NCBI GenBank assembly: GCA_943736015.1
Contig: OX031071.1
Coordinates: forward strand, 11,814,119 to 11,878,118
Direction: 5' to 3'
DNA length: 64,000 nucleotides
From: Tridacna crocea
Lineage: Eukaryota; Mollusca; Bivalvia; Cardiida; Cardiidae
Shown: one piece after another, positions 1 to 64,000 of the stretch
Layout of the letters: each line of letters opens with the position of its first letter
How positions within the stretch are numbered: position 1 is the stretch's first letter
Translations under genes and position numbers: made by a program
The notes under the pieces: model-generated
What the model was told of the DNA's origin: nothing
Databases searched by the model: none
The model's input: the letters and a program-made list of their open reading frames with translations, nothing else

Positions 1-202
1 TCATTGTTTTTTTTGGACCATCAAGTAAACTGTTGGATATTTTTTACTCAGATTTCACAAAGGGCTAAACCTTGGGTAGATATCTTTCAAAAATGTTAAA
101 TTGTAATGGTTTGCTGTATATGCCATCAAAGGAACCAAACCGAGTACTGAAAGCCTATATTACTTTGAAATTTCAATCAAACCATTGTGTACAAAAATGA
201 CC

Positions 203-430
203 TTAACCCTTTCCCAAACAAGCCCTGGTTTTTACGTGTCTGCAGTAAAAGTCTTTTGAAAACACTGTGGGAAAAGGAGAAATTGCTCGTAACTAGCAAT
301 TTCTCCTTTTCCCACAGTGTTTTCTACCTTTTTTGAGAACTTTCTGCCGTTTTCTAAAAGTCTAAAATTGTCGTCTGCAACCTCTTTCAGTTTGGGGGAG
401 TCCAAAAGTTGTCGTTTGGGAAAGGGTTAA
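203..430 (-). mobile_element. TTAA palindromic MITE, subfamily B, full length
   Basis: TTAA, CCCTTTCCCAAAC and GGGAAAGGG ends; hairpin core AGAAATTGCTCG-TAAC-TAGCAATTTCT flanked by GAAAACACTGTGGG. Subfamily B has a CTCG loop where A has CTGG, and a distinct arm with GTGTCTGCAGTAAAAG. Confidence 0.85.
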
Positions 431-465
431 GGTGGTCTCCTTGAAATGCTTGTGATCTGTTGCTT

Positions 466-529
466 TTAACCCTTTACTACACATTCTTGTGTTTAAATCA
501 TTGTGGGTAAAGGAGGAAATACTGGTAAC
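466..529 (-). mobile_element. MITE A fragment
   Basis: TTAACCCTTTAC end and half of the hairpin (GTAAAGGAGGAAATACTGG) remain; the right half is lost. Confidence 0.5.
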
Positions 530-530
530 T

Positions 531-960
531 TAAATGATTCTACCATATCAAAGATGAATCTCGTCATTTAAGTGACATCCAATGGGTCATCTGCAATTTT
601 GACCATTTGGATGAGTACAAACTTTGTTCGTTTGGTGAAGAGTTCATTTGATTTGCAGCTTTCATAGGTATATTGTGGCAAAAAGTAATCAAATTATATA
701 GTTCATGTGGTCAAAATTGCTATTGTATTCAAAATTGAAAAACCTTGAATAATTTTTGTCTAAAACATTTACAAAAAAGGTTATCCAGTGGATTATAAAA
801 ACTGTAAAAATGATTAATACCAGTTATGATGGACCCCTTACCCATGTCTGGAAAGGTGTAATGTTTTGCCTCTTTTTACTATGTATCTTTAAAAAAGCTT
901 CAAACAACTTTTGATCCATAACAGTCCAAGAGCTGTGGCTTTGTATGTTAAATGTACATA
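531..960. other. No recognised feature
   Basis: AT-rich DNA without a coding or repeat signal I can name. Confidence 0.5.
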
Positions 961-965
961 ATAAA

Positions 966-1160
966 TCCAGAGCTCCAGATAGAGGGAATAATTTTGATTT
1001 CAAAATTACAAATATTAAGTACTCTTCACTGAACTCTATGTTATGGGTACTCTTTAGAATCATCTCATCGAGATGATGCTAATGAGTACCCACAACATAG
1101 GGTTTGGAAGAGAAATAAAAGATTTAGAATACCATTACTCCCTCTTAACTGGAGCTCCCC
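966..1160. mobile_element. Palindromic MITE D, copy 1
   Basis: The centre is a long palindrome: ATGTTATGGGTACTC pairs with GAGTACCCACAACAT around CATCTCATCGAGATGATG. The ends GAGCTCCAGATAGAGG and CTCTTAACTGGAGCTC are inverted. A second copy lies at 33701-33890. Confidence 0.7.
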
Positions 1161-1164
1161 CCAG

Positions 1165-4020
1165 TGATGGGGAAAGTAGCAATGGAGAAAATGGCTTTTA
1201 CCTATACGTTTGAGAAGAGATCAGGCCAGTTTTAGCTCCAAATTTCTCTAAACTGCTGATCATAGATAAACCAATTGCATCAGGTAGCATTTTATTGATT
1301 AAAAGTGTATTTTAGTTTGAAATTCAAAATGACAGTCATAGAAAAGTACTCCAGTTGTGTACCCAAAATGCACAAATCAGATAGATGTGTATTTGTAGAA
1401 TGCCATCTAGAGGGAAATAATGATAGCAAAAATTGTTTACCCGGATCAGCTTGACCTGTGTCAATACTTTTTGCAGATGCGTGAAGCTCTCCTATCAGAG
1501 AGCATAGCTAAATTGACTTTTATTATGCTTTGCAGGTAAAAACCATTCTGTCAAAACATGGCTTTTTCTCAAAGGGTCAGATATTTCATAAAACTAGAGA
1601 TGCTGACTGCTAGATTCTAAATTTCAGGAGAGTGGTTTCAGGGCCAATGTGGCTTTGCTAAAATGTAAAATTTAATAAAAATTAGTACAACCAGTACAAT
1701 AGAGTTATCTCTTTGAAAACTCTCCTGATAAAAATGTATTTGGAAAGGAAATCAACAGACCTTTTAAGACGCAAATAAGCAGGTCAGATACAGGGCCCAC
1801 CACATAGACAAAGCATTATATAACCTATAAAGGAAGTAACAGATGAGAAAGAAAAGACCAAATATACTTATTACACACTGCAAGGCAATCGTTAGTATAG
1901 ATGCTTACAATTGATTGCATTTGGAACTTGATGCCCATGATATTTGTGTTCATGTGATCCCAGTAAAAGTTCTAAACACACCTTTGACTGATGATTATGA
2001 CAATAAGAAATATAACGTGCAAGATCCATTTTGTTAGTTGAAACATCAAAGTGACACTAAGCATGTCAACTTTGTGCATTGTCTATAGTTATAACATGTG
2101 CTTGTCCAACATATAAATTGGTTTTGGCCATGTTACAATTTTGAAATTGTTTGGCATGAACAGTTTTCATGATGAGATAACGTAAAGCATAACTGAGCCA
2201 TATCACCAGCTTTGTGCCTCTATAAACCTAGATAGCCTACAAGGGCAACTGCCCTAATCAAGGTAAAGACTTTCTCAAGGCACTTGATGGAGGGGATAGG
2301 TCAGTGTTCTTTAGATACATTTCTACTTTCATGCGTGTTTGCAAGAATGCCTGATGCAAAAATATTTCAGGAGGTAAATTTATTCTGCTGTAGAATTTAT
2401 CATGTCTTGAATGAAAAACAATCACCATTGTTTTAGCTTTAGTGTTTGCAGTATTTTTAGACTACCGTACATTTATGAAATTTTCTAAAGTATAAGTTCT
2501 CCAAATCATGATGGATTTGGTTCAGATTTGGTCTGAGAGAGGCAGTTCCAAAGTTTTTTTTCAGCAATAGCCCAGCCATAACCATAATCTTAGGGTCAAG
2601 ATCACAGAATTTGATTTTGCTTGTCTAAGTTCTCTTATTTTCCAGAAGAACTTACTTAGTTATGCTTTTATGTCATAACTTTCGATGATATATGTTAACA
2701 TTTATCAAACAGTTCTATTTTATCATTCTTCGGTTGCCTTGCTTTTTTCATAAGTATTTACCATATGTATGCTAGCTTAATTCATATTGATTATCCACAT
2801 GGATATTTTAAAAGTTGTCTCATTCCAGGTGAATGATTTCAGAACAGTTGTAGCCCTCCCATGAAATATAAGATAGGTTTTTCAGTTCAAATACATCATT
2901 TTTCAAACGCATTGTAATAAATGATAAGGCAATGATAAATTAGGTTTTATGCATGCTGCATTGTACAACTTTTGAAAAATAAAAAATGTTACTTTTCACT
3001 TAATATTTCCAAACACATATTTTGTTGTTAACAAATTGATGTAGCTAGGATAAGTGATTGAAAATTAAAGGCCTATTTTCTCAGCCACTATCCTGTTGTC
3101 ATGCACCATTATTATACATCCTATTTGGTTTGAAATTTTAATGTTCTAACTTCACTGTGTAGTTGTTGTAGATTATATCAGTTTAAAAAGTATTGGGTAA
3201 TTGAAACAACTTGAAACTAGACAACAACATACAAGAAAAAAATTGATGAGGGATGCTTTCCTGTAGAGGAAATTTTAAAAATGTATGGAGCAAATGTTAC
3301 CATGGAAACAAGAAAAATACCCATTTCTTCATGGTATCTATATTACTTTTGCCATCCAATGAAGAAGTTGCTTATCTAATTGAAGAATTTGAACCTAGTA
3401 TTTCACATGTGCATAGCATTTTGTTTTTATGGTGAGTAAGCTTGGTAACAAACTACATGCTACATGTACTTACAAGGGAACACTAGTTTATTTGAATCAA
3501 ATTATTTTTTTCATATTGATGAAAAGTGCTTTTTTTTTTATTTCAAGTTAATCGGACAAATGTATTTTTGTGACAGTGTCGGACTCTTTACATGACAATG
3601 TCATTTATTTGTAGTTTAGAGTTATTTGAAATGAAGTTTATGGTATAAGAATTACATTTAATGTGTGTTTTGTAGAATTTCAATTGTTATCTTACTTATA
3701 AGAATGTATAAAAGACTTGTTAGTGATCCTGCCTTTTGGCTCTATGATAAAACTTACAATAAAGACTAACTGTATATAACAATGTGTCCCCTACGAAGAT
3801 GGCCTTTACATTTGATAGGAAAGACTCCAAAATAATGAATATTATGATATAGGTGTTGATAATGTCCAAGTTAAACATTGCAGATGTCTATTCCTGGACC
3901 ATTTGTTCCTCCTATCCATGTTGTCAACTTTAACTATTTGCTGTGCATATAACACTGTGAATATTATTATGTAATAGTCCACAGAGAATGGTCATTCAAT
4001 GTAAGGCCTGTGTGGAGTTC
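1165..4020. other. No recognised feature
   Basis: Long AT-rich stretch, probably intron or upstream DNA of the host gene. Open frames here (such as 3253-3435) have no splice or start support. Confidence 0.5.
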
Positions 4021-4024
4021 TTTA

Positions 4025-4176
4025 CCATAAATCAAAATTCAAGACTAGTCCAAATTCAAAACACTTGCAGTAGACAAGTGAAACTTAGCTCAGTTGATGT
4101 CCATAAATCAAAATTCAAGACTAGTCCAAATTCAAAACACTTGCAGTAGACAAGTGCAACTTAGCTCAGTTGATGT
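4025..4176 (+). repeat. 76-bp tandem duplication of MITE arm
   Basis: Two copies of a unit with ATCAAAATTCAAGACTAGTCC and CACTTGCAGTAGACAAG, differing at one base seen (GTGAAAC/GTGCAAC). The unit is the degenerate long arm of a family A MITE whose hairpin follows at 4195. Confidence 0.8.
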
Positions 4177-4194
4177 AAGTAGTCCATGAAAAGC

Positions 4195-4312
4195 CATAAA
4201 ATGTGGGTAAAGGAAAAAATTGCTGGTTTCCAGGATTTTCTCCATTTCCTACAATGATTTCATGAGTCTTTTCCCCAGGATTGTTAACAGTTAAGGTTGT
4301 GTAGTAAAGTGT
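4195..4312 (+). mobile_element. MITE A, hairpin and short arm of a degenerate copy
   Basis: AAATTGCTGGTTTCCAGGATTTTC core and a GTGTAGTAAAGTGTTA end; continues the duplicated arm at 4025-4176. Confidence 0.55.
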
Positions 4313-4947
4313 TACTTACTTGTTTAGTTTTACACCATGTATTTGTGCTAACATTCCAAACCCAATTCTTATTACTTTCTTAATTCTTTGTTGTAAACAT
4401 AATATTTCATTTATAAACATTACAGAATTTGTGACAAGTATTTTATAAAGTAGTTTAGGTTCAACCAGAATGAAACAATGTAAAATTGTAGAAACCTTTC
4501 ATGCAGTGGAGTTAATTTGAATTTTGATGCATATACAGTATTACCAATATCTTATGGAATGGTTGAAATTTTGTTTAAATGAAAAGATAATCATATATTC
4601 TATTAGATCTTATGTTAGTTGAAAAGAAGATGCCAAACACTATTTTACTTGGACAACTTATTTTGAAAAAAATGTTGAAGTTCTTTTCTTTTCACCCATT
4701 TTTCATAATTTTTTTTTTGAAGATTAAATAGGTGTAATAATGTGGTTAAAGAATTAAGATATGTGAAATAAAAAATGGTTAATGCATACAGGGTCATATC
4801 ACTCATCCAAATTAGGAATACTGTGTAGGAAATTCATTGAGAAATGCTTGATTAACATCTAGTAACACCTTTCTTTTGTTTTTCTTTTTATTTCATTTTC
4901 CTACTTTTCTTGCTTAATTTTTCCTATTCATGATTCTGTATTAACAG

Positions 4948-5013
4948 GCCTTACCCAACATTTCTGGTTCACATTCTGCTGATAACCGCACTGAAGGTTC
5001 CTCAAAATCCCAG
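4948..5013 (+). CDS. Exon 1 seen (66 nt, internal)
   Basis: Acceptor ttaacag and donor CAG|gtttgt enclose 22 open codons in phase 0 (ALPNISGSHSADNRTEGSSK followed by SQ). The Ser/Asn/Thr-rich composition suggests a disordered linker. It joins in phase to the next exon at 8566, whose first residues are ALRESKRDN. No ATG is present, so this is an internal exon and the start of the gene is upstream. Confidence 0.6.
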
Positions 5014-5139
5014 GTTTGTTCACAGTTTTTTCACCCTTTGTTTGACATTCATATTCACCCAGTTGTATGGTTGACAATCTTGCCTTTTTAGCTCACCTGA
5101 GCACAACGTGCTCAAGGGGAGCTTTTAGGGTCACTGGCT

Positions 5140-5183
5140 GTCCGTCGTCCGTCGTGCGTCGTCCGTCGTGCGTCGTGCGTCGT
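5140..5183 (+). repeat. GTCCGTCGTGCGTC microsatellite
   Basis: Imperfect CGTCSGTCGTS repeats near the head of the element, a known hallmark of this bivalve repeat type. Confidence 0.75.
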
Positions 5184-5339
5184 CAACAATTCTTTAAACA
5201 TCAACTCCTCCTAAACCGCTGGGCCAATTTGGACCAAACTTGGCAGGAATGTTCCTTGGGAGGTCTTCTTTAAAAATTGTTCACAGAATTTGATTCCGTT
5301 AAAAACTCTGGTTGCCATGGCAACGAAATGGAATTTTTT

Positions 5340-6530
5340 AGCAAATTCTTTAAAAATCTTCTCCTCTGAAACCCCTGGTCGGATTTTGAAATAATTTCAC
5401 AGATATGTTCCTTGGGTGACCCTTTTCAAAAATTGTTCGTGAAATTTTGATCCGTCAAAAATTGTGGCTCTGGTGAATGGGGGCTACTTGCACTATACAG
5501 AAATGAAGGAATTCTTAAAAAATCTTCTCCTCTGAAACCGCTGGTTGGATTTTGAAATAATTTCACAGATATGTTCCTTGGGTGACCCTTTTCAAAAATT
5601 GTTTGTGAAATTTTGATCCGTCAAAAAATGTGGCTCTGGTGAATGGGGGCTACTTGCACTATACAGAAATGAAGGAATTCTTAAAAAATCTTCTTCTCCG
5701 AAACCGCTGGTCAGATTTTGAAATAATTTCACAGAGATGTTCCTTGGGTGACCCTTTTCAAAAATTGTTCGCGAAATTTTGATCCGTCAAGAAACATGGC
5801 TCTGGTGAATGGGGGCTTCTTGCACTATTGGGAAATGAGGAAATTCTGAAAAATTTTTCTTCTCTGAAACCACTGGTCAGATTTTGAAATAATTTCTCTG
5901 GGATATTCCTTGGGTGACCCTTCAAAAATTGTTCACAAAATTTTAATCCGTCAAGAAACATGGCTCTGGTGAATGGGGGCTACTTGCACTCTAGGGAAAT
6001 GAAGAAATTTTTAAAAATTCTTCTTCTCTGAAATGGCTGGACAGATTTTAAAATGATTTCACAGTGATGATCCTTGGGTGACCCTTTTCAAAAACCGTTC
6101 ACAAAATTTTGATCCATGAAGAAACATGGCTCTGGTGAATGGGGGCTACTTGCACTATATGGAAATGAAGAAATTCTTGAAAATTCTTTTTCTCTGAAAC
6201 CCCTAGTCAGATTTTAAAATAATTTGACAGAGATGATCCTTGGGTGATCCTTGCTCTTGTGAATGGGAGCTACTTGCACTATATGGACATGATGATATTC
6301 TTGAAAATTCTCTTTCTCTGAAACCCTGGTCAGATTTTAAAAGAAATTTTCTGAAATGTTCCTTGGGTGACCCTTTTCAAAACTTGTTCGTAAATTTTGA
6401 TCCATCAAGAAACATGGCTCTCGTGGATGGGGGATACTTGCTCTTATACAGAAATGAAGAATTCTTAAAAATTCTTCTTTTTGAAACTGATGGTCAGATT
6501 TTGAAATGAATTTTACATGTGACCTTTTGA
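5340..6530 (+). repeat. Tandem 165-bp units inside the bivalve element
   Basis: TCCTTGGGTGACCC recurs near 5410, 5576, 5740, 5907, 6073, 6238 and 6359, a period near 165 with a shorter last unit. Each unit also has TGGCTCTGGTGAATGGGGG and TTCTCTGAAACC. Open frames here are by-products of the repeats. Confidence 0.8.
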
Positions 6531-6793
6531 AAATTGCTTAGCAAAATTATAAATTTGGTTCCAATGTTTCAATACCTCAAAAAAAAAAAAAAAAATAGGG
6601 TATGGTCATCTCAAAACTCAGGTGAGCGATCCAGGGCCATCTTGGCCCTCTTGTTCTGTATAATTAATTATGTTGAGCTATTTTGGTTTTTAAAAATATG
6701 TTTACCTTGAAGTGTTTTTTTTTTAACTAAAGCTCCAGTCTTTTGTTCCCTAGAAGTCTGTTGGAAAGGGTTTGAGAATAAATGTAGATTTAT

Positions 6794-7023
6794 TCAACTT
6801 TTTACCACACCAGAAAACTTTAGGCTGGTCCAAATTGAAAGTATTTGCAGATGAAAAAGTAAAGATGACTGAAAAAATAAAATTTAGTTTGGGAAGGGAA
6901 GAAAACTCTGTGGGAAAAGGAGAAGATGCTGGTTATATAGCATTTTCTCTTTTATCCACAGTGTTCTTAAAATTCTTCTTTCTCATGGTCATTAAAAGTT
7001 GGGATTGTGTGGTAAAGAATTAA
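6794..7023 (+). mobile_element. MITE A, near full length
   Basis: Left end altered to TCAA; right end GGTAAAGAATTAA. The hairpin is damaged on its right arm (GGTTATATAGCATTTTC). Confidence 0.7.
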
Positions 7024-8267
7024 ATTTGAAATCCTCTCTCACCTTTTGTTCTCAGCTGCAATGTACTGAAATGAAATTAAGATAAAGAAAATATTCTTTA
7101 TTATAACTTTTTGTCCTTTTTGTTGGTCTATGTGTTGTATACAGCAATAGAGAAAAAAACTTTGAGATTATGTTATTGAATCTTATTAAAAAAAAAAATA
7201 AGATGTTTCTGGGTTTAAGGTAAACTGATTGAAGTCCCTAAAATTTTGTAGAACAAAAGGCAGCATTTTGTTAGCATAACTTTCTTTTTTGTAATATCAT
7301 TTTCCTCATTTCTTTTCACACATGTTGCAAGACTGTATACATGAATTGCTTTGATTTGGGAAAACACTTGTACTCATTGACTTCACCATTTCATGTATGA
7401 AAAAGTGATATATATCTCAAAAAATATACTCAATAAGTTGGTGATGTCAGTGCTTTGATTTTTGAGTTTTTAAAATCAAAGGACTGACATGACTGAAATA
7501 TTGCATTCATTACACATGCTGTAAAACAAATGAATTAATGAAGTTCTGTGGCTGGTCTTTCCTCATCCCCATACAATGGTATTGTAATAACTTCAATGCA
7601 TCTAGAATGCACTGACAGTTGCAAATATACTGCTGGTGTTTTATACAACAGTGCAATTTGCATGTCTACAGAAGAAAAGTCAGTTTCATGTATGTATTTT
7701 AAGCTTTTATCCACTAATCTGGGTTTCAATGGCTCCTGATATGAATTTCATCATTTGAGCAACATTTTGATATGTTGTCTGCAAATCAGTTCAATTTTTA
7801 AAATTTTGTTGTTCGGTAAAGAATGAGATAGCAATAAGACAAAACAAATGAAAATTCCATCAGGAGTTCACTAAAATGAAAATATATAAATTTTAAGGGC
7901 TTTTTTCCTTCAACAATTTCTTTAATGTAATTGGTTAAACCATTGTCAAAATTTGATGTAGGTCCAGTTCAAAGGAATATTTCAAGTCTAGTTAAAGACT
8001 AAATTATTGGTCAAATTAACAAAAAATCCCTATGTCAAGTTTAAATCATTTTTCAGTGCTTTAAAACTTGAATATGACAGGGTCAAATTATTGGAATTGA
8101 ATAGTGCTTTTAAGAAAATATTTTTGCACAACGTAAGATCATACTTCATTTCATTTGTCTCCTGCCAATTTCAGTAACATAGGGATTATGTAACATTAAC
8201 AAATTACCGGTATGAAAGATAGTGAAAACATTAGCTAATTGATGACTTGATGTGGTATGATTTATCA
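7024..8267. other. No recognised feature
   Basis: Intron of the host gene; AT-rich, no repeat or coding signal I can name. Confidence 0.5.
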
Positions 8268-8480
8268 ATCCTACACCACACAATCCAAAGCTTTAGCAAC
8301 CCCAAGGAAGCAAAATACTCTGGGAAAATGCAGAAATGCTTATAGCCAGCATTCTTTTCTGACAATGTTTACTATCCTGTCTTGGACAAATTTCATAATT
8401 TTAGCAAAACATTTTATTTATGGTTTATAACTGGTTTCAAGTTTGTTAAGTCTAAAATTTTGTGTATTGCAAAGAGTTAA
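8268..8480 (-). mobile_element. MITE A, old copy
   Basis: ACCACACAATCC end and AAAGAGTTAA end are kept; the hairpin is heavily changed. Ends 85 bases before exon 2. Confidence 0.6.
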
Positions 8481-8565
8481 GATATGTTCTAGCCAAAAGT
8501 CTTTGGTCTACTATTAAAGGGAGGTGTGAGATCAGTATCTGAAATGATAGATTTTTTTTTTTCAG

Positions 8566-8691
8566 GCATTAAGAGAGAGTAAGAGAGACAACAAAAAAGA
8601 TAATGCTCACTTTGTCAGTAAATATGAGGGCAGAAAAAATGGTGGTATTCCATGTTTTGCAGAAGAAAGAAGTGTTGAAAGAGCAGCAAAG
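8566..8691 (+). CDS. Exon 2 (126 nt)
   Basis: A strong acceptor (polyT then tttcag) and donor AAG|gtaaga frame 42 open codons in phase 0, beginning ALRESKRDNKKDNAHF and ending EERSVERAAK. The peptide is strongly basic and charged with one short GGIPCF stretch. Such composition fits a helical or disordered cytoplasmic region. The good splice sites and 126 bases without a stop make it one of the clearest exons. Confidence 0.85.
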
Positions 8692-9477
8692 GTAAGAGAT
8701 ATATGTACACGCATTGATTTTGTGATATAACATTTTCAACCATTTCAACATGTCAGTTATATTATGGCAATCAGAGCACCAATCCTGATGTTGGAGTGCA
8801 GATATCAACCAACCCATTCTATCAATTCACTGACTGCTTACTCATTTCATCGAATTGCTATTTAGAGAGAAAGAGGATGGAATCAGACAAAAGTGGATGT
8901 CTGTTTGTTCACTCATTTCAGTTTCTTGGACACTTTTGTGAGCAATTTCTTTTCAAACCTTGCAATATTAAATTCGGGTAAATAAGTTTAGTCAAGTATA
9001 CAAGACTAGTTAGTGTTTACTCGGGCACTTATAATTTGTATGAGATTTTTAAAAATTGCTTATTGTAAATCAGGATTTATTTGGTTTTTAAACAGATGGG
9101 ATCTTTGATGGTACAGTATAAAAATGTTTTTGCTGTTCTAGACATTGCCATGGTAATGTTATTCCATAACTTCCGTTTATCTGTATTTGACCATAAAAAA
9201 TTCGAAGTGAGTTGTGAGGGACATTTTTGCACTAACGAAAGTAATCAGTTTGCAAAATCTTGTAAAGGATTAAATGTTTATGATTTTTGCTGGAGATATT
9301 AGTGTCAGAAAGAGTTTCTGGCTTTCAAATCAAATGCTCCTGGTTCAAATTTCATAATAACCAAGGTCAACTACAGGAAATACCCACATCAGAGAGCAAC
9401 TACTGGGTAAGATTTCCAGAAGAAATTATTGAAACGAGTTGCAGGAACATATTTTACAACAGATGTACCATAAATGT

Positions 9478-9662
9478 TTAATATACCACACAATGATGAC
9501 TTTCAACAACCCTTAGGAAGAAGACTTTTGAAAACATTGTAGGAAAAGAAGAAAATTCCAGTAACCAGCATTTTCTCCTTTTCCTACAAATTTCTCTACC
9601 CTATCAAAGAAAAACTTAATCGTTTGAGCCACTGTGAACTTGTTGTCTGGAAATGCTATTAA
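9478..9662 (-). mobile_element. MITE A, truncated
   Basis: The hairpin (AATTCCAGTAACCAGCATTTTC) and part of the long arm are present, cut short where the next copy begins. Confidence 0.7.
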
Positions 9663-9886
9663 CTCATTACCACACAATCCCTACTTTTAACGCCCCTAAG
9701 AAAGAAGGCTTTTGAAAACACTATGGGAAAAGGAGAAAATGCTGGTAACCAGCATTTTCTCCTTTTCCCACAGTGTTTTCTACCCTTCCCAGAATAAATT
9801 TCAAATTTTTAGACACTTTTCTTTTGTCGTCTGCAAATGCTTTCAATTCGGACCAGTCTAAATTTTCGCGTGTGGTAAAGAGTTAA
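9659..9886 (-). mobile_element. MITE A, full length
   Basis: TTAA at both ends; the left TTAA is shared with the preceding copy. Perfect core AAAATGCTGGTAACCAGCAT. Followed by a remnant end of another copy up to about 9930. Exon 3 begins 72 bases after it. Confidence 0.85.
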
Positions 9887-9957
9887 TTTGGATAGGTCTA
9901 AAGTTTTGCTTAGTGGAAAAGGATTAAACCAGACCTTGATGAAATTCTACATTGCAG

Positions 9958-10017
9958 AGAATGGCAGAGATGAAGAAAAGAAGTGATGAGGACAAACAAA
10001 GAGAAATGGCATTTTTT
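9958..10017 (+). CDS. Exon 3 (60 nt)
   Basis: Acceptor attgcag and donor TTT|gtaagt enclose 20 codons in phase 0 (RMAEMKKRSDEDKQREMAFF). It continues the charged, probably helical stretch of exon 2; the joined peptide AAK-RMAEMKKRSDEDKQ is typical of a coiled or single helix. Three Met codons lie inside, but none has start context because the reading continues from upstream. Confidence 0.8.
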
Positions 10018-10141
10018 GTAAGTTTTATACAATATGGCATTTTTTGAACAGGTAGAAATGGTATTACTTTTTACCCTCTAAGTCGTTGTGGAAAAAAAAG
10101 TCATGGGAAGGAAAATCCATCTGAAGAAAATACACTTGGGT

Positions 10142-10372
10142 TTAAAGCTTTACTTCACAATGACGAGATTAAAGACCCTTAGAAAGAAAACTTTTGAAAC
10201 TATTGTGGGAAAAGGAGAAAATGCTGGTTACCAGCATTTTCTCCTTTTCCCAAAATGTTTTCTACTTAAGTATCAAAGAGAAACTCCATCTTTTGAGCTA
10301 TGTTTTAACTATCATCTTAAAATGCCTTTAGTATGGACAAGTCTATTGTTTGCTTATGTGGTAAAGAGTTAA
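10142..10372 (-). mobile_element. MITE A, full length
   Basis: TTAA ends, with a strong hairpin; the short arm has CCCTTAGAAAGAAAAC. Confidence 0.75.
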
Positions 10373-10392
10373 AAGGAAGTGTGTTTTTGCTC

Positions 10393-10621
10393 TTAACCCC
10401 TTACCCCATAAGACATTTCTGTGGTATCTCTAATTGACCCTAAATAACAGCAAGGATGAAGCCGTTTCTTTTGTGTATATGACACCTTTTGATAGCATAG
10501 AAAACATTGTGACAAAAGGTGAAATTGCTCATGACGAGCAATTTTACCTTTTGCCACAATGTTTTCCAAAGGCTCCTACAAGCAATGCGTAGAAATGAGT
10601 ATCTATGGAGTAAAGGGTTAA
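10393..10621 (+). mobile_element. TTAA palindromic MITE, subfamily C, full length
   Basis: TTAACCCCTTACCCC and GAGTAAAGGGTTAA ends. Core hairpin uses GACAAAAGGTGAAATTGCTC with loop ATGAC. The long arm carries ACCCTAAATAACAGCAAGG and the short arm CAAGCAATGCGTAGAAATG; these mark subfamily C. Confidence 0.85.
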
Positions 10622-11030
10622 AAGATTTGAAGCAATATTGTAGATCTGTGATTGAGCTTCTTGTTTTGTGCCGTCTGATCTTGATCTGAATAACAGGTCA
10701 GAGAAAAGAGTTTTGTCTTGGAATATTCAAAATAGCTGTAATTGCAGCTTTGTCCAGACCAGAATAAGATCAGATGGCTCCAAAATGAAAGACTACATTT
10801 TCTAGTTTATGTTATGAATTAAAACACCAGAAGATGACTTGAAACTGTAGGAAGTTGTCTCTTTCTAGGATCTGAAAGCATCCATTTCTCTTTTACATGC
10901 TTTAGATATACTTTAATTATTGAATGGATACCTATTTAAACATTTCCAAAACTGGTTAAAAGAATAGATATGAGGTATAGCAAGGGTGCACTTACGTTGT
11001 ATTTAAGAAATAATCTTCTTCCTATTGTGG
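10622..11030. other. No recognised feature
   Basis: Intron DNA; short GATCTTGATCTG-type stretches only. Confidence 0.45.
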
Positions 11031-11150
11031 TTTATCATTCAATAAACCACAGTTGTGAGTAATGAGGCACAAAAAAATATCCATAAGGGTGAGAGCTAGA
11101 GTGGTTTATTGATAACTCACAATGTGGTTTATTGAACAATAAACCATGAT
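11031..11150. repeat. Inverted GTGGTTTATTGA palindromes
   Basis: TTGTGGTTTATCATTCAATA with AACCACAGTTGTGAG at left and ACTCACAATGTGGTTTATTG with AACAATAAACCA at right. Each arm folds on itself and the two arms also pair. Confidence 0.65.
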
Positions 11151-11184
11151 AGAAAGAAGATTTTTTTTTATTCTAAAATGGCCA

Positions 11185-11370
11185 ATTCTTAACGAAAGGA
11201 AAACAAGTTCAAACTTAAAATGCGGAGGAAGATTATGTTCCAGCAGGGTAGAAAACATTGTGGGGAAAAGGAGGAAATGCTGGTTACCAGCATTTTCTCC
11301 TTTTTCCCACATATTTTTTAGAAGGCTTAATCCTCAGGTTTGTTAAAATCAAGGATTGTTTGGTAAAGGC
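11185..11370 (+). mobile_element. MITE A, partial
   Basis: GGGTAGAAAACATTGTGGGG, good hairpin and short arm to GGTAAAGG; the left end is worn. Confidence 0.65.
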
Positions 11371-11474
11371 AGGGTTCATTGTTCTTATAATATGTATTTG
11401 CATTATTTTGTAAGTTGTGGGTGTTTTATGCACACTTTTCTCTTGACACTTAGAATGCTGCTAGTATTTTATTC

Positions 11475-11677
11475 CTAATCCATTACCATCGAACAAAATT
11501 TTAGCATTGGCTAAATTGAAAGCATTTGCAGATGATAATTGCAATGTGGCTCAAATGGTGCACATTTTTTTGATAGGGTAGAAAGCATTTTGGGGAAAGG
11601 AGAAAATCTTTGTTACCAGCATTTTTCTTCTTTTCCACAATGTTTTAAAAACTCGCGATTTTGTGGTAAAGGGTTAA
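11475..11677 (+). mobile_element. MITE A, near full length
   Basis: CTAA left, TTAA right; the short arm is shortened after the hairpin. Confidence 0.7.
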
Positions 11678-11735
11678 TAGTGTCTTTTTATAAACTACAT
11701 GCATTTTTATTTACATTAGTTGTGTATTTGTCTTA

Positions 11736-11964
11736 TTAACCCATTACCAAACGACAATATTTTAGACTGGTCCAAATTGAAAGCATTTGCAGACGACAAA
11801 ATAAAAGTGAGTGAAAATTTGAAATTCGTTTTGTGAAGGTTAGAAAACATTGTGGGAAAAGGAGAAAATGCTGTTTACCAGCATTTTCTCCTTTTCCCAC
11901 AATGTTTTCTAAAGGCTTCTTTCTCAGGGGCGTCAAAAGTAGGGATTGTGTGGTAATGGGTTAT
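11736..11964 (+). mobile_element. MITE A, full length
   Basis: TTAACCCATTACCAAACGAC and GGTAATGGGTTAT ends, near-perfect 66-bp hairpin. Confidence 0.85.
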
Positions 11965-12074
11965 ACAGTATTAGCTTCTCCCTATTCATGTTTTATTACA
12001 GATTAATTTTCTCTTGAAACATTCATCTGTATTATTTACTGGATTTAACTTTATTTTTATTGCTTTATAAACAG

Positions 12075-12167
12075 ACGGATTACATAGCCCAAACACCCCA
12101 AAGTGATCCCTTGAACAGCCCTTTTCCCAAACTAGGGCACATTCCAATGCCCCCTGTAGAAGTCAAG
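12075..12167 (+). CDS. Exon 4 (93 nt)
   Basis: Acceptor ataaacag and donor AAG|gtattt frame 31 codons in phase 0, starting TDYIAQTPQSDPLNSPF and ending PPVEVK. It is Pro-rich with TP and SP sites that could be phosphorylated by proline-directed kinases (inference from composition only). There is no domain signature. Confidence 0.8.
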
Positions 12168-12305
12168 GTATTTTAGGGGAAAACTTTAACCCACCCTGAC
12201 TACTAGTGTTTCTTAAACCATCACCAAACTGGCTAGTTTTAACTCAGCTATTTTTATAGAAAATTCTAAGGTATTGTCATATCTCTGTTATCGTCGGAAT
12301 CTGTA

Positions 12306-12530
12306 TTAACGCTTTCCCAAACAAGCCCTGGTTTTTATGTGTCTGCAGTAAAAGTCTTTTGAAAACACTGTGGGAAAAGGAGAAATTGCTCGTAACGAGC
12401 AATTTCTCCTTTTCCCACAGTGTTTTCTACCCTTTTTGAGAACTTTCTGCCATTTTCTCCAAATCTAAAATTGTCGTCTACAAACTCTTTGTTTGGAAGA
12501 GTCCAAAATTTGTAATTTGGAAAGGATTAA
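12306..12530 (-). mobile_element. MITE B, full length
   Basis: AAACAAGCCCTGG arm, perfect core GAAATTGCTCGTAACGAGCA, TTAA both ends. Lies 138 bases after exon 4. Confidence 0.85.
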
Positions 12531-12750
12531 CATGCAGAAACTAACATTTTTCAATATCTCTCATATTACTGAAGATATTTACTTCAAACTTGCATTAGTT
12601 ATTAACTATTCAAAGGGGAGCCCATACATTAGGGGCAGGTAATTATCAAAATACTCTGGATACAGTTATGCCCCTTTATTTACTTAGAATTCTCACTAAA
12701 ATCAAGCAACTTTGGCCTAGCGTTGGCACCCACATACTGTGGTCATATTT
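12531..12750. repeat. Dispersed repeat E (AGGGGCAGGTAA type)
   Basis: ACTGAAGATATTTACTTCAA, AAAGGGGAGCCCATACAT, GGGGCAGGTAATTATCAAAA and ACAGTTATGCCCC recur at 24340, 33640, 39330 and 58066. A mollusc-type dispersed repeat with no coding content seen. Confidence 0.6.
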
Positions 12751-12974
12751 GTACAGCCTAATCTTGATCTGCCTGCAAAACAACCTCAAAAATGTCACCT
12801 CAAAAATGTCTTCTTGCTGGTAAATTACATTGTATGGTGATGGTTTGAATTATGCATGAGATAGCTTACACAGCAAACATTAATATTCATGTTTTGTCAT
12901 TTGTATTGATCTTCTAGTTCGTAATTTTTTAAAAGTTACTTTTGAACATTTATCTTCATCAAAATTTTACTGAC

Positions 12975-13065
12975 ACTGATAGCAAGGCTTTTGAAAACAA
13001 TGCAGGAAATGGAGAAAATCCTAGTTACCATGATTATCTGATTTTTCCACAATGTTCTTGATCAA
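12975..13065 (-). mobile_element. MITE A fragment
   Basis: AAGGCTTTTGAAAACAATGC and a mutated hairpin. Confidence 0.5.
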
Positions 13066-13220
13066 GTGAGAGAGTTTATGTTTTTTGTAACAATTTGCAA
13101 TTTGCTATCAACAGCTGCTATTAAATGTGAAAAGTTTTAGATTTGGTGATGTAATTATAGAAAAGATTGATAAGAAAAAACCTCTTGTAACCTAATCAAT
13201 TTTGGGCTCATTTTCTGTTC

Positions 13221-13427
13221 TTAACTCTTTACCAAACAACAGAATTAAGAACTTGACTAAACTCAAACCACTTGAAGACAAGTTTAATACAGTGCAAATC
13301 ATGTTTTCTGTCTTTGATAGTTTAGAAATATTGTGGAAAAAGAAGAAAATGCAGGATACCAGCATTTTCTCTCAAAAGCTATCTTCTCCAGGATGAGTGA
13401 AGTCAGAATTGTATGTAACAGGTTCAT
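13221..13427 (+). mobile_element. MITE A, old copy
   Basis: TTAACTCTTTACCAAAC end; the hairpin right side has lost the TTTTCCCAC stretch. Confidence 0.65.
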
Positions 13428-13890
13428 GAGCAATGCTTGAGAATCATCAGTGGAGGTTTATTTTGTGCTGAACACTGATACATGAATAAACATTTGTGTG
13501 TAGGAAAAACATGAATATTAATTAGCTGTAGCCTTCTGAATGACACCCTAGAAATTCTTCTGCATTTCTGTTCTTCATAATGAACTGCCAATATGGTAAA
13601 TATTGATAGTTAACTCCAAGGGTTGCCATTAGACAAGTTTATTTCTTTTACCAACTGTTTAGATCATGATCAGATTGCTAGGGTTCTGCTGTCTGACCAT
13701 TGATCTACACTCTGAAAATATTGCTGATGTAATTATTGACCAAATAAGGCTTAGAAGTGCAAAAAGAAAACTTCAACAGCTTAAAATATCAGTGAACTGT
13801 CATTATGGCACCCTTTGAGTTAAAAGTAACAAGTAACAGGTCACTGATTTAACAGCCAAGTTTACTAAGGAAACAAACTTTCTAATATAT
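13428..13890. other. No recognised feature
   Basis: Intron DNA between exons 4 and 5a. Confidence 0.45.
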
Positions 13891-14120
13891 GACCCATCAT
13901 GCAAAAAGGGACCCTAAGGAACTGCGAAAAGTTTCAATCCTGGTCAGACTGCGCGGATGCGCAGGGTGACCAGGGTTGACACTTTTCGCTTTAATGAGAT
14001 TTTCTGTATGAAAAGTGGTCATTTGAATGATCAACCAAAACTGACCTGCACTAACGTTGATCTGTTTTCATCATATTGATACACAGAATTCCCAGATGGT
14101 CCCTTTTTGCCTGATTGGTC
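13891..14120. mobile_element. Hairpin MITE G with 23-bp inverted ends
   Basis: GACCCATCATGCAAAAAGGG at left pairs with CCCTTTTTGCCTGATTGGTC at right with two mismatches. Inside, CCTGGTCAGACTGCGC and GCGCAGGGTGACCAGG form a second hairpin (about 13939-13975). Same type as 18235 and 27841. Confidence 0.75.
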
Positions 14121-14124
14121 ACAT

Positions 14125-14975
14125 ATAAATAATTATGCAGTCTGAAGTTAAAACTACATCGAGATAAAACTAACTTGGGAGGCAAACTGATTTAAACTGT
14201 ACATATCTCACTGTTGAAATATTCTTTCTACCGTCAAACAGAGACCTATTAGCTGTGTAGAATATGAGGCTTTTCCAGCTAGAAAACTTCTATGTAACTC
14301 TGTCTTGATTAAACATACTGTAAGTCTTGACGACCATTTTTGTTAAAAAAGCATATAACTCTTTCCCTGTTTATTGCACATGTTCATGCCATTTTAGTGA
14401 ACTTTTTTGACTTTATGAATTTTTACATTGCATGATGGGATTATTTTTTTGAAAACTTTTGCATGCTGGGATTACTTTTTGAAATCTGTTGCATACTGGG
14501 ATTGAAAGCCATTTTTAAAGATCAAAGTGCCATAGGGGCACTTAGCTCTCTAATTAAATATATATATTGAAGGAAATTTAAGAATGGGAAAGACTTATTT
14601 GCTCCAAGGATTGATGTCACTATTCACATTTTTCACATTATGATAAGTCATCCTATTTAAATATTCTTTCCAAATCTTTCCCTGAAGTTTCAATCTCAAA
14701 AAGTATGAAACATTTTATTTGAGCCTTGCTCATTTTAGTATTTAGAATTTCGACTCTTTGAAATACAGGACAGCAAAATAATTTTTGAAGAGTTTAATGG
14801 CTAAATAACTAGTCTTCAATTTGATTCGGCCATGAGGATCTGTCTGTACTTGTAGGAACATGAGACAGTTGTGAACAGAATAAATGTATTTTGCCATAAC
14901 AATTTGACAAAGCAGGGATCTTATATACAAAAAAATTAAGACGAAATCAGAAAGAATGTTCTGTGCATTCTGATT
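14125..14975. other. No recognised feature
   Basis: Intron DNA. Three GCAT-CTGGGATTACTTTTTGAAA-like short repeats near 14420-14500; otherwise plain. Confidence 0.45.
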
Positions 14976-15429
14976 TTAACCCTTTACCACACAGCAAAAT
15001 TTTAAACCAATCCAAATTGAAAGCACTTGCAGACGACCATTTCATAGTAGTTCAAATGATGTAATTTTTTCTTTGTTAACTCATTACCAAACAACAAAAT
15101 GTTAGGTTTGTCCAAACTGAAAGCACTTGCAGACAACAAAATAAACATGACTCAAAAATTGAAATTGTTTCCAGCAGGTTAGAAAACATTGAGGGAAAAG
15201 CAGAAAATGCTGGATACCAGCATTTTCTCCTTTTCCCACAATGTTTTCCAAAGGCTTCTTTCTCAGGGTCATCAAAAGTAGGGATTGTGTGGTAATGGGT
15301 TAAGGTAGAAAACTTTGTTGGAAAAGGAGAAAATGCTGGTTACCAGCATTTTCTCCTTTTCCAACAATGTTTTCAAATGACTCCTTCCTCAAGGTCGTTT
15401 GAAGTCTTCATTGTGTGGTAAAGGGCTAA
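14976..15429 (+). mobile_element. MITE A split by a second MITE A (outer copy)
   Basis: The left half (14976-15079) stops in the long arm after ATTTTTTCTTTG; the right half resumes at 15303 with GGTAGAAAACTTTG, its hairpin and GGTAAAGGGCTAA. The break is a TTAA occupied by the copy at 15076-15303. Confidence 0.85.
15076..15303 (+). mobile_element. MITE A, full length, nested
   Basis: TTAACTCATTACC and GGTAATGGGTTAA, inserted at a TTAA of the outer copy and so younger than it. Confidence 0.9.
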
Positions 15430-15459
15430 CTGATGTATTGCTCAACCAGGATTTGGCCC

Positions 15460-15654
15460 TTAACTCTTTACCACACAAGAAAATTTTAGACTGGTCCAAA
15501 TTGAAAGCATTTGCAGACGACAAAATAAAGGTGACTTAAAAATAGAAATTTGTTCTGGGAAGGGTAGAAAACACTGTGGGAAAAGGAGAAAATGCTGGTT
15601 ACCAGCATTTATCCTTTTCCCATAGTGTTTTCAAAAGGCATCTATCTGGGTTAA
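15460..15654 (+). mobile_element. MITE A, short arm truncated
   Basis: The long arm and hairpin are complete; the short arm ends in GGGTTAA where the next copy starts. Confidence 0.75.
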
Positions 15655-15879
15655 CCCATTACCACACAATCCCTACTTTTGACGCCCCTGAGAAAGAAGC
15701 CTTTAGAAAACATTGTGGGAAAAGGAGAAAATGCTGATAACCAGCATTTTCTCCTTTTCCCATAATGTTTTCTACCCTTCAGGAAACAAATTTCAAATTT
15801 TCAGTCACTTTTATTTTTTCGTCTGCAAATGCTTTCAATTTGGACCAGTCTAAAATTTTGTTGTGTGGTAATGGGTTAA
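15651..15879 (-). mobile_element. MITE A, full length
   Basis: Shares its left TTAA with the previous copy; TTAACCCATTACC...GGTAATGGGTTAA. Confidence 0.88.
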
Positions 15880-16045
15880 TGTAGACAATATTGTTCAAGA
15901 TCCATTTTCTTTACATGTACCGTATGTCTGATGTTACACTGATGTTACACTGTCACGGAATTCACTCAGAGATGATTGAATATCGTGTTGATATCAGGGA
16001 AAGAGTTGTGTCACTGTAAATCACACCAATACTTCTATAAAATGA

Positions 16046-16274
16046 TTAACTCTTTACTAGACAACAAAATTTTGTACTAGTCCAAATTGAAAGCATTTGC
16101 AGACAACAATTTCATTGTGGCTCAAATGGTGTAATTTTTCTCTGATAGAGTAGAAATCATTATGGGAAAAGGACAAAATGCTGGTTACCAGCATTTTATT
16201 CTTTTCCCAAAATGTTTTTAAAAGGCTTCTTTTCCAAAAGCATGAAAAATCAGCATTGTGTAGTAAAGGGTTAA
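16046..16274 (+). mobile_element. MITE A, full length
   Basis: TTAA both ends; hairpin with one loop-side change (TTTATTCTTTTCCC). Confidence 0.8.
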
Positions 16275-16428
16275 TCAGATATATTGTGAATAATCTATTT
16301 AGGACATGCAGTATAACCCTTTCGGATTTGTTGAAATTATACGCATTTCTAGAGAACAACTTAACTGTTTTCCAAAGAACAATATATTAGACCGACCCAG
16401 ATTGGATGTCATTCGGCTCCTAAAGATA

Positions 16429-16657
16429 CTGTCCCATTACCAAACGACAAAATTTTAAGTTTGTCAAAATTGAAAGGAATTGCAGACGATAAAATAAAAG
16501 TGACTGAAAATTTGATATTTGTTTTTTGAAGGGTAGAAAACATTGTGGGAAAAGGAGAAAATGCTGGTTACCAGCATTTTCTCCTTTTCCAACAATGTTT
16601 TCTTAAGGCTTCTTTCTCAGGGGCGTCAAAAGTAGGGGTTGTGTGGAAATGGGTTAA
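16429..16657 (+). mobile_element. MITE A, near full length
   Basis: Left TTAA eroded to GTCC; right end GAAATGGGTTAA shared with the next copy. Confidence 0.78.
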
Positions 16658-16878
16658 CTCTTTACCGAACAAAATTTTGGACTGTTCCAAATTGAAAGCA
16701 TTTGCAGATGACAAAATAAATGAGACTTAAATATTGAAATTCATTTTGGGAAGAATAGAAAACATTGTGGAAAAGGAGAAAATGTTGGTTACCAGCATTT
16801 TCTCCTTTTCCCACAGTGTTTTCAAAAGGCTTCTTTCTAAGGGTTGTTAAAAGTTGGGATTCTGTGGTAAAGTGTTAG
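16654..16878 (+). mobile_element. MITE A, first copy of the exon duplication unit
   Basis: TTAACTCTTTACCGAAC...GGTAAAGTGTTAG. Its sister at 17046 shares private changes (AAATGTTGGTTACC core), showing both came from one insertion by duplication. Confidence 0.85.
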
Positions 16879-16965
16879 AGGAGACATTTTGATTTCAAAA
16901 ACGTTTCAGACATGACGGTTAATGCCTGTTTGATTACATTTCATGTTTTTGTCATATAATTATAG

Positions 16966-17028
16966 TCCTCTAATTTGGATGAATTTGTGGAAATACCGAG
17001 TCCTCATAGGTTAAAAAAGTTAGAGAAG
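16966..17028 (+). CDS. Exon 5a, first of a duplicated pair (63 nt)
   Basis: Acceptor attatag and donor AAG|gtatct frame 21 codons in phase 0 (SSNLDEFVEIPSPHRLKKLE plus K). A near copy follows at 17353 with the same splice sites. Both lengths are multiples of three and both are phase 0, so either, both or neither can be used without shifting the frame. Confidence 0.8.
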
Positions 17029-17045
17029 GTATCTTAAATAATGTC

Positions 17046-17265
17046 TTAACTCTTTACCAAACAAAATTTTGGACTGTTCCAAATTGAAAGCATTTGCAGA
17101 TGACAAAATAAATGAGACTTAAATATTGAAATTTATTTTGGGAAGGATAGAAAACATTGTGGAAAAGGAGAAAATGTTGGTTACCAGCATTTTCTCCTTT
17201 TCCCACAGTGTAAAGGCTTCTTTCTAAGGGTCGTTAAAAGTCGGGATTGTGTGGTAAAGTGTTAG
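17046..17265 (+). mobile_element. MITE A, second copy of the exon duplication unit
   Basis: Same private changes as 16654-16878, with a small loss after CCCACAGTG. Confidence 0.85.
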
Positions 17266-17352
17266 AGGAGACATTTTGATTTCAAAAACGTTTTAGACAT
17301 GACGGTTAATGCCTGTTTGATTACATTTCTTTTTTTTGCCATATAATTATAG

Positions 17353-17418
17353 TCCTCCTCTAATTTGGATGAATTTGTGGAAATACCGAGCTCCCATAGG
17401 TTAAAAAAGTTAGAGAAG
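17353..17418 (+). CDS. Exon 5b, second of a duplicated pair (66 nt)
   Basis: The acceptor attatag and donor AAG|gtatct match exon 5a. The 22 codons differ from 5a by one extra Ser at the start and SS for SP in the middle (EIPSSHRLKKLEK). Flanking intron bases and the upstream MITE are also duplicated, so this is a tandem genomic duplication and not an independent exon. The close identity suggests it is recent. Confidence 0.8.
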
Positions 17419-17435
17419 GTATCTTAAATAATGTC

Positions 17436-17664
17436 TTAACTCTTTACCACATGACAAATTTTTAGACTGGTCCAAATTGAAAGCATTTGCACACGACAAT
17501 ATAAATGTGAATGAAAACTTGAAATTTGATTAGGGAAGCATAGAAAACATTGTCGGAAAAGGAGAAAATGGTGGTTACCATCATTTTCTCCTTTTCCTGC
17601 AATGTTTTCAAAAGGCTTTTTTCTCAGGGTCGTTAAAAGTCGGGATTGTGTTGTAAAGAGTTAA
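17436..17664 (+). mobile_element. MITE A, full length
   Basis: TTAACTCTTTACCACATG...GTAAAGAGTTAA; compensated hairpin change GGTGGTTACCATCA. Confidence 0.82.
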
Positions 17665-17757
17665 TAATGTTTTAATGTATTACTTAGATAGCTACAACAG
17701 ACTAAACAGTTTCCTTCATGTTCTGACTTCATAGAAGTTATGGAGCTATGAAACCCC

Positions 17758-17905
17758 TTAAACCCTTTTCCTCATAATCCTGATTGTTGATGACCCTGTA
17801 ATAGAAAGCCTTTGAAAACATTGTGGGAAAATGATAAAATGCTGGTAGAAAACATTGTGGGGAAAGGAGAAAGACACAGAATCCTTTGGTAAAAGGGATA
17901 TGAAC
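17758..17905 (-). mobile_element. MITE A, degenerate
   Basis: CCTTAAACCCTTTTCC end, then hairpin half repeated twice (GAAAACATTGTGGG at two points) and the long arm lost. Confidence 0.5.
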
Positions 17906-17925
17906 CTTGCTGTGATGAAAGGGAG

Positions 17926-18156
17926 TTAACTCTTTATCCCCATGACAGAATTTTAGACTGTTCGAAACGGAAAGTATTTGCAGATAATAAATTAACTGTC
18001 GCTGAAATGATGTTTATTGTTATCTGAAAAAGGAGAAAATATTGCGGGAAAAGGAGAAAATGCTGGTTACCAGCATTTTCTTCTTTTCCCACAATGTTTT
18101 CAATAGGCTTCTTACTCGGGGTCATTAAAATTGGGATTATGTGGCAAAGGGATTAG
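17926..18156 (+). mobile_element. MITE A, full length
   Basis: TTAACTCTTTATCCCC...GGCAAAGGGATTAG; good hairpin. Confidence 0.78.
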
Positions 18157-18234
18157 TGCAATTCTTTGATACATCATATCAAGCGATTCATCGCGTGAAT
18201 ACAGATCCGTAAAAATCCATTTCGTCTAATAATT

Positions 18235-18412
18235 GACTAAATCTGATGGTAAAATGGTCCTTAGTCATGCAAAAAAATTACAAAAAGCGAAAAGTTTCGA
18301 CCCATGTCAGCCAATTGGAATTGCGTAGGCTGACATGAGTTGATACTTATCACGGATGCATTAAGCCCCATTTTTCACAGCGCGTGACTCATATACATGT
18401 TACACCCAATGA
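18235..18412. mobile_element. Hairpin MITE G-like
   Basis: CATGTCAGCC and GGCTGACATG form the core; followed by GCATTAAGCCCCATTTTTCACAG. Related to 27841 and 22205. Confidence 0.6.
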
Positions 18413-18533
18413 AGGGCTCGCATTTACCCGACCCGGATATAGGATAGATCAGCATCAGTATTATACAGCTGATAAAATTATGCTTTATCATCAAAAAAAA
18501 ATCTTTGTTTTTATCTGAATCAGCTCTAGAATA

Positions 18534-18757
18534 ATAACCCTTTCCCAAACAATCCCTGGTTTTTATAGAAACCTTTTGAAAACATTTTGGGAAAAGGAGA
18601 AAATGCTGGTAACCAGTTACGATGATTTTCTCCTTTTCCCACAATGTTTTCTACCCTGTCATATAGAAAATCATCTTTTTAGCAACTGTTAATTTGTCAT
18701 CTGCAAAATGCTTTCAATTTGGTCTGGTCCAAAATTTTCCATTCGGGAAAAGATTAA
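18534..18757 (-). mobile_element. MITE A, full length
   Basis: ATAACCCTTTCCCAAAC...GGGAAAAGATTAA; the right TTAA is shared with the next copy. A few extra bases interrupt the core (ACCAGTTACGATGAT). Confidence 0.78.
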
Positions 18758-18982
18758 CTCTTTACCAAACAGGCCCTGGTTTTCATGACTCTGGGAAGAA
18801 AATCTTTTGAAAACCTTGTGGGAAAAGGAGAAAATGCTGGTAACCAGCATTTTCTCCTTTTCCCACAATGTTTTCTACCCTGCTGGAAATATATTTCAAT
18901 TTTTGAATTATATCTATTTTGTTATCTGCAAGTGCTTTCAATTTGGACCAGTATAACATTTTTTCGTTTGGTAAAGGGTTAA
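18754..18982 (-). mobile_element. MITE A, full length
   Basis: TTAACTCTTTACCAAAC...GGTAAAGGGTTAA; perfect core. Confidence 0.88.
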
Positions 18983-19192
18983 AAATGGACTTTGCAAAGT
19001 TTATTTGGAAAAATAACTGATCAGTTTCTAGATCACTGAAGGAAGCTGTTTAATTGTCCTTGTGGTCGTTTGAATTAAAATGTAGGTCTGTTGTTCATAA
19101 ACCAATATAATTATAAATGCTTATGTAGTAATTGGACAATGAAATCTGTGCAGTGTGCCAAAATCATGTCCTGATTGCTCTTTTCTTAATGT

Positions 19193-19642
19193 TTAACTCT
19201 TTACCAAACTGCAAAATTCTGGACTCAACCAAAATGAAAGCAGACAACAAATTAAATCGTGCTAAAATGGCAATTTCTATCCTTGATAGGGTGGAAAACA
19301 ATGGGGATTAACCCTTTCCCAAACAACAAGTTTTAGACTCTTCCAAACTGAAAGGGTTTGCAGACGACAATTTCAAACTCAATGAAAATGGTAGAAAGTT
19401 CTCCAAATGGGAGGAAAACACTGAGGGAAAAGGAGAAATTGCTCATTATGAGCAATTTCTCCTTTTCCCACAGTGTTTTCAAAAGACTTGTACTGCAGAC
19501 ACGTAAAAACCAGGGTTTGTTTGGGAAAGGGTTAAGGAAAAAAAGCTGATTACCAGCATTTTTTTCTCTTTTTTCCACTATTATTTCAAACAGGTACTCT
19601 TTTAGGGTTTTTAAATCTAATGATTGGGTGGTAAAGGGATAA
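19193..19642 (+). mobile_element. MITE A split by a MITE B (outer copy)
   Basis: Left part to 19311 (GGTGGAAAACAATGGGGATTAA), right part from 19535 (GGAAAAAAAGCTGATTACC) to GGTAAAGGGATAA. The cut lies in the hairpin stem. Confidence 0.85.
19308..19535 (+). mobile_element. MITE B, full length, nested
   Basis: TTAACCCTTTCCCAAAC...GGGAAAGGGTTAA with core AAATTGCTCATTATGAGCAA (a compensated pair change relative to other B copies). Confidence 0.9.
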
Positions 19643-19671
19643 AGTAATGTTCAAGATGGTGCAATTAATCT

Positions 19672-19894
19672 TCAACCCTTTGCCAAACGACAAAATTTGG
19701 ACTGATCCAAATTGAAAGCACTTGCAGACAACAAAAGGACCTCAAAAATTGAAACTTGTTTCCAACAGAGTAGAAAACATTTTGGGAAAATGAGAAAATG
19801 CTGGTTATCAGCATTTTCTCCTTTTCCCACAATGTTTTCAAAAGGCTTCTATTTCAGGGTCGTAAAAACCAGGGATGGTTTGGTAAAGGGTTAA
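19672..19894 (+). mobile_element. MITE A, full length
   Basis: TCAACCCTTTGCC...GGTAAAGGGTTAA; short arm with AAAACCAGGGAT. Confidence 0.8.
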
Positions 19895-20133
19895 AAGTTA
19901 GATAGGAAATTAAAATCATCTACAAGTCTCCTTGGAGGTTAAACAGTTTGAATTTTGAATTCGGTGAAGCTAATTTTGGTAGAAGTTTTTCCTTCAAAAG
20001 TTTGTAATTCATCATTAGGAGTAAGCACTCAGAATTAATTGCTTTCAAGTTAAATGTGCAGAAAAATGTTGCTTTTTGCCATGTTTGTGTTATAAGTCAT
20101 GGTCTAACATCCTTGTCTGTAGCACGTATGTCC

Positions 20134-20363
20134 TTAATCCTGTACCAGACGACAAAATTGTAGGCTTGTCCAAATTGAAAGCATTTGCAGACGACAAAAT
20201 AAATGTGATTCAAAAATTGAAATTTGTTTCTAGTAGGGTAGAAAACATTGTGGGAAATGGAGAAAATGCTGGTTACCAGCATTTTCTCCTATTCCCACAA
20301 TGTTTTCAGAAGGCTTCTATATCAGGGCCGTTAAAAACCAGGGATTGTTTGGAAAAGGGTTAA
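20134..20363 (+). mobile_element. MITE A, full length
   Basis: TTAATCCTGTACCAGACGAC...GGAAAAGGGTTAA; the right TTAA is shared with the next copy. Confidence 0.85.
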
Positions 20364-20587
20364 TCCTGTACCAGACGACAAAATTGTAGGCTTGTCCAAA
20401 TTGAAAGCATTTGCAGACGACAAAGTAAATGTGACTCAAAAACTAATATTGCTGTTTGGAGGATAGAAAACATTTTGGGAAGACGAGAAAATGCTAGTTA
20501 CCAGCATTTTCTCTTTTTCCCAGAGTGTTTCAAAAGGCTTTCTTCTTAAAGGTTGATAAGCTTGGAATTATGCGGTAATGGGTTCAA
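20360..20587 (+). mobile_element. MITE A, full length
   Basis: Left arm matches the preceding copy (TTAATCCTGTACCAGACGAC), right arm differs, so the pair may come from recombination between copies. Confidence 0.8.
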
Positions 20588-20990
20588 TATAGTAGTTGTG
20601 CCTTCACTCAGTCATTGTGTGGCCAATTCTGATGAATAAACGTATATATGAAAAAAGAAAGATATATACATCTACACCAAAATTATTAAGACCACAAATT
20701 TTTCATGGATTTTGGATTAATACATTTTACAAAAAAGAGTGACAGCTTTGTAACATAAATTCTGTTGTACGAGTGCAATAATATAGCATGAGTGAAGTGA
20801 TTAGATTGAAATTTTAATGTAGAATTTGTATGTCAACTAATTTCACTGTCAGACTGACGTGCTACTAATTGAACTATTTTTATAAATATGTGTATTGCAA
20901 AAAAAGATGTAAATCTGCTTATGTTACAACTTCTGCTCTTTAGATAATAATATATCTGCTGAAATGTTAAAACAGTAATGCAGTGTTTAT
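20588..20990. other. No recognised feature
   Basis: AT-rich intron DNA. Confidence 0.45.
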
Positions 20991-20991
20991 T

Positions 20992-21126
20992 CCTCTTTAC
21001 TAGACGACAATATTTTTTATTCATTCTAAAAAAGCATTTCAAGATGATTAATCAAGTATGGTTTTAATGGTAAGAATTTTTTTTGGAAGAGCAAAAAACA
21101 ATTTGAAAAAGAGAAAATACTGGTTA
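20992..21126 (+). mobile_element. MITE A, left half
   Basis: CCTCTTTACTAGACGAC and the left hairpin arm to ATACTGGTTAT; right half missing. Confidence 0.55.
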
Positions 21127-21350
21127 TCCATTATCACACAATCCCTACTTTTTACGACCGTGAGAAACAAGCCTTTGGAAAACATTGTGAGAAAAGGAGA
21201 AAATGCTGGTAACTAGCATTTATTCTTTTTCCCATAATATTTTTTACCCTTCATCAAACAAAGCTCAAATTTTCAGTCACTTTTATTTTGTCGTCTGCAA
21301 ATACTTTCAGTTTGGGCAAGTCTAAAATTTTGTCACCTGGTAAAGGTTTT
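21124..21350 (-). mobile_element. MITE A, full length
   Basis: TTATCCATTATCACAC...CCTGGTAAAGG; inserted at or next to the half copy on its left. Confidence 0.75.
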
Positions 21351-21775
21351 GAAGAGCTATATTTACAAAGTTGTTTGGTAAAGCTTCTTTTGTTTGTTTG
21401 GCTTTTCACAAGGTTGTATTTATTTTGGCAATCTAAATGATCGTCTATATATTGACGAAGTTAGGGATATATACATGTATGGCCTACAACACTCGAAAAG
21501 GCGCTTCTGCTTCTGCTTTCCATTTTCGTGTAATTTTCTGTTTTGCGCTGGTCTACTGAATCACAAAATCTAATGTAGCCGTAAAGTGCCATCTCGGATT
21601 AGCCTGTATGGAATGTGCCAGCTGATCCAAGACGACACTTGACGCAAATGTCTGTATACCCCTTTTCGCATGTTGCAAGCCATATAAAGCCATAAGCAAG
21701 TCCAAAAGGTGACTAAATGCATCTGCAATGTATCGACCAAGGTCAGCTTGCCCCGTACATTCTGGCTTACCTGCG
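21351..21775. other. No recognised feature
   Basis: Less AT-rich DNA near 21560-21770 with an 80-codon frame on the minus strand, but no splice or start support. Confidence 0.4.
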
Positions 21776-22003
21776 TTAACCCTTTAGTCCATAGATACTC
21801 ATTTCTACACATTGTTTGTAGGAGCCTTTAGAAAACATTGAGGCAAAAGGTAAAATTGCTCGTGACGAGCAATTTCACTTTTGTCACAATGTTATCTATG
21901 CTATCAAAAGGTGTCGTGTAAACATAAGAAATGGCTTCATCCTTGCTGTTATTTAGGGTCAATTATAGATACCATAGAAATGCCTTATGGGGTAAAGGGT
22001 TAA
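21776..22003 (-). mobile_element. MITE C, full length
   Basis: TTAACCCTTTAGTCC...GGGGTAAAGGGTTAA; hairpin loop GCTCGTGACGAGC. Confidence 0.85.
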
Positions 22004-22101
22004 ACCGTTCAGCTATTGGTCAATTTTCTGCATCTCAAAGGACCAACATACCTCATTATTCAGCTGGTTGTTGGACAAAATTTATCTAAGCAAGGGTTTA
22101 C

Positions 22102-22156
22102 TGCAAGACTGTTGTAAGTGCAAATACAATGTATTTGCACTTACAGTATTCTTGCA
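22102..22156. repeat. Palindrome with 27-bp arms
   Basis: TGCAAGACTGTTGTAAGTGC at left pairs with GCACTTACAGTATTCTTGCA at right; the centre is CAAATACAATGTATTTG. Confidence 0.75.
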
Positions 22157-22204
22157 CTCACCCCTCGAAATGGATCAATGTTTATGCAATGACTTGCTTG
22201 ACAT

Positions 22205-22270
22205 CAGGTACCATGGAGATGCATTAAGCCCCCTTTTGCCAGAGCATGGCTCATATATTTTATGAGTTAC
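22205..22270. repeat. Fragment of hairpin MITE G-like
   Basis: GATGCATTAAGCCCCCTTTT and GCCAGAGCATGGCTCATAT match one end of the elements at 18235 and 27841. Confidence 0.5.
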
Positions 22271-22332
22271 TTTGCTAGTATTCCTCCGCACTGAAATACC
22301 CCATCCTTGATGACCCGATTTGGATTCATTCA

Positions 22333-22562
22333 CTAACCCTTTCTCAAATGGCAAATTTTGGACCAGACCAAATTGAAAGCATTTTGCAGATGACAAATTA
22401 ACAGTTGCTAATAAGATTGATTTTTCTATATGATAGGGTAGAAAACATTGTGGGAAAAGGAGAAAATGCTGGTAACCAGCATTTTCTCCTTTTCCCACAA
22501 TGTTTTCAAAATGCTTCTATTCCTGACCGGTAAAAAGCAGGGATTGTTTGGGAAAGGGTTAA
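22333..22562 (+). mobile_element. MITE A, full length
   Basis: CTAACCCTTTCTCAAA...GGGAAAGGGTTAA; perfect 66-bp hairpin; the right TTAA is shared. Confidence 0.88.
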
Positions 22563-22786
22563 CTTTTTCTCAAACAATCCCTGGTTTTTATGATCCAGAG
22601 GAAGAATCCTTCTGAAAACATGGTGGGAAAGGAGAAAATGCTGGTAACCGGCATATTCTCCTTTTTCAACAATGTTTTCTACTCTTCTGAAGTCAAGTTT
22701 CAGTGTTTGAGTAACATGTATTTTGTCATCTGCAAATGCTTTCGATTCAGACAAGCCTGAAATTTTGTTGTTTGGTAATGAGTTGA
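22559..22786 (-). mobile_element. MITE A, full length
   Basis: TTAACTTTTTCTCAAAC...GGTAATGAGTTGA. Confidence 0.82.
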
Positions 22787-23787
22787 TGCTTGGAGAGTAA
22801 TGTAATGCTTAAAACCTGGGTCCCAAGGATGGAAATATCCATGAACAGAAATAAAACATCGCTTGTTGGAACAGTAGTGTTTTGCTTTGCTTGGAACTTT
22901 TTACATACATCACAATTTTGCCACGATTCAACGCATATTGCTGACCCTTTTGGAACTTATTACCTGTGAAAAAGTAGTGGATTCTTTTCTCTCTGCAGTA
23001 AGATCAAGCACATGCTTGTTTTGATATGATGATACTAACTGGCTGACGTTTTTGTTGACGTTTTGAAATATATTTCTAGCTAGGCTGTGACTGTGCTGTT
23101 GTCGCATAATAACATTTACATTTTGAAATTTCTCTGTCACTGTGGAAGATACCTACTTCAACTTCAATCTAGTTGTTACCTACTGAAAGCAGGTACCAGA
23201 GGCATGTAAAATGTCAAAGAATATTTGACTTAGGTAGGCCCCTTTTTTGACAAAATTTTCTCAGAAAGTCAATCAAGTGCAGCCTAGCACTGGCATCTGC
23301 ATGCAATACTTGTTATCTAATGAAAATCAATGTTTTTTTTTAATGAAAATTCCATGAAGTTTTAGATCAGCATGCCGGCATGAAAATAATATAGTGGCAA
23401 AACCATTTAACAATTCAATGACATAGCACAAATTGCAGTCTATAAAAAAACCCAAAGTTCTGTGGCAACTATTCTAGATTGCATTCATGGTCTTGTTTTA
23501 GACTTAGAAAGTAATACCATTCATGACTGCAAAACTATTTTGTTTTGTCAGTCTTAAATTGGATTTAGAAAACTCATGAGAGCTAGACTTATGATGCAAT
23601 TTAGAGTGGTTGGTGCATAGCTGCCATCCCCCATAGTGCCCACTTAAAGTTTGCAAAGGCACTAGAGTTTTGCCTACAGCATGCTGTGTTGAATCAATCA
23701 ATGGCTGGCAAAATTGTGAGAATGACTGGCTACTTTGCTATGTAGGTAATATATCTAACCGGAGCTTTGTCTGTCCTCTGTATTTAG
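22787..23787. other. No recognised feature
   Basis: Intron before exon 6. A GGCCCCTTTTTTGACA stretch near 23236 may be a worn repeat E; nothing else is seen. Confidence 0.45.
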
Positions 23788-23968
23788 TGTATAGATGATA
23801 CGGGCGTGTGTCATTGTGGGCCCCCTCGTGCAGGGATGCCCGTTCTTCGACGCTCACTAACAAATGATGAATTACAACGTCGACTGCAGGTGGCGCTCAA
23901 TGAAGGGACGTCAAACATTGCTCAGACTCTAGTTGGCTTCAATGTTAGAACAGGATATACGCACGCTG
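23788..23968 (+). CDS. Exon 6 (181 nt)
   Basis: Acceptor tgtatttag and donor CTG|gtatgt frame 60 codons plus one base. The peptide starts CIDDTGVCHCGPPRAGMP, passes through LTNDELQRRLQVALNEG and ends TGYTHA. The C-x6-C-x-C spacing at its start could bind metal or be chance. Base composition here is less AT-rich than the introns, as expected for coding DNA. It ends in phase 1 (G), which the 14-base exon at 24979 completes. Confidence 0.85.
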
Positions 23969-24159
23969 GTATGTAAGATGTAGTTGTGGTGCTAAGTAAA
24001 TGACGATATAATGTCTAATTATGAACCATTTCTGACTTAATTGCAATTAAAGTTTTCCTATAACATACAGAAAATTTACCGACTGCAAAAAACTCATCAA
24101 CCATGTTGGCCTACATGGACTGTACAAGCTGACATAGGTTAGTGCTTTGCGCAGATATA

Positions 24160-24225
24160 TTAACTCTTTACCAAATGACAAAATTTAAAACTGCTCTAAA
24201 TTGCAAAATGCATACCCATAACATA
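24160..24225 (+). mobile_element. MITE A fragment
   Basis: TTAACTCTTTACCAAATGAC and part of the long arm only. Confidence 0.5.
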
Positions 24226-24339
24226 GTATTTCCCTGATCCTAAGTTTTCTTATTTTGAGGAAATGGTTCACAATAAGACAGCCGTTGTAGATGTTAGTTC
24301 ATAGACAGTAGCAGAAAAATGACAGATTCTGATCCAACA

Positions 24340-24540
24340 TCTGTAATGCTTCCCCTGGTGCAGATTTTTTGGTGGAATTTTTAGCTAAGCTGCAATCATT
24401 GTCATAGACCTGTTGTCTCATTGTGAGAAAAATTCAACATTTTCTGTTATCACTCTTTATACTGAAGATAATTACTTCAAACTTTGACTGTATACCATCA
24501 AAAGTCAGATACGGTGTACATACAGTATAAGGGTTAATAT
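24340..24540. repeat. Dispersed repeat E
   Basis: TTTTTAGCTAAGCTGCAATC and ACTGAAGATAATTACTTCAA stretches shared with 12531 and 39330. Confidence 0.5.
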
Positions 24541-24618
24541 TATCAGTGATGAAGCATCCAAAGCCAAACACTGAACATCAGTACCCACATGTGTGCTCTT
24601 GTGTCAGTTTTGTATCTC

Positions 24619-24847
24619 TTAACCCTTTACTCCACAGATACTCATTTCTACGCATTGCTTGTAGGAGCATTTCGAAAACATTGTGGCAAAAGGTGAAATT
24701 GCTCGTGACGAGCAATTTCACCTTTTGCCACAATGTTTTCTATGCTATCAAAAAGTATCATATACACATAAGAAACAGCTTCATCCTTGCTGTTATTTAG
24801 GGTCAATTAGAGATACCATAGAAATGCCTTATGGGGTAAAGGGTTAA
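24619..24847 (-). mobile_element. MITE C, full length
   Basis: TTAACCCTTTACTCCACAG...GGGGTAAAGGGTTAA with a perfect hairpin core GAAATTGCTCGTGACGAGCA. The cleanest C copy, 132 bases before the micro-exon. Confidence 0.92.
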
Positions 24848-24978
24848 ATTATGGACAATGTATTTGAAAAGAGCAAGATAATATCTTTACTCTTGGAAAT
24901 TTTAGTGGACTATGTACTGGGGGAAGCGCTGTGATTTTGAGTCAGAAACTGTTGTTCTAATCCCTTTGTTTATTGTAG

Positions 24979-24992
24979 GATATTACAAAGAT
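24979..24992 (+). CDS. Exon 7, 14-nt micro-exon
   Basis: Acceptor tattgtag and donor GAT|gtaagt enclose only 14 bases. With the G left over from exon 6 they read Gly-Tyr-Tyr-Lys-Asp and restore phase 0 for exon 8. Skipping it would put a stop codon at the first codons of exon 8, so inclusion is required for the long frame. The very good donor (GTAAGT) and exact frame repair support it. Confidence 0.75.
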
Positions 24993-25070
24993 GTAAGTGT
25001 ACTTGTAAACAGATAATAGTCTTATGTCACACATGCATGTTTATCTATTATTTTATAATAATACCACCAG

Positions 25071-25332
25071 TCTGATGAAGATGACGAAGACCCTGAATGT
25101 TGGATGGAGAATTGTAGATATCGAGGTATAATTTCCGTTCAGTCGTGCGCCACACCTCAACCACTGGAGCCCCTGGATTTACCAAAATCGGTTTCTCCAT
25201 CAGTTCGAAATGAACTTCCTGCTCGACCTTTACCAAGGTCATATGCTGAAAGTATGAAAATGCCAACAATAATGGAGACGCTAGCCAAACTGAAGCCTCG
25301 CTCATACCATTCTGTAACCCTGGGTAACGCCT
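25071..25332 (+). CDS. Exon 8 (262 nt), longest exon
   Basis: Acceptor ataccaccag and donor CCT|gtaagt frame 87 codons plus one base. It opens with an acidic run (SDEDDEDPECWMENCRYRG), then a Pro-rich stretch (ATPQPLEPLDLPKSVSP), then MPTIMETLAKLKPRSYHS. The acidic cluster and repeated SP/TP sites again suggest a disordered regulatory segment. The reverse strand is also open for 152 codons over this place, but lacks splice logic and is read as a shadow. Confidence 0.85.
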
Positions 25333-25387
25333 GTAAGTGATAAAATTATATGTAGGTTCTTTGTCAAGCATCAGAGCACTAACAGCA

Positions 25388-25520
25388 GAGCAGAAATTTG
25401 ATTGGTCAAGCCTATATAAGAGCTTTGAGGGGCGGAGCTTGTGTCTCAGTTGATAGGGCAGTTTGTTTGTCCATGTTGTGTTGTCGATCCACCTTCCTCT
25501 TGTCATATTTTCACAGTGTT
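25388..25520 (+). mobile_element. Possible tRNA-derived SINE head
   Basis: GTCTCAGTTGATAGGG resembles an A box and TGTCGATCCACC a B box about 35 bases on; GGGGCGGAGCTTGTG precedes and is echoed at 48495. Worn, so low certainty. Confidence 0.35.
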
Positions 25521-25615
25521 CAATTTACTGGATTTTCAAGCAGATTTACAGCCAACCATTTTGAACCAATAGTTTATCACCATAAATTTCAGTATACATT
25601 ATTTTCTTTCATACA

Positions 25616-25844
25616 TTAACCCTTTACCACACAATCCGGAGTTTTAATGACCCTAAAGAAGAAAGCTTTTGAAAACATCGTTGGAAAAGAAGAAAATGCT
25701 GGTAACCAGCATTTTCTCCTTTTCCCACAATGTTTTCTATCCTTTACAAAACAAATTTCAAATGTTCAGTCACTTTTATTTTGTGGTCTGCAAATGCTTT
25801 CAATTTGGAGAAGCCTAAAATTTTGTCATTTGGTAATGAGTTAA
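25616..25844 (-). mobile_element. MITE A, full length
   Basis: TTAACCCTTTACCACAC...GGTAATGAGTTAA; perfect core. A 35-bp remnant of another right end follows. Confidence 0.87.
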
Positions 25845-25894
25845 GGGTCTGTACAACTTGGGATTGTTTGGCACAGAATTAAGCAGTGATTTTT

Positions 25895-26820
25895 AGTTCC
25901 ACTGGCTGAAGGCCAGAAGGCTCATGTCATGGCCTGGTGCCCTTCATGCGTCTGTCGGTCCATGCATGTGTTCGTCCTTCCGTCCGTGTGTTAACTTTCA
26001 TTTCAAACATCTTCTTCTCTGAAACTACCAATCCAATTTTGATGAAACTTCACAGATATTACCCTGTCATGATCTTCTTTTGAATTCCATGAAGAAATGG
26101 GATTCCTTCAAAAACTCTGGTTGCCATGGCAACAAAGCTAAAAAATATTGAAAATCTTCTTGTCTGAACCATATAAGACCTAGGGCTGCCAATCTACCAA
26201 GAGTGCCCAAATTATAGCCTTGGGGTCAAATTTGGCCTGGCCATGGGTGTCACAAGTTTTACATGGACTCATATTTGGAAAACTTTAAAAATTGTCTAGT
26301 ACCAAGCCATAAGGCCTAGGACTACCAAATTTTGCATGTAGCTTTATCTAGTGGACCTCTACCAGGAAGGCCTAAATTATAGCCTTGGGGTGCAGTTTGT
26401 TCCCGCACCAGGGGGCACAAGTTTTACATTGGATTTTGTGGTGAAAACTTTATAAGTCATCTTGTTACTAACCGTAATAAAGACTAGGGCTACTAAATTT
26501 AGCCCTGTCTCATGAGTTTCATGTTTTACAGGGCCTTTTATTGAGAAAACTTAGAAAATCTAATTGTTTATAACCACACATTCTAGGCCTGATTATTTGG
26601 TATGGGGCTTTATCTTGTTGACCTCCAATAGGATTCAAGTAATTAGAGTTTTGTGGTCAAAATTAGCTATGCCCTGGGATCATAACTTTCTTGTAGGATT
26701 TTATAGAAAAACTTATGTATGTCTTCAAGTTAGAAACCAAGTGGCCAAATATTGTTTAGCTTGTAGTGTTTTTACATATTAGCCAGTGGAGCGATACAGA
26801 GCTTTCATGGCCCCTTTGTT
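25895..26820. mobile_element. Bivalve CCACTGGCTGAAGGCC repeat element
   Basis: Opens TTAGTTCCACTGGCTG and closes AGCCAGTGGAGCGATACAG then CATGGCCCC, so the ends are inverted (CCACTGGCT/AGCCAGTGG). Inside are CTTCCGTCCGTGTG and AACTCTGGTTGCCATGGCAAC, the latter also in the element at 5088. Non-coding. Confidence 0.65.
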
Positions 26821-26827
26821 GTTATTG

Positions 26828-26926
26828 TCAGTATGCTGGTGACTAGCATTTTCTCCTTTTCTCACAGTGTTCTCAAAAGCCTTCTTCAAATATGCTAATA
26901 CTTGGAATTATTTGGTAAAAGGATCA
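26828..26926 (+). mobile_element. MITE A fragment
   Basis: Right half of the hairpin and short arm only. Confidence 0.55.
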
Positions 26927-27840
26927 CAAAATTACCAAATTTACCTGTTTTTTTGGCACATACCATGTGTCGAATGATATAAGTATCCCTTATTTATAGC
27001 ACTTGCTGTCATCCAGATGTCTGTGACAAGCCCTGCCGTGTACAAGCACATGCTTCGTAACATTCTGTGTTAGTCTTTGTTTTATATGCATATGCTTCAT
27101 GAAAATATTCATTTTAAGCAAGTCTTCATTTTTCATGCATATATTTACACATATGAACATTCAATGTTCTACATTAGTCCCTAATATACATACACCTGCC
27201 ATATTTCAAAAGTTTGAAAATGGGACCAGTTTTCACAAAAAGGCACTTTTTACAAGCACCGTCTATGCTTGCAACGAGTCACCGAATTAAAGGTACATGC
27301 TTTGTACTAAATATACATAAATATGTTGGTAGTTCATAAGCACCATTTCTGTATGTTGTAATGAATTCCCATTGTACCAAAATCTGCTGTGTATTAGTCG
27401 AATAAATTGACATAAAATAAATGACCTCTCTTTCCATACATTACATGCTTGAATTATTGTCCAAAATTAACTTCGGCTCAAATCGCCTGAATGCGGAACT
27501 ATGTGCACGTTTTTCAACTCTTTAGGCAGCTGATAGATTTATAGTGTCTTCAAAGAATACTTGAAATACCTGAAAAAAACATCATTTTGTTGGTTTAAAT
27601 TTGTAATACATGGCAGGTGACTTAGATCTAAAATGCACTCTCTGTGCAGCCTGACCTTAATCTGTGCCATTTGTAAAAGCTTCTTATTTTGACTTAGGCG
27701 CAGTATGGGTCAAACCCAACATTTACCATTAACAGAATTTCTGTGCTGTCTGATTATACCCAATGATATAAATGTTCACTATTTAATCATTCTTTGCATA
27801 AAGGTCAACTTCAGGTCAATTTATTCTGAGTAATACTTAT
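26927..27840. other. No recognised feature
   Basis: AT-rich intron DNA. Confidence 0.45.
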
Positions 27841-28095
27841 TGAATCATGCTCTGGCAAAAAGGGGGTTTTTGATCTCCATGATACACCAATACCAAGCAA
27901 GACATCACAGTTTACGGATTCATAAAGCCTTCACTAACAACCAGTTGAAGCCTGAAGTGCACATGCAGCCAATTTACCAAAAGCAAAAAGGATTTAATAA
28001 TGTCAGACTGCGCGTAATGCGCAGGCTGACATTATTAAAAACTTTTTGCAGATCCTTTAAGTCCCCCTTTTTTCACAGAACATAAGCTCGAATGT
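27841..28095. mobile_element. Hairpin MITE G-like
   Basis: GCTCTGGCAAAAAGGGGG at left and CCCCCTTTTTTCACAGAAC at right are inverted; the centre TAATAATGTCAG...CTGACATTATTA with GACTGCGCGTAATGCGCAGG is a strong hairpin. Ends 24 bases before exon 9. Confidence 0.75.
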
Positions 28096-28119
28096 TCTAA
28101 GCGAGTCCCCATTTTACAG

Positions 28120-28152
28120 GTACCTACTATGTTCCCAATGTTCGTGTTCCCC
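28120..28152 (+). CDS. Exon 9 (33 nt)
   Basis: Acceptor attttacag and donor CCC|gtaagt. With the T left over from exon 8 it reads Cys-Thr-Tyr-Tyr-Val-Pro-Asn-Val-Arg-Val-Pro and leaves one C. Small, but the splice sites are strong and the phase fits on both sides. Confidence 0.7.
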
Positions 28153-28422
28153 GTAAGTAAGATGTTCTGTGATTGCAAATAATGCAACTATCTGTATCAT
28201 AGTTTAGTGATCTCTGTAACACATAGGATATAGTGAAACTTTGTGTGTTCTAGTGATTTAGACTTCTACTTGGTTAGGCCAACTTCAGATACATGTCAGT
28301 AGTAAAGATCAGGGTCAGATTGCATGGAACATTCAGTCCGATCTTGATTTCACAATCTGCATAGTTTTTTGTAAAGATTTTGTCTTTGAAACCAAAGTAA
28401 TTTCAAGAAGTTCTCAACCCTG

Positions 28423-28638
28423 TTACCCTTTACCATACGATCCCTAGTTGTTATGAACCTATGATAGGAAGCCTTTTGATAACATTGCGGGAGAAGGACG
28501 AAATACTTTTCTCCTTTTCCCACAATGTTTTCTACTCTTCTAAAGTCAAGTTTTAATTTTTGAGTCGTCTTTATTTTGTTATCTGCAAGTGCTGTCATTT
28601 TGAACAAGTCTGAAATTCTGTTGATTGGTAAAGGGTAA
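28423..28638 (-). mobile_element. MITE A, full length, hairpin shortened
   Basis: TTACCCTTTACCATAC...GGTAAAGGGTAA; the loop segment with CTGG is lost. Confidence 0.75.
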
Positions 28639-28882
28639 ATGCAAAATCCAGTTTTTAATGACCTAAATACAAAAGAAAGCTCTTGAAAACATTGTGCAAA
28701 GAGGAGAAAATGCTGGTTACTAGTATTTTCTCCTTTTTTCCACAATGTTTTCTTTTCTTCAGAAGTAAATTTCAGTTTTCAGTTACCAGCATTTTCTCCT
28801 TTTCCCCACAATTGTTTTCTTTCCGTCAAAGGCAGATTTCAGTTTTTGAGTCTGGTTTTGTTAATTTCCAGCAAATGCTTAA
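28638..28882 (-). mobile_element. MITE A with repeated hairpin arm
   Basis: After the hairpin, the stretch CAGTTACCAGCATTTTCTCC with its CACAAT tail occurs a second time; the right end is lost where the C copy begins. Confidence 0.65.
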
Positions 28883-29107
28883 CCCTTTTCACTATAGAAC
28901 ATTTGTAAGGTATCTCTAACAGACCCTAAATAACAGCAAGGATGAAGCCATTTCCTATGTGTATATGACACCTTTTGATAGAGTAGAAAACATTGTGGCA
29001 AAAAGTGAAATTGCTCGTCGCGAGCAATTTCACTTTTTGCCACAATGTTTTTCATAGGCTCCTACTAGCAATGCGTAGAAATGAGTATCTATGGAGTAAA
29101 GGGTTCA
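28879..29107 (+). mobile_element. MITE C, full length
   Basis: TTAACCCTTTTCACTA...GGAGTAAAGGGTTCA; core GCTCGTCGCGAGC. Confidence 0.82.
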
Positions 29108-29218
29108 TGTAGACTGGTCTGAAACTTTGTAAATTGGTAAGATATTACGGAATAAGAGCGTCCATACTTACTGAATAGTCTCTGTGTGTTTTGATAGCTT
29201 TAGAAATAGCAATAGGTA

Positions 29219-29449
29219 CTAAACCCTTTACCAGACAATCCTGACTTTTAACACCCATGTGACAGAAGCCTTTTGAAAACATTGTAGGAAAAGGAGAAAA
29301 TGCTGGTAACCAGCATTTTCTCCTTTTCCCACAATGTTTTCCATCCTTCCTTAAACAAATTCCAATTCTTTAGTCCCATTAATTTTGTCGTCTGCAAATG
29401 CTTTCAATTTGGACCAGTCTAGAATTTTTTTCGTTCGGTAAAGAGTTAT
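29219..29449 (-). mobile_element. MITE A, full length
   Basis: CTAAACCCTTTACC...GGTAAAGAGTTAT; clean hairpin. Confidence 0.82.
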
Positions 29450-29642
29450 TGCTTTAATGCTCAGTCATATTGCCATCCACTTTTCTCTTCCTGTCGCCTA
29501 TTTCAAATTCGGCAAATCTCGGATGAGCCGTTGATCAAATCCCTCGACTGTTATTTCGATGCGTGATATGCACCTGCACGCTACATTTCTTTGCCAGAAG
29601 TGCAATATGTTGCCCTGCTTAAAATTGGGACACTCTACTTGA

Positions 29643-29785
29643 CCTGTTACCAAAAAACAATCCCTGGTTTTCACAGCCCTGAGGAAGAAGCATATTGAAA
29701 ACATTGTGGGTAAAGAAGAAAATGCTGGTAACCAGCATTTTCTCCTTCTCCCATAATGTTTTCTTCTCTTCTGAAGTCAAATTTA
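29643..29785 (-). mobile_element. MITE A, long arm truncated
   Basis: TGTTACCAAAAAACAATCCC end and hairpin present; the right side stops after TGAAGTCAAATTTAC. Confidence 0.65.
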
Positions 29786-29952
29786 CTCACAATGTACCTA
29801 TATATATATGAAGTCATGCATGTGCAATTTTCATGACACTGCTGTGATTTGTTGTTGAATTATCTCCCCTTGAACTTTTTTTAACTTTTACTTTTGTACT
29901 AAACCATTCTGCATTCTGTGACAAAGATCTGTTTTTGTGACAAGGAACAAAA

Positions 29953-29968
29953 GGGGGGGGGGGGGGGG
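29953..29968 (+). repeat. Run of 16 G
   Basis: Pure G homopolymer followed by CGG; could form G-rich structures and is prone to length error in sequencing. Confidence 0.9.
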
Positions 29969-30063
29969 CGGTAATCAAGTTTACTGATAGCTCTAGTTTT
30001 TTCATCCTGAACTATCATTCATCTGTTATTACTAAAATGTAATGTTTTCTATATTTTTTACAG

Positions 30064-30072
30064 TACATACAG
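30064..30072 (+). CDS. Possible 9-nt micro-exon
   Basis: Nine bases (TACATACAG) lie between a good acceptor (attttttacag) and a weak donor (gtataa). The length keeps phase 1 between exons 9 and 10 and would add Leu-His-Thr. Such short matches arise easily by chance, so this is only a candidate. Confidence 0.2.
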
Positions 30073-30146
30073 GTATAAAAAAATTTATATTAGATAATGA
30101 TGTTCATGATTATGTTTAATGTGAAATAGGTAGACTCGCTTCACTT

Positions 30147-30373
30147 TTAACACCTTACCAAACAAACCCTGGTTTTTACCACGCTGGGAAAAAGGCTTTG
30201 AAAACACTGCAGGAAAAGGAGAAAATGCTGGTAACCAGCATTTTCTCCTTTTCTCACGGTGTTTTCTACCCTTTCATAGACAAAAATTATCATTTACATT
30301 ACATTTGATTTGTCGTCTGCAAACACACTCAGTTTGGTCCAGTCCAAAATATTGTTGTTTGGGAAAGGGTTAA
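30147..30373 (-). mobile_element. MITE A, full length
   Basis: TTAACACCTTACCAAAC...GGGAAAGGGTTAA; the right TTAA is shared with the next copy, which also starts TTAACACCTTAC. Confidence 0.85.
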
Positions 30374-30607
30374 CACCTTACTGAATGAAAAAGTTTTGGC
30401 CTCAATGAAACTGAAAGCTTCTGCAGATGACAACTAAATTGCTGTTCAAATAATGATTTCTGTCTTTGATAGGGTAGAAAACATTGTGTGAAAAGGAGAA
30501 AATGCTGGTTACCAGCATTTTCTCCATTTCACACAATATTTTTAAAAGCTTTCTTCTACAAGGTTGTTTAAACTCAGAATTTTGAGAATTTTGTGGGGGA
30601 GGGTTAG
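30370..30607 (+). mobile_element. MITE A, full length
   Basis: TTAACACCTTACTGAAT...GGGGAGGGTTAG; the short arm has a small direct repeat (CAGAATTTTGAGAATTTTG). Confidence 0.78.
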
Positions 30608-30725
30608 CCCTTTCCCATATTTTAATACCTCTTAGGAAGGAAAGCTTTTGAAAACATGGAAAAGAATGGTGGTAACCAGAATATGTTCCTTTTCTCACAA
30701 TGTTTAATATGTTTTAAAGGAAAAA
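30604..30725 (-). mobile_element. MITE A, degenerate
   Basis: TTAGCCCTTTCCC end; hairpin damaged and the long arm lost. Confidence 0.5.
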
Positions 30726-30734
30726 TCCCATCAC

Positions 30735-30960
30735 TTAACCCTTTCCGAAACAAGCCCTAGTTTTTACTTGTCTGCAGTAAAAGTCTTTTGAAAACACTTT
30801 GGGAAAAAGAGAAATTGCTCGTTACGAGCAATTTCTCCTTTTCCCACAGTGTTTTCTACCCTTTTTGAGAACTTTCTGCCATTTTTTCATAATCTAAAAT
30901 TGTCGTCTGCAAACTCTTGGTTTGGAAGAGTCCAAAATTTGTCGTTTGGGAAAGGGTTAA
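30735..30960 (-). mobile_element. MITE B, full length
   Basis: TTAACCCTTTCCGAAAC...GGGAAAGGGTTAA; core GAAATTGCTCGTTACGAGCA. Confidence 0.88.
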
Positions 30961-31032
30961 ACAATAGCATATACCTCATCTGCAAATGGTTCCATCGCAA
31001 ACTAATGTAAATTTTTTGTTGTCTAGAATAGG

Positions 31033-31262
31033 TTTAACTCTTTACCAAACCACAAAATTTTAGACTGGTCCAAATTGAAAGCACTTGCAGACGACAAAAT
31101 AAACCTGACTCAGAAACTTTAATTTGTTTTCAGCAGCGTAGAATAAATTGTGGAAAAAGGGGAAAATGCTGGTTACTAGCATTTTCTCCTTTTCCCACAA
31201 TGCTTTCAGAAGGCTACTATCTCTGTGTCATGAAAAATATTGATTATGTGGTAAAGGGTTAA
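31033..31262 (+). mobile_element. MITE A, full length
   Basis: TTAACTCTTTACCAAAC...GGTAAAGGGTTAA. Confidence 0.85.
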
Positions 31263-31320
31263 TATAAAATACATGTAGATTGACTCGCTTGAAACTTTAA
31301 CAAACCATAAAAATTTATAC

Positions 31321-31548
31321 TTAACCCATTACCACACAATCCCTACTTTTGACGACCCTGAAAAAGAAGCCTTTAGAAAACATTGTTGGGAAAGGAGAAG
31401 ATGCTGGTAACCAGCATTTTCTCCTTTTCCCACAAAGTTTTCTACCCTTTACAAAACAAATTTCAAATTTTCAGTCACTTTTTTTTGTCGTCTGCAAATA
31501 CTTTTGATTTGGATAAGCCTAAAATATTGTCGTTTGGTATTGAGTTAA
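31321..31548 (-). mobile_element. MITE A, full length
   Basis: TTAACCCATTACCAC...TTGAGTTAA; abuts the outer copy of the next nest. Confidence 0.86.
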
Positions 31549-31900
31549 CCAAATTGAAAGCATTGGGAGTCAAGTTTTTATCTGTCTTTGTTAACCCTTT
31601 ACTCCACAGATACTCATTTCTACGCATTGCTTGTAGGAGCATTTGGAAAACATTGCGGCTAAAGGTGAAATTGCTCGTGACGAGCAATTTCACCTTTAGC
31701 CACAATGTTTTCTATGCTACCAAAAGGTGTGATATACACATAAGAAAAGGCTTCATCCTTGCTGTTATTTAGGGTCAATTAGAGATACCATAGAAATGCC
31801 TTATGGGGTAAAGGGTTAAGGCAGAAAACATTGTTGGAAAGTAAAAAATGGTGATTATCAGCATTTTCTTCTTTTCCCAAAATGTTTTCAAAAGTATTCT
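31545..31900 (+). mobile_element. MITE A split by a MITE C (outer copy)
   Basis: The left part ends TTATCTGTCTTTG at 31590; the right part resumes at 31820 with GGCAGAAAACATTG and a hairpin to about 31900. The left end is truncated by the preceding copy. Confidence 0.8.
31591..31819 (-). mobile_element. MITE C, full length, nested
   Basis: TTAACCCTTTACTCC...GGGGTAAAGGGTTAA with core GCTCGTGACGAGC and the stem pair GCGGCTAAAGG/CCTTTAGCCAC. Confidence 0.9.
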
Positions 31901-32021
31901 AATGAGAGTGCTGTAAAGCGTAACCTTAATTTTTTAGCTTGTAGTGCTATTTTTATCTATTCACTTTAATTTAGGTTTTAAAGTTAATTTTGGCTATTAT
32001 TGTAGTTGCTTGGAAGAATTT

Positions 32022-32063
32022 TTGGTGCTGTTGAAAACATTTGTGAAAAGAAGAAAATGCTTG
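32022..32063 (+). mobile_element. MITE A scrap
   Basis: GAAAACATTTGTGAAAAG and AAAATGCTTG only. Confidence 0.35.
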
Positions 32064-32351
32064 AAGAACAAGACAAAGAACGTTCTTGAGAATGGTTGGT
32101 GAATACGAACTCAGATACTATTGCCTGCTTTAATCTTTCAGAGCAACCTATTGAATTGTTCAGATTAAGAGGCAGATCAATGTCTGTTCTGTCTAAAATA
32201 TATCATCGTAAGTTTGGAGTATTAATTTTCTGCTTTTCTTTCCATATTATACGATGTTTTTTTTCCCCCATCAAATACATTATCCCACCTGAAGAAAGAA
32301 TATGACCTTTTTTCAAACATCATTATAATACATGTATGTACCTACACATTT

Positions 32352-32449
32352 TTTGCTCACCTGGACGGAGCCCAGGAGGAGCTATAATGGTACAAACCCT
32401 GGTGTTGGCATAAGCATTAGCATCAGTTTGTGCTAGCATTGGGGTTGAA
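32352..32449 (+). repeat. Head of a bivalve GCTCACCTGG element
   Basis: TTGCTCACCTGGACGGAGCC then CAGGAGGAGCTA resembles the head of the elements at 5088 and 55914; cut off by MITE sequence. Confidence 0.45.
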
Positions 32450-32495
32450 CCTTTAGCCCTTTTCCAGGTTTTCACGACCCTTTGAAAGAATCGTT
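32450..32495 (-). mobile_element. MITE A scrap
   Basis: TTTAGCCCTTTTCCAGG with CACGACCCTTTGAAAGAA, a short-arm remnant before the next copy. Confidence 0.45.
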
Positions 32496-32718
32496 ATAAC
32501 CCTTTCCCAAACGACAAACTTTTGAACAAATTAAAAGCATTTACAGACGACAATTCAACTCTTGCTGAAAAGATGATTTCTGTCTATGATAGGGTAGAAA
32601 ACATTGTGGGAAAAGGAGAAAATGCTGGTTACCAGCATTTTCTCCTTTTCCTACAATGTTTTCAAAAGGCTACTATTCCAGACCCGTAAAAACCAGGGAT
32701 TGTTTGGGAAGGGGCTAA
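32496..32718 (+). mobile_element. MITE A, full length
   Basis: ATAACCCTTTCCCAAACGAC...GGGAAGGGGCTAA. Closely matches the copy at 35101 (GACAATTCAACTCTTGCTG). Confidence 0.83.
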
Positions 32719-32729
32719 AAACATACCGG

Positions 32730-32896
32730 TAATGGGAAAAGGAGAAGTTGATGATAACCAGCATTTTCTCCTTTTTCCCCACTATGTTTCAACCCTTCCC
32801 AAAATGAATTTCAATTTTTGAGTCTTATTTATTTTGTCATCTGCAAGTGCTTTCCGTTTGGACAAATCCAGAATTTTGTCATTTGCTACAGAGTTA
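32730..32896 (-). mobile_element. MITE A, short arm lost
   Basis: Starts in the hairpin (AATGGGAAAAGGAGAAG) and runs through the long arm to CAGAGTTAT. Confidence 0.65.
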
Positions 32897-33116
32897 TCAG
32901 ATGACAAAATGTCAGCCTTGTCTAAACTGAAAGCATTTGCAGACAACAATTTAGTATGGTTCAAATAATGCAACCTTGGTTTGATTATAGGTAGAAAACT
33001 TTGTGGGAAAAGGAGAAAATGCTGGTTACCAGCATTTTCTCCTTTTCCAACAATGTTTTTCAACAGGTGTCTTCCTTAGGGGCATTTAAAGTTTTCATTG
33101 TGTGGTAAAGGGTTAA
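32893..33116 (+). mobile_element. MITE A, near full length
   Basis: The left end lacks the CCCTTTACC stretch; perfect core and GGTAAAGGGTTAA right end. Confidence 0.75.
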
Positions 33117-33207
33117 GGCAAATTTTTTCATCATTTTTTGTCATTTTCTTCTCAATTTCCCCAACCATAACCTCCCCCTTTTTTTTTTCCAGTTATATAC
33201 TTTTTTC

Positions 33208-33425
33208 CTAACTCTTTACTACACAATCCCAACTTTTAATGATTTTGAGAAAAAAGCCTATTGAAAACATTATGGGAGAAGGAGAAATGCTGGTAACCAG
33301 CATTTTCTCCTTTTTACACAAATTTTTCAACCTTTCCCAAATTTTTGAGTTGCATTAACTTTGTTGTTTGCAAAATCTTGAAGTTTGGACAAGTCTAAAT
33401 TTCTTTTGGTTTGGTTATCAGTTAA
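33208..33425 (-). mobile_element. MITE A, full length
   Basis: CTAACTCTTTACTAC...TTTGGTTATCAGTTAA; core kept. Confidence 0.75.
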
Positions 33426-33560
33426 ATCTCAATTTCGATCATTTTAACCCAGCATGCTCTACCAGTGCAGAGTTCGCATCTACAGATTATATTGGTATGA
33501 TTTGTGTTGAATATTCATCAAGGCATGCTTTTAAATTTCTTTCACAACAGTAATACTTTT

Positions 33561-33639
33561 TTAACTCATTACCAAACGGCAATATTTTAGACTGGTCCAA
33601 ATTGAAAGCATTTGCAGACGATAAAATGAAAGTGACTGT
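33561..33639 (+). mobile_element. MITE A, left arm only
   Basis: TTAACTCATTACCAAACGGC to AAAGTGACTG, cut by repeat E. Confidence 0.65.
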
Positions 33640-33700
33640 CAAAAGGGGAACCCATAGAAGAGGGGCAGGTAACCCTCAAAATATTTTTGACACAGTTATA
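33640..33700. repeat. Dispersed repeat E, fragment
   Basis: AAAAGGGGAACCCATAGAAG and GGGGCAGGTAACCCTCAAAA, close to 12613 and 58080. Confidence 0.6.
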
Positions 33701-33890
33701 CAGATCTCCAGATGGAGTGATTTTGATTTCAAAGTTGAAAATACAAATTATTCTTAACTAAACCCTATGTTGTGGGTACTCATTAGAATTGTCTCATCGA
33801 GATGATTCTAACGAGTACCCACAACATAAGGCTTGGAAGAGAAATAATGGATTTAGAATGCCATCACTCCCCCTAATCCGGAGCTCTGGT
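33701..33890. mobile_element. Palindromic MITE D, copy 2
   Basis: ATGTTGTGGGTACTCATTAG pairs with CTAACGAGTACCCACAACAT around TCTCATCGAGATGA; matches 966-1160. Confidence 0.75.
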
Positions 33891-33920
33891 TATCCAGAAG
33901 GAAAAATTCACTGTAACTAT

Positions 33921-34127
33921 TGTTATGGGAGACCACTCCTTCCTGCATGGCATATACTCCCGATTTAAATACAATACCTGATTACTGCGTCAGGGAGATA
34001 TCTCTTTGGCTCAGTGGTTAGGGTATTGGCTTTGCGTCCGGGAGTTCGGAGTTCGAATCCCGCTCCGATCCATATTTCTGCCATGCATTTATTCATTTGT
34101 TTCTTTGTTACGGACATCGTTCGTAAG
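33921..34127 (+). repeat. TRIM 5' LTR
   Basis: It begins TGTTATGGGAGACC and ends GTTCGTAAG. It contains the tRNA-like segment about 80 bases in, followed by a T-rich tail region. The end could be one base longer because the flanking A is shared. Confidence 0.85.
34007..34060 (+). promoter_or_regulatory. tRNA-like RNA polymerase III promoter in 5' LTR
   Basis: A box TGGCTCAGTGG at 34007-34017 and B box AGTTCGAATCC at 34050-34060, 43 bases apart, the spacing found in tRNA genes. The acceptor and anticodon stems do not pair well, so this is tRNA-derived and not a working tRNA gene. The second LTR repeats it at 34331-34384. Confidence 0.7.
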
Positions 34128-34128
34128 A

Positions 34129-34146
34129 TGGGGGCTCGTCCGGGAT
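34129..34146 (+). other. TRIM primer-binding site, tRNA-Pro type
   Basis: TGGGGGCTCGTCCGGGAT matches the primer-binding site complementary to tRNA-Pro that is known from murine leukaemia virus. It sits one base after the 5' LTR, as expected. Confidence 0.85.
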
Positions 34147-34233
34147 TGGCCATTGAGCCATTAATCCCATTTGTTGTCCAAAATCGGACTTCCTGCCTAA
34201 TAAGGCTTTGAGTCATCAATAAATGATGACTTT

Positions 34234-34244
34234 AAGAGGGGGTG
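34234..34244 (+). other. TRIM polypurine tract
   Basis: AAGAGGGGGTG directly precedes the 3' LTR start, the usual place for plus-strand priming. Confidence 0.75.
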
Positions 34245-34451
34245 TGTTATGGGAGACCACTCCTTCCTGCATGGCATATACTCCCGATTTAAATACAATA
34301 CCTGATTACTGCGTCAGGGAGATATCTCTTTGGCTCAGTGGTTAGGGTATTGGCTTTGCGTCCGGGAGTTCGGAGTTCGAATCCCGCTCCGATCCATATT
34401 TCTGCCATGCATTTATTCATTTGTTTCTTTGTTACGGACATCGTTCGTAAG
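34245..34451 (+). repeat. TRIM 3' LTR
   Basis: It has the same length as the 5' LTR and I see no difference between them. It is followed by the target duplication actat and, 53 bases on, exon 10. Confidence 0.85.
34331..34384 (+). promoter_or_regulatory. tRNA-like RNA polymerase III promoter in 3' LTR
   Basis: Copy of the A and B boxes in the 3' LTR. A polymerase III transcript from here would run toward exon 10 in the sense direction. Confidence 0.65.
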
Positions 34452-34504
34452 ACTATACTTTATCAATCTAACTAATAATGTTAATTCATGTTCCCTTTTT
34501 TCAG

Positions 34505-34555
34505 CACCTATTCATGTTAACCCAGAAAAAGCCCACATTTTTGGAAAATTCTTTG
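34505..34555 (+). CDS. Exon 10 (51 nt)
   Basis: Acceptor ccttttttcag and donor TTG|gtaaaa. After the carried C it reads PPIHVNPEKAHIFGKFF and leaves one G. It lies only 53 bases after the right LTR of the TRIM element, so that insertion sits just upstream of the polypyrimidine tract of this exon. Confidence 0.8.
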
Positions 34556-34656
34556 GTAAAATGAACTATAGCTAAAGTGTGTCACAACTGTGTATTTTAT
34601 AGGCCACCTTTTGTGAAAACTGTAGTCTTGAATTTGCTACTTCTTTATCATCCATC

Positions 34657-34987
34657 GATTTCTGTATTGATACATATGTACATGTAATTTGCTTTCGGTT
34701 CATTGCATTGATACACATGTAATTTGGTGCCATCAGTTCACTTTATTGATATACATGTAAATTGCTTCTATCAGTTCACTGAATTGATGAACATGTAATT
34801 TGGTTCTATCAATTTATGATATTGATAAATGTAATTTGGTTTTATCAGTTTACCTTTACTATATTGGTATATCAAATGTAATTTGGTTCTGTCAATTTAC
34901 TGTATTGATGTAAGTTGTTTCTGTCAATTCACTGTATCGAAACACCTGTAATTTGTGTCCATCATTTCAATTTATTGATACACATGA
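34657..34987 (+). repeat. Degenerate ~37-bp minisatellite
   Basis: ACATGTAATTTGGTTCTATC with CACTGTATTGATAC recurs about nine times (TGTAA at 34684, 34718, 34756, 34793, 34830, 34877, 34909, 34948). Confidence 0.8.
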
Positions 34988-35100
34988 AAGGTCATGCCAG
35001 ACAGTTGAGGGTCTGGTAACATCAGACTGAAAATATTTCATCATAACATAGCCTTGAAAGTCACCTTGTTGCTTGTTGCTATAGACTACAATTTAGACAT

Positions 35101-35328
35101 TTAACCCTTTCCCAAACGACAACATTTGGACTAGACCAAATTCAAAGCATTTGCAGACGACAATTCAACTCTTGCTGAAAAGATGATTTCTGTCTATGAT
35201 AGATTAGAAAACATTGTGGGAAAAGGAGAAAATGCTGGTTACCAGCATTTTCTCCTTTTCCCACAATGTTTTCAAAAGGCTACTATTCCAGACCCGTAAA
35301 AACCAGGGATTGTTTGGGAAAGGGTTAA
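35101..35328 (+). mobile_element. MITE A, full length
   Basis: TTAACCCTTTCCCAAACGAC...GGGAAAGGGTTAA; perfect 66-bp hairpin. A good reference copy for the A subset with AAAACCAGGGATTG. Confidence 0.92.
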
Positions 35329-35423
35329 TCCCCCTGAAGCTGAAAGCTTTGAAAATAGTAGTGATGAAGTAATTACTAAATCATTTCAATTCCAAATAGT
35401 CTATTAGAATATCACAATAATTT

Positions 35424-35649
35424 TTAACCCTTTACCAAGAAACAGTCCCAAGCTTTAAGGACGATTGGGAAATAGACTTTTGATAACTTTGTGGGAAAAG
35501 TAGAAAATACTAGTTAGTAGCATTTCCTCCTTTTTCTGCAACATTTTCTACCCTTGAAAATCAAGTTATTTGGGTCACATTTGATTTGTTGTCTGCAAAT
35601 GCTTTGAATTTGTATTGGTATGGAAGTTTATTGTCTGGTAAAGAGTTAA
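35424..35649 (-). mobile_element. MITE A, full length, diverged
   Basis: TTAACCCTTTACCAAG...GGTAAAGAGTTAA; core AATACTAGTTAGTAGCATTT shows a worn hairpin. Confidence 0.75.
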
Positions 35650-35940
35650 GTGAAGAAAGAAGACTGTGTTCCATCTAGTTGCTAATAATTGCTCACATGC
35701 ATGATGCATTTTCATAGCTCATAGAAATATATAGACTAGTATATATAATTTGACTCTTTCAGTGACAAAGATGAAAGACAAAGGCATAGATCAAATTCTG
35801 ACTTGTGCAAATCCACGGAATTCTGTATTGTACCCAAGCAAGTCACATTACATGTACATACAATGAGGTATCAAATAAAATAAATGATAAATATTGGGCC
35901 ATTTTACTTTGTACAAAAAATCAAGGCGAATAGAGGGTTT

Positions 35941-36165
35941 TTAACTCTTTACCACACAATCCCTACTTTTAACGACCCTGAGAAGGAAAGCTTTTGAAAA
36001 CATTGGGAAAAGGAGAAAATGCTGGTAACCAGCATTTTCTCATTTTCCCACAATGTTTTCTACCCTTCCAAAATCAAAATTCAATTTTTGATTCACATTT
36101 ATTTTGTCCTCTGCAAATGCTTTCAATTTTGACTGGCCTAAAATTTTGTTGTTTGGTAGAGTTAA
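35941..36165 (-). mobile_element. MITE A, full length
   Basis: TTAACTCTTTACCACAC...TTTGGTAGAGTTAA. Confidence 0.82.
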
Positions 36166-36977
36166 GCGTATTTTTTCAACTTATGACAACAGATTCGGAT
36201 AGACTCCTATTTTGAGAAGATGTCAATATTCGGACCTTTAGCCTCGTTTTGAAAAATCTATATTCCTGGAATCTTGCTTTGTTCTGAAAAATCCATCTCC
36301 AGGTTGCTATAGTGGTAGAGTTTTTATATTTGACACTGAAAGAGTATAGTGTGTGCATGCAGTTGATATTGCATTTTTTTGTGTTGCTTTATCATTTTTG
36401 TTGTTGTTTGTTTTTTTGCCAAATGATTGTGTAGACTTGTATGCCTGAAGTGACAACACTGTGCTGAAACTTGTTTTGTTTCCAGTCTTGTGACCTTATT
36501 GAAAATGTGTCATGTATAATTTCCAAAACTGATATCTTAATATTTGCTATTAAATTTTCTCAGTTATTTTGTATTTTGTTGTCCTAGCTTCTCTATTATT
36601 TTATATTTTGTTGTCCCGGTGTACTCCTTCTTTTTATGATATATATTATGTATGTACTGTATATGTGGAAATTTTCGCTATTTCAGGAATTGGAAAAAAT
36701 TGCAAACTTTTCTTTTTGCATACTGGTACAATGAGTTTACATACCAACAATAACGAATGTCTTGAATTCGCAAACATTTCCATATGCAAATTGTCCATTA
36801 TCGGGTCGTCACAAATTTTTTGACACATGTATATATCCACCTATACTGTATTTTTTACTTTCATTCTGTAATATAGTTTGCATTGTTGTTAGAAACTGCA
36901 CATGAGATCTGTAACAAATGTTCATTTAGGCCTCATACAGACATGCTGAAAATTCATTAGTTTAATAATCTCTTGTT
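36166..36977. other. No recognised feature
   Basis: AT-rich intron DNA. GTCCTAGCTTCTCTATTATTTTATA-like short repeats near 36570-36620 only. Confidence 0.45.
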
Positions 36978-37140
36978 TTAACTCTTCATCAAATAGCAGT
37001 ATTTCAGCCATAAGCTTGTTCAAATTCAATGCCTACCCTTGACAACAAATTAAATCTGGCTCAAGTGATGGATTTGTCAATTAAAGGGTAGAAAACATTG
37101 AGGGAAAGGAGAAAACTCTGGCTACCAGCATATTCTTCTG
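36978..37140 (+). mobile_element. MITE A, right end lost
   Basis: TTAACTCTTCATCAAAT end; hairpin left arm good, right arm cut. Confidence 0.6.
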
Positions 37141-37274
37141 CTGCAAAACACATGAAGTTATGCTTAAGAATTCATGAAATAAACAGCTATTAATAACCTG
37201 TACTTATATAAAAAAATTTTGGTTAATTCTTTGTAGAGTTGAGGTCAGATGTGCAAACAAGCTTTTAAAATTCT

Positions 37275-37468
37275 TTCACTCTTTACCACAGGATCCCAAC
37301 ATTTAACGACCTTGAGAGAAAAAGGAGAAAATGCCGGTATCCAGCATTTTCTCATTTTCCAACCCTCTAAGAGTCAGGTTTACTAAGTTTAGTCACATTG
37401 AATTGGTTGTCTGCAACACCTTTGAATTTGGACATGTCCAAAATTTTGTCATTTGGTAAAGTGCTGAA
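37275..37468 (-). mobile_element. MITE A, internal loss
   Basis: TCACTCTTTACCACAGG...TTGGTAAAGTGCTGA; the outer hairpin stem is missing. Confidence 0.65.
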
Positions 37469-37566
37469 AAGGTCAAAATCAAGATGGAAAAGAGAGAAAA
37501 TGATGATTTCCAGTATTTTCTCATTATTCCACAATAAATTATAAGGTGTCCCCTTCAGGGTCTGGT
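37468..37566 (+). mobile_element. MITE A fragment
   Basis: AGAAAATGATGATTTCCAGT hairpin and GGTGTCCCCTTCAGGGTC short arm. Confidence 0.45.
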
Positions 37567-37767
37567 GCAAATCACAAAATGTTGTGCTTAAGAATTTATG
37601 GAATAAATTGCTATCAAAAACAAATACATTTATGTATACATGTACATAAGAAATTCTTGATTAGATCCCTTCAAAGCTGAGGTAAGATGTGCAAGCAAGC
37701 TCTGAAAATTCTTTAACTGGTAAATTTGTGTGTTGCTTGAAAGGGAATCATTCTGTTTCTGTTCCAG

Positions 37768-37840
37768 ATTCATTCAGAGATTTAGCACCTTCCGTGAATC
37801 CTGCTGGTAACCAAACTCATACGCAAACAACACAAAACAG
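37768..37840 (+). CDS. Exon 11 (73 nt)
   Basis: Acceptor ctgttccag and donor AACAG|gtatga. After the carried G it reads DSFRDLAPSVNPAGNQ then THTQTTQN, and leaves AG. The Gln/Thr/Asn-rich end suggests a flexible linker. The donor itself is the first unit of the minisatellite that fills the next intron. Confidence 0.8.
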
Positions 37841-38285
37841 GTATGATATCAATAAACAGGTATGGTATCAGTAAAAAGATATCATATTGGTAAACCTATT
37901 ATGTAAGTAACTGCCTTTATTGGTAAACATGTATGATGTCAGTAAACATGAAATATTAGTATCAGTATGATATCTTTAAACAATTAAGATATCAGTAAAC
38001 CCCCTTTATCAATAAACAGGTATGATGTCAGTATACAGGTATGATATCAGTAAATCTAAAATATCTAAAAAGGTATGATGTGGGTTATACTATGATATCT
38101 GTAAACAGATATGATATCAGTAAACCTAAAAGATCTAGACAGGTATGATATTTTGTAAGCTAAGATATCTGTAAACAGGTATAATACATGTATCAGTAAA
38201 CCTCCTCTATCAGTAAACAGGTATGATTTCAGTAAACAGGTAAGATATAATTAAATCTAAAAGATCTAAACAGATATGACATGGG
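37834..38285 (+). repeat. GTATGATATCAGTAAACAG minisatellite, part 1
   Basis: A 19-bp unit with many variants begins at the last bases of exon 11 (AAACAG|GTATGATATC). Several units keep CAG|GTATG, a splice-donor motif. Confidence 0.85.
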
Positions 38286-38474
38286 TTTCACTCTTACCAC
38301 ATGACAAAATTTTAGACATGTCCAAATTGAAAGCATTGTTTTGAGAAGGGTAGAAAACATTGTTGGAAAAGGAGAAAATGCTTGTTACCTGCATTTTCTG
38401 TTTTCTCCACAATGTTTTTAAAAGTCTTCTTTCTTAGGGTTGTTAAAAGGCAAGATCGTGTAGTAAAGAGTTAA
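38286..38474 (+). mobile_element. MITE A inserted in the minisatellite
   Basis: TTTCACTCTTACCACATG...GTAAAGAGTTAA with shortened long arm; minisatellite units continue on both sides. Confidence 0.75.
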
Positions 38475-38840
38475 GCTATGATTTCTGTAAACAGTTATGA
38501 CATCAGTTTACCTACAATCTCTGTAAATGTTCAAGCCCTAGTAAATGATATAAATTAACAGATATATTGATATATAGTTTTGATATCACTTAACCCAAGA
38601 AATCTGAAAACAAAGATGATATCAGTGTAAACAGGCATGCTATCAGGGAACCTATGATAGCATTAAACGGTAATGATTTCCATTAACCCCTGATATCTGA
38701 TAACAGGTATGACAGGTAACCTATGATATCTATATAACAGGTAGGATATCAGTAAACAGGCATGATATCACTGAACATGTATGATACCAGTAAACAGTTG
38801 ATATCATTAAGCAGGAATTAAATCAGTAACTTAGCATGTC
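38475..38840 (+). repeat. GTATGATATCAGTAAACAG minisatellite, part 2
   Basis: More diverged units (GGCATGATATCAC, GTATGATACCAGTAAACAG) that fade out near 38840. Confidence 0.75.
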
Positions 38841-38845
38841 AGTAA

Positions 38846-38956
38846 TCCTTTTCCACACAATAACAATGCCTATGCCAATCATTTTCTTCTATTTGCACAA
38901 TGATTTCAAAAGCCTTGTTTAAACAGAGTTGTAAAAATTTCTGGCAATGGGTTAAC
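38846..38956 (+). mobile_element. MITE A, degenerate
   Basis: Hairpin right side and GGCAATGGGTTAA end; the rest is lost. Confidence 0.5.
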
Positions 38957-39180
38957 CCATTACCTCACAATCCCTACTTTTGATGCCCCTAAGAAAGAAA
39001 CCTGTAGAAAACATTGTGGGAAAAGGAGAAAATGCTGGTAACCAGCATTTTCTCCTTTTCCCACAATGTTTTCTACCCTTCAGAGAACAAATTTTGAATT
39101 TTCAGTCACTTTTATTTTGTTGTATGCAAATGCTTTCAATTTGGACCAGTCTAAAATTTTGTCGCTTGGTATTGAGTTAA
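38952..39180 (-). mobile_element. MITE A, full length
   Basis: Shares TTAA with the worn copy at left; TTAACCCATTACCTCAC...TTGAGTTAA; perfect core. Confidence 0.88.
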
Positions 39181-39289
39181 AGTAACTATACCCCATTTTG
39201 GACTTTGAATTTTTACAAAATATTCAAGCCCAGGCATACATAGGCACTGATATACAGTGGTCTGTTTTGCTTAGTTGTTATTGAAGAAA

Positions 39290-39545
39290 ATGTCAAGTTA
39301 TTGTCCTGTTGTCATGTGTTGTCATGCAAAAACTTGGACATTGAATAATATCTCTGATATTTACAAAGATATTTACTTAATACTTTGACAAGTTGTTAAT
39401 TATTATAAAAAGGGAACTCATACAAGCAAGAAAATTAACCACCAAAGTACTTTTTACACAGTTGTGCCCCTTACTCAGAATTTTCACAGAAAATCAAGGA
39501 CTCTTGTAGCCAAACATTGGCACCAACATTCAGTTGCCTTCTTTT
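39290..39545. repeat. Dispersed repeat E
   Basis: AAAGATATTTACTTAATACT, AAAAAGGGAACTCATACA and ACAGTTGTGCCCC; the longest copy after 12531. Confidence 0.6.
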
Positions 39546-39904
39546 ATCAGTTTCATGACATCTGAAAATATCCTTAATTCTAAATAGTTCAATGCTGTTT
39601 GCTATCCCAATATATAACAAGAGAAAAAGAAGACGCAAGGGGCGTCAAGGTCGCCCGAAAATGATTTTTTTTCCCATTATTAAACTGAGAAATATGTAGA
39701 CAACAGAACTGATCTGACTCCAATTTTTTCACGGTTATTTTTCATTTATGATAAAAATAGCTAGATCTATTGTTTTTCAATGAAATTGACATGACAATAG
39801 TGACCTACAATGTCATAAATTTGCCATATGACCAACTGTCAAAATAAAGTATGGGCTTTGCACTGCAAAACGTTCAAATGCCCGATTTACATTTTATTCT
39901 ACTT

Positions 39905-40165
39905 TAATGCCAGTATTCAATTTCGCCATCTGAGAATAACTGCATAATTAAAAAAAATGCTACAAATACATTTTTTTCAGCCATGAGTACAAAAATATTG
40001 TATTTCGTTTATAATTGGAGATACATGTATACCTTATAATTGGTCAATGATTACAAAATATACTTGTGGTTACTAAATAGTTTATTTTACAACTTACATT
40101 CAAGTTATATTTCCCTTGTGAAGTTTCTTTTTCCATTGCGCCGGTCCCGTGCAATGGTAATTTAG
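39905..40165 (+). repeat. Subrepeat 1 (CCATTGCGCCGGTCCCG)
   Basis: TTTCGCCATCTGAGAATA, GCTACAAATACATTTTTTTC, then TCCATTGCGCCGGTCCCG and a TTTAG end. Shared with 42236 and 42835. Confidence 0.65.
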
Positions 40166-40184
40166 AAGAAGTTTAATGATCTGG

Positions 40185-40876
40185 GTACTCAATAGGTATG
40201 GGGAAAAAATTTTCAGCTTATTTAACTTATAACTTATCAAGTAATATCATCTTTATTATATATATTATCAACCATAAACTCATTCTTTTTTTCAAAATGG
40301 TCAATGGTCTAGTTCCAAACTACCTATGCTCTTTTGTCCCGCCCACTATTGGAAGTAACACGACTTTAATCTTCGTAATTCTAATGACTTGGCAAACATA
40401 GTTTGTAGAACTAGCGTTTATATGAATTCCTTTCTGCTATCAGGTGTAAACGCATGGAACTTTTTGCCACAAACTAAAAGAGAAACTGACTCTCTCTTGT
40501 CGTTTAAACGTTTGCTGAACATAGACAAACCCACTCCTTGTAAACTGTATTTTAATGGGGAAAGAAAAATGCAAATTATTCATACTCGACTTAGAAATAA
40601 CTGTAGCGATCTAAAACAACATCTCTTCTGGAAAAATATTGTGGCTTCTCCTCTTTGTCGTTGCGGGGAACTTGAATCTAATACACACTACGTGTACTTC
40701 TTTGAATGCAGATTTTATCATTCGAACAACACTCTCGGACAACATATTAGTGCAAAATCTGCTTTCAATATTGATACAGTTCTTTTTGGAGACAATGAAC
40801 TCTCCCTTGTCGAAAACAAACAGATCTTCAATGCAGTTCATGAATACATTGATAAAACCAAGAGATTCTCTTAGTT
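40185..40876 (+). pseudogene. LINE ORF2 C-terminal fragment
   Basis: Two frames are involved. Up to about 40355 reading gives FFKMVNGLVPNYLCSFVPP. From about 40363 the next frame gives FNLRNSNDLANIVCRTSVY, then WNFLPQTKRETDSLLSFKR, then HLFWKNIVASPLCRCG and THYVYFFECRFY. VNGLVP-x-YL, LRNSNDL and the C-x-C-x8-H-x5-C end are typical of the tail of non-LTR reverse transcriptase proteins (CR1/L2-like group, clade uncertain). One frameshift lies near 40360 and the catalytic reverse transcriptase domain is absent, so it is a 5'-truncated dead copy. Ends with TAG at 40872-40874. Confidence 0.7.
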
Positions 40877-41760
40877 TTAATCCAATACATTAAAAGTCCT
40901 CTTTTTTGACAATGTAAGACGTTACTGTCGAGAACATATAAATTATATATATGTACATGTATGATTTTGTATCTTTTGTTGCCACTCTGCTCAATCACTC
41001 AATCACCAATCACCATTCCTTTTTTCTTTTTACTTTTTCAGATAATGAAGCCTTTTTGTTCTTTACATTCATTACTTTCTGTTTTTTATGATAATCTTTT
41101 CTCTTCTTGATATTATTTGATAGTATTGGCGTATCATGTGATTTAGCTTGGGGAGGGGAACTATATAAGCAATATGCTTTCGTCCCGATCCTTTTCACAT
41201 TTATTTCTTGTATTATCTATGTATAGCTAATACAAAATACAGTTTAACAAGATATGCAAGACATGAGAACTGAGACAAAAATGCATGTATATCAGTATAA
41301 TTTGGAAAAAATAAGTGTGTGTCGGCATTACATGAAATTCTTCATGTTTTCCGAAGGAATAATGGAAAAGATAATTACAAATTACGTTGTTTACGTTGAA
41401 AAACCAAAAACCGTTGACATACAAGAATTCAAACACCACCAAAACTATCTGCTGCTGAGCGCGCCTAAATATGGTATTGCAAATGTTGTGCATCAGGACC
41501 AGACAGCACGCAATGTGCATTCTGATCGCTAATCCACAAAGTCTGAAAATTAATGGTTCGAACTAATCAATCTTCAGCTTTTCTTTCCTGAAAAATTTTC
41601 AATTACATTCAAAAATACGAGGAAAGTCTGATAACATTTCGAATATCTGAAATTAAAAAAAAAAGATTTCATGTACAATGTACATTTATACAAATAATCA
41701 ACTGCGAATGATAAAACATATATATGTATACTGATAATTGCAACTAAATTCTGTAGGTGA
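40877..41760. other. Possible LINE 3' UTR, otherwise nothing recognised
   Basis: CACTCAATCACCAATCACC short repeats near 40990; open frames at 41227-41532 on both strands have no recognisable product. Confidence 0.35.
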
Positions 41761-41769
41761 AGTTTCTGA

Positions 41770-42175
41770 GGACAGTGTAGATTAAGATCAGTCTTACCAG
41801 AAATGCTCTCTGATCCTAGATCTACACAGTCCAATACACTGATCAACACGCTGAACTACGTATATGTATATGAATTCATATATAACCTGACAAAATAAGT
41901 AATAATTACGGATATTGCTAAACATGCAAGCTGGCATGTAAACTGATAAATGTAACCTAAGCCAGTCAGTGAAATATCTGAGGACGGTGTAGATCAAGAT
42001 CAGACTTACCAAAATTACAATCTGATCCTAGATTCACGCAATCTAATGTATATAAGATGATACATGTAACCAAAGCCGATCAGTGAATGCCGTCTGAAGA
42101 GGGTGTAGATCAAGATCGAACTTACCAAAATTGAAGTCTGATCCTAGATTCACGCAGTCTAATGCATGTAAGCTG
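41770..42175 (+). repeat. Three GTGTAGATCAAGATCAGACTTACC units
   Basis: GTGTAGATCAAGATC...CTTACC and TCTGATCCTAGATTCACGCA recur from about 41778, 41989 and 42103. GATCAGA and TCTGATC within each unit can pair. Confidence 0.7.
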
Positions 42176-42235
42176 ATATTTAAATCAAGTTATTATCCAT
42201 TTTAAAATTCAATCTGAACTTTAAGACCTGTGTTG

Positions 42236-42508
42236 GGTGCATTATATTGTATTTCTTCGAACTTGGTAATTTTTCCATTTCCCCTTCTGAGATTACCTGC
42301 TTAAAGAAGGAAATATTGCTACAAATATATTTTTTTAGCCGTAAAAACTTTATTTTTCAATATTCCTGTAGACATACCCTAGGAAAGATATATGAGTACA
42401 AATACACACGTTTGAAATCATACATATTTACTTTATATAGTCACAAATGTATAATGTCTATTGCGTACTTTCTTTTCCATTGCACCAGTCCCGCACAAAG
42501 GAAATTTA
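42236..42508 (+). repeat. Subrepeat 2
   Basis: GCTACAAATATATTTTTTTA and TTTTCCATTGCACCAGTCCCG match subrepeat 1; ends at the MITE. Confidence 0.6.
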
Positions 42509-42733
42509 ACCCTTTCCCAAACAATCCCTGTTTTTTACGGATCTAGAATAGTAGCCTTTCGAAAACATTGTGGGAAAAGAAGAAAATGCTGGTAACCAGC
42601 ATTTTCTGCTTTTTCCACAATGTTTTCTACCCTCTCATAGACAGAAATCATCTTTTCAGCAAGAGTTGAAATTTCGTCTGCTAATGCTTTCAATTTGGTC
42701 TAGTCCAAAAGGTTGTCGTTTGGAAAGGGTTAA
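42506..42733 (-). mobile_element. MITE A, full length
   Basis: TTAACCCTTTCCCAAAC...TTGGAAAGGGTTAA, inserted at the TTTA end of subrepeat 2. Confidence 0.86.
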
Positions 42734-42834
42734 AAGGTTTTAACATTTGTACTTATAAGCATAAAGAAATTCTAATCATTTTCTTCAATCAACTACCCAT
42801 AAGAAAATACATTAAAGACCTGTACCACTTTAGG

Positions 42835-43080
42835 TACAATATACTGTTGGTAAATTTTTCTTTTCGCCATCTAGGAATACGTGCATAAAGGAAAAATATC
42901 ACTACAAGTACATTTTTTTCAGCGATACAAAAACATAATTTTTGGTTTTTACTTGTAAATTACCTTAAATGGGTAGAAAAATAAAATGTTTCAAATCATT
43001 ATTGTTATTCTATTTAATAAACAGGCATAATATATTTCCATGCGTATTTTCTTTTCCATTCCGTCCATTGCTCTAAAATA
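42835..43080 (+). repeat. Subrepeat 3
   Basis: TTTTCGCCATCTAGGAATAC, CACTACAAGTACATTTTTTT and TTTTCCATTCCGTCC; the most diverged of the three. Confidence 0.55.
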
Positions 43081-43505
43081 TTTCAATTCCGCTCTTTAGG
43101 CCTACCGAGTCATTATCTCCCGCTAGATGGCATTCTACAAATACTCGAATCATCGAAGAATATGACATGTGCAGACAACGGTAAAGAGTAGGAGCAGTTC
43201 TGCATTTCCATTGGTTCCTAAGATCATGTGACTGGACGAGTTCATTTGCGTTTAAAAATAGATGCATTCTGCACAAGAACATTAATTGTTTCACAAAATG
43301 TTGCGCAGCAGACCGTTAATAATTCTTTCACGATTCTTTATGAGTTTAAAAACAAGTAAACAACATCAAAAAAGGTGAAGGAAACCCCACACAACAATTT
43401 CACAAACATTCACACCTATTTTACCAAATTAAACCTGGCGAATATGATGAAAGATTTCAACCGGAAGTACCTACACTCTCCATGAACATCTCTTCTGAAC
43501 TATAT
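43081..43505. other. No recognised feature
   Basis: Within the composite region; CTCCCGCTAGATGGCATTC near 43120 is a lone stretch. Confidence 0.4.
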
Positions 43506-43514
43506 TAAATATAA

Positions 43515-43539
43515 GGTCGCCGGCTTCTGCCGGGCGACC
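43515..43539. repeat. Hairpin GGTCGCC...GGCGACC
   Basis: GGTCGCCGGC and CCGGGCGACC pair around TTCTG. Confidence 0.8.
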
Positions 43540-43865
43540 AATTATAGTCTTTGTCCTCCCACAACATATAATCATGTAATAGACAACTTTTAGACCCTGC
43601 TGTGAAACAGACACAATCAACTTGAATGAAGTCTGAGAATGTTGTGGCAAAAAGCGGAAATTTCTCTTCTTTTGTCATCATGTTCTCTGCAGTGAACTGT
43701 TGCAAAGGAGAAAAAAGTTGTGGGCTTTAGGTGATGAATTCTTGCATTAATTATTTTGTAGAAATGTTATTCAATATGCTTGTTGGCAAATTGTTACTGC
43801 TTTTTAAGGCTTATGTGTGCTATAATGTATGTGAAGTCCCTGAGATTTTTTTGACATTGTTGGCC
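43540..43865. other. No recognised feature
   Basis: A TTGTGGCAAAAAGCGGAAA trace near 43640 may be a worn MITE C. Confidence 0.35.
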
Positions 43866-44096
43866 GCAACTCTTCACCAAACGACAAAATTTTAAACTTG
43901 TCAGAATTGAAAGCACTTGCAGACGACAAAATGAACATGGCTCAAAAATTGAAACTTCTCTTTACATACAAGTAGAAAACATTTTCAGAAAAGGAGAAAA
44001 TGCTGGTCACCAGCATTTTCTCCTTTTCCCACAATGTTTTCAGAAGGCTTCTTCCTTTGGGTCCGAAAAACCAGGGATATTTTGGTAAAGGGTTAA
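43866..44096 (+). mobile_element. MITE A, full length
   Basis: GCAACTCTTCACCAAACGAC...GGTAAAGGGTTAA; core ATGCTGGTCACCAGCAT shows a paired change. Confidence 0.83.
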
Positions 44097-44313
44097 ACAC
44101 ACTACCATGTTATAATAGCCCAGAGGAAGAAGCCTTTGAAAGAAAATGTGTGAAAAAAGAAGAATATGGTAGTGACAGAATTTTCTCCTTTTTACCACAG
44201 TGCTTTCTACCATATATGAGACCATTCAGGTCATTTTAGTTTCATTTATTTGTCTCCTGCTAATGTTTTAAAGTTGGACAAGTCTCAAATTTCGACATGT
44301 CGCGAAGAGTTAA
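44093..44313 (-). mobile_element. MITE A, diverged
   Basis: Shares TTAA with the previous copy; hairpin arms partly lost; GCGAAGAGTTAA end. Confidence 0.65.
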
Positions 44314-44524
44314 TGCTTTTAATGCTTGTGTGTGCAACAATGTATGTTAACCCTTTGGGAATTTTTGTGACATTTTGAAATGTTTTTCTGAACAACCTGG
44401 GTCAAGATCAGACTGTGTAGAATATACTTATTGATCTTGAATTTCCAGTATCTTCGATCGGTACATGTATTCACCAACTACTTTTATGAACATTTTTCGT
44501 CTTCTTTCCAAATTTTTTTACATT

Positions 44525-44612
44525 AATTTTGAAAGTAACACAACATATAATTGGCTAAAGCAAATGGTGTAGCCAATCAAAAGTTGTGTTACTTTGAAGT
44601 TTAGAAAATCTG
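44525..44612. repeat. Inverted repeat AGTAACACAAC
   Basis: GAAAGTAACACAACATATAA with TTGGCTA at left pairs with TAGCCAATCAAAAG and TTGTGTTACTTTG at right; a small foldback element. Confidence 0.7.
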
Positions 44613-44785
44613 AGAGATAAAGACTTAGAACATTCTCACTACAGACCTTCAGATTTACAAGGATTCACTGTTCTGGTTCTTTTCTGTCATACAGTATTTG
44701 AACTGTTTTTTTTTTTCTATTGATTGAATTTTTTTTTTCAATGATATAAGCAATATAAGGGTTACATTTGTGGCTTTTGTTTTGC

Positions 44786-44851
44786 TTAACTCTTTACTAG
44801 ATTACAAACTTTAGAGTCGTCTATATTAGAAGTATTTTGCAGACAACAAAT
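44786..44851 (+). mobile_element. MITE A, left arm scrap
   Basis: TTAACTCTTTACTAG to GCAGACAACAAATTGA. Confidence 0.5.
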
Positions 44852-45081
44852 TGACCTTTACCACACAGCTAAATTTTAGACTTATACAAATTGAAAGCAT
44901 TTGTGGAAGACTATTTCATAGTAGCTCCAATGAGGGAAAGTTTTTTTTTGATAGGGTAGAATACTATTGAAGAAAAGTAGAAAATGCTGGTTATCAGGAT
45001 TTTCTTCTTTTCCCACAATGTTTTCAAAAGTCTTCTTTCGTCAGGGTTGTTGAAAGTCGAGATTGTGTGGTAAAGGATTAA
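44851..45081 (+). mobile_element. MITE A, full length, diverged
   Basis: TTGACCTTTACCACAC...GGTAAAGGATTAA. Confidence 0.75.
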
Positions 45082-45109
45082 GACTTAGTTCCTCTTTGAA
45101 CAGCTATGA

Positions 45110-45310
45110 AAAGCTTATGAGAAAAAGAAAAAATGTTGGTACACTGCAATTTCTATTTGTTTCCCACAATGTTTTTCAAAGTTTTCTTTCTAAGTGTCAT
45201 TTCATGACCCTGGGGAAGAGGCCTTTTTGAAAATTATGAAAATGCAGGTGACCAGCAATTTATTCATTTTGCACAATATTTTCTACCCTGGCAGAAATCT
45301 CAGTTATTTT
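45110..45310. mobile_element. Two worn MITE A pieces
   Basis: TTTCCCACAATGTTTTTC at 45155 and AAATGCAGGTGACCAGCAAT near 45245 with TTTTCTACCCT after. Confidence 0.45.
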
Positions 45311-45312
45311 TT

Positions 45313-45534
45313 TTAATCTTTTACCAAACAAACCCTGGTTTTTTCGACATTGTATGGAATCCTTTTGAATACATAGTGGGAAAAGGAGAAATTGCTGGTT
45401 ACAACTCCTCTTTCCACTATGTTTTAAACCCTACTGGAAACGAAATTCCAATTTTTGAGTTACGTTTATTTTGTTGTCTGCATGTGCTTCCAATTTAGAC
45501 CGGTCTAAAATTTTGTTGTTTGGTGAAGAGTTAA
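45313..45534 (-). mobile_element. MITE A, full length
   Basis: TTAATCTTTTACCAAAC...GGTGAAGAGTTAA; right hairpin arm shortened. A long-arm scrap follows to about 45615, 45 bases before exon 12. Confidence 0.72.
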
Positions 45535-45659
45535 TTTGTACCAGTTTTAGATTTGTCATCTGCCGATGCTTTAAGTTTGAAAGAGTCTAAAATTTGTTCT
45601 TTAGTTAAGGGCTTACAACTAACCCTGACTGTGTTTGTGTTGTATTTTTGGGGAAGCAG

Positions 45660-45818
45660 TAGTTCAGAGCTTAGTGACAGCGAGGGGGAAATGATCAACA
45701 TGATACCCATGACAGCCCGGGCGACACCCTTTCATCAAGACAATTTAACAACAATAACCTCCCAGCCTTTCCCCTCTGCCAACAACAATTTTCAACCCAC
45801 ATATAAAAAACACCTTAG
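45660..45818 (+). CDS. Exon 12 (159 nt)
   Basis: Acceptor gggaagcag and donor TTAG|gtaagg. After the carried AG it reads SSSELSDSEGEMINMIPM, continues TARATPFHQDNLTTITSQPF and ends NFQPTYKKHL with AG left over. The opening SSELSDSEGE is a typical casein kinase 2 type acidic Ser cluster (inference). The acceptor is a NAGNAG (AAGCAG), allowing one extra Ser. Confidence 0.85.
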
Positions 45819-45944
45819 GTAAGGCTACCTCCATATAGTCTGCGTTTAATGCTCTATATGACTTTAATTTTAGACATTGAAATCATAGTTTACATTGAAA
45901 GCTTTGCAAAGGGTTCGAATGACAGGATTTGCCTTGTAAAAGGA

Positions 45945-46025
45945 TAGTAAAAAATATGTGAAAAGAAGAAAATGCTGATGACCAGCATTTCCCACAGGTT
46001 CAAAAGCTTTGTATCCCTGGATACA
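45945..46025 (+). mobile_element. MITE A scrap
   Basis: GAAAATGCTGATGACCAGCA only. Confidence 0.4.
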
Positions 46026-46367
46026 AGATCATTTAAAAAAACAATGTGTTGCATGTCTGTAGGTCAAAGATAAAGGTCACAGCAAGGTCAAACATGTTTA
46101 GAAAGAAAATTTGGAGGTTCATGCTTACTCTCAATTGCAATCTTTTTGATATTGAATGAATTGAGTAAAACTGAGCAGAATTGTCAACCACATGAAGACA
46201 ATATGTTTTTGCTTGCACAAGTATAATGACTGGGGGTCAAAGGTCAAAGTCATCCTAAGATCAAATGCTTAATTTTTTTTATGAAGTGGAGGGGTATTCA
46301 GCCTTTCACTTTTCTTAAGAATTTCCGCATTTCATAGCAAAAAATGTCAAACGCATTTAGACGATTT

Positions 46368-46575
46368 GTGTGGTGTCTATAATTGTGAGGTAGAGCATCA
46401 GCCTTGTAACCATAAGGTCGGGAGTTCCATACCTGAGAGCAGGTGTCATCTTTAGGATTTTTCATTGGCCAACATGTTTGGCGTGAGTACTGGTGTAGTT
46501 CCCAGGAAGTGGAATCTAGAAAGACTAGTATAAATTGTAAAAAATTGTTTCTGAATCGATGTAAAATAAATGTGT
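46368..46575 (+). mobile_element. tRNA-derived SINE
   Basis: The head has an A-box-like GAGGTAGAGC (46388-46397) and a B-box-like GGGAGTTCCATACC (46420-46433). The body has GGCGTGAGTACTGG and GTTCCCAGGAAG; the tail is GAATCGATGTAAAATAAATG. A minus-strand copy of body and tail lies at 52753-52872, which supports a family. Confidence 0.75.
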
Positions 46576-46848
46576 TTAACCCTTTACCAAACAATCCCTG
46601 GTTTTTACGACCCTGAGATAAAAGCCTTTTGAAAACATTGTGGAAAAAGGAGAAAATGCTGGTAACCATAGGGTAGAAAACATTGTGGAAAAAGGAGAAA
46701 ATGCTGGTAACCAGCATTTTCTCCTTTTCCCACAATGTTTTCTACCCTATGGAAAACATATTCCATCATTTGAACCACATTAGAATTGTCATCTGCAAAT
46801 GCTTTTAATTTGGACCAGTCTAAAACTTTGTTGTTTGGTAAAGAGTTA
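46576..46848 (-). mobile_element. MITE A with duplicated hairpin arm
   Basis: TTAACCCTTTACC...GGTAAAGAGTTAA; the left stem GGAAAAAGGAGAAAATGCTG occurs twice, the second after a copied GGGTAGAAAACATTG, giving three stem halves. Confidence 0.85.
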
Positions 46849-46861
46849 AACTAAGATGATT

Positions 46862-46990
46862 TGTTACATATAAGAAGCGTGTAGTGGAGCAATACAAGCC
46901 ATCATGGCCCTCTTTGTAGCTCACCTCAGCACTCAGTGCATAAATTGAGGTTTTGTGATTGCTGACTGCCTGTCAACATTTTTCAAGATC
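46862..46990. repeat. Ends of two bivalve repeat elements
   Basis: TAGTGGAGCAATACAAGCC with CATGGCCCTC resembles the end of 25895-26820; GTAGCTCACCTCAGCACTC resembles the head of 5088. Confidence 0.45.
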
Positions 46991-47000
46991 TTGGAAAGTA

Positions 47001-47228
47001 TTAACTCATTACCACACAATCCTACATTTTTACGAACATGAGAAAGAAGCCTTTAGAAAACATTGTGGGAAAAGGAGAAAATGCTGGAAACCAGCATTTT
47101 CTCCTTTTCTCACAGTGTTTTCTACTCATCACAAAACAAATTTTCAATTTCAGTGACTTTTACTTTGTGGTCTGCAAATGCTTTTTATTTGGACAAGCCT
47201 AAAATATTGTTGTTTGGTAATGAGTTAA
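47001..47228 (-). mobile_element. MITE A, full length
   Basis: TTAACTCATTACCACAC...GGTAATGAGTTAA; compensated core CTGGAAACCAG. Confidence 0.87.
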
Positions 47229-47348
47229 GCTGACAATTAATATTTATTTAGCATGATAACTATCATAGTGTAACAGCTTCCATAATAACTTGCATGATTT
47301 GTGTATGCAGCTTTATGTAAATGATGTTAGCTTTTCTTTACTGATTTT

Positions 47349-47403
47349 TTAACCAAACAACATTGTAGGCGACTGATTATTTATAGCATTTACAGACAAC
47401 AAT
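47349..47403 (+). mobile_element. MITE A left arm scrap
   Basis: TTAACCAAACAACATTG and CATTTACAGACAACAA. Confidence 0.4.
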
Positions 47404-47612
47404 ATGTCTCCACCATCAGCAAAATTTTAGACTTGGCTATATTGGAAGTATTTGCAGACGCCAAAACATTGTGTCTAAAAAAATTGTACTTTGTTTTTGG
47501 AAGGGTAGAAAACATTGTTGGTAAACAACATGTTCTCTTTTTCCCACAAACTTTTAAAAAAGCTTTCTTCATCACAGTCATTAAAACTCAAGATTGTGTG
47601 GTAAAGGATTAA
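47404..47612 (+). mobile_element. MITE A, loop region lost
   Basis: AAAATTTTAGACTTGGC to GGTAAAGGATTAA, 30 bases before exon 13; the loop is reduced to GGTAAACAACATG. Confidence 0.65.
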
Positions 47613-47642
47613 TGTGGCTATCAGGGTCTGATTTGTTTTCAG

Positions 47643-47808
47643 TTTACGCGGACCAACTTTACGATCTGTGTCACGTCAAGTAGCTAACAGTGCCTCTCCG
47701 GTAGGATATGCCCATCACACAAATATGATACGAGCCGATATGTTACAGTCACACAGTCGAGGGGAAGATAAAACACAAATTGATAGAAAAAGAACAACAG
47801 GACCTTTG
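47643..47808 (+). CDS. Exon 13 (166 nt)
   Basis: Acceptor ttgttttcag and donor TTG|gtaggt. After the carried AG it reads SLRGPTLRSVSRQVANS, passes GYAHHTNMIRADMLQSH and ends DRKRTTGPL in phase 0. It is basic and Ser/Arg-rich. No domain is recognisable. Confidence 0.85.
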
Positions 47809-47856
47809 GTAGGTTACATTGTCTCATGGCACTGACACAGCAGTCTTATTCACTGT

Positions 47857-48089
47857 CTACTCTTTACCAAACAACAAAACTTTAGACTGGTACAAATTAA
47901 AGGCACTTACAGACTACATACTAAACATGCTGTAAGTCGAAAATTGAAATTTCTTTCCAGCAGAGTAGAAAACATTGTGGGAAAAGAATAAAATGCTGGT
48001 TACCAGCATTTTCTCCTTTTCCAACAATGTTTTCAAAAGGCTTATGTCTCAGGGTCAGAAAAATTAGGGATTGTTTGTTAAAAGGTCAA
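47857..48089 (+). mobile_element. MITE A, full length
   Basis: CTACTCTTTACCAAAC...GTTAAAAGGTCAA; good hairpin; shares TCAA with the next. Confidence 0.8.
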
Positions 48090-48189
48090 GTCTTTACCAA
48101 AGGACAAAAGTTTAGACTGATCGAAATTGAAAGCACTTGCAGACAACAATATAAACCAATATCTGTTTAGAGCAAGGTAGAAAACATGA
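48086..48189 (+). mobile_element. MITE A, left half
   Basis: TCAAGTCTTTACCAAAGGAC to GGTAGAAAACATG. Confidence 0.6.
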
Positions 48190-48483
48190 TTTATATGGAT
48201 TTGCTTTAGTTGTTTATAAGCTACCGGTAAGCCATGTACAAAACCTATTGCCCTTCCAATATTCCATTCAGTACCAGGACCCTTTTCTAAGAATGAACTC
48301 GAATACCTTATTATTCTCTGCAGTTGGCAGAAGGATATGGTTTTAGTGTTGTCTGTACGTCTATCTGTCTATCATTGTGTTCCGTCCCGGACAGTACCAC
48401 TTATACCATTGTATGGAATGGAGAAACTTTATACATGTGTCCACCTGTTCCGCCAATATTATTCTGTAGTATACTGGTCTATC

Positions 48484-48620
48484 CCACAGATAGATGTAAA
48501 GGTGGAGCTTGTGTTGGTATAAGGGGACACTTGTACTGCCTTGCTATAGAGCTAGCTTTTTCTTTGCGATGTGATAGAGCGTTTGCCTTGATACCAAGGT
48601 TCAAACCTCAACAGTGACGG
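48484..48620 (+). mobile_element. Possible tRNA-derived SINE head
   Basis: GATGTGATAGAGCG and, 30 bases on, AAGGTTCAAACCTC look like A and B boxes; GGTGGAGCTTGTG upstream echoes 25430. Confidence 0.4.
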
Positions 48621-48745
48621 CTGTTTGTGAGAACTGTTACAATTCTTTTTTATTTTTTGATTTACTGCAAAATTGAGTAATGTGGTCGCGTAAATTTTTG
48701 AAAACAACATTTAGCCTAATATTCCTCTTCCAACATTTCAAACAG

Positions 48746-48803
48746 TATCAGGTAGCCAAACAAAATCTCAGTGCAGATATGCAACTGGACATTAGTCCCA
48801 AGG
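48746..48803 (+). CDS. Exon 14 (58 nt)
   Basis: Acceptor tttcaaacag and donor AAGG|gtaaga. It reads YQVAKQNLSADMQLDISPK in phase 0 and leaves one G. The phase-1 end does not match the phase-0 starts of the later candidates, so an exon is missing between them, or this one is skipped in some messages. Reading through the donor gives a short tail GKIIFVKV and a stop, so it could also be a terminal exon. Confidence 0.7.
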
Positions 48804-48829
48804 GTAAGATCATTTTTGTGAAAGTTTGA

Positions 48830-48975
48830 GCTGTGTTCATTCATGATTCGCCAACTCATCATGGCTTTTACTCTAAATTCCAAGATTAACTCTTTAATTG
48901 GCTGAGCAAGAACAGATCAGCCAATCAAATAACTAGGCTTAGAATTTAGAGATGTTGGTGAATACAGGATTCCTA
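48830..48975. repeat. Inverted repeat around CTCTAAATTC
   Basis: TTCATTCATGATTCGCCAAC with TCTAAATTC at left, GAATTTAGAGATGTTGG with TGAATACAGG at right; AATTGGCTGA/TCAGCCAATC nearer the centre. Confidence 0.6.
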
Positions 48976-49169
48976 TGAGTTTGCTGACCTTTGTGAAAAT
49001 TCTGTGCCATTGTTTAAAGTCTCGTGGCTTTACTGTTCTTGTGACATTTTATAGAATATTTGCTGAAGTTTTGTTGTTGCATTCATTTAAGTGACAATTG
49101 TTCATGATGTGCTTAAGTTTGTTTAGTTTATATTTCTAGTGTGCTATGTGTAACATGGGATGTGTTTTT

Positions 49170-49637
49170 AGCTCAACTGAGCACAAATTGCTCAAGGTGA
49201 GCTTTTATGATCGTGCTGTGGCCTTCTTAGTTTAACTCATTACCAAACGACAATATTTTAGGCTGGTCCAAATTGAAAGCATTTGCAGACAACAAAATTA
49301 ATGTGAATCAGAAATTGAAATTTGATTTGGAAAGGGAAGAAAACATTGTGGGAAAAGGAGAAAATGCTGGTTACCAGCATTAAAATGCTGGTTACCAGCA
49401 TTTTCTCCTTTTTCACAATGTTTTCAAAGGCTTTTTTTCTCAGGGTTGTTAAATGTCGGGATCGTGTAGTAAAGGGTTAATAGTCAAAAAAGGTGGTCAA
49501 AACATTGTCATAATATCTGGGACTACTTGGAAATTCTAACGTCAAGTCAAAAAGTAGGTCACTGGAACAAGTCTCAGAAAAAAACCTTGTGTGCTTTCTG
49601 GAGGCCACATTTTCAAATTGGCATACATGAAAATTGG
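49170..49637 (+). mobile_element. Bivalve AGCTCA repeat, interrupted and truncated
   Basis: TTAGCTCAACTGAGCAC head at 49170; body resumes after the MITE with GGTCACTGGAACAAGTCTC and GGAGGCCACATTTTC; the long-inverted-repeat element at 49639 cuts it off. Confidence 0.65.
49232..49480 (+). mobile_element. MITE A with expanded loop, inside a bivalve repeat
   Basis: TTAACTCATTACCAAACGAC...GTAAAGGGTTAA; the centre reads GGTTACCAGCATT then AAAATGCTGGTTACCAGCAT, one extra loop copy. Confidence 0.85.
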
Positions 49638-49638
49638 T

Positions 49639-50346
49639 CATCTTCGCAAGCCAAGGCTGACGATTCACTACGCTACCCTTGGCAGATCAAGCTTAATTTT
49701 TACATTCCCCGATACGCTTTTTCATTGGATGCAGCCATCTCTAACTGCAACGAATGAAATCGCTTGTAGCATTTCATCTTTGATAAAAAAAGAATAGTAA
49801 AAGAATAGAAGGTTAACATGGAAACCCATGTGGATGTCTGCTTATCGCTTCATGTTGAATAATTGTGTTCATAAGCGGTTTGTAAAACAGTATTTCGTTG
49901 GCTTTCAGAAATATGTAAAAAAAGGGGGTAATAACCAGCATCCAATAGAGGGCACATCGCATGAATCTCGACTACGTGGATCTTACCTTGGCTGATTCAG
50001 CCCGATTTCGAGATTCTTGCAATGTGCCCTCTAGTGGATGCTGGTTATTACCCCCCTTTATGTCATATTTCTAAAAGCAAATGAAATATCATTTTACAAA
50101 TCGCTTACGAATACACATAAATTGATAAGCAGACATTCATGTGAGTTTCCATGTTTACCTTCTATTCGAAAGGTAGCGACCTTGTTCTATTTTTATCAAA
50201 GATGAAGTGCTACGAGCAATTTCATTCATTGCAGATAGAGCTGGCTGCATCCAATGAAAAAGCGTATCGGGTGAATGTAAAAATTAAGCTCGATCCGCCA
50301 AGGCTAGAGGAGCGTAGTGAATCGTCAGCCGTGGCTTGCGCAGATG
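49639..50346. mobile_element. Long-inverted-repeat (Mutator-like?) element, copy 1
   Basis: Arms of about 330 bp (49639-49971 and 50008-50346) are reverse complements with scattered changes; ends CATCTTCGCAAGCC and GGCTTGCGCAGATG. The centre carries no gene. Long inverted ends are typical of Mutator-like elements and their deletion derivatives. No target duplication is seen for this copy. Confidence 0.7.
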
Positions 50347-50366
50347 ACCATGCAGTGGCAGACTGA
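50151..50366 (+). other. 71-codon ORF inside the inverted arm
   Basis: Starts MFTFYSKGSDLVLFLSK and continues ASNEKAY and VNVKIKLDP. A related frame of 69 codons lies in the element at 55450 on the minus strand. About one in five residues differs, many non-conservatively, so there is no sign of selection on protein. It could be a captured gene scrap. Confidence 0.3.
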
Positions 50367-50445
50367 CATCTTCACAAAGATTTTCATGGTTATAAATGGT
50401 GTGATTTAGATGTAGATGCCTTATAAAGCTGCTAGACTACTTGTT

Positions 50446-50674
50446 TTAACCCATTACCAAACGACAATATTTTAGACTTGTCCAAATTGAAAGCATTTGC
50501 AGACGACAATATAAAAGTGGCTGAAAATTTGAAATTTGTTCTGGGAAGGGTAGAAAACACTGTGGGAAAAGGAGAAAATGCTGGTCACCAGCATTTTCTC
50601 CTTTTCCCACAGTGTTTTCAAAAGGTTTCTTTCTCAGGGGCGTCAAAAGTAGGGATTGTGTGGTAATGGGTTAA
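50446..50674 (+). mobile_element. MITE A, full length
   Basis: TTAACCCATTACCAAACGAC...GGTAATGGGTTAA; core CTGGTCACCAG with paired change. The right TTAA is shared with a B copy. Confidence 0.9.
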
Positions 50675-50892
50675 CCCTTTTTCAAACAACAAATTTTGGA
50701 CCCTTCCAAACGGAAAGAGTGTACAGACGACAATTTTAGATTTGGAGAAAATTGCAGAAAGTTCTCAAAGGAAAGAAAACACTGTGGGAAAAGAAATTCC
50801 TCATTACGAGCAATTTCTCCTTTTCCCACAGTGTTTTTGAAGACTTTTACTGTAGACACGTAAAAACCAGGGCTTGTTTGGGAAAGGGTTAA
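50671..50892 (+). mobile_element. MITE B, full length
   Basis: TTAACCCTTTTTCAAAC...GGGAAAGGGTTAA; left stem slightly shortened. Confidence 0.86.
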
Positions 50893-51128
50893 GCCAAATA
50901 TGTTCCATATTTTATTAAACTAAAGTCATTCTTGTGGCATAATTCATTACAAATATTACTTGTAGCGGTTATGAGAATAGCAAATAGATTATGAAAGATA
51001 GAAAAATGCATGACCAGCATTTTCCTATTGTTTAGAGGTACATTATCATGGTGAGAATTTTTACTGATAGGAATTTTAAATGAAATATTAAATCATAAGT
51101 ATATTGCTTTCTGATCAATTTTCATTCT

Positions 51129-51357
51129 TTAAGCCTTTACCAAACAACAAAATTTTAGACTAGTCCAAAATCAAAGCATTTGCAGATGACAAAATAAATG
51201 TGAATCAAAAACTGAAATTTGTTTTAAGAGCAGTAAAAATCATTGGGGGAAAAGGAGAAAATGCTGGTCACTAGCATTTTCTTATTTTCCCACAAAGTTT
51301 TTACAAGGTTTCTTTCTCAGGGTCATTAAAAGTCATGATTCTGTGGTAAGGGGTTGA
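51129..51357 (+). mobile_element. MITE A, full length
   Basis: TTAAGCCTTTACCAAAC...GGTAAGGGGTTGA. Confidence 0.8.
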
Positions 51358-51522
51358 CTGGGTTTGACTTTATTAGATAGCCCATTTCTCTACAATCAGA
51401 GTAAATCCTAGTACAGTTGCAATTCCTGTCCAAAGCTGTTCAACTTTCGGTTTGATTTTTAAAAAAAAAAAATAGATATAATACAAATACAATACATTCC
51501 GTACGAAATTATGACATTTCAG

Positions 51523-51552
51523 ACCCACTATGGTGATGACACTATACCAAAG
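51523..51552 (+). CDS. Possible exon 15 (30 nt)
   Basis: Acceptor tgacatttcag and donor AAG|gtaaat enclose ten open codons in phase 0 (THYGDDTIPK). It would fit between exon 13 and either terminal exon. Short, so chance cannot be excluded. Confidence 0.4.
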
Positions 51553-51816
51553 GTAAATAAGTTCAATGTTGAGGGTTTTTGTCTGTGGTTTTATCGTTAC
51601 TAAACTAACTTCTTTGTGTACATCATCGATGCTCATAGTTGTGGCTGTGAAGCCCAGGAAACATAAATATGTGAACTGTTGCCGTGATGTGACTGAAAAA
51701 ATGTTGGAATTTTGTGTAAAACACCATTCAAAACAAACCATAGTTGTAGCATTATATGATTCTATCAGACGCTACAATAATTTATTATTAAACATTTCCT
51801 GTCTCTTTTTAGATCT

Positions 51817-52046
51817 TCACCTTATACTAAATAACAAAAGTTTAGACTGATCCCAGTTGAAAGTATTTGCAAACAACAAAAACGAAAGTGACTGAAAATG
51901 TGGAGTTTGGTTTTGGAAGGGTAGAAAACATTGTGGAAAAAAGAGAAACTGCCGGTTTCCAGCATTTTCTCCTTTTCCACACATTGTTTCCAAAAGGCTT
52001 CTATTGCTGGGCAGATAAAACCAGGGATTGTATGGTAAAGGGTTAA
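51817..52046 (+). mobile_element. MITE A, full length
   Basis: TCACCTTATACTAAATAAC...GGTAAAGGGTTAA; core CTGCCGGTTTCCAGCA is worn. Confidence 0.75.
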
Positions 52047-52071
52047 ATTTATATCAAAGTAACTTATTGTC

Positions 52072-52292
52072 TTACTCCTTTACAATACAATTCTTAGTTT
52101 TAACAACCCTGAAAGTGAGTGCTTTTGAAAACATTGTTGGAAAATGAGAAAATACGTATAACCAGCATTTTCTCCTTTACCCACAATCTTTTCAGCCCTA
52201 TCAGAAACACTAATCGTAATTTGAGCTACATTTAATTTGTTGTCTGCCAAATTAGATAGAGTCCAAAATTTTGCCATTTTGCAAATTGTTAA
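52072..52292 (-). mobile_element. MITE A, diverged
   Basis: TTACTCCTTTACAATAC...GCAAATTGTTAA. Confidence 0.7.
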
Positions 52293-52383
52293 GGCCACGG
52301 GGAAGATGAGTTTCTTTTTCTCACAGTGTTGCCAAAGGTTGGCAACTGCAGGGGTATAAAAAGGTTATACTTGTATAGCGAGG

Positions 52384-52594
52384 ATTAACTCTTTACCAGA
52401 CGACGAAATTTTATACTGGTCCATATTGAAAGAACTTGCTGACAACAAAATAAACGTTACTCAAAAATTGAAATTTATTTCCAGCAGGGTAGAAAACATT
52501 TGGGGAAATAGGGAAAATGCTGGTTACTAGCTTTCTCTTCTATTCCCACAATGTTTTCAAAAGCTTTCTTTCTCATTGTCATTAAAAGTCGGTC
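52384..52594 (+). mobile_element. MITE A, right end lost
   Basis: TTAACTCTTTACCAGACGAC to the short arm AAAAGTCGG. Confidence 0.72.
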
Positions 52595-52721
52595 AAACCA
52601 AACAGTATGAAAAACAATCCATATTGTTTTTAACACTTTTGTCATGTCTAGGTTTGCTGTAGTGTCGTGAAGCTTGTTCAGATTCTTGCAGCTTTACATG
52701 TAAAGGTTTTAACATAACTTG

Positions 52722-52940
52722 TTAAACTCATTATTACACAATCCTGTCTTTTAGTTTAGTTTAAACATATTTATTTTACATTGGTTGAGAAACAAGTTCT
52801 TACAGCATATACTAAGCTCTCTCCCTTCTGCTTCCTGGGAACTTAACCGGTACTCACGCAGAGTGTGTGGGCCAATTTTGTTGTCTGCAAATGCTTTGAA
52901 TTTGGACTTGTCTAAGATTTTAACATTTGGTGAGGAGTAA
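52722..52940 (-). mobile_element. MITE A, centre replaced by a SINE
   Basis: TTAAACTCATTATTACACAA short arm at left, GTCTGCAAATGCTTTG long arm at right; the hairpin is gone and a SINE tail lies between. Confidence 0.7.
52753..52872 (-). mobile_element. SINE fragment, same family as 46368
   Basis: On the minus strand: GCGTGAGTACCGG, GTTCCCAGGAAGC, then CAACCAATGTAAAATAAATA and a GTTTAAACTAAA tail. The tRNA-like head is missing, so it is 5'-truncated. Confidence 0.75.
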
Positions 52941-53427
52941 AAAACTGTTCTATATAAGGCTTTATATTGAACCTCATTTACCCTAACTGAAAAAAAGATG
53001 TCGATGTTTCTTAAAATTTTGATATTTTTTCCTTGACCTTCAGTCTGTCTCCATTTTTTATGCTCATTTCAAACCAATGTCTACCTAATATTACCAAAAT
53101 CAATGTGATATCTTCATTTGACACTACTGTTGGCAGATGAACATTTTATGACCCTTGGGTTCCTCTTGTTTATTGTATAGAATACATTACTTGTTGATTT
53201 TTCAGGCCACATAGGGTAACTTTATTAAAGCCCCCATTGTGGCTAAAAGTAAACAGAGTGTTGAAGTCCATTTGAATATTATCATAGCTTTTAAAACTTT
53301 GGATAGTACTGTGGAGATGACAATCTATTAAGTTGTGGCATTGCTCGAAATATTTTAGTCACTGTTAGAAAAATGAATCTTAAAAACATGTAAAAAATAA
53401 GAAAAACATAGAGCACCCTGGCAGCTT
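52941..53427. other. No recognised feature
   Basis: Intron DNA with a GACCTTCAGTCTG stretch only. Confidence 0.45.
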
Positions 53428-53656
53428 TCAACCTTTTACCCCATAAGGCATTTCTATGGTATCTCTAACTGACCATAAATAACAGCAAGGATGAAGCCAT
53501 TTCTTATGTGTATATGACACCTTTTGATAGCATAGGAAACACTGTGACAAAAGATGAAATTGCTCGTCAGGAGCAATTTCACCTTTTGTCATAATGTTTT
53601 CCTAAGGCTCCTACAAGCAATGGGTCGAAATGAGTCTTTGTGGAGTAAAGGGTTAA
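53428..53656 (+). mobile_element. MITE C, full length
   Basis: TCAACCTTTTACCCC...GGAGTAAAGGGTTAA; core GCTCGTCAGGAGC. Lies 227 bases before terminal exon A. Confidence 0.82.
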
Positions 53657-53883
53657 GCTATGTTTAGAATTATTTTTCTGCCAGCTGCTAACTAACAATT
53701 AGACCAATCATGACAGACTGTTATCCTCACAGCCCTAAATGGTATGATTTAAATGCATTTTTAACAGCTGCAATATTTGTTTTTGGCAACTATCGGGGCT
53801 TTGAATAAAGTGCTTGCGAAATTTTAAGATCAGTTGAAGGTGTTTGAATTTCTAAAAATATTATTTTTTGCAAAATATTTCAG

Positions 53884-54036
53884 CTGCTATCAAGACCCAA
53901 AGAAAGAAAATCTAAACCCTTCATTACTTTTAGTGCTAGCACGCCCCACTATGCTCCAGTAATATCTGTTGACTCTGTGAATTTTCACAATGCCATGAAT
54001 GCAATAGACTTTAGACCTGCCTCGTCTCTGAGTTAA
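53884..54036 (+). CDS. Alternative terminal exon A
   Basis: Acceptor aatatttcag opens 50 codons in phase 0 (starting LLSRPKERKSKPFITFSAST, ending DFRPASSLS) followed by TAA. No donor precedes the stop. It would give the protein a basic then aliphatic tail. The next phase-0 exon at 57483 also ends in a stop, so the two are probably alternatives. No clear AATAAA lies close downstream. Confidence 0.6.
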   Translation: MLSRPKERKSKPFITFSASTPHYAPVISVDSVNFHNAMNAIDFRPASSLS

Positions 54037-54293
54037 AGTCAGTGGTAATCTTGAGTATTATTGGTGGATTAGTGAGGTACATTATAGTTTATTATTAGCC
54101 ATTATTGGCTTTTTGTGTACAGGTATTTTTAGAGATGGTTTTATTCTCAGATGGTTTATAGGTTTTTATTGGCCAACAATAACTGTATGTTTGCAAATAT
54201 TTTGAGGGGTGGTTTTCTTCTTAGTTGGTTTACAAAATTTAATTTGGAAATCTGCATCATTCTATGATTAGTATATCAGTAAGTTTTGTATGC

Positions 54294-54487
54294 TTAACCC
54301 TTTACCACACAATCCTGACTTTTAATGACCCTGGGAAAAAAGTCTTTCAAAAACATTGCAGAAAAAAGGAAAAATGCTGGTAACCAGCATTCTCCGTTTC
54401 CCAAAATGTTTTCTCCCCTATCAACAAACAATTGCACCATTTGAGCCATATTTTGATTAAACCTGAGAACGCTTGTTAAGGGGTTAA
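54294..54487 (-). mobile_element. MITE A, long arm shortened
   Basis: TTAACCCTTTACCACAC end, hairpin with small losses, TTAAGGGGTTAA end. Confidence 0.7.
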
Positions 54488-54792
54488 AAAATAATATTAC
54501 AATGTTGTATTATCTTACATTTCATATCAACAGGTACTTGTAGCAGGTTTCATAATGACATCTTTTCAGCCTAGCTGACTTCCATGGCTTTTGACCCTCT
54601 CGTCACCGACACTCGAATGCATAAAAACTTATTTACAATTGGTGAAAATATGAACATGTGTACTCTGCAGGCCCCAGAAGGCCCACTTGTGGACATATTT
54701 TGTTCAATATATCTCTTCGTATTGAACTGTAACAGAGTTAAAGTTTCATATTTCAATAGATCTACCCCTTACACTGTGAAATTTTTATCCTT

Positions 54793-55241
54793 TTAGCTCT
54801 TTACCAAACAATTCCTGGTTTTCACCACCCTTAACCTTTACCAAACAATCCCTAGTTTTTACAACCTTTAGAAGCCTTCTGAAAACCTTGTGGGAAAAGG
54901 AGAAAATACTGGTAACCAGCATTTTCTCCTTTTCCCACGATGTTTTCTACCCTGCTGGAAACAAATTCAAAATTTTAAGTTATGTTTATTTTGTCATCTG
55001 ACAGTGCTTCCAATTTAGACCTGTTTAAAATTTTGTTGTTTGTTAAAGAGTTAAGAAGGAGCCTTTTGAAAACCATGTTGGAAAAGGAGAAAATGCTGGT
55101 TACCAGCATTTTCTCCTTTCCCTACAAGGTTTTCTATATTTTCCATGACAATTATAATTAATTTAGCTACATTTAATTAAGTTGTCTGCAAATGCTCCAT
55201 ATTTGAACTGATCTAAATTTTGTCATTTGGCAAAGAGTTAA
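54793..55241 (-). mobile_element. MITE A split by a second MITE A (outer copy)
   Basis: Left part 54793-54834 (TTAGCTCTTTACCAAAC to CACCACCCTTAA), right part from 55054 (GAAGGAGCCTTTTGAAAACC) to GCAAAGAGTTAA. Confidence 0.82.
54831..55054 (-). mobile_element. MITE A, full length, nested
   Basis: TTAACCTTTACCAAAC...GTTAAAGAGTTAA, inserted at a TTAA in the short arm of the outer copy. Confidence 0.87.
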
Positions 55242-55449
55242 GGTATTTCTTAATTATGGTTTTCAATATGAACTATTTTTTTCAGCCAATTACATTATAC
55301 TGTAAGATTAAAGAAAGACAATCTGAGTATAGCACTAAGCTATGAGATGAACATGTAAAGTATAAAAAATAGTACCTAGATAATACAGTAGTTATGTGCA
55401 TGTATAGGATACTATTTCACCAGCTTCTGTTTAATTCAGTACCTCCTGT

Positions 55450-55836
55450 CATCTTTGCAAGCTAAGGCTAATGATTCACTACGCGACTCTACCCTTTGCG
55501 GATCGATCTTGATTTTTACATTCACCTGATACGCTTTTTCATTGGATGCATCCAGCTCTGACTGCAACAAATGAAATCGCTCGTAGCATTTCATCTTTGA
55601 TAAAAATAGAACAAGGTCGCTACCTTTCGAATAGAAGGTAAACATGGAAACCCATGTGGATGTCTGCTTATCACTTCATGTGTATTCGTAAGCGGTTTGT
55701 AAAACAATATTTCATTGGCTTTTAGAAATATGATGTAAAGTGGGGTAGTAACCAACATCCAATAGAGGGCGCATCGCAGGAATCTCGAAATAGGTCTCAA
55801 TCAGTGTAGTGATCATAACCTTGGCTCGTGAAGATG
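55450..55836. mobile_element. Long-inverted-repeat element, copy 2 (one arm shortened)
   Basis: CATCTTTGCAAGC at left and GCTCGTGAAGATG at right are inverted ends. TACCTCCTGT at 55440-55449 and 55837-55846 is a 10-bp direct repeat, the target-duplication size of Mutator-like elements. The left arm matches the left arm of 49639-49971; most of the right arm is deleted. Carries the minus-strand 69-codon ORF (55436-55645). Confidence 0.7.
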
Positions 55837-55913
55837 TACCTCCTGTTGGCGCAGACATGTTTGAAAAAAAAATGTAAGATGAGGATAATTATTATTAATT
55901 CAGGGTTTTTTTT

Positions 55914-56490
55914 AGAGCTCACCTGAGAACAAAGAGGTCAAGGTAGGCTTTTGTGGTCTGACATGCTTTGCCCATTATCAGTCATGGGCCATCCAGGCAT
56001 CAACAATTACTTTGAGTGCAGTCTTGATGTTGCATTTTCATAAGTATACACACATTGTACTTGTCAAAGTTTTTGTCTTGATGAAACCTCATACAAGTTC
56101 AAAATTTGGTCATTGGTGGTCAAAAAGGATACTAGGTCATCTTAGAATTCCTTGTGAGCTCTCTATACACCACATTTTCAGTTGTATACACATGAAATTT
56201 AGTCAGCATATTTGTCTTGATGATATCTACGACAAGTTCAAAGTTGGGTCACGTCAGACAAAAGTAGGTTACTGCGACAAATCTAAGAAAAACCTGCAGT
56301 GCAAGGAAGATATCACCTTATCTTTTATCAAATATGGTCTGAATATTTATCTTAATATCTAGGACAACTTCTAAAACGGGTCACATTGGTGCTAAAGTTT
56401 ATATAAGCACAACCAGGGCCTCTTCTGCTTTGTTATACCTAGATGATTTTGCCAAGGTGAGCATTTTAGGGCCACTGGCCCTCTTGTTCA
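55914..56490 (+). mobile_element. Bivalve AGCTCACCTGAG repeat element
   Basis: Head GAGCTCACCTGAGAAC, body with TTTGTCTTGATGATATCTA and GTTGGGTCACGTCAGAC, end CCAAGGTGAGCATTTTAGGG then CCCTCTTGTTC. Two to three related ~130-bp modules inside. The 116-codon frame at 56012 is a by-product. Confidence 0.75.
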
Positions 56491-56574
56491 TGAAAACAAT
56501 CATGTTAAAACATTGTGGAACATGTGAATTCAACACACATCTGTAAAGTATGGGTAGCCAGTTTAATTTAAGGT

Positions 56575-56717
56575 TTCATGCAAAAAGATGACTGAAAATA
56601 TTGTAGTAAAATAAGAAATTGCTGCTTGACAGCAGTTTTTCCCTTTGTTGTAATATTTTTGAGATGGTCTGCTATAAGACAGCCAACAAGTTTTCCAAAG
56701 GAGGTAATGAGTTAGGA
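56575..56717. mobile_element. Worn TTAA MITE relative
   Basis: GAAATTGCTGCTTGACAGCAGTTTTTC hairpin (pairing CTGCTTGACAGCAG) with AGGTAATGAGTTAG after it. Confidence 0.4.
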
Positions 56718-56766
56718 CATTCTCACTTGGTCTGTATTTGAGTATAATATTTATTATTATATAATG

Positions 56767-56990
56767 TTAACTTAACCAAACAATCTGAAGTTTTAACCAC
56801 CCTCGAAAGGAAGCCTTTTGAAAACATTGTGGGAAAAGGAGAAAATGCTGATTAGCAGCATTTTTTCCTTTTCCCACAATGTTTTCTTCTCTATCACAGA
56901 CAAATTATGCCGTTTGAACAATCTTTAATGTGTTGCCTGTAAATCCTTTAAATTTGAACCAGTGTAAAATTTTGTCACCTTGTAAAGCTG
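56767..56990 (-). mobile_element. MITE A, near full length
   Basis: TTAACTTAACCAAACAATC left; hairpin GATTAGCAGC; right end worn to CCTTGTAAAGC. Confidence 0.75.
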
Positions 56991-57191
56991 TGTGGTAGAT
57001 TTAATAAGCCTTGACTGGTCTCTCCTAGAGATAGTATTGTTCCATGTATCCTATTTGCCCTTTGTGATTTGTATGGAATTTCCCTGGGATGAGCTTGCAT
57101 TTATCTGCCATGTGATAGATAGCTGAACTTCCCATGGTGTAATAACTGTTACAAGGATTTGAGCGCCTGGGTCCATGTTCAACAACAATTC

Positions 57192-57391
57192 TTAAATCCT
57201 TACCAAATGACAAAATTCTAGACTGGTCCAAATTAAAAGCATTTGCAGACAACAAAATATAAGTGACCAAAAATTTTAAATTTCCTTTGGGAAGGGAAGA
57301 AAGCATTGTTGGAAAAAGAGACATTGCTGGTTACCAGTGTTTTCTTCTTTTTCTTACAGTGTTTTCAGAAGGCTTCTTTCTCAGGGTCAAT
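57192..57391 (+). mobile_element. MITE A, right end lost
   Basis: TTAAATCCTTACCAAATGAC to TCTTTCTCAGGGTCAA, 92 bases before terminal exon B. Confidence 0.7.
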
Positions 57392-57482
57392 TTTTTTTTC
57401 AATAAAAAGGTCAACTGGAGTCAGCCGTCTCTGGCTTAAAAGTAATGAAAATCCATTGTTACGTAAAATATTTAAATTGTAG

Positions 57483-57638
57483 CCTCAATATGTGGATGTC
57501 CTTCCCACAGATGACAAGATCAAACTACTGTATGCTAACTCCTCAACTCGTATTTTACACTCCGGTTCTGATCTGAACTTATCGAAAGATTACATGAAAA
57601 TTCTGATAGACAGAATTAAGAGTAACCCACTAGTCTGA
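57483..57638 (+). CDS. Alternative terminal exon B
   Basis: Acceptor aaattgtag opens 51 codons in phase 0, starting PQYVDVLPTDDKIKLLYANS and ending ILIDRIKSNPLV, then TGA at 57636-57638. It looks like a folded, partly helical end, unlike the rest of the protein. A 32-bp direct duplication (57603-57634 and 57635-57666) crosses the stop; the second copy carries its own stop, TAA, after the same Val. Confidence 0.7.
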   Translation, partial: PQYVDVLPTDDKIKLLYANSSTRILHSGSDLNLSKDYMKILIDRIKSNPLV

Positions 57639-57666
57639 TAGACAGAATTAAGAGTAACCCACTAGT
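57603..57666 (+). repeat. 32-bp tandem duplication across the stop codon
   Basis: Two exact copies of a 32-bp unit beginning CTGATAGACAGAATTAAG. The first copy ends the coding region; the new junction creates GTC-TGA where the single-copy form would read GTG-TAA, so the encoded end (NPLV) is unchanged. Confidence 0.9.
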
Positions 57667-57830
57667 GTAACAATGTAAGCTAACCGCACGTTTTAAGATT
57701 TTAAATATTTTGAGTGTGGCAGTTTTTGAAGCAAACATTTGAGATGTTGTCAAAGCCCTGTGGTCGTCAATGTAGTATCTACATTTATTACTGAAGATAA
57801 CAGTTACTATTTCTGACTAAACTCTAGTTG
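57667..57830 (+). other. Possible 3' UTR of the host gene
   Basis: AT-rich DNA after the terminal exon; ACTGAAGATAACAGTTACT near 57790 hints at repeat E. No AATAAA seen close by. Confidence 0.35.
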
Positions 57831-58059
57831 TTAGCCGTTTACCAAACAATCCCTTGTTTTTTACCATCTTCAGATAGAAGCCTTTTAAAAACATGGTGGG
57901 AAAAGGAGAAAATGCTGGAAACCAGCATTTTCTCCTTTTCCCACAATGTTTTCTGCCCTGCTAGACACAAATCTCAATTTGGAGTTACGTTTATTTTGTC
58001 CCCAGCAAGTGCTTTCAATTTGTATAAGTCTAAAATTTTGTCGTATGGTAAAGCGTTAA
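57831..58059 (-). mobile_element. MITE A, full length
   Basis: TTAGCCGTTTACCAAAC...GGTAAAGCGTTAA; compensated core CTGGAAACCAG as in the copy at 47001. Confidence 0.83.
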
Positions 58060-58065
58060 CTATTA

Positions 58066-58165
58066 AATTTGAGTCCATAGAACAAGGGCAGGCAACCATC
58101 AAAATATTTGACAGTTATGTCCCTTCATCAATGTGGAATTTTCATCAAAAGCAACAGCAGCTGAG
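58066..58165. repeat. Dispersed repeat E, fragment
   Basis: CCATAGAACAAGGGCAGG, CAACCATCAAAATATTTGAC, AGTTATGTCCC. Confidence 0.55.
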
Positions 58166-58371
58166 CATTTGCACTTGCATGTGGTGCTTGTTTTGTATGT
58201 GAATACTATCTTCTTTCTAGGTTTCTAAGGGGGTTAATAAAATGGTTTGTGCCAAGTGTTTGGTTGCCATGGTGATGGTTTTTTAAAGTATTTGTTGTGA
58301 TTTGCTTATATCTGGTTTTTAAAGTCTATTTTTATTTTGATATGATTACTTTATCTACAGAGGATAATTGT

Positions 58372-58585
58372 TTAACTCTTTACCACACTATCACGACCCT
58401 CAGAAAGACACCTATAGAAAACAATGTGAGAAAAGGAGAAAATGCCGGTAACCAGCATATTCTTCTTTTTACACAATGTATTCTGCCCTGCTGGAAACAA
58501 ATTTCAGTTTTTGAGTTATGTTTATTTTGTCATCTGCAAGTGCTTTCATTTCAGAGGGATCTGAAATATTGTTGTTTGGTGTATA
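58372..58585 (-). mobile_element. MITE A, near full length
   Basis: TTAACTCTTTACCACAC...TTTGGTGTATAG; core ATGCCGGTAACCAGCAT. Confidence 0.75.
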
Positions 58586-58754
58586 GATAGATAATAGAAC
58601 TATTAGATCTACTTGTATGTGTATGTTTTGATTGTTTTGAATCTTAGAGCATATTGTTTTATAACATATTTCTTGTAAAAGATCTGCTGTAGAAAAATAA
58701 GTAATGGTAGTTGTATATTTCTTGCCATTTTTCTGTAAAATATGGCAAAAAAGA

Positions 58755-58858
58755 TGATAACTGTCATTGAAATGAGAGAAAATATTGTGGGAAAAGGAGA
58801 ATATGCTGGTTTCTCCCTCAGTGACATTAAAACTAGGGACTGTAAAGTAAAAGGTTAA
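58755..58858 (+). mobile_element. MITE A, right hairpin arm deleted
   Basis: TTGTGGGAAAAGGAGAATAT and GCTGGTTTCTCCC run straight into the short arm; ends AGTAAAAGGTTAA. Confidence 0.6.
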
Positions 58859-58959
58859 CATTATCTTATATCATTAGTTGCCATTAATTCAAATATTACT
58901 AATATTCAAACTAGCCTAATTACTATGCAAGTATTAGACTTTAACTCTAACAACAAAAT

Positions 58960-59172
58960 CTAACTCTGTACCACACAGTGAAAACTTTGACTTCTCGAAA
59001 CCAAAAGTTTTTGCAGACGACAATTTAAATGTAGTTCAAATGATGCAATTTGTCCTTGATAAGATGGAAAAAGGTGTAGAAAAAGGAGACAGTACTGGTC
59101 ACCAACATTTTCTCCTTTTGCCATCATATTTTCAAAAGGCTTCTTCCAAGGGATTGTATGGTAAAGGGTTAA
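58960..59172 (+). mobile_element. MITE A, diverged
   Basis: CTAACTCTGTACCACAC...GGTAAAGGGTTAA. Confidence 0.72.
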
Positions 59173-59375
59173 AACCTGTTCAAATTGAAAGCATTTCACA
59201 CCACAAAACGAATGTGACTTAGAAACTGAAAAAAAAAAATTCTGGATGGGTAGGAAACATTGTTGAAAGAGGAGAAAATGCTGATCGCCAGCATATTATT
59301 CTTTTCCCTCATTGTTTTCAACAGTTTTTCTCTCTCAGGGTCATTAAAACTCGGCATTGTTTCATGAAAGGCTTG
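59172..59375 (+). mobile_element. MITE A, left end lost
   Basis: Starts in the long arm (AAATTGAAAGCATTTCAC); hairpin CTGATCGCCAGCAT; worn right end. Confidence 0.62.
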
Positions 59376-59584
59376 CTGTTTTCCAAATGATCCAGTTATT
59401 ATGGTTCAAATAAGAACGATTTTGAAACTATGTCACGGTTTGGGAAGGGGAAATGGTGGTTAATTGCATTTTATTATATACGTAGCAGTGAAATCATGGA
59501 ATTTCCCAGTGTAATAAATTTTGATATCATCACTAGTGACAATATCAACTTTCACTTCCAGCCGTAATTTAGGAACTACTTTTT
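59376..59584. other. No recognised feature
   Basis: AT-rich DNA. Confidence 0.4.
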
Positions 59585-60410
59585 AGCGGATTTGCTATAG
59601 CAAATCCGCTTACTGTGATCGTTTTGACCGGAACCAAATACATCATCCATAACGACGCATGCGCGCTTACTTTCAGTTTTGCATGGCTGATTTGGGCGAA
59701 TTACTGCAGATCTACAAATCAGATCAACTCTGACCCTGAACAAGCCATACATATTAAGGTTGATTTCTTTATCGAAATTTGGTCAAAAATAAACAATTTT
59801 CAATCTGAAATACTTTAAATACTAATACAAAGTTTGTTCTTTTATTTTTACACAATGTAGCGTAACAACATTGTTTACACTGCCCTCGTTTTCATGCAAG
59901 ACCTTTCATTCACAACTTAATTGTATCGTCCGCTGCCAAATATAGACGAGGAGATTAAGCAATTTTTCCTCAACAAAATCACATTTTCAATTAGATCTAT
60001 CTTTTATTTCATTTTTTTCACTGTTCAGAGAGCCAGCTAGAATTTGGCCAAAAAAAATTTAAAGCCCTGTCGATAACGAATATACAGAATCCATAAAGAC
60101 GACCTAGTTACCGCCACTCTTATGACGCTTTTCGATGAATTTCCGAATTGTTTGAAACATTTTTGCAGAAGCAGAACGTTTGATAGTATGGAGATCGTGC
60201 AGTCTTTCGAAAAAAAAAAAATAATGTTTGATTTAATTGCATCCTGTAGCAGAAAAGCTTGGAACCAATATTTCTCTCTTGTCATCGACGGTAAGAAATA
60301 TTTATAAACGGCCCCGATCAAGTACGAACCCGTGACACGGATTTAACGGAAGGTTTTTGATGGAAATTCGTGTCCTTCTCATTGAACTATCGTGAAGCCT
60401 AAAGGTCTAT
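59585..60410. mobile_element. Repeat with perfect TTTGCTATAGCAAA palindrome head
   Basis: AGCGGATTTGCT-ATAGCAAATCCGCT (59585-59610) is a perfect 26-bp palindrome followed by TACTGTGATCGTTTTGACC. I associate this head with bivalve repeats. At 60302-60405 a tRNA-like segment reads on the minus strand (TAGTTCAATGAGAAGG A box, GGGTTCGTACTTG B box). Whether the two belong to one element is inferred. Confidence 0.5.
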
Positions 60411-60420
60411 GTCAGGCTTA

Positions 60421-61377
60421 CAATTTGTCTTCAAGATGTAAAACTCCATTTATAGTCCCTCTGATACCTTGAATTTTATTTTGTGACATTTCAGCGAAAA
60501 AAAAGCTGAATTTGTAAATAAATTTATGACAAAGGATCCACAGTCCTGAATGCATCTATACGACTTTCTTTTAGAGATATAGATTTGACATCTTTGATAT
60601 GTTTTTGATCCTGTGAATTAGAAGTGCATTTACAGAGCAAGTTATATAACTATTTTTACCTACATGTATTTAGATTCTTATTATGAAATGCTGCTCAACC
60701 CATATTTAAGACGGTGACTGTGTTTTATGTAATTCAAATCTTAGCATGAAAGTATGCTTATATAGTTTTAAAACTTTTATAGAGTGACCCTATTAACCGT
60801 TAGGCTGCTAAGTGCTACTCAAGGACCTTTTGCAGACAGTGTTGATTAAGATCAGATTGCACAGAAAGTGCAGTCTGATCTTTGATCCATACTGCTTTTC
60901 AAGAAAGTATTTTTCCCAAAAGAATTAACTTCAGAATAGCAATAATTGGATTTGTACATTCGACTTAAAAGTTTCATTTTAGTTACCGGTATGTTCAAGT
61001 CATTTTTTACTCTGCATGGCAACTTGTCACACTGAGTGTGATCTTGATCCATTCTGGCTGCAAAAGTACCTTCAGATGTACCAAGGGCTTGGATTCACAT
61101 ATTTAAGAAAAAAAGGACTATGTTGTGCCCAGTGATGCGTGATGGTTTAAAGTCTTTTCTTTAGACCATGAAAATGGATTCACTCAAAAATGCATTGAAT
61201 GTAATGCATAACCCTTACACCAGTGTAAATATGAATTTGAAGTAGCTTATAATGCTACATCAGGTATTTTTTGCACATATCCCTGCAATGATTTAGTTAT
61301 ATAGTGTGCAAGGTTGGCAAAGGGCAGGTCAATATGAGTATTGACCAGGCTGGCAGCTTTAACCGGTAATAATAGAC
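60421..61377. other. No gene; one hairpin
   Basis: GATCAGATTGCAC and GTGCAGTCTGATC (60850-60881) pair, a stretch also echoed at 44410 and 63385. Nothing else recognised. Confidence 0.5.
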
Positions 61378-61716
61378 GGTCAATACTGGTCACAAGTGGT
61401 CAATTGGTGGTGGATTGGGGTGGTTGATTTCTTGATTAAATCACTAGCTTACATACCTGTCTGGTTTCGAAATTGATATTAAAAGCTGTCCTCTTACATC
61501 CTGTACATGAAGGTTTATTATATATTATCGTCAGTATCATAGTTTTTATTAATAAGGTAATTTTTTATTTGATCATAACTCAAGAGACAGTATTGCTGGT
61601 CAACTGAAGAGCTTGTCAGAATGACTCTCCTTATTGAACCTGCATAGAGGTTGGTTCTTTTCAAGCAAAACATTTTTGTCGATCATCATTCCTTACAGGT
61701 TAGATAATGTTTCTAT

Positions 61717-61764
61717 ACACACACACACACACACACTCTCTCTCCCTCTCTCCCTCCACCTCTC
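61717..61764 (+). repeat. (AC)10 then CT-rich microsatellite
   Basis: Ten AC repeats followed by CTCTCTCTCCCTC-type repeats. Confidence 0.95.
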
Positions 61765-62000
61765 ATGTTAAATTGCTGAAAAAAGTCATTCATAGGCAAA
61801 CATGTGAAATATTTGCAGGTTTGTCATTAATACATGTATATAGGAATATTGAGGTACACATAAAGAAGGCATTAACTGATTAAATAAACAATACATCAAT
61901 GTCTTTGAAATACATTTAAGTGTTTACCTACACCTATGAATTGCTATCAAAACAGTTAAAGGTTTGAAAGTTGGCCCTTTCTACCTCAATTGGTTGTGGC

Positions 62001-62216
62001 TTAACTCTACCACGCAATCTCAACTTTTAATGACCCCGAGGAAGAAGCCTTTTGAAAACATTGTGGGAAAAGGAGAAAATGCATTTTCTTCTTTTCCCAC
62101 TATGTTTTCTACCCATCCAGATCCAAATTTCAATTTTTCGATCACATTTATTCTGTCGTTTGCAAATGCTTTCAATTTGGAACAGCCGACAATTTTGTCA
62201 TTTAGTAAAGAATTAA
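62001..62216 (-). mobile_element. MITE A, loop lost
   Basis: TTAACTCTACCACGC...AGTAAAGAATTAA; the hairpin loop is reduced (GAAAATGCATTTTC), removing the CTGGTAACCAG centre. Confidence 0.8.
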
Positions 62217-62619
62217 ATCAAATTACCAAAGGGACAAATTATGTGTCCCTATTTGGGGTATTATCCCAGACACCAGGCTTTATTCCCAAAGCGTGACATA
62301 ATGACTTGTATGTAGTCATGATAATATCTTATCATCAAGCAATTACTTAGTGTCAAACATGAAACCTAAAGTCCTTATTAGGAACTTCTACACAGATTGG
62401 AAAAGTGGCAAAGGCCAGCGGGTGAGTGCCCTTGGTAGGAACAAAACAGTTTTTCCACTCCTGTCTTTCACATTGATGAAATCAACATACCTGAGGGGAA
62501 AAAATATCCACACAACAAATCATCCACAAATTAGCCTAACTGCTGTTTTAAAACTCATCCTAAAAATTTCCAATTGACCTCAACAAGTCGACCACTATTG
62601 ACCAGTATCGACCACTCAT

Positions 62620-62740
62620 GGGTTATCACAGGTTCTATCCTCTTATATATGCTAGGATTTTGTCCTTGGACAAGACACTGCAGAGAACCAGCCTAGCCCT
62701 TGTAAAACCAAAAAGGTACACAAATGAATGAATTGTTGTC
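62620..62740. repeat. Possible SINE-type segment
   Basis: TTGTCCTTGGACAAGACACT, then GAACCAGCCTAGCCC and ACAAATGAATGAATTG, a wording common in invertebrate SINE-like repeats. Confidence 0.35.
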
Positions 62741-63619
62741 ACTGTAAGACTGGAACAGCATGGGCACTAAAAGTCACTGATAACCAGAAAATAGTCACCA
62801 TCAAAGTATTCTTGAAGGTTTCAAGTTCATATTTTGTGGCACTGCATGAGCTGACCTTTCTTTTGTACAATCATTATTTTTCTTGACTTGTTTCTTTATG
62901 AAGATACAAGATAAATTTTCATTTATCTTAAAGAAGAAAGGTACATTCAATATTCATGAGTTACACATGGTCCAGAATTTACTGAACACATCACTTAGTT
63001 TTCACCTTTCAGACTATTATAAAACATTTTTGAGTTCAGGAATGAAACCAAGAACATTCTTATGAAAGAAAAGAAGAAATCATTGTACCTGAACAATCAA
63101 ATTATTGTGACTAGTTTGATTTTGTATTTCATTTTAAAATTAATAGTTTGAAGTTGTGTAGTAATTAAGAGGAACCTTGAAAGGATTCTATGTGTTAACA
63201 GTTATGGAAAGGACAGTGTGCTTTCAGTAAAAACTTGCATACAAAATACCACTATTTCTCTTACCCATAGAGGATTCCTGTATTGTTTTTTTAATTTAAC
63301 CATACTAGTTTCAAAACAATGCATGCTTTATACCTCAGAATGAGGACAGTCTGTATAGTATGTAACAGGTGCACTGGTAGAGTAAGATCAGACTGCCTAA
63401 CAAAGTAAAACTCCATTTCTATAGGCACACTCTTTTAGATTTGAATTGTTTGCAGTCTATATGATTATACCAACCATATATAAGTTTAGAAATCGTTGTG
63501 CTTAGGCTAGAATTGTAAAATGCTACAGTAAAAATCAAAACCTTAATGTTTGAGTACAGAAGTTTCAATCTTTTAAAAGAGTCTTGGATAATGATGAGTA
63601 ATGGTGAATTCAGAAATGC
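62741..63619. other. No recognised feature
   Basis: AT-rich DNA; short open frames without support. Confidence 0.45.
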
Positions 63620-63847
63620 TTAACTCTTTACCACACAAGAAATATTTAGACTGGTCCAAATTGAAAGCATTTGCAGACAACAAAATAAAGGTGACTGAAA
63701 AATTGAAATTTGTTCTGGGAAGGGTAGAAAACACTGTGGGAAAAGGAGAAACAGCTGGTTACCAGCATTTTCTCCTTTTCCCACAGTGTTTTCAAAAGGC
63801 TTCTTTCTCAGGGGCATCAAAAGTAGGGATTGTGTGGTAATCGGTTG
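63620..63847 (+). mobile_element. MITE A, full length
   Basis: TTAACTCTTTACCACAC...GGTAATCGGTTGA. Stem AAGGAGAAACAGCTGG shows one unpaired change opposite an intact right arm. Confidence 0.85.
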
Positions 63848-64000
63848 AAATACTATAGAAAAGAAAGATAGAGTCATCATGTCTAGTGTATCTATAATTA
63901 TAAGCTCACATGTTTACAAACCTTAGGCTTAGCTGTTAATATTTTTAATCTGATTTAAAGCAATGTCTCAGACAAAAATCACCTCAGCTAATTGGATAAC

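What the first reader, a model, noticed from the sequence alone, without database searches (positions are those of the whole stretch)
33921..34451. Miniature LTR element whose LTRs carry a tRNA-like Pol III promoter
Seen: two 207-bp direct repeats that look identical, a tRNA-Pro primer-binding site right after the first, a purine tract right before the second, and a 5-bp target repeat (actat). These are the parts of a TRIM. Each LTR also holds an A box (TGGCTCAGTGG) and a B box (AGTTCGAATCC) at tRNA spacing. Known parallel: plant Cassandra TRIMs carry 5S RNA promoters in their LTRs. Inference: this is an animal counterpart with a tRNA-like promoter, possibly transcribed by RNA polymerase III, that borrows reverse transcriptase from a larger element. 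It looks whole and recent.
Basis: partly seen in the sequence, partly recalled or inferred. Interest (0 to 1): 0.88.

Follow-up and report, generated by a model that had tools for sequence, protein, structure and literature searches.

The report
Mini LTR retroelement with tRNA-like promoter
This is a very short, apparently recently inserted retrotransposon whose end repeats carry a tRNA-like promoter; elements of this kind, called Helenus, were described in bivalves and other organisms in 2024, so it is a clean example of a known kind rather than a discovery.

Summary
Two identical direct repeats flank a 116-bp core with an 18-nt proline-tRNA primer-binding site and a polypurine tract. Each repeat carries the only A-box/B-box pair of the tested consensus in the window; 0 of 20,000 shuffled LTRs had one. 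One correction: identity runs to 208 bp, so 208-bp LTRs, a PBS abutting LTR1 and a 4-bp target repeat (CTAT) is the better reading.

The proposed "animal counterpart of Cassandra" is already in print. Kojima 2024 (PMC10886601) described Helenus, TRIMs with tRNA-like LTRs, including 51 families in pteriomorph bivalves, some tRNA-Pro-primed, with 4-bp target repeats in animals. I file this as a new member of a known kind. Comparison with those consensus sequences, copy number and host could not be tested.

I add two features, both suggestive only. The element has no TTTT, the canonical Pol III stop (P 0.017 by dinucleotide shuffles). The LTR RNA folds into a long hairpin (z -7.3 sense, -3.0 antisense) whose transition-type arm mismatches are all G·U (8:0). 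However, 23 of 303 other window segments fold as strongly, and 1 of 20 control hairpins is as lopsided. Pol III transcription remains inferred.

The parts
33917..33920 (.). left target site repeat CTAT (ACTAT 33916-33920 in the 207-bp LTR reading)
33921..34128 (+). 5' LTR, 208 bp
   Evidence: 208 of 208 identical to 34245-34452
33964..33971 (+). TATA-like TTTAAATA, 43 bp upstream of the A box (second copy 34288-34295)
   Evidence: role inferred
34007..34017 (+). A box TGGCTCAGTGG in 5' LTR
34050..34060 (+). B box AGTTCGAATCC in 5' LTR
33956..34045 (+). long imperfect hairpin of the LTR RNA: arms 33956-33997 and 34002-34045, the second arm holding the A box (second copy +324)
   Evidence: whole-LTR fold z -7.33, pairs; G-U bias of mismatches 8:0; controls weaken it
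33944..34087 (+). domain closed by a perfect 9-bp outer stem, 33944-33952 with 34079-34087
34096..34109 (+). T-rich TTTGTTTCTTTGTT, possible weak non-canonical Pol III stop (second copy 34420-34433)
   Evidence: sequence; role is inference
34129..34146 (+). [quoted passage not shown]
   Evidence: the same string lies in the probe called MLV-PBS in PMC4587795, which names it a proline-tRNA site (passages)
34129..34244 (+). core, 116 bp
34234..34242 (+). polypurine tract AAGAGGGGG
34245..34452 (+). 3' LTR, 208 bp
34331..34341 (+). A box in 3' LTR
34374..34384 (+). B box in 3' LTR
34453..34456 (.). right target site repeat CTAT

Best explanation
A complete, recently inserted Helenus-type TRIM (group TRIMp3). 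Shown: LTR-PBS-PPT-LTR order, target repeat, identical LTRs, A and B boxes at tRNA spacing in each LTR, no long coding frame. Inferred: RNA polymerase III, recruited through the A and B boxes, starts at about 33985-33995 in the 5' LTR and reads through the core into the 3' LTR, or on to the first TTTT, which lies in the flank at 34496. A Ty3/Gypsy-type helper element supplies capsid, reverse transcriptase and integrase; proline tRNA primes first-strand synthesis at 34129, the purine tract primes the second strand, and the helper's integrase makes a 4-bp target repeat. The tRNA-like part works as a promoter, not as a tRNA. My odds by step: TRIM anatomy 0.97; Helenus-type 0.93; Pol III as the main source of the RNA 0.65.
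For: Anatomy. A+B pair absent from 20,000 shuffled LTRs. No TTTT in the 532-bp element: P 0.017 by dinucleotide and 0.059 by mononucleotide shuffles of the 324-bp unit; 26 of 1256 same-length overlapping segments of the window lack TTTT, and the largest TTTT-free gap of the window (33721 to 34496) holds the element. Cloverleaf broken: 1 of 7 acceptor pairs and 2 of 5 T-stem pairs in a numbering set by the boxes. Published Helenus: tRNA-like LTRs, PBS, PPT, 4-bp target repeats in animals, tRNA-Pro among bivalve primers, Gypsy helpers inferred from PBS similarity.
Against: One copy only; no genome to search. No transcript data. Rfam does not score the region as tRNA even at E 5, and ARAGORN finds none, so the likeness rests on the boxes. 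The paper reports GGTTC as conserved in box B; here it is AGTTC. The LTR ends GA/AG instead of CA. A TATA-like box would give nearly the same start for Pol II. The lack of TTTT is modest in size. No AATAAA lies in the LTR, but one lies in the core at 34218, which could serve Pol II.
Confidence: 0.72

Rival explanations
1. An ordinary Pol II-driven TRIM: the TATA-like TTTAAATA drives transcription, and the A and B boxes are a fossil of a tRNA-derived SINE that once landed in an ancestral LTR.
For: TTTAAATA at 33964 would place a Pol II start about 30 bp on, near the start expected from the A box. The cloverleaf is decayed.
Against: Both boxes and their spacing are intact while the stems are not, which suggests the promoter is what is kept. 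No AATAAA in the LTR and no TTTT in the element.
Confidence: 0.2
2. A deletion derivative of one autonomous Gypsy element whose own LTRs carry the tRNA-like boxes, so not an independent TRIM lineage.
For: PBS and PPT would be inherited directly from such an element; [quoted passage not shown]
Against: No full-length relative could be looked for. Kojima argues that Pol III LTRs do not suit long autonomous elements. The window has no second tRNA-Pro PBS, and 8 of 8 open frames of 130 aa or more gave no Pfam match at E 0.001.
Confidence: 0.07
3. Chance tandem duplication of a tRNA-derived SINE; PBS, purine tract and target repeat are coincidences.
For: tRNA-like boxes are typical of SINEs; only one copy could be seen.
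Against: A full 18-nt PBS exactly at the repeat end (0 of 100 shuffled windows had a match with up to 3 mismatches), a purine tract 2 bp before the second repeat, and a matching target repeat.
Confidence: 0.01

Closest known systems
Helenus (TRIMp3), animal and above all bivalve families; Kojima 2024, PMC10886601
   Same: TRIM size (published 311-1263 bp, here 532), tRNA-like A and B boxes in the LTRs, PBS and PPT, tRNA-Pro among the primers used in bivalves, 4-bp target repeats in animals, tRNA-like part not a working tRNA in most families.
   Different: Box B starts AGTTC rather than the GGTTC reported as conserved. The paper does not mention an LTR hairpin or inverted repeat (term search), and its two uses of 'terminat' concern Cassandra. 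Sequence identity to the published families is untested: the supplement could not be read.
Cassandra (plant TRIM with 5S rRNA promoter)
   Same: Pol III-type internal promoter in each LTR; works alike in outline (passages).
   Different: 5S-derived instead of tRNA-derived; Cassandra RNA is said to end in the 5S sequence of the 3' LTR, whereas this element holds no TTTT.
biv-TRIM (bivalves; PMC6934838)
   Same: TRIM with LTRs of 202-218 bp.
   Different: Core 77-80 bp with conserved TGATCCCAAAGGAC and no clear PBS; this core is 116 bp, lacks that segment as read by eye, and has a full PBS. The passages read mention no tRNA-like LTR.
Retrozymes
   Same: Plant retrozymes are small non-autonomous LTR elements with PBS and PPT and structured LTR RNA (passages).
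   Different: No hammerhead or other Rfam family found here; animal retrozymes lack LTRs, PBS and PPT.

Membership tests
TRIM | two LTRs around a short core, under about 1000 bp in all | tested here: met
   532 bp, 208-bp LTRs, 116-bp core
TRIM | PBS after 5' LTR and PPT before 3' LTR | tested here: met
TRIM | no coding capacity for mobilisation | tested here: met
   longest ATG frame overlapping the element is 83 aa, antisense; not searched against protein libraries
TRIM | dispersed multicopy family with solo LTRs | not testable with these tools
   no genome held; none in the window
Helenus (TRIMp3) | tRNA-like sequence with box A (TRGCY, YGG) and box B in the LTR | tested here: met
   TGGCT..TGG and AGTTCGAATCC at spacing 43; box B differs from GGTTC in its first base; Rfam and ARAGORN give no tRNA
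Helenus (TRIMp3) | 4-bp target repeat (animal families) | tested here: inconclusive
   CTAT with 208-bp LTRs, but ACTAT with 207-bp LTRs fits equally by sequence; one copy cannot decide
Helenus (TRIMp3) | PBS of a type known from bivalve Helenus | tested here: met
   proline-tRNA site; tRNA-Pro is among the bivalve types
Helenus (TRIMp3) | sequence similarity to published Helenus consensus | not testable with these tools
   supplement look-ups capped at 0; Repbase not held
Helenus (TRIMp3) | transcription by RNA polymerase III | not testable with these tools
   no RNA data; only indirect signs
Retrozyme | hammerhead ribozyme in the LTR | tested here: not met
   no Rfam match in 33900-34480 up to E 5

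The most novel reading that the evidence does not exclude
The LTR RNA structure is part of the replication strategy. The U3 arm just upstream of the promoter is kept complementary, by G-U pairs on the sense strand, to the A-box half of the tRNA-like sequence in R. In the transcript, U3 near the 3' end could then pair with R at the 5' end, a panhandle that would hand the strong-stop cDNA over to the 3' end or mark the RNA for a helper's particles. With the loss of TTTT stops, this would be a Pol III-made retrotransposon genome with a built-in end-joining hairpin.
Probability: 0.1. Interest if true: 0.6.

Novelty: new member of a known kind. Interest (0 to 1): 0.3.

Why it matters
It is an apparently whole and recent copy of a little-studied class (TRIMp3) for which Pol III transcription is proposed but not proven outside Cassandra. 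The lack of TTTT and the sense-biased LTR hairpin are two simple predictions that could be checked at once across the published Helenus consensus sequences. If the hairpin reading held, it would bear on how elements that share no LTR sequence with a helper are still copied by it.

Tried and rejected
True tRNA: rejected. ARAGORN found none in the window and none in 33901-34480 at three intron-free settings; Rfam none. A fourth, relaxed setting that allows introns gave one 'tRNA-Thr' at 34128-34395 with a 183-nt intron, running from the LTR1 end through the core into LTR2; I take it as an artefact.

Tandem SINE: rejected on PBS, purine tract and target repeat. Hammerhead retrozyme: no Rfam match.

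Copies elsewhere: five exact-pattern scans of viral contigs and two of prokaryote genome contigs gave 0 matches. These collections are not expected to hold animal DNA, so this says nothing about copy number.

Autonomous partner in the window: no second tRNA-Pro PBS; the 8 open frames of 130 aa or more listed gave no Pfam match at E 0.001. Shorter frames were not searched.

Empty site: the left flank resembles window 965-1157 (82%), but the likeness stops at 33886, 34 bp before the insertion, so no pre-insertion site is seen.

First A/B-box scan missed the element's own boxes because my pattern forced an extra base in the D loop; its zero chance count is worthless and it was redone.

Hairpin: the tRNA-like part alone is not unusually stable (z 0.25 and -0.18). 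The whole LTR is (z -7.33; -7.79 with other shuffles), but 23 of 303 other + strand segments of the window have z of -7.3 or below. One shuffled window held 46 inverted repeats at the same DNA score of 30, while 0 of 500 shuffled LTRs reached it. The 8:0 bias was equalled in significance by 1 of 20 control hairpins with six or more such mismatches (9:0 at 57332).

Non-canonical Pol III stop TTTGTTT: the paper search gave 2 papers, neither containing that motif; only a general remark on T-rich non-canonical terminators was seen (PMC6651528, passages).

The confidence of the best explanation (0.72), given per step here, and the novel-case odds, set at 0.1 instead of 0.12, were settled at this check because of the hairpin controls.

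Full report
OBSERVATION. The two repeats 33921-34127 and 34245-34451 are identical, and identity extends to 208 bp, ending at 34128 and 34452. Directly after the first lies TGGGGGCTCGTCCGGGAT (34129-34146), the only match in the window with up to three mismatches, with none in 100 shuffled windows. The same string lies within a probe that PMC4587795 calls the MLV primer-binding site and describes as the site for proline tRNA (two passages seen). Complementarity to the host's own tRNA-Pro was not tested. AAGAGGGGG at 34234-34242 is the longest purine run of the 324-bp LTR+core unit and ends 2 bp before the second repeat. The target repeat is CTAT with 208-bp LTRs or ACTAT with 207-bp LTRs. A and B boxes start at 34007 and 34050 and again at 34331 and 34374, 43 bp apart. 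They are the only such pairs of the tested consensus on either strand of the window; 0 of 20,000 shuffled LTRs and 8 of 150 shuffled windows contain one.

AGE. Zero differences in 208 positions give an upper 95% bound of 1.4% divergence between the LTRs, so the insertion looks recent. I give no date, since host and rate are unknown.

WHAT IT IS. The anatomy is that of a TRIM. The tRNA-like part keeps the promoter boxes but not the cloverleaf: 1 of 7 acceptor pairs and 2 of 5 T-stem pairs in a numbering set by the boxes. ARAGORN and Rfam do not recognise it. The longest ATG frame overlapping the element is 83 aa, antisense.

COMPARISON WITH PRINT. Of PMC10886601 I read the abstract and outline, Methods, Results, Discussion, and the tables and legends, and passages of the rest; its supplement could not be read. 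It describes Helenus: TRIMs of fungi, animals and one plant with tRNA-like LTRs, 311-1263 bp long. Fifty-one families come from five orders of pteriomorph bivalves; bivalve primers include tRNA-Pro; Gypsy elements are the likely helpers in animals; animal target repeats are 4 bp. It says that Pol III use is not experimentally validated for Helenus. One search of papers from 2024 on for Helenus, TRIMp3, tRNA and LTR (at least three of the four) returned only this paper. biv-TRIM (PMC6934838; abstract, and part 1 of 2 of Results) has LTRs of similar length but another core and no clear PBS.

FIRST ADDITION: NO TTTT. The 532-bp element holds no TTTT. For the 324-bp unit this has P 0.017 in 5000 dinucleotide shuffles and 0.059 in 5000 mononucleotide shuffles. 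26 of 1256 overlapping 324-bp segments and 4 of 1248 overlapping 532-bp segments of the window lack it. The largest TTTT-free gap of the window, 33721 to 34496, contains the element. By comparison, 22 of the 1256 segments lack AAAA, and the element has one AAAA, at 34180. A Pol III transcript that must cross an LTR and the core would need to avoid TTTT, but the effect is modest and rests on one copy. A T-rich stretch in the LTR (34096-34109) might act as a weak stop; this is inference.

SECOND ADDITION: LTR HAIRPIN. The sense LTR folds to -81.5 kcal/mol against -52.0 for 200 shuffles (z -7.33); the antisense gives -57.2 (z -2.96). The main helix pairs 33956-33997 with 34002-34045, the second arm containing the A box. 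A DNA-level alignment of the arms, which gives G-U pairs no credit, has 31 matches and 12 mismatches: 8 G-U, 0 A-C, 4 others. An even split is expected without RNA-level constraint; the two-sided binomial chance of 8:0 is about 0.008. The 194 control hairpins of the window pool to 258 G-U and 251 A-C, but 1 of the 20 with six or more such mismatches is as lopsided. Also against: the window is rich in palindromic repeats, and 23 of 303 segments fold as strongly as the LTR by z. A modelled transcript, 33994-34452, is more stable than its 100 shuffles (z -7.20); there R at the 5' end pairs with U3 near the 3' end, but the start point is assumed. The paper on Helenus has no occurrence of hairpin, palindrom- or inverted.

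MECHANISM. Shown: anatomy, identity, motifs. Inferred from general knowledge of LTR retrotransposons: tRNA-Pro priming, strand transfers, integration by a Gypsy-type helper. Inferred and unproven: Pol III transcription from about 33985-33995. The TATA-like box at 33964 would give nearly the same start for Pol II, so position alone cannot decide. The start range and the A-box and B-box consensus are recalled, not taken from a call, except that the paper's own box motifs were seen.

LIMITS. No host genome is held. Copy number, solo LTRs, helper element and identity with the published consensus sequences remain untested. If the host lay outside Pteriomorphia, that would widen the published molluscan range.

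Noticed in passing
33751-33843 and 965-1157: Just upstream of the element lies a hairpin with 45-nt arms, 80% complementary, part of a repeat with a relative at 965-1157 (82% identical).
   Followed up: partly
many places, e.g. 24611-24847, 31583-31819, 10393-10626, 15652-15888: A family of roughly 230-bp palindrome-bearing repeats fills much of the window in both orientations, pairs up to 94% identical; they look like MITEs (from memory) and explain the many strong hairpins.
   Followed up: no
around 57332: A hairpin unrelated to the element whose transition mismatches are 9 G-U to 0 A-C on the + strand, the one control as lopsided as the LTR.
   Followed up: no
5343-6252: Tandem array, period 166 bp, 5.5 copies, 89% matches.
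   Followed up: no
40359-40874: Open frame of 171 aa whose sequence recalls the end of a LINE-type reverse transcriptase protein (from memory); no Pfam match at E 0.001.
   Followed up: partly
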